From contig WELB01000015.1 of assembly GCA_009602725.1 (NCBI GenBank), positions 171,728 to 196,588 of the forward strand: 24,861 nucleotides of DNA. The letters are read 5' to 3'. Under the pieces are notes generated by a model, which saw nothing but the letters and a program-made list of their open reading frames with translations, ran no database searches and was not told where the DNA came from. Shown piece after piece: positions 1-24,861 of the stretch; position 1 is the first letter of the stretch, and the number at the start of each line of letters is the position of its first letter. Source of the DNA: Spirogloea muscicola (Eukaryota > Streptophyta > Zygnematophyceae > Spirogloeales > Spirogloeaceae). The translations under genes and the position numbers were made by a program.

Positions 1-1489
1 GCAGCCCCAGCGCCACGGCGCGGCGACGGCTGCGCCGTCGAGCGGCGTGACGGGCGCCGCGCTCGGCGGCTGCACGACGGCGGTCCCCCTGCGGACTAGC
101 AGCGGCGGCGGCGCCCACATTCCGGTGGAGGGGCTCGAGGAAGCGGTCCTCATCCCCGCCGGCCATGGCTTGCGGGAGGGCATGCGCGTCACCCGGACTG
201 CCGACGGCGCCATCGTGGCCCTGCCCACCTCGGCGCCGCCGCCGGCGCCGCAGCTGGCGCACCGCATCCGCAGCGCGGCTTTCGTGAAGAGCAGCGCGGA
301 CGTCGCCGAGTGCCCACCGGCCGGCACCCGCCCCGAGTTTGCGCTCGTCGGCCGCTCCAACGTCGGCAAGTCCAGCCTCGTCAACATGCTGGTCGCCCGC
401 CGGGACCTTGCGCAGACCTCCAAGAAGCCGGGTGCGTTAAGGTGGCCAACTACTTGACAGAGATTTAAGTGAAGTATTACTTTTGCTATGTTCTTGTTAC
501 TGAAACTTCAAGAGTAGCAACAGCACTGAAGGTGACCAATCAACGAAGTGAACCTCAGATATTTATCTCGCAGCTTACAAGCATGATCCGAGGCCATCAT
601 TTGCTGGTCTACCACCTAGCGTCCTGGCGACTCAAGTATGACAGCGCCTATGACCGTCAGCTAGACCTTCGGCAGGGTCACAGCTGGCTGAGCCAGTGGT
701 GCCCCCCTCACGTGGCGACCCGCACGCAGGCAAGACGCAGCTCATCAATCACTACCTGATCAATGAGGACTGGTACCTGGTCGACCTGCCCGGCTACGGG
801 TGAGCTCGAGCAGCGCCATGATTTTAAACGTATGAAGAGCCCCTGCCCAGTGGACTGCAGCGTAGCACAGGGAAGATGGCAATGGCAACAGCTGTAGTGC
901 CCTTTTCAGGAAGGCATTGCTCTGACCATCAAATCTACATTGCTTCCTGCGTGGTTGCACATGCGGCAGCTACGCGGTCGCGCCCAAGGGTGTGCGCACA
1001 GAGTGGAACGAGTTCACAAAGGGGTACTTCCGCAGGCGCCCAAACCTTGTTTCTGTGTTCCTGCTCGTGGATGCCAGCATTCCCCCGCAGGCAATCGACC
1101 TCGAGTGTGCCGACTGGCTTGGCCGCAACAAGGCAGGCTTCCCTGCCGATATGCTTTTCTGAGCACATTCTGAGCTCCTTACAAGGTCTGATGCTAACAA
1201 GGTGCTAGATATAAGGACAGAAAGTAGCCAAGCTTTGCACAGATTTGTTACTATTCTGGGCCAATTGATGCAGATACCTGTTACGGTAGTCTTCACCAAG
1301 TGCGACCGCAGAAAGAAGAGCAAGAATGGTGGGCGGCCACCGGCGGAGAATGCAGCAGCCTTTATTGAGCAGCTTGCGGAGCACTATGCTGAGTTGCCGC
1401 CCTACATAATGACGAGCTCTGTCAGCGGCACCGGCAAGGATGAGCTCCTTGCGCACATTGCGGCGCTGAGACATCACTGGCGGACCTGA
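1..1489 (+). CDS. engB: EngB/YihA-family organellar GTPase, 5'-partial, 4 exons visible
   Basis: Exons join(<2..431, 730..799, 970..1132, 1274..1489), 292 codons visible before the TGA at 1487-1489. All junction phases agree. The GTPase motifs appear in order: G1 GRSNVGKSS (350-376), the G2-region threonine in TSKKPGKT across the first junction, G3 DLPGYG at the end of exon 2, G4 TKCD, and a G5-like SSVSG. The run [15 protein letters not shown] and the exon-4 VFTKCD and [12 protein letters not shown] segments read like plant chloroplast/mitochondrial EngB. The family binds GTP and acts in large ribosomal subunit assembly. No ATG is visible upstream of the G domain and the frame is open to base 2, so the start and any transit peptide lie outside the window. 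The roughly 100 residues before the G domain are Ala/Pro/Gly-rich. Intron 3 has a GC donor. Confidence 0.93.
1133..1273 (+). other. GC-AG intron of the EngB gene
   Basis: Family similarity demands that GRNK be followed directly by [11 protein letters not shown]. The only junction giving this in phase 0 is AAG|GCAGGC at 1132/1133 joined to ATGCAG|ATA at 1273/1274. There is no GT donor in frame before the stop at the end of MLF. I therefore call a non-canonical GC donor. Confidence 0.75.
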
Positions 1490-2591
1490 CCGTAGGAGCC
1501 TCTGCCGTTCGTGGTTCCCTTTGCCAGCTCGCGGTTGTGCCAACAGAGAATTGTGCGAACTACTACTCGGGACTACTCATGAGCAGGTAAGTCCTATTAA
1601 ATCCTGGCACATGTCATACTGAATTTCATGTCAAGTCTGATTGCCGACTGACAGTGACTATGGTTCTTCTCTTGCCAGGCACCTCCAGTCCAGGGCGACT
1701 GGCGGCTGCTGCCATCCGTCTCTGGTTGCTGCACGCATTGGGCACCTTACACGTGGCCGGCAATGTGCACAATCTGACATGCAGGACTTACAAGAGCGTC
1801 AAAGTCGGAGCTTGCCGCTTGGCACGCCAGCCAGGCGCAAGCTTAGAGTCGTTTACAGAGTGCCTGCTTGGCTTCTCTTACATCGGCACGAATTTTGGTC
1901 CCTCTCTTTATGATATTGCATGTGTGCTCGTGAATTGAGACCACGGATTCGCGGTTCTGTGTAAGCATTGCACATGAAGCATCACAGAGGTTGGCCCATC
2001 AGCCAGAGATAGACCGCGACAGCCTGCATCATTGCGCGAGAGGTTTTGAGGCAAGTAGGGATGACAGAGCCCACTCAGACAGACACTAGTAGCCGGCTTT
2101 GAGGAGCAAGAGTGAGCGCAAGTGCAGCTTCCTTTGCAGGGACTACGGCAGCGGAATGGACCTATCCCATCAGCAGCATTTAACAAGCTTGTCGAGAAGT
2201 GCTTCACAAACTGATGGGAAGAGGGAGGGGGTCAAGAGATAGTAAATGTGGGCTGGGGAGTGGGAGTGACACAAAGTACAGAAACAGCTCACGTACAAAG
2301 TAAGGCAATGGCTGTGAGAGGCCAGCTCAAAGGAATGTACAAAGAAAGATGTTAAGTGCACAGACGTGAGCTGACGACCGGTAAGCAGGGCTGTGGCCAC
2401 AGGTCATCGAGTGCACTTGATAGCAGCTACAGTGTGGGGCTCACTAGTGAAGGCTCGCAAAGGCTGATTGGAAGCTAGGCATCCGGTAGTCAGTCAAGAA
2501 ACATTACCTAATGCCTACCTTAGTGCTGACCCATCTGATTGATTGCAGCCAGCTCAGCTCAGTGGAGGAGCTAATCTCAACCCCTCCGGCA
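1490..2591. other. Intergenic: EngB 3' UTR and RAPTOR 5' region
   Basis: No recognisable coding sequence on either strand. The short open frames here have no family resemblance. Just before the RAPTOR start, GATTGATTGCAG (ending 2548) looks like a 3' splice site, so the last part of a 5' UTR intron may lie here. No TATA-type signal is evident. Confidence 0.5.
1587..1678 (+). other. Possible 3' UTR intron of the EngB gene
   Basis: A strong donor GAGCAG|GTAAGT sits 97 nt after the EngB stop and a pyrimidine-rich acceptor TTCTCTTGCCAG|G follows at 1678. Nothing coding is recognisable on either side, so this would be a UTR intron. The call rests on splice-site quality alone. Confidence 0.4.
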
Positions 2592-5500
2592 ATGGCGCCG
2601 CGGCCTGCGCCGTGGCCGCCGCGGCGCGCGCGCCCGCCCGGGCGCGNCGGCGGCCGCGGGGCGGGAGGCCTCCTCCAACAGGACGTCGGAGGCGCCGGCG
2701 GCAGCATCGGCAACGCCGCCGGCGTTGCCTACCTCCCGCATGGCGTCTACCTCTGCGACCTGCGGCACGACGCCTGGGACGATTCCGCGGCGGCGTTGGC
2801 GGCGCCGGAGGCGGCGGCAGCCGCGGCGGCGCCCGACGGCCTCGTCTCCCGGTGGCGCATGAAGGACCGGGTGAGACTGTGATCACGCTGCCGAAGTTAA
2901 GGAGCTAGCAGAGGATTTAGCGAAGGAAATAACGAAGGAGTTAGCGAAGGAGTCAGCAAAGCTGCATACTTGCTGCAGCTGGGGAATGACGCTAGCCATG
3001 GCGCCTGCGCTGCCTCCCCCGGCCTCTCAGATGAAGACCGGCGGCGTGGCGCTGGTGGTGTGCCTCAACATCGGCGTCGACCCCCCCGACGTCATCAAGA
3101 TCTCCCCCTGCGCCCGCCTGGAGTGCTGGATAGGTCAGGTCCTGCAGGAGGAAGCGCTTTCACCAGCTCACCAGTGCAGTCGTGCACGTGCACATTCCTG
3201 CAAGCTGCGGTGTGGGCTGCCCTTGTGTCACCTTGGGCAGATTCATTTGGGTCACATATGTTCAGCTTGTTGGGAATCATTGTTCAGTGAAGGGACTCAA
3301 GTATTCCATGATGCAAAGATTGAACATTGTTTTACTGCGTGACTTGTCTCCTCATCTGCTACTGCCAGCATCCTGCAGCCTCGTCGTCCTCATGCTTCTC
3401 TGGAGCCACAGCATAATGGCAGCAGCTTGTCATGAGCTGTCTATTGTCTTATGCACATGGCTCTTGTTCACAAGCTATAGGTGACATGGATGGTCTCGTT
3501 CTGATGAGTCCCTTATACTGTCGGCCGCTTTTCAGACCCCTTCTCCATGCCAGCACAGAGGGCGCTAGATGCCATCGGCAGAAACTTGCAGGCACAGTAC
3601 GAGCGATGGCAGCCACGGGTAAGAGCTAGCTCCTTGAATATATGCCAAACTCCTCAAGAAGTGTACTAGAGATAAGGCAGATGCCTTGCTGTGTCATGAT
3701 CACAGCAATCCAAAGTGCATAAAGGTTCTGGCAGAAAGATGTCCATTGCTATACAAGTGGTCAATCAAAGCACCTATTGCCACTTTTCTTTCTGAACGCC
3801 TTTGCCGCAAGAGCGGCATGCAGGCCAGGTACAAGATGCAGCTGGATCCAACTGTAGAGGACGTCAAAAAGCTGTGCACGTCCTCGCGGCGGAATGCCAA
3901 GACTGAACGCGTGCTCTTCCACTACAATGGGCATGGTGTACCCAAGCCAACTGTCAATGGAGAAATTTGGGTGTTCAATAAGGTCGGTCATTCTCGTTGT
4001 AATTGCTCTGTGGTTGGCTGAAGAGGCCTCAAGCCTAAGACGGGGGCTTACTTGTGTGTTGCATTGGTTCTTAATGTTTACAGAGCTATACTCAGTATAT
4101 ACCACTCTCTGTATACGAGCTGGAGTCGTGGCTTGGAACACCTTCCATTTACGTCTTGGATTGCTCGGCGGCTGGTACCATCGTCAACGCGTTCTGCGAA
4201 GTCAGTGATCATCGAGGCCTGGCCTGGCCAGCATAGGCAGCTTGTCATGCAATCTTCGTGTCACCCTTGCTTTCTCTGACACAGAAGTACTGGATCTATG
4301 TCTTGGCAATTGGGTCCTTTAGTTGACATCGGGTCCTTTAGTTGACATCAACAATGGAGGCGAATTGAAAGTAGCGTTGTGGTCAACGCAGAGGCCAGAG
4401 TGGGGACATGGAGGCTCTTCTGTCCCATCCATGAAGGAGACCATCATCCTGGCAGCATGTGGGGCTAGCGAAATCCTGCCGCAGAATGCTGATCTGCCAG
4501 CGGACATCTTCACCTCTTGCCTGACTACGCCGATAAAGATTGCTCTACAGTGGTAATACTGGCTCTCTGGTCAAGATACATTGGTTGATTGAAGGTGCTT
4601 GAAGGCTTTGCAGAGTGCTCTGAAATGGATCGCAGAGCTTGTTCATTTGCAGGTTCTGTCCTAGGTCACTATTGAAGGACACTTTGGACAAGGATTTGGT
4701 GGACAGAATACCTGGCCGGCAACAGGACCGCAAAACCCCCCTGGGGGAGCTAAACTGGATATTCACGGCCATTACAGATACAATAGCCTGGAATGTCCTG
4801 CCTAGAGGTTGCTGCTTAACCCTCCCACTTAGACCTGAGGCAGACCAACCGTTGGTCTGACTGAATAATGCCTTCTTCACTTGCACTTGACTGCTACTAT
4901 GGTGCAGTGTGTGGGTAGAATAGCTGCATACATGCATCACTGCGGCATATGGTCCTCCACGTACAAAGTGTTGCTTTAGGGAAGACCTTAGCTCTTATAA
5001 GTTGCTAACTTGTGGCCAAGATATCAATCACTAGCTGAGATAAGTGGCGTGTCTGTTACTGTGCCAGACCTCTTTCAGCGGCTCTTTCGCCAAGATCTTC
5101 TTGTGGCCAGCCTCTTCCGCAATTACCTCCTTGCCGAGAGGATCATGCGGGCAACAAATTGCACGCCTATTTCACACCCAAGACTTCCAGCCACACACCA
5201 GCACCACATGTGGTAAGTGCTCTACATGATTTTATTGCTCGTGGACTTTGGAAGGCTGATGGCATAACTGAAGGTTACTTGCTAGCTCTGGTCTCCAGCC
5301 TTTGGCAGGACTGCTCTGTATATACTACACATACAGTGAACGGCTGTTGTTCATAACAGGCATGCTTGGGATTTGGCTGCTGAGATATGCTTATCGCAGC
5401 TGCCAACACTCCTCAATGATCCAAATGCGGAGTTCCAGGTGTCGCTTTATCTCTCTGAAACCCCTTAAGATGGATCCACAGTGCTAGTCAGCCATTAGCA

Positions 5501-8500
5501 CAACCTCTGCTTTTCCAGCATCTCAGACGTGCCTGCTTACTGTTCGCCAGACAAAGCTGGATTGCAGTCCTCACTTTCATCTACTTGTTACACGCAGCCA
5601 AGCCCCTTCTTCACGGAGCAGCTAACAGCTTTTGAGGTTTGGTTGGAGCACGGATCTGAGGAGAAAAAACCCCCAGAGCAGCTTCCAATTGTCCTGCAAG
5701 TACGCGACCATTACTCTGAGAGCCTGCAGGCTACCAAGGCTTAGCAATATGTAAGGCACATAGCAGTGTTTCTCTTATGGAATTTATAGGGCAGTTACTT
5801 ATGACTTTCTTATATGCAGGTTCTCTTGAGCCAGTCTCACAGACTACGAGCATTGAAGCTTTTGGGCCGCTTCCTAGATATGGGAGCCTGGGCAGTCGAT
5901 CTGGTGAAGCTTTTACCAACGCTTTATTGTCCATCTGAAGTAAAAGCTTGCAGCTAGTGACCGAATTTAGGTTGTGTCACGATCAGCAGGTATAGTGTAT
6001 GCTGGAGCTTTCTATGTCAAGTATCCCATGCTGACTACTGACCCTGTTGTGTGCTACAGGCCTTATCTGTGGGAATCTTTCCATATGTGCTGAAGCTTCT
6101 GCAGACAACTGCGACAGAGCTGCGGCAGATACTTGTGTTTATATGGACCAAAATTTTGGCTCTTGACAAAGTGAGTGCGGCTTGGGATGTCAGAAGTCAT
6201 CAATGTGCTCACACCGGGTGCAGTCTATATCATACTAACACAGATAAGGGTACATTGTCTTTGTGGAGTTGTTGCTTATTATCATACTTTCCTACTGTTG
6301 CAGTCCTGTCAGGTGGACTTAGTCAAGGACGGTGGACATCTGTATTTCATCAAGTTCTTAGATAGTCGGGAAGCTTATGGCGACATCAGGGAGAGGGCAA
6401 TGACTGCCTTTGAGCGGGCCATGGCTGCTTTTGTACTTGCAGTAATTGCCGATAGTCACCCTAAAGGGCAAGCTGCCTGCATCCAGGTAAGAGGGTTCCG
6501 GTTTCAGGTCAAAGAGTACCATTGTATGTGTACCTAGCTTCTGACTGAGTAGCTGAAGCCCAAAGCCTCTTACTTAGTCTATCTTGATAGGTGTTGCTCA
6601 AGCCCTTGAAGCTTTCCATAGCTTAGAATTGAGAGCTTAGCCTCGGATTAGTGGACAGCTCCTGCTTTTTTCCTCAGCTTGAATAGAATAATGTAGAGTA
6701 GAGTAATACTAGATTAGAATCCTAACATTAGACTACAAAAGACTGACTAGAGTGCTCAGCCTTCAGGTGCCTCCAAGTACAGTTGGCGAAGACACCTTCT
6801 GACCCGCTCCTTCTGAGCCTTCCAATGTCATTCTCCCTTGTAGGCTGGCTTGGTTGGCATCTGCCTGGTGCACATCCAGGCGGCCCCACAGGGGGAGCCT
6901 CTGCTCCTCCAGTGGCTGTGCCTGTGCTTGGGTAAGCTGTGGGACGGCGCGCGCAGTGCTCAGCAGCTCGCTCTCAGGGATCAAGCCCCCCTCATTGTTG
7001 CTCAGCTCCTCACTGAACCTAAGCCCGAGGTCAGAGCAACCTTTCCTTTTTGTTATATTCCTTGCTCGTGAGCCTGTTAGTGGCAGAGTCTTACAACACT
7101 GAGATTCCTGCAGAGTATGGCAAAAAATGCACTCATTGTGTAGTATTATTTTGACACTCTTTTCACGTTCTTGGCAGCAGTCTCAGCACCACCTAACATT
7201 GTCCGTGTCGTGCTGAAGTACTCTTAAGCTGCTCAGCGTCCAGAGCGCAGCATGTCCACAGCTTAACCAGTCAACAACGAGTTGAATACTTACCCAAAAG
7301 TACTGTTTGTGATTGGCAGGTGAGAGCCTCTGCAACTTACACTTTAGGGACTCTTATACACTTTGGACCGAGTGCCAGTGAAGCTAGCCACCATGGGGGC
7401 TCCATAGAGGAAGAGTCAGCGGAAGGCTCAATAAGCGACCAAGCAGACGAGAATTCGTTGGCCGAGGAGCGCAGCATTGCACGATCTCTCCTCACCGTGC
7501 TCAATGATGCAAGTCCGCTTGTGCGCATGGAATTGGCAGTTGGTGAGCTCCCACACTACATGGTAACACAATGGTAGAGAATTATGGAGAGAAGTCGACT
7601 GTGATAAGGTCATACATACTTACGGACAACAAGAAGTACAAGCTAAAAGTGTTGACAGAATGTCTATGCCTCTGTTGGACTGGCCATGGTCAGTAGCTCA
7701 TCCTACGCAATCCCTTGTGCCCCATGACAGCACTGGCAAGGCTTGTGCACAGCCACAACCGCCTCTTCTGCAGAGCAGCGGCGGCGTACCTCAAGCCGCC
7801 ATCAAGTTTCATCCTTACCTCCTCAGCCTCCGCCAGGACACTCCCGGCACATCATGCCTTCTCCCCGCAGCTTGCTTTTGTGGGTGGAAGCTTCCTCGGC
7901 GAGCAGGCCCATGGCAGCTTCCAGCGTGGCCTAGGCTCACTTGCAGTGAAGAACCATCCCACTCCCTCGGTTGCCGTGGCTTCATCCTCCAGCCTGACCG
8001 TGCTGGTGGGCGCTTCGCCATCACCTGCAGTGGGCCCTTCGCCTTTCTTGTATGACGAATTGCCAGACAGGGGGAGAGAGGGGAGAGACTCTTCACAGGC
8101 TCCGACCTCGGCCAGGGCTAGCCTGGCTGATCGCTCTACAAACGACAGTATCACAGGTCATACTGACAGGAGATTGAATGGAAGGGTAGAGGAGGCCGAG
8201 AAGTCTGACGAAGAGCTTGAAGATGCAAGAGCGAAGGGGCTGGCTGATGTAAAGAAGGACGATGAAGCTGACCCACATGGCGAGGTTGTTGATGCGGAGA
8301 GAGGAGAAGATGGTGCTAATGGCTTGCCAGCTGAGTCTGGACGGCTTGAAGACGACAGAGCGCAGAACGAGGCGGAGGACCAGGCAACCTATGTGCAGTG
8401 CATCATGGCCATATACACCTTAGCGCGAGACCCTTCGCCAAGGGTTGCAGCGTTGGCAAGGCAGAGCCTTCGAAGCGTCGGAGTTGAGCCCGTAATCAAG

Positions 8501-11500
8501 GTGTTACCCACACCAGGCACAGGTCTTGGAGAGCAGAATGCACCGCAAGTGCAGGCTGCAAGAAGCGGGATGCCTCCGTATCCTGTGTCCATGCCAGGCT
8601 TGACGCGCTCCACCTCTTGGGTAGCGACTTCCACCTCAGGTATCCTCTTTGGATCCCTGCCACTTTGCTCCTGTCAATCAACTCATTGGCTTCTGTCCCT
8701 CTGTCGACAAGCTCTGTGGACTGCTGTTCAGCTATTGCTACTGTGCACCAGTGCATAAGCGGAAGTGTAGCCCTACTTCAAGCAAATGCATATTCTTGTT
8801 GCTCTAGGGAACATGGGAAATATGTGGCGAGCAGCCACTCCAAGCCCGCCGTCATCCGCTGCCGCATTCTTATCCACGCCCGCTGGCATGCGAAGAGCTG
8901 CTTCTTCGTACGATTTTGCGTCACCTGCCGCAACAGCGGGTGCCCGTGGGGCATACTTGGCCAACATGACCTCACCTCCCCCGAAAGCAAAGCAACATTC
9001 CAAAGCAGCCTTGGCACAGGTACGAGCTCTGCTCCTTCTCAAGAGATGGCCATGGCCCACTTTGATTTGACAGGAGGGCATCCATGTCAAAATTGCAACA
9101 TCTTGCTCCTGAAATTGTCAGTCTTAGTTCTTGACCTCCTTGCTTCTTTGGCTTGACTTGCATGCTCAGTCCTAAGATTGCTAGCCTAAGTGCTCGACCT
9201 TTCTCCTCCTTGATTCTTTGGCTACTTACATGTTCAGATGTTGATTTAAGCTCCTTCTAAGAGGAAAGCCTGCCATGTACCAATCTGGAGCATTTGGATA
9301 CGCCTGGACTCCTGTATGTCGATATGTCCAACTTTCTGGCCTTCTTTGATATTTCAGTGCTATGTCTAACAGGTACCTGTGGACTCCTCCATGGGAGCAG
9401 GATCCAGCACTCCTGTGCAAGAGCCTCCAGGACTCCCTCAGTCGACGTTGTATAGCTGGTCATGTGGCCACTTCTCCCGTCCTCTGCTCGAGCTTGCAGT
9501 GGATGATGAGGGTGATCATCGCCGGCAAGAACGAGAGAGGGCTGCGCTGGATGGCATCTCGGTCGCACACCATAGTGGTAAGTGTCACAAGTGACTGGTG
9601 ATTGCCTTGCCTGGAGACTGTCTGGCTTGTCATTGGCTTCGCAGTTGTGGCGCAAGTGTCTGGTTTGGTGAAGGTGTCAATTAATTAGCATGAAGATGTC
9701 AGAGGGCAGGCTGACAATTTGCTCCAGCCTGCGTGCCACACCTCCCTGCTGCCACGCCACTTCTTGGTGATGGTTGGAAGGGCTGAGTGTCACTTTGACA
9801 TGTTCAAAGCTAGCAAGCTGTATGTATATTGATGTGACCCATCGTGCAATGCTTACTGGTGTCCAATTGAAGTCCTGAAAGGCTTGTCAGTGTACTGATA
9901 TGGAAACTTAACGGAGATTTTACTTTTATGTACAGTAGTCAGCAAGGTCAGCGACCAGATTGCAAGCTTTGACACAGAGGCAGAGGTTGGAAGTCGTGCT
10001 GTCCTGCTGCACCCTTTCGTCCCCCTGGTCTGCATTGCTGACGAGGTCGAATGCATTAGGTGAGTGTTTGGCTACTCGTCAGGCTTGAGCCTGTAGGCAC
10101 GATACCACAGTGCTGTACATGCTGGTTGCATTGCACGGAGATTTTTAAGGTGGCAACCAAGCTAGGTGCTTGTCGTATCTTAGATGCAGTGATCTGAGTC
10201 TCTTGGACTTATTCTGCCTTCTACTTCAAACATTTACATAGGACTTCAAAGGGTTCGTCTGCACTTGACTTAGTGAATCATAAGAAAGCCCTGGCACTAG
10301 GAGTGCAGTTGGAAAGAGGTCATTGAGACTGCAGGCTAGCTTGTGTAGTCACACTTGACACATACCACAGCTTCCTTGGGTATTGAATCTTTTTGGATGT
10401 CGCCACTTCAAGTGCATTTCTCGTTAGACCATCACTATATGCTGAGATCACTCGACTTATACCAACAAATGCTTACTTATCGTCAACAGGATATGGAACT
10501 ATGAGGATGGAGTAACCATGAATATCTTCCAGAATCAGTCCTCGCCCGGAGAAGGAATAAGTCGGCTTTGCCTGCTTAATGAGTTGGACGAGTCTTTGCT
10601 CCTCATAGCCTCATGTATGTATGACAAGCTTGTGACCTCCACCTGGGCAGCTGTGACAATGTCTGTGCAGCCAGGGTGCACAATGGAGGTGCAGCCTTTT
10701 GCATGTTGTCTGATAGTTATGGCTCATATGCTGCTCAGAGGATGTATTGGAGCACTTGAATGAAGATCTGCAGACCAGGTTATTTGTCTCACACAGCAAG
10801 AAAGATTTGACAGCGATTGTCTGACAAGTATTAACTGCATTGAAGGAGCCCTGCTGACATAAGACCTGTTCTTATGACAGGTGATGGAACTGTCAGGGTG
10901 TGGAAGGATTACAGTCAGCAGGACAAGCAGAGAATGGCATCAGCATGGCTGGCTGTACAGGGTCACCGACCTGGAGCTCGGGGTAAGGGCGCAGTGGTTG
11001 ATTGGCAGCAGCTCATGGGTTTTCTGGTAAGCGCTGCCTCACTTTCTAAGTACAGTGGAATAGATGTCAGCATTTGTATGTTATTGATGCCTGATTTCTT
11101 GCTATATCAGTGCTCACAGGCTTCAAGGTGCCGGTGGGTTCTGGTCATGTCCGGTCTAGCTAAGATCGTCAATGTGGCATCTGGCGGCTGTGTCTGCAAC
11201 TTAGGCATACTTGTCGACAAAGTTGGCGTTGGTAATGGCCTCTTGCCTTCAACAGGGACAAGGCAATTAGACATGGATGACATGGGGGTACGAATGGGTT
11301 GTGATAGCTAGAGGCATTGTCACTGTGGATTAGTGGCGATGCTGAGTGTGCACATAGAGTTGTGGAACATTGCATCCCTTGAAAAGGAGGACAAGCCTGC
11401 AGCACATGTCTGACGCTTGAGCATTGCACCTTCTGTTTTGTTTTTGCTCGGGGCAGTATGCATCTGGGGAGATATCCTCTATCATGGTCTGGGACTTGCA

Positions 11501-12934
11501 TCGGGAGCTCCTCGCATACAACGTCCCTACACAGTCTGACCATGCAGTCACGGCCCTGGTACAGCTCCTGTGCCAAGAAATATCTGAAAACTGGCATCAG
11601 TATTTTATGTATCTCTGTTTCAGTTGCAGACATAGCGATGCTTTTGGCCTTTTTTGGGAGAAGCATAGCAGTGCATAATGTCAAAGTAGCTCAGGAGATG
11701 ACGCATGGTCTACGTCTTGACACGGAGCAGAGGTCTGAGCTTGTGCTTCACTCCTGTACTGTGCAGTCCGCTTCACATGTCCATGCTGGACACTTGGTGG
11801 CTGGATGCAGTGATGGCTCTATTCGCATCTTCGACATGCGAGCCCGTGGCTCGTAAGCCCATCAGAATGCTCAGTAGTCCATAAGTTTGTCTGTCAAACG
11901 TCAAGCCTGAGAATGCATGATGAGATGGTGTTGGACACTTTGGACTTTTGTCAGGCCATGCTTGATATTTGCAAGTGGAAGATGGACACAGTCCTCAGCT
12001 TGTTAATATGTGACTGCGTTGACCTATCATTTGGAAATCTTCTGCTTGCTTGGCAGCCTCTACGAGATATCTGCATCTGCGCAAGGCTTTTGATGACTGA
12101 AGCTATCTAGATAAAACATGATGACTATGAAGAGATGCTAAAGTCGGAATTGTGTTGCCAGTGTTGTATGCTCCACCAGGCCGCATGCGCAGCGAGTTGT
12201 TGGTATTGACTACCAGCCTGGCATGGACCCTACTAGGGTATGAGATACTCAATTCCCTATGGTACCCGCCAGCTATCTGATGCAGTAAAATTACTACATG
12301 CGCACGGATTCTGCTGTCCTGATTGCTATTATCAAAGCATCACAGCGTCTCTCTGTCATGCGCAAGTGTCGTACTTGAAGGAGATCGTCTCGTGTGTTCA
12401 CTGGTGCAGTTAGTTTCAGCCTCCGTTGGCGGGGATATTAAATTTCTTGATGTTCGGAGGGATGGCCTGCCATATATGTCATTGGATGCCCACAAGGGCA
12501 ACATGACTGCGCTAGCAGTACACCGGCACGCCAACGTGATTGCCAGCGGCAGCGCCAAACAGTACATAAAGGTCTGGCTGCACACATTCTTCTTAACTTC
12601 TTGGGCCCTTCACTTCGGCCTGTCATAACATCCAGTGTTGCATTTGGTGTTATATAAGATAGCCACTTATAATTGTCAAGTTGCTGCACTGACGTTGATC
12701 ATGCTCAAGCATGCCTTTAGCTTGACCACCTCAAGTCCTTGAATGCTGGTCGTGCAGGTCTTTAGCATGGGTGGCGAACAGCTGAGTATGGTAAGGTATC
12801 ATAACAGTTTTTTGGGACAGCGGATTGGACCAGTCAGCTCCCTCCACTTTCACCCTTACTCGGTTCTCCTCGCAGCCGGGGCAAGTGACTCGATCGTCTC
12901 AATTTATGCTGGCGAGAGTGTCCACCCCCGGTAG
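2592..12934 (+). CDS. RAPTOR: RAPTOR, regulatory-associated protein of TOR (TORC1 scaffold), 26 exons
   Basis: Exons: 2592..2870, 3031..3133, 3536..3618, 3824..3982, 4084..4200, 4392..4552, 4653..4807, 5068..5212, 5360..5438, 5598..5699, 5820..5903, 6060..6170, 6304..6486, 6844..7029, 7320..7542, 7731..8639, 8808..9019, 9373..9577, 9939..10059, 10490..10614, 10881..11026, 11457..11558, 11767..11852, 12180..12237, 12410..12571, 12758..12934. Total 4,473 nt, 1,490 residues, no frameshift. RAPTOR recruits substrates to the TOR kinase. The N-terminal caspase-like RNC domain (about residues 70-250) shows FHYNGHG (His188/His192) and LDCSAAG (Cys235), then [20 protein letters not shown] repeats follow (about 300-760), then a long linker containing an acidic stretch (about 874-941). 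The C-terminal WD40 propeller includes [18 protein letters not shown] and [12 protein letters not shown]. Length and order match plant RAPTOR1. An upstream in-frame ATG at 2511 is possible, but 2592 is preferred because a likely acceptor ends at 2548. The single N (2647) makes one residue unknown. Confidence 0.95.
2899..2958 (+). repeat. 12-nt minisatellite, five units, in RAPTOR intron 1
   Basis: Five consecutive 12-mers of the type AAGGAGTTAGCG run from 2899 to 2958, each differing from the others at a few positions. They sit 28 nt after the exon-1 donor. In one frame they would read KELA-like tetrapeptides, but that frame is not continuous with the exon. Confidence 0.8.
4312..4349 (+). repeat. 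Perfect 19-bp tandem duplication in RAPTOR intron 5
   Basis: GGGTCCTTTAGTTGACATC occurs twice head to tail (4312-4330 and 4331-4349). Each copy contains a TTTAG that resembles a 3' splice site. The acceptor that matches the RAPTOR family is downstream at 4391. Confidence 0.85.
6391..6432 (+). repeat. 21-bp in-frame tandem duplication in RAPTOR exon 13
   Basis: Two adjacent 21-nt units (6391-6411 and 6412-6432) encode ERAMTAF and ERAMAAF, residues 556-569. The copies differ at several, mostly third-position, sites, so the duplication is not very recent. The plant and human family members I remember have one copy here. Confidence 0.8.
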
Positions 12935-14400
12935 TTGGAGCCCCTGAAGAGGGACTGCCGTGGCTACCAGCCACCAGCCACTTGCTCACAGAGTTGCACA
13001 TAGGTATGTGCAGTGTTGCTCTTTAGTCATAGCAATTATTAGATCATCATCCCCTTCCTCCCAACGCCGAGTCCTCAGCACTCCTCCGCCTCCTTTAATT
13101 GAGCTTGACATTCCTCACTCGCACTCCATTAGTGCCAAGCAACGATCTGTACAGGAAGGACCTCACAGCCCTTGGGTTTGGAAGCCCCACATGGTGAATT
13201 ATGGCGCCATCTGCAACTACCTTAACAGAAGAGAGAGCCCGTTGAAGGCGGGGTTGATGGCAGCTGTACAATGTTTGGTCGGAGTCACTTGAAGGATGCT
13301 CTGTAGAGGTCAAAAGGGACGGTCGTGCGGCACTGTCACACGGGCTTGAGGGCCAAAGTATGGGTCTGAAACGTTGGCCACTATGAGAAGGTGCTCTGTC
13401 CACGGGGCCAGCGTGCTGGTCCGAATGCGAGCATGCTCACGCACGTCTTGCGGCAGTGTCCTGCAGAAGAAGCATTGACCGAAGAGTAAGAAAGCGAGTA
13501 GTGAGTGGCGAATGACCAGAGCGGCCAAGTACATAGCAATGAGCATTTTGCAGGCCACCTTCTGGGGTGGTGGCCGCCCGCCCTCGAGGCCCCAGACTAC
13601 GGGGTTAGCCAGCATATGGCTGGCCTGGCCGGATTGGGCTCGGAGGTTGATGGCATTGGTGCTTGGCCAGCTCAGCCTGCTCCTTCGAAACTGCTTGTCT
13701 TGTCACTTGGCCGCCTTGGGACACTCAGTACCCTCTCCTGTGCTAGCCGCCCCTTCTCTCAGCCACCGCCCAAATTTGGGAAAGTCGCCGCTGGCTTGGA
13801 GGCGATGTTGGGAGTGCAGGCGAATGCGCGAACCTGCGCTTAAGACAGTGCACTTAGGGCCACTGTTAAAGAGGGACGGTTACTATGAAAGGCCAGCCTG
13901 AATGTGGACATTGTCTATCACGAGATGACAAACCACTCAGCAAGAAGAAGTGGCTAGCAGGGACTGCTAGCCACGCAGCAGTCCCTGCTCAACTGCCCGC
14001 CAAGTAGCAGGGAAGCAAAGGCTCCTCAAGATAATTAAGCTCATTCCCTTTGAATCAGCTTGATTTCCTCTCTTCCACAGCCACCGCCTTATTCGGGCAA
14101 GGGCTGTATGAAGCAAGTCCCAAAAAACTCGAAAAGGTGAAGGCCAGCTCAGGGGAACGGGCAAGTCTTGAGGAGGTATCACAACGCTGAGTATGTGTGG
14201 CGGTAGCCAAGGTTTAGCACATGCAGGTGCAAGGCGAACGCGAACGTCTGGACTAATAGCAGCTTTTTTTTTCCCGTCGCCTGTCCCTCATAGCCATTGT
14301 CGACACTTTCGGCTGCTTGGGTCCTCGCTTCCATACCCTACTTGAGAACATAGCGAGTCTGGGAAATGCACTACGAGGATATGCTTCCAGCCCAGATGGG
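12935..14400. other. Noncoding region after RAPTOR
   Basis: Contains the RAPTOR 3' UTR and undetermined sequence. The open frames (for example 13505-13843 +) show no recognisable family. Around 13880-13915 the complementary strand vaguely resembles the 3' UTR of the retroelement tails further right, which would make it a decayed remnant. The paired hairpins at 13950-13989 are the only clear structure. Confidence 0.4.
13950..13989. repeat. Two overlapping perfect inverted repeats
   Basis: GTGGCTAGCAG (13950-13960) is perfectly complementary to CTGCTAGCCAC (13964-13974), with a 3-nt loop. AGCAGGGACTGC (13956-13967) is perfectly complementary to GCAGTCCCTGCT (13978-13989), with a 10-nt loop. 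The two stems share bases, so only one can form at a time. Confidence 0.85.
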
Positions 14401-14584
14401 TATGCCGGCAGCCTATCGGTCATTTTTGCGACGTCGGGTGTCAGCTTGTCTGCAGCGAGCTCAGGCTCATGCGTTGCATCAGAAAGCTGGTCGAGCCTTG
14501 GCTGGTAGTTCGAGAGCTTGTCGATTGCCGTCCGGTATTCGAGCATCAGTTAGCGACCTCTATGTGCTGACTTATGGTTACTGA
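14401..14584 (+). pseudogene. Retroelement ORF C-terminal tail (left arm)
   Basis: The frame contains RRRVSACLQRAQAHALHQ, then KAGRALAG, and ends VSDLYVLTYGY-stop (TGA 14582-14584). The same layout (Arg/Ala/Gln helix, then KAGRAL/RAGRAL, then an SDLxLLxRGY end) is seen at 15297-15518 + and in the right arm. It is only the 3' end of an ORF, with no upstream catalytic region attached. Confidence 0.6.
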
Positions 14585-14876
14585 GCGGGTCAGCTTAGCA
14601 GCAGGTGACGTACATTTGTCAATGTGCTTGCCTTTGTACTTGGCCACACATGGCCTCCCCATCTCTTAATACACACGTCTTTGTCCCCTTGAGGGGGAAG
14701 TGGAGTGTGTATCAAGTTGTGGAGGGCCTGTGTGGCCAAGTAGTAAGGCAAGTATATTGACAGATGTACATCACCTGCTGCTTGAGGTGTGTAGTAAGTG
14801 ATGGAGGGCCTCTGTGGCCAAGTACAAAGGCAAGCACATTGACAACTGTACATCACCTGCTGCTAAGCTGACCCGC

Positions 14877-15060
14877 TCAGTAACCACGAGTCAGCACATA
14901 GTGGTCGTTAAGTGATGCCCGAGTACCGGATGGCAATCGACAAGCTCTTGTGCCGCCAGCTAAGGCTCGACCAGCTTTCTGATGCAACGCATGAGCCTGA
15001 GCTCGCTGCAGACAGGCTGGCACTCGACGTCGCAGAAATGACTAAGTAGGCTGCCGGCAT
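14877..15060 (-). pseudogene. Retroelement ORF C-terminal tail (right arm)
   Basis: On the minus strand the right arm reads VPACLQRAQAHALHQ, then KAGRALAGGTRAC, and ends HYVLTRGY-stop (TGA complement at 14877-14879). A TAG just upstream in the frame and several substitutions relative to the left arm show decay. Confidence 0.6.
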
Positions 15061-15296
15061 GCCCGGAGGGAAGAGACGAAGCAGCTCTACCCAACGGGGC
15101 AAGGGCTTGGGATAGCTGCTTTGTTTCTGTGTGCTTGTCTTCCTTAGCGCTTCCCCTGGCCCCCTTCTCGTACTTTGTTCATTCTTTTTTGTATTGGCTT
15201 GAATTGGCCTCCCTTTCAATTCATGCGCCCCGCGCGCCTTCTCTCTTTTGGGCTGGCTTGTCCAGCCCCGATCCTCAATGGGCGAGCCCTTTCTTC

Positions 15297-15518
15297 AACG
15301 CCGCCGGGTCGCTCGCCCAGGTCTTTCGCATGCGCTTGGCGGTATCGTTCCAGCAATCCCTTGCCCACGCTGTCCACACGCGCGCAGGACGCGCTCTGGC
15401 CCGTGCGCTGCACCTTCGTGCCGGGAGAGCCCTCGCTGCTGCCTCTGGCTCTGTCCAGGGGACCCACTTCCAGGACCCTAGCCTCTCTGATTTGCGGCTG
15501 CTTAGCAGGGGTTACTGA
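15297..15518 (+). pseudogene. Retroelement ORF C-terminal tail
   Basis: Reads AAGSLAQVFRMRLAVSFQQ, then RAGRALA twice, then SDLRLLSRGY-stop. The first part matches SLAQVFRMRLAISMQ in the longer fragment at 19056-19683 on the minus strand, so this is the same protein C-terminus. No upstream domain is present, consistent with a 5'-truncated insertion. Confidence 0.65.
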
Positions 15519-15660
15519 GTAATTTGTAGCTGCTTTCTTTCTTTGTGTGCTTTGGTTTCTTAGCGCTTCCTCTGGCTTCCTCTGGCCCCCTTCTCGTTCT
15601 TTGTTCATTCTTTTTTGGGCTGGCTTGTCCAGCCCCTATCCTCAATGGGCGAGCCCTTTC

Positions 15661-15752
15661 TTCTTCTGGCCGCGGCCTCCGGGTCTCGGCGGAGTGCCTC
15701 CTTCCCTGCCTCGAGCTACTCGGACCTGATGTTGCTCACTCGCGGGTACTGA
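15661..15752 (+). pseudogene. Retroelement ORF C-terminal stub
   Basis: A short frame ends SYSDLMLLTRGY-stop (TGA 15750-15752), matching the ends of the other tails. Only about 20 residues upstream look homologous. Confidence 0.55.
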
Positions 15753-15995
15753 GCTTCCCTAGTATGTTGTTGTGATTGGTAGAGTAGAGGAGTCCTTCCT
15801 CGGCTTCTCATTCTTCGGCTTTGGACATTGTCCATTCTTTTTGGGCTGGCTTTGCCAGCCCCTCTTTCTTTATGGGCGAGCCTTCTTCTTTCTTCTCTAT
15901 GGGCGAGCACTTGGTTTCTTTCTTGCTTGAGACATGCCAGCCCACAAAAAAGTGGAAACAGAAAGGAAGTGGCTCTCGCAAAGGGGGCGAGGGCT

Positions 15996-16096
15996 GTGGC
16001 AAGCCAGCCCGAAAGTGAGGTGGCTTCTCCCGAAAGAGAGAGAAGGCGCGCGGGGCGCATGAAATGAGGGGGAGGCCAATTCAAGCCAATACATTG
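15996..16096 (-). mobile_element. Inverted remnant of the retroelement 3' UTR
   Basis: The reverse complement carries TATTGGCTTGAATTGGCCTC, then CATGCGCCCCGCGCGCC and GGGCTGGCTTGCCA. The same order occurs at 15190-15265 on the plus strand. The hairpin here is degenerate. No coding tail is attached. Confidence 0.6.
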
Positions 16097-16120
16097 TTCA
16101 GGCAGAGTTTAGGCTGGGTG

Positions 16121-17145
16121 AGGAGGAGGATGGCGCCGACGCGCTGCTCCTCTCCATGAGGCACGAAAGGCCTCAATAGATCACAGCTCTGAGCACTCCT
16201 GGTGAGTCCCTCTTCTTTGAGCAGATCTCGCAGCGGTTCCTTCAAGAAGAGGCCCTGATGATCCTGGATGGGAGGTCACTCAGCTCGCCAGCAACAGTGC
16301 TACTCAGCCAGCATGGGAGCAAGTTAAAAAATAGCAAGAAGGGCAAGTACCAGAAGAAGTTGGACCGGTCTGAGGACACCTGCAACGCCTGTGGCAAAGA
16401 AGGGCCATTTGGCCAAAGACTGCAAGTTCAAGAAGAAGGTCCAGCAATCCAGCGGCAGCAGCATCGTCAACACCAATATCTACATGGCCCTGGCAGATCA
16501 GCCCCAGCAGCAGCAGCTTGACAACTGGATCATAGACAGTGGAGCAAGTCTGCACATGACGGGGAGACGGGAGCTTCTTCACCAGTTTACTCAACCGGCA
16601 GAGGTACTGTCTACCTTAGGGTGATGACTCAAGGTGTAGAGAGGGAGGTCATTTTGACCGACGTGCTGCTAGTGCCGGGAATTACAAGAAACCGGCTGTC
16701 AGTTTAGCAGGCGAGCGACAGAGGAGCCAACTTTATCTTCAACGGCGGCAAGTGTGTCTTCAGCAACAAGAAGGGCGAATTGCTGGGAGTGGCCAGAATG
16801 CAAGACAACCAGTTCCTGCTAAAGTGCAGAATCCAACAGGTGGAGACTGCATCAGCTCTGGCAGCGACAGCAAGTTCAACATCAAGTTCCCTCAAGTTGT
16901 GGCATCTCCGACTTGGCCATCTCAATGAAGACCAGCTGAGTTGCTCCAGTCGGAGAAGATGGTGGAAGGTCACCACTGAAGATTGGAAGACTCAGGAGCT
17001 CGGCATCTGCAAGGGATGTCAGCTGGGGATGCAGCAGCCAGAGCAGGAGCAGCTGCACCTGGGCAATACGTCAGCTGAGAAGGAGCCAGAGCAGCAGAAG
17101 CTGTACCGGGGCAGCATGTCAGCTGAGAAACAACAGACACGCTAG
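16121..17145 (+). pseudogene. Copia gag-protease fragment, degenerate (plus-strand arm)
   Basis: Matches the minus-strand Copia ORF at 17324-18475 from the gag C-terminus onward. Visible parts are ILDGRSLSSPATVLLSQHGS, a zinc knuckle (CNAC...AKDC) broken by a +1 frameshift, and the protease site WIIDSGASLHMTG. The pre-integrase region follows (LWHLRLGHLNEDQL, later CKGCQLG). Decay is clear: an in-frame TAG near 16176, a deletion of about 50 nt after the protease site (near 16590), and a CAG-to-TAG change near 16707. There is no integrase core, reverse transcriptase or RNase H. Confidence 0.85.
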
Positions 17146-18236
17146 CTGCTCCTGTGCTGCTGCGTCCTGTTATTTCTCAACTGACATGCTGCCCTGGTGC
17201 AGCTTCTGCTGCCCTGGCTCCTTCTCAGCTGACATGTTGCCCTGGTGCAGGTGCTCCTGCTCTGGCTGCTGCGTCCCCAGCTGACATCCCTTGCAGATGC
17301 CGAGCTCCTGGGTCTTCCAATCTTCAGTGGTGACCCCTTCCACCATCTATCTTCTTGGACTTAAGCAACTTCAGCTGTTCTTCATCAAGGTGGCCGAGTC
17401 TGGAGTGCCACAGCTCGAGGGTACTTGCTGTAGCTGCCAAGAATGATGCAGTCTCCACCTGTTGGGTCTTGCATCTCAGCAAAAACTGGTTGTCTTGCCT
17501 TCTGGCCACTCCCAGCAGTTCGCCCTTCTTGTTGCTGAAGACGCACTTGCCGCCATTGGAATTGAACTTCGCTCCCTTGTCGCTTGCCTGCTGAACTGAC
17601 AGCAGATTCCTTGCAACTCCTGGCACTAGCAGCACGTTGGTCAGAGTGACCTCTTTCTCCACACCTTGAGTCGTCACCCTGAGGTAGACAGTACCTCTGC
17701 CAGTTGAAGGCAAGGTCTGCTGGTTGCCGAAGGTGACTGTTGGCCCCTGGATAGCGTCAAACTGGTGAAGAAGCTCCTGTCTCCCCGTCATGTGCTGGCT
17801 TGCTCCATTGTCGATGATCCACTTGTCAAGCTGCTGCTGCTGGGGCTGTCCTGTCAGGGCCATGTAAACGTCGGTGTTGATGTCGCTGTTGATGTCGCTG
17901 CTGCCGCTGGATTGCTGGACCTTCTTCTTGGACTTGCAGTCTTTGGCCCAGTGGCCCTTTCTGCCACAGGCGTTGCAGGTGTCCTCCGAACAGTCCTTCT
18001 TCTTGTGGTACTTGCTCTTCTTGCTCTTCTCCACCTTGCTCCCATGCTGGCTGAGTAGCACTGTTGCTGGCGAGCTGAGTGACCTCCCATCCAGGATCAA
18101 CAGGGCCTCTTCTTGTAGAAACCGCTGCCAGATCTGCTCAAAGGAGAGGGACTCACTAGGAGTGCTCAGTGCTGTTACGAGTTGAGGCCATTCGTGCCTC
18201 ATGGAGAGGAGAAGCTCGTCGGCGCCATCCTCCTCA
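16121..18236. repeat. Palindrome of two Copia fragments, arms about 1.0-1.1 kb
   Basis: Sequence from 16121 to about 17135 is the imperfect reverse complement of about 17160 to 18236. The central unpaired spacer is only about 25 nt. The arms differ by substitutions, single-base indels and one deletion of about 50 nt in the left arm. Near the centre both arms encode two repeats of a short L(H/Y)xG(N/S)xS(A/V)EK module. Confidence 0.85.
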
Positions 18237-18475
18237 AATCGAGGGTCGGCAGCCCTCAGCTCGTTCATGATCCCCTGTATCTTGCAGATGTAGTCCTGGA
18301 TGCTGGCAGCTGGATCCCTCTTGGTCTCCCAAAGTTGAAGACGAAGGTGCGCCTTTGAAGCTCGGGTCTTCTTCTCGTAGATGTTGCAGAGGGTCCTCCA
18401 GGCGTCAGCAGCACTCCTGGCACCAAGGACATGCCGAGCTTGGCTGTCTGCCAAGGTTGAAGCGATCAGTGCCAT
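17324..18475 (-). CDS. Ty1/Copia gag-protease ORF fragment (minus-strand arm), 383 codons
   Basis: Gag of the UBN2 type: SAADAWRTLCNIYEKK, LRLQLWETKRDP, and SLSFEQIWQRFLQEE. A CCHC zinc knuckle (CNACGRKGHWAKDC) and a pepsin-like protease region follow. The protease site reads WIIDNGASQHMTG, so the usual D-S/T-G is D-N-G, and it is probably inactive. The GAG-pre-integrase segment LELWHSRLGHL comes next. A one-base insertion near 17350 breaks the frame. In the shifted frame it continues through CKGCQLG to a stop near 17170, right at the palindrome centre. The frame is open upstream of the Met at 18475, so the true start is unknown. There is no integrase core, RT or RNase H, and no LTRs were recognised. 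Confidence 0.85.
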   Translation of the reverse strand: MALIASTLADSQARHVLGARSAADAWRTLCNIYEKKTRASKAHLRLQLWETKRDPAASIQDYICKIQGIMNELRAADPRFEEDGADELLLSMRHEWPQLVTALSTPSESLSFEQIWQRFLQEEALLILDGRSLSSPATVLLSQHGSKVEKSKKSKYHKKKDCSEDTCNACGRKGHWAKDCKSKKKVQQSSGSSDINSDINTDVYMALTGQPQQQQLDKWIIDNGASQHMTGRQELLHQFDAIQGPTVTFGNQQTLPSTGRGTVYLRVTTQGVEKEVTLTNVLLVPGVARNLLSVQQASDKGAKFNSNGGKCVFSNKKGELLGVARRQDNQFLLRCKTQQVETASFLAATASTLELWHSRLGHLDEEQLKLLKSKKIDGGRGHH

Positions 18476-18518
18476 TGCAGCACTACCCTTCCGCCGCTTG
18501 TTGTCGTCTCCTCCAGTC

Positions 18519-18722
18519 GAGGCAGGTGCTGAGCAGAGCGCGTGGTCTCCCCTGCAGTCGCAGCTGGTCCTACCCGTCTTGAGGTTGGTGCTGAGGGTGG
18601 TGCTGGGGCAGATCGCGAGGACTCCCCTGCAGCCGCAGCTGACGCTCCTCCTTCTGAGGCTGGTGCTGAGGCTGGTGTTGGGGCAGCTCGCGTTGACTCC
18701 CCTTCAGCCGCAGCAGACTCGG
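18519..18722. repeat. Three tandem repeats upstream of the minus-strand Copia gag
   Basis: Units begin at 18519, 18581 and 18656 with GAGGCAGGTGCTG-like starts. The second unit is 75 nt and the first about 62 nt. On the minus strand they encode Ala/Pro/Ser-rich repeats that could be a gag N-terminal extension. The frame shifts before the Met at 18475. Confidence 0.65.
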
Positions 18723-18890
18723 CTGCTTAGCAGGGGTTACTGAGTGATTCGTAGCTGCTTTGTTTCTGTGTGTGCTTGTTTTTCTTAGCGCTTCCCCTGG
18801 CCCCCTTCTCGTACTCTGTTTCATTCTTTTTTGGGCTGGCTTTTCCAGCCCCTATCCTCAATGGGCGAGCACTTTCTTCTCTCTCCTCGT
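18716..18890 (+). mobile_element. 5'-truncated retroelement 3' end (stub plus 3' UTR)
   Basis: Starts within the coding tail: RLLSRGY-stop, TGA at about 18741-18743. The 3' UTR has the same blocks as at 15519-15660, including TTAGCGCTTCCCCTGGCCCC and the hairpin 18833-18851 (GGGCTGG / CCAGCCC, loop CTTTT). It meets the minus-strand element at 18897-19683 tail to tail. Confidence 0.65.
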
Positions 18891-19055
18891 CCCCGAAAGT
18901 GGGGGCTCGAAGTAAGGCAAGACAGCGCGGCCAGATTGACTGGTGGCTGGGAAAAGCCAGCCCAAAGGAATGGACAAGGTCTGAAGGAGCCGGAGTCGAA
19001 GCAGTCAGTTGTACGAAGGACTAGGACTAAGACATCAGCCATGGAACGCTCAGTC

Positions 19056-19683
19056 ACCTCTAGACAGGAGATGCAAGTCTGGGTAGCTAGCTGGCGGAAA
19101 GACGCCACCCTGACGGAAGCCGGAGGCCGAGCCAAAGCTCGGCCTGCGCGCAAGTGAACCGCGAAGGCAAGGGACCGCTGCATCGAGATGGCCAAACGCA
19201 TTCGGAAGACTTGAGCAAGAGACCCTGCGACGTTGAAGCCGGGCTGCTCGCCCTGCTGCCCGAGGCGGCGGGCCGCTGCACGCCGCGCAAGGCGGTGAAG
19301 CAAGTCAAGCCATTTCGTGCCAAAGGCTCCGTGCACGTCGATTGCCAGTGGAATAAACTCGTCTCCCACCGGGTGGTCCAAGTATTTCCGTTCCTTTTCG
19401 CCCGCCGCTTGGCGGACTGCGTAGCCCGCCTCCTCCGACGAGCGTTTGGCGCTGCTGGAAACAAGGCAGCCAGCCGTGACAACGTCGGCGATGAGCCGAG
19501 GCCCCCCGCCGAGCGCGCTGGCGACGAGGTCGGCGCGCCGGGTGTGGATGCGGCCATCCGCCCCAGCAGTCGGAGGCATGACGCTGGTGTTCTCGAGCGC
19601 CACCGTATAACCGGCCTCGACAAAGATGCCAAACATGGCATTCCGCAGCAGGTCGTGTGTTCCTGTCCCCGGCCCGCCCTCAA
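19056..19683 (-). pseudogene. Retroelement ORF C-terminal region, possible PD-(D/E)XK-like domain
   Basis: The longest copy of the tail family. On the minus strand it reads LRNAMFGIFVEAGYTVALEN, then TRRADLVASALGGG, LIADVVTAG, EKERKYLDHPVG, and FIPLAIDVHGAFGTKWLDLL, then the SLAQVFRMRLAISMQ tail. The order (Asp in RADLV, Asp in ADVV, a later K/R-rich segment, then a PLA(I/V)xxxGAFG motif) resembles the C-terminal domains of non-LTR-type reverse transcriptase ORFs in algae and bryophytes. Those domains look nuclease-like, but that comparison is from memory. A one-base shift near 19100 separates this frame from the LHLLSRGD-stop ending (stop complement 19050-19052). The 3' UTR runs on to about 18897, with a hairpin at 18945-18963. 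Confidence 0.5.
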
Positions 19684-19685
19684 AG

Positions 19686-19850
19686 TAGCGAAGCGCGGCC
19701 AGATTGACTGGTGGCTGGGAAAGGCCAGCCCAAAGGAACGGACAAAGTCTGAAGGAGCCGGAGTGCGAACGACTAGGACTAAGACATCAGCCAGGGAACG
19801 CTCAGTAACCTCTAGTCAGGAGATGCAAGTCTGAGTAGCTAGCTGGCGGA
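19686..19850 (-). mobile_element. 5'-truncated retroelement 3' end (minus strand)
   Basis: Direct repeat of 18921-19098: both contain GCGCGGCCAGATTGACTGG, then the hairpin, then GACTAGGACTAAGACATCAG. On the minus strand the stub reads PPASYSDLHLLTRGY-stop (complement 19802-19804), then a 3' UTR with the hairpin 19713-19731. It lies immediately upstream, head to tail, of the longer fragment at 19056-19683. Confidence 0.7.
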
Positions 19851-20103
19851 GTAGGAGTGGCAAGGTCGAGCCATGCGGCTGCTGATGTTAAAGAATCGGC
19901 TGTAAACTGCCAGCCAGATGCATACAGGTGGGGGGGGGGGGACGTCACGAGCCGTCAGATGCGCTCATCCGACGGACAGCAGCACCTACCTCGACGCTCC
20001 ACTTGGCACCACCCGAGACGCAACGGAGCTGCACACCGGCTCTCAAGCAGCGGAAGGCCCACGTCAGTGGAGATGTCAGCTGACTGCTGACCGCTGCAGC
20101 TGA

Positions 20104-20138
<35 letters not shown>

Positions 20139-20253
20139 CGCCGCCGTCGTCAGTCACGCGGCTTCGCGTTGGGTCCAGGGTACGGCGAGTCACAGCTGGA
20201 GCAGCGGCCGCCGCCCAGCCGCCTTCGCCGGTGCTGCGGCCAAGGCCACCGCG
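19851..20253 (+). promoter_or_regulatory. Upstream region and 5' UTR of the KAB1-like gene
   Basis: A run of G residues (19929-19941) is followed by ACGTCA (19942-19947). A second ACGTCA lies in CCACGTCAG (20061-20066). Paired ACGT cores are typical binding sites of plant bZIP factors, but short motifs like this also occur by chance. No TATA box is evident. The transcription start is not determined. Confidence 0.3.
20104..20136 (+). repeat. (GCC)11 microsatellite in the KAB1-like 5' UTR
   Basis: Eleven perfect GCC units directly follow an in-frame TGA (20101-20103), then GTC and GCC triplets. The frame stays open from here to the ATG at 20254. More CCG/CGG runs occur in intron 1 (20356-20468). 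Confidence 0.9.
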
Positions 20254-22120
20254 ATGGCCGCCGGCGCGGCGGCCATGGAGTACCGGCAGCTGGGCCGCAC
20301 GGGCCTCAAGGTGTCGGTGCTCTCGTATGGCGCCTGGGTCAGCTTCGGCAACCAGGTCCGCAGCCGCCGCCGCCGCCGCCGCTGCGCCGTCGCCGCCGCC
20401 GCCCCTCCGCCGGCCGTGCTCTGACGACGGCGGCGGCGTCGGCGGCGGCGGCGGCGGCGGCGTCGCAGGTGGACGTGGAGGCGGCGAAGCGGCTGATAAA
20501 GAAGGCGTACGACCTGGGCGTCAACTTCTTCGACAACGCGGAGGTGTACGCCAACGGCAAGGCGGAGGAGATCATGGGGCAGGCGATCCGCGAGCTGGGC
20601 CTCCGCCGCTCCGACCTCGTCATATCTACCAAGCTCTTCTGGGGCGGGCCCGGCGTCAACGAGAAGGGCCTGTCGCGCAAGCACGTCGTGGAGGGCGCGC
20701 GCGCCTCGCTGCGCCGCCTCGGCATGGACTACGTCGACCTCATTTTCTGCCACCGGCCCGACACCGCGACGCCCATCGAGGAGACCGTGCGCGCTATGAA
20801 CTTCGTCATCGACCAGGTTGCGCTCCCGCGGCTTTGCGCCCCGCTGCTGCTGCGCTCTCCACGGTCATCGAGAGGCGACGCTTCTGGGTTTTGCCAGACC
20901 GCAGCTGGGTCTTGGTTATCGACGCCATCTGAGGCGCTCTGCCGCTGTGTGGCGCTCGGTTGCTGCTGTGCTCTGCAGGGCTGGGCGTTCTACTGGGGCA
21001 CATCAGAGTGGTCATCGCAGCAAGTGACGGAGGCGTGCGAGGTGGCCAAGCGCCTGAACCTCGTCGGACCGGCCATGGAGCAGCCAGAGTACAACATGCT
21101 CACTCGCGAGAAGGTGCTGTAACCATACGCTCAAACGACTCTGACTGCACTGCTTGACCGTACTCGTGCCGCCCAACCGTATTCCGGTTGGTAGGCCACA
21201 GCGAATGGTTGCTAACAGCCTACCCATCAATATCAGCTTGTGGACCTGCCCACAAGGCCTTCTACCTTTGTGGCAGTCCGGTTGTGAGCACCATATGGCT
21301 GGTTCCCTTTGGCAGGTGGAGGCCGAGTACCTGCCGCTCTACAAGAACTATGGGCTGGGTCTGACAACATGGAGCCCGCTAGCATCAGGCGTGCTCACTG
21401 GCAAGTACACCAAGGACAACATTCCTCACGACTCACGCCTGGCACTTACCAACTACAAGGCAAGCCACTGGCCTCACAATAGACAACCCATCACTTATTA
21501 TTCTATACATTGTGCCCTTGTAGGATAACACTGTCAGGATGACTTGCTATTTAGCCTATGCTCTGATAGTGCTTGACATTGCTACTGTGGCTTGAAATGG
21601 ATTGGACATGTTGTTGGGGACAGGGCCTGGCAGAGCGCAAGCTGGTGGATGAGGTCCTGGACAAGGTTCAGCAGCTGCGGCCTATCGCAAAGGAGCTGGA
21701 TGTGACGCCGGCACAGCTCGCACTAGCATGGTGTGCCAAGAACCCCAATGTCTCAACTGTCATCACGGGTGCGACAAAGGAATCGCAGGTGCAGTGCAGC
21801 TGCTTTTGTTACCCAAATTCATATGTCAAAGTTGGCAGCTGTTTCTTTTACAGTCTGACCTCCTGACACAAGCGCAATGATGTTACTCAAAGGTGGCAAG
21901 TGTTAAGTCAAGCAGTGGGCTTGCAAGTTGGTAACCTGCATAGTTTTACAGAAAGTCAGTGATGAGGGTTGTTGAGCTGACTCTGGTGTGGACCATGGCG
22001 GCACAGATAGAGGAGAACATGAAAGCACTGGCAGCCATCCCGAAGCTGACGCCTGAAGTGATGGAACGCATTGAGGCCATTATTCGGAGCAAGCCAGCAC
22101 TGCCTGACAACTTCCGCTGA
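20254..22120 (+). CDS. KAB1: Aldo-keto reductase, voltage-gated K+ channel beta-subunit family (KAB1-like), 6 exons
   Basis: Exons join(20254..20355, 20469..20816, 20979..21113, 21316..21459, 21624..21788, 22007..22120): 1,008 nt, 335 residues, all phase-0 junctions, stop TGA 22118-22120. The N-terminus [19 protein letters not shown] starts the TIM barrel. The AKR catalytic tetrad is visible as Asp56 and Tyr61 in FDNAEVY, Lys89 in ISTK and His129 in [23 protein letters not shown] and [14 protein letters not shown] are hallmarks of Kv-beta proteins, and [10 protein letters not shown] belongs to the NADPH-binding end. The family binds NADPH and can associate with potassium channels. Length matches plant KAB1 (about 328). 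The first in-frame ATG after a stop is 20254, with a second Met at 20275. Intron 4 has a GC donor. Exons 1-2 are extremely GC-rich. Confidence 0.95.
21460..21623 (+). other. GC-AG intron of the KAB1-like gene
   Basis: The junction [15 protein letters not shown] is required by family similarity. It is met only by AACTACAAG|GCAAGC joined to GGGGACAG|GGC. AAG|GCAAGC is close to the known GC-donor consensus. Confidence 0.85.
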
Positions 22121-22144
22121 GCGGTGACAACTTCCGCTGAGGCA
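22105..22144 (+). repeat. 20-bp tandem duplication across the KAB1-like stop codon
   Basis: TGACAACTTCCGCTGAG occurs at 22105-22121 and again at 22125-22141, a 20-nt period. It covers the codons for DNFR plus the stop. The second copy is out of frame and lies in the 3' UTR. Confidence 0.85.
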
Positions 22145-22630
22145 GTACCTATCCAGCTGGACATGCTTGCTAGTCAAGTGGCGCCACTTTCAGGTTCTAG
22201 AAGTCAGCTTCTTGACTGCTCACCTTGGCGTGCATAGATTCCATTCTTTCATTTACGGTTGCCATCTGTTGGCACCGATGCCGAGCCTCGAAGAATGCAG
22301 GCTCTGCTCTGTCAAGCCAAATACAGTGGTCAGAGTGGGCAACAAGTGCTGCTTCTTGTGAGCATCTCTTGTACGGCAGCAGCGGCACCAATTCAGCTGC
22401 TGCTGTGGCAGCACATTCAGGGCACTGTTTCATGGTGCCATCAGGCGAGGGAAATTACAGCAGGCCAGCAGTCGTGTGACTTGCACATTTCACATCAAAT
22501 CAAATTTGGATATAAAATCTTTCACTACACCGAACACAACAATGCGGCGAAGAGCTTAAGTGTGTTGCAAGCACGCACCTTTGGTACGGTGGTGGCCTCT
22601 GACTGTATGGTAATCACAGAAGTGCTTGCT
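22121..22630. other. Convergent intergenic region
   Basis: Lies between the stop of the plus-strand KAB1-like gene and the stop of the minus-strand gene to the right. No coding sequence is recognised. Both 3' UTRs must share about 510 bp, so overlapping transcripts are possible. Confidence 0.5.
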
Positions 22631-24861
22631 TCAGAAGACATTTGGCGAGAGCTCAGAGATAGGCAACCTGCGGCCTACAGCTTTGCAGGCAAGGTTGGCC
22701 GATTTGGTGGCCATGTTCTTGCTGCTCCGAAGCGGCAACTTTGCTGGAAGCTTTCCGCATGTATCGAGGGCTTTGGGGTCGTGAGCATTTGTTCTGCTGT
22801 CCATTGCCGAGGCCGGTGGCAGGAGCCGGTGATCGTCGGCATTGGCGACGATACTGGGCAGACCGTATTTCTGACGGACCAGCGATGGCTGTGCCATCGC
22901 TGGTGTTGGATGGTCGTCTTCACTGCCGCCGGCGGTCCCTGAGCCGCTGCCCTCGGTCACAGCATGGGCTATGGCCGTCAGCCTTGGCAAGTGCTCGACG
23001 CTGGAAGTGGGGGCCCGCGGCGGCAGGCCCAGCGCCGCCCGGATCCGCGCTGCGGTCTCCAGCCGACGCCGTCGTTGCCGCGCTGCCGCTGCTCGCACCC
23101 GTGCATTCTCGAGTTGCAGTGCTGCCACCAGCCGGTCACCTGGCAGCACCGCAGCACTGTCGTTGCAGTGCACTGTATCACCAGATGGCTCCAGCAAGAC
23201 GCGGCAGCTGCAGCCTGGCGGGCTCGTTGCCGGGCAGCGCCACAGCGGAGGTGAAGCGGCCACCATGCCATCGGCGGCGGCGCGCAGCTGCGCTAACTCT
23301 GCCGTCAGCTCCTGCACACGGGCCCGCAGGGCACCGGCTGTAACCTGCGGCGCAATGGAGGCAGCCATGGAGTAGCATCAGTCAGGGCGGCGATTGCCAT
23401 CACGTGAACTGGCACCTTGGGTTGCCGAAGGCATGGCCATGACAGCGCACCTTGATGTCCGTGGACGACGGCAGTCTTGGCAGCACTGGTGATGGGCCCT
23501 TCTGCGGTGGTAGCTCATGGCCAGGTGCGCCCCGCAGCGCAGCAAGCAGTCGCGAGCTTCCCGAGCTCACGGGCGACGACGCAGCATCGACCTCCACGTC
23601 AGAGGACAGCGACAACGTGGGACTCTGCCAGGCGATGGCGTCGTTGCTGCTGCTGCTGGACCCTGCCAGCGGCTGTGGCGGCGGCGAGGGAGCGTCCGTG
23701 GCTGTGGCTCCGGCATGGGCGTCCGAGCCGCCGCCACCGGCAGCTCCAATGGCCACGAGCCCCTGCAGGCCTGTCAGCACGGCCGAGAGCCGGACGCTGC
23801 CGTCACCGATGTTGCCACCGCCTCTCCCCGAGACGGCGGCCCCACCAAGCTTCTCCTGCCGTCACCGTGGCCACCCCATCTCAGAGGCCGGCAAGAGATT
23901 GATGCAACTATTGGGATCGAACACTTAATCTTTGGTTTTGGAGACCATTATTCTACTTTGATTCTCGAAATTGCGGCTCGGCTGAGATTTTCCAGACTGA
24001 ATGATAAATACAAAAATGTCATTTCATGCTATGATCTTCACTGTCACTCTGAAGAAGAGATACCAAAAGAAAAGTCAACACAAAACACAACCAAACTAGT
24101 CCTACAGAGAAATAATTCAGTGCACGATGACAGGCTGCACTAGCGGGGCTGCGTCGCCCGAGATGCGTACCAGGAGGGCCTCGACAGCCTGCTGCAGGCG
24201 GCCACCGAGGTCCACATCGGCCCGGTGGCCTTGCTCACCCATCTGCGCCGCAGCACCATCGAGCGTCGTTGCTGGCGGCGAGGCCGACGACGCCGCCTGG
24301 CCAAAGGACATGCGGCGGCGTACCGCCACGAGGCCCTCGCCATCTGAGGTGTTGCTCCCGGCGCCGGCGCTGAAGCAGGCGGCGAGGGCCTCGAACTCGT
24401 CGGAGCCGAAGTCCACGGCCAGCGGCGGTTCCGTCTCCGGCCACGACGCCGTCTCCCACTCCGACGCCTCGCCGTCGCTGCCGTCGCTGCCGCCGCCGCA
24501 GCGGTCCGGCAATGGCGGCGGCGGCGGCGCGGCTCCTACGATGCGGGAGCGGGCCTCCAGGCAGCGCGCCTGCAGCTCAGCCGGCGTCCTGCAGAGCACG
24601 AGCTGCGGGCCCGGCGGCGTGGCCGACGCCGGCTCCTCCGCCGCCGCGGCCGTTGTGGCGCCTCCCACGACGTCGTCGTCCGCGCCGTCGGCCAGCGGCG
24701 GCGGCTGTGACGCGGGCGTCGGGCCCCTCCAGGCTTGCCAATCCAAGCTGTCGCGAAGACACGGCGAGCCGTCGCCATCGCCATTGCCGCCGCCGCCGCC
24801 GCTGCTGTCACTGCCGCCGCCGCCGTCGCCACCGGCGGCGCGCAGCGACGTGGCGGCGCCG
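22631..24861 (-). CDS. Unrecognised low-complexity/coiled-coil protein, 5'-partial, 3 exons
   Basis: Proposed exons complement(join(22631..23344, 23451..23855, 24171..>24861)), about 602 residues visible. All junctions are phase 0: LLV is cut at CTG|GTACGC, joined to GGCAG|GAGAAG, then ATCAAG|GTGCGC joined to CCGCAG|GTTACA. The frame is open to the window edge with no clear start Met. I do not recognise the family. Exon 1 is Gly/Ala/Pro/Ser-rich with acidic patches (SDGEASEWETASWPETEPP). Exon 2 is Ser-rich. Exon 3 begins with a probable coiled coil (RARVQELTAELAQLRAAA) and a basic helix (ENARVRAAAARQRRRRLE). The middle intron (23856-24170) is sharply AT-richer than its flanks, which supports the model. 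The last about 80 residues could change if a further intron exists. Confidence 0.6.

Follow-up and report, generated by a model that had tools for sequence, protein, structure and literature searches.

Probable remains of a non-LTR retrotransposon with a restriction-like endonuclease in the genome of Spirogloea muscicola

A cluster of related tail ends

Between two genes in the window, that is, the whole 24,861-nucleotide stretch of Spirogloea muscicola contig WELB01000015.1 analysed here, about 10 broken tail ends of one repeat family are stacked end to end (Table 1). The region very probably holds the clustered, 5'-truncated and now dead 3' ends of a non-LTR retrotransposon (LINE) encoding a restriction-like endonuclease (RLE), in a eukaryotic nuclear genome. 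An earlier note on this DNA had reported a retroelement-like family with a shared peptide tail at seven stop codons, and this proposal is in the main upheld by DNA homology across all seven stops, 3' ends that are fixed in each subfamily and an RLE signature. The peptide tail itself is found at six of the seven stops (copies A, B, C, D, E and G), where the frames end in V/L-L-T/S-R/Y-G-Y-stop, the exception being 19050 (-), which reads LLSRGD-stop. The UTR-only copies C0 and B2 and the tentative copy H had been overlooked.

Table 1 Copies of the repeat family and the endonuclease domain in the window
Feature	Coordinates	Strand	Content	Remarks
Copy A	14398..14679	+	last ~61 ORF codons (stop ends 14584) and 3'UTR	252/280 identical to B, inverted
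Copy B2	14700..14782	-	3'UTR only, directly behind the 3' end of B	14700 set by eye
Copy B	14784..15064	-	segment and 5' end as A (stop ends 14877)	one in-frame stop upstream
Copy C0	15113..15296	+	3'UTR only	additional ~55-nt block ahead of the hairpin
Copy C	15297..15664	+	last ~73 codons (SLAQVFRMRL...SDLRLLSRGY, stop ends 15518) and hairpin-bearing 3'UTR	
Copy D	15665..15897	+	at most ~28 last codons (stop ends 15752) and 3'UTR	5' end set at the end of C
Copy H (tentative)	15997..16093	-	C0-type UTR block and hairpin-like motif	
Copy E	18720..18883	+	last 7 codons (stop ends 18743) and 3'UTR	alignment to C stops at 18880; final 3 bases by eye
Copy F	18905..19683	-	longest copy: putative RLE domain followed by a C-terminal extension, a tail in a shifted frame and the 3'UTR	both ends by eye; alignment to G stops at 18924
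RLE domain of F (putative)	19259..19681	-	H...RAD-x14-DVV...KERKY...FIPLAIDVHG	limits approximate
Copy G	19684..19851	-	last ~15 codons (stop ends 19802) and 3'UTR; abuts the start of F	alignment covers 19692-19850; remainder by eye

The likeness of the copies is DNA homology rather than chance. In aligned blocks, with gaps excluded, 149 of 160 positions are identical between C and E, 151 of 159 between F and G, 53 of 55 between C0 and C, 57 of 64 between D and E and 95 of 124 between C and F (over 15280-15403), and blastn between copies gives E values as low as 6e-101. The short copies align as well, B2 with B (67/78) and A (81/99), C0 with E (82/88), and H with the C0 block (56/60) and the hairpin of D (17/18). 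At the peptide level (A, C, D, F, the F tail and G), 8 of 10 pairs were unmatched by any of 2000 shuffles, including A against C and A against F (0/2000 each); D against C scored 72, the best of 2000 shuffles being 41. The score of the G/A pair was reached in 1 of 2000 shuffles, and the pair of the F tail and A was not significant (85/2000). Tandem units accompany several copies: TRF finds a period of 82 over 14705-14864, in the B2/B UTR region, the 3' terminal unit of D is partly repeated to ~15920 (TRF 15863-15923), and a 75-bp tandem repeat precedes E, which shares only the last 7 codons and the 3'UTR. The window holds no full-length copy, and neither a reverse transcriptase (RT) nor a CCHC knuckle is found within the copies, every one of which starts downstream of them.

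An endonuclease signature and coding constraint

Copy F lies in a stop-to-stop frame of 18824-19786 (-). The interval 19056-19683, earlier singled out as the longest copy, is not a single open frame running into the tail: its translation as given holds two stops, and LLSRGD-stop is in another frame than the RLE reading frame. The nuclease-like domain suspected in this copy does carry the published sequence signature of LINE restriction-like endonucleases, namely, H, [R]xD-x14-D and then KERKY (KX2KY). In the accessible text of PMC5678591, KX2KY lies in helix 2 of the LINE RLE, its first K being the catalytic one, the H stands at the start of helix 1, and a GXW after strand 4 is mutually conserved in LINEs and Prp8, which has the K and Y in common with LINE RLEs but not the second K. 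The corresponding H of F, for which the helix placement is predicted, occurs in THDLLRNAMF, 40 residues before RAD; an exact GXW is absent, the close HGAFGTKW (G-x2-W) being found instead. The core occurs in 1 of the 224 window frames of at least 60 aa and, by a motif test composed after the sequence had been seen, in 28 of 200,000 shuffles (17 with the H as well; 216 with the looser form KX2[KRQ]Y). The RLE frame had no match among Pfam and PDB sequences, copy C likewise had none in Pfam, and two single-sequence AlphaFold models (mean pLDDT 43.0 and 43.5) were unusable for the fold or the helix position of KERKY.

The open frame of 191 codons, which arises in 65 of 2000 shuffles, is weak evidence by itself. 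The C-terminus of F is shared by a second copy, C, and is under constraint in the two: over 39 codons, the differences by codon position are 6/5/19, with dN 0.14, dS 1.19 and dN/dS 0.12 by NG86, and dN 0.20, dS 0.58 and dN/dS 0.34 by YN00. Between A and B, the differences are 4/4/6 over 42 codons, which is compatible with neutral decay and too few to separate duplication from two insertions.

Searches for relatives covered viral, plasmid and prokaryotic collections, the single-protein locus search detecting close relatives only. The RLE region (19109-19636) had no relative among viral contigs, phages, plasmids and bacterial and archaeal genomes; peptide patterns yielded 7 and 152 stretches in two of these searches, of which tblastn confirmed none. 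Against viral contigs, the F/C/A alignment gave 45 pattern matches and the copia ORF 6, none confirmed in either case, and the 3' hairpin pattern had no match. Its one match in genome contigs, in Pseudanabaena biceps, belongs to an inverted repeat of the bacterium that extends beyond the hairpin; what the window best matches at this locus, 22-25 nt, amounts to the hairpin alone, and the match was treated as chance.

Copy ends and junctions

The copies are mostly 5'-truncated stubs, as previously described, but instead of one similar 3'UTR there are at least three types (A/B/B2; C0/C/D/E; F/G). In C0, C and E, homology ends within a few bases of one another, and the copies terminate in CTTTCTTC, without poly(A); the 3'UTR of C0, C, D and E closes in a hairpin (GGGCUGG...CCAGCCC) followed by a short CTTTCTTC-like tail. 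The fold at the 3' end stands out from shuffles in D (z -4.6, 0/200) and C (z -2.7, 2/200), the other 8 of 10 being unremarkable. The 5' ends differ: the distance from the 5' end to the stop is about 630 nt in F (by eye), 220 in C, 184-185 in A and B, at most 85 in D, 46 in G and 21 in E, and C0 starts ~9 nt past the stop. Such varied 5' ends, combined with 3' ends that are fixed within each subfamily and carry the hairpin motif, are what target-primed reverse transcription (TPRT) predicts. Separate truncations, as originally proposed, fit most copies but not clearly A and B, which face each other as a palindrome with a common 5' end (14398, 15064), a possible inverted duplication. Because the copies abut each other, the flanks are unreadable for target-site duplications.

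The copies abut at their 3' ends, and at two of the three testable head-to-tail junctions (C0/C, C/D and B/B2; G/F was left out, F being the longest copy) the ORF is broken where it most resembles the 3' end of the element itself. For the 17-nt 3' end, the ORF of F has a single best-matching site, the C0/C break (2 of 610 windows, overlapping), and the ORF of C likewise has one, the C/D break (4 of 199 windows, overlapping), although the latter is unremarkable when measured against F (52 of 606 windows). The B/B2 junction, where the 3' end is of another type, lacks such homology, with at least 60 of 259 windows equally good.

A TPRT scheme can be drawn up in which the last ORF would have encoded an RT, lost here, then the RLE and an extension of ~70-90 aa ending in S-D-L-x-L-L-T-R-G-Y. 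After the RLE had nicked the target, reverse transcription would begin where the 3' end of the RNA is structured, and its early halt would leave 5' ends of differing length. The cDNA, by its free end, may then be linked to an older copy at the 3' end of the latter, in a presumed order of insertions, or jump onto a further element RNA, again at the 3' end; such joining, in at least two cases at short homology, would have produced the head-to-tail stacks C0-C-D, B-B2 and G-F. It is a speculative and rather unlikely extension of this scheme that the lineage uses its own 3' terminus (GGGCGAGC...CTTTCTTC) as a joining or jumping point, capturing incomplete cDNAs at ORF sites that resemble the terminus and stacking new copies head to tail and tail to tail on older ones in a Zepp-like self-nesting; the lack of homology at B/B2 lowered our already small confidence in it.

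Known elements and competing explanations

The nearest known kinds are the R2 group and Dualen/RandI, both long described, and the tail ends most likely derive from a mobile element of this kind. Dualen/RandI are Chlamydomonas elements that encode an APE plus an RLE; the family described here has the RLE in common with them, whereas their APE and RT are missing from the copies. C-termini of similar appearance may be present in RT proteins of plants and algae, an impression that we do not count as evidence. L1 elements are not known to encode an RLE, and membership in Zepp (L1 clade) is rejected given the RLE signature and the C0/C/E end without poly(A). R2 and Utopia insert in 28S rRNA or U2 snRNA genes; at this locus, nothing in the whole window matches Rfam at gathering score, neither as an rRNA nor as an snRNA gene. 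The R2-group LINEs (R2, R4, NeSL, HERO) and CRE have the same RLE core, H, D...D and KX2KY, in the accessible text of PMC5678591, but these clades are defined, in that of PMC4640811, on RT and domain structure, both missing here. RandI tails are short repeats other than poly(A), as here, listed in part of PMC3747384 as (ATT)n and (CTATTT)n, with (CTTT)n on a RandI-tailed SINE. Nested clusters of LINE copies, as here, are described for the green-algal Zepp and ZeppL in portions of PMC3446292 and PMC8226300; Zepp itself belongs to the L1 clade of LINEs and ends in (A)n (excerpt of PMC3747384), in contrast to the probable RLE element found here, which closes in a hairpin and a CTTTCTTC-like tail. 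Judged by its sequence, the family appears to be a degraded RLE non-LTR retrotransposon of known kind, an assignment at class level only, the clade-defining RT being absent.

Had one or two insertions been multiplied mainly at the DNA level, by inverted and tandem duplication or foldback, rather than by repeated TPRT, this would account for the A/B palindrome with its identical outer end, the likewise palindromic copia fragments, the UTR units in tandem and the A/B codon differences compatible with neutral decay. We nevertheless regard it as unlikely because one duplicated insertion gives neither the at least six different 5' ends with common 3' ends nor the divergence of F and C under constraint, that is, as separate active lineages. 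The coincident 5' ends of A and B could also mean that the short copies belong to a non-autonomous SINE-like family sharing the 3' end of an RLE LINE, and part of PMC3747384 lists SINEs of green algae that carry RandI tails; given that inverted duplication also yields coincident ends and that A retains ~61 codons of open ORF, this seems to us quite improbable.

Descent from host genes that encoded an endonuclease-like domain and have since become pseudogenes is very hard to reconcile with fixed 3'UTR ends, variable 5' truncation on both strands, clustering with copia fragments and a KX2KY lysine that is described for LINE RLEs, Prp8 being without the second K in the accessible text of PMC5678591, even if a constrained C-terminus, the lack of a Pfam family match and the absence of RT from the copies would suit it. 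A DNA transposon with terminal repeats is rejected since the A/B palindrome is absent from the other copies, and an LTR element since the direct repeats around the tails consist of UTRs and tandem units that belong to the copies themselves.

On present evidence, the probable RLE-encoding LINE has left here an ordinary retroelement graveyard. A previously unexplained peptide tail can now probably be assigned to an RLE-type LINE, as part of its 3' end; the hairpin with its CTTTCTTC end, together with the C-terminal LLTRGY, provides a testable marker by which longer, complete copies could be recognised. Should the junction rule apply throughout the genome, it would show in a natural setting how broken-off cDNA ends of an RLE element are captured.

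Genes and repeats in the window

From its sequence, the window reads as nuclear eukaryotic DNA, in which a cluster of copies of one repeat family (14398-19851) sits between a Raptor-like gene and an aldo/keto-reductase gene. The nearest PDB chains to the aldo/keto-reductase exon are those of Kv-beta/AKR6, and GCC/CGG trinucleotide runs lie close to the start of this gene of the Kv-beta/AKR6 kind.

Positions, strands and domain matches of the features (letters denote copies of the repeat family)
Feature	Position	Strand	Match
GTPase-like exon	left end of window		PF01926, E 1.2e-7
Raptor-like gene, in exons	3638-11853	+	WD40 at 11383-11853, weak, E 0.01, below cut-off
Raptor N-domain exon	3638-4018	+	PF14538, E 1e-25
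A	14398-14679	+	
B2	14700-14782	-	
B	14784-15064	-	
C0	15113-15296	+	
C	15297-15664	+	
D	15665-15897	+	
H (tentative)	15997-16093	-	
copia gag/protease fragment, plus arm	16123-17149	+	PF13976
copia gag/protease fragment, minus arm	17156-18235, Pfam match on to ~18499	-	PF22936, PF14223, PF13976
75-bp tandem repeat, 2.7 copies	18519-18718		
E	18720-18883	+	
F	18905-19683	-	
G	19684-19851	-	
Aldo/keto-reductase gene	20091-21525, start also placed at ~20250	+	PF00248, E 1.7e-34

The earlier note had claimed at least seven shared tails; at the seven stops it listed, the peptide ends six times in a variant of V/L-L-T/S-R/Y-G-Y-stop, and in LLSRGD at the minus-strand stop at 19050. The tail copies are genuine repeats, as pairwise DNA alignment (gaps excluded) gives identities of 252/280 for A/B, 149/160 for C/E, 151/159 for F/G, 53/55 for C0/C, 57/64 for D/E and 95/124 for C/F. 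Peptides of A, C, D, F, the frame-shifted end of F (F-tail) and G were compared in ten pairs, each against 2000 shuffles: eight pairs exceeded every shuffle, G/A was equalled by one and F-tail/A by 85. Beyond the seven tails, the family includes two UTR-only copies, C0 and B2, and the doubtful H. Protein alignment places an internal near-duplication in copy C (15375-15437), HTRAGRALA followed by HLRAGRALA.

The two copia arms form a palindrome, identical at 906 of 1009 positions outside gaps, with 6 nt between them. Their differences fall mostly at third codon positions (23/23/44), so that derivation from two selected lineages seems likelier than one recent foldback. The tandem repeat that separates copy E from the copia fragment is Ala-rich in one frame.

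Coding capacity of the longest copy

Copy F lies in a stop-to-stop frame (18824-19786, minus strand) reading ...THDLLRNAMF...RRADL...IADVV...EKERKY...FIPLAIDVHGAFG. Excerpts of PMC5678591 give H, D...D, KX2KY and GXW as features of LINEs with a restriction-like endonuclease (RLE); F contains H, D...D and KERKY in the same order, and GXW only inexactly. The core expression [RKP]xD...[DE]...KxxKY matches one of the 224 frames of at least 60 aa and 28 of 200,000 shuffles of F (17 with H added, 216 with the looser Kxx[KRQ]Y), counts that are a guide and not a blind test because both the sequence and the paper were known when the expression was composed. Searches of Pfam and of PDB sequences lend the RLE reading no support, nor do two AlphaFold models of the region (single-sequence, mean pLDDT 43.0 and 43.5) support the fold.

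The 191-codon open frame is by itself unremarkable, arising in 65 of 2000 shuffles. Across 39 codons aligned between F and C, differences number 6/5/19 at codon positions 1/2/3, with dN 0.14, dS 1.19 and a ratio of 0.12 by NG86, and 0.20, 0.58 and 0.34 by YN00. Given this positional bias and the low dN/dS, the source elements most likely translated the C-terminal extension and kept it under selection. The copies themselves show decay, with a frameshift ahead of the tail in F and an in-frame stop in B.

Junctions and 3' ends of the copies

Along the window, with signs giving the element sense, the copies run A+ / B2- B- / C0+ C+ D+ / H- / copia+ copia- / E+ / F- G-. Junctions are head-to-tail at C0-C, C-D, B-B2 and G-F and tail-to-tail at A/B2, D/H and E/F. 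Copies that face head-to-head stand loosely apart, with one gap of 48 bp and one of 2.6 kb, the latter enclosing copia. The position of F's 5' end is inferred by eye, F being the longest copy. When ORF windows were ranked by match to the element's 17-nt 3' end, no other place in F's ORF equalled the C0/C break (2 overlapping windows of 610) and none elsewhere in C's own equalled the C/D break (4 overlapping windows of 199), though against F the latter is unexceptional (52 of 606). No comparable match marks the B/B2 junction, where at least 60 of 259 windows are equally good. Homology to the 3' end thus fits two of the three junctions tested, G/F lying outside the test. According to excerpts of PMC6895275 and PMC3510499, microhomology joining is one proposal for LINE 5' junctions, and one of these papers states that the reverse transcriptase concerned can jump between templates without homology. 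Copies could have been stacked by insertion behind older ones or by jumping between RNAs, routes between which the present junctions do not discriminate.

At least three types of 3' end are present (C0/C/E, F with G, and A with B and B2); in C0, C and E, similarity ends within a few bases of each other, past GGGCGAGC[CA]CTTTCTTC. The letters GGGCTGG...CCAGCC occur in C0, C, D, E, F and G, with one stem base different in G and F, and form a hairpin in all of these minimum-energy folds except that of F. Among ten folded 3' ends, those of D (z -4.6, 0/200 shuffles) and C (z -2.7, 2/200) are exceptional and the remaining eight are not (z -0.2 to -1.6); covariation is uncountable because the hairpin is nearly invariant. 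The terminal unit of D (...ATGGGCGAGC...) is reiterated with a 27-bp period at 15863-15923, resembling a very short additional copy. In the excerpted review PMC3747384, stem-loops are frequent at the 3' ends of stringent-type LINEs, and all eight green-algal RandI families end in non-poly(A) repeats.

The degraded copies most likely belong to an RLE-type LINE, a general kind that is already well known, and are assigned to neither a named nor a new family.
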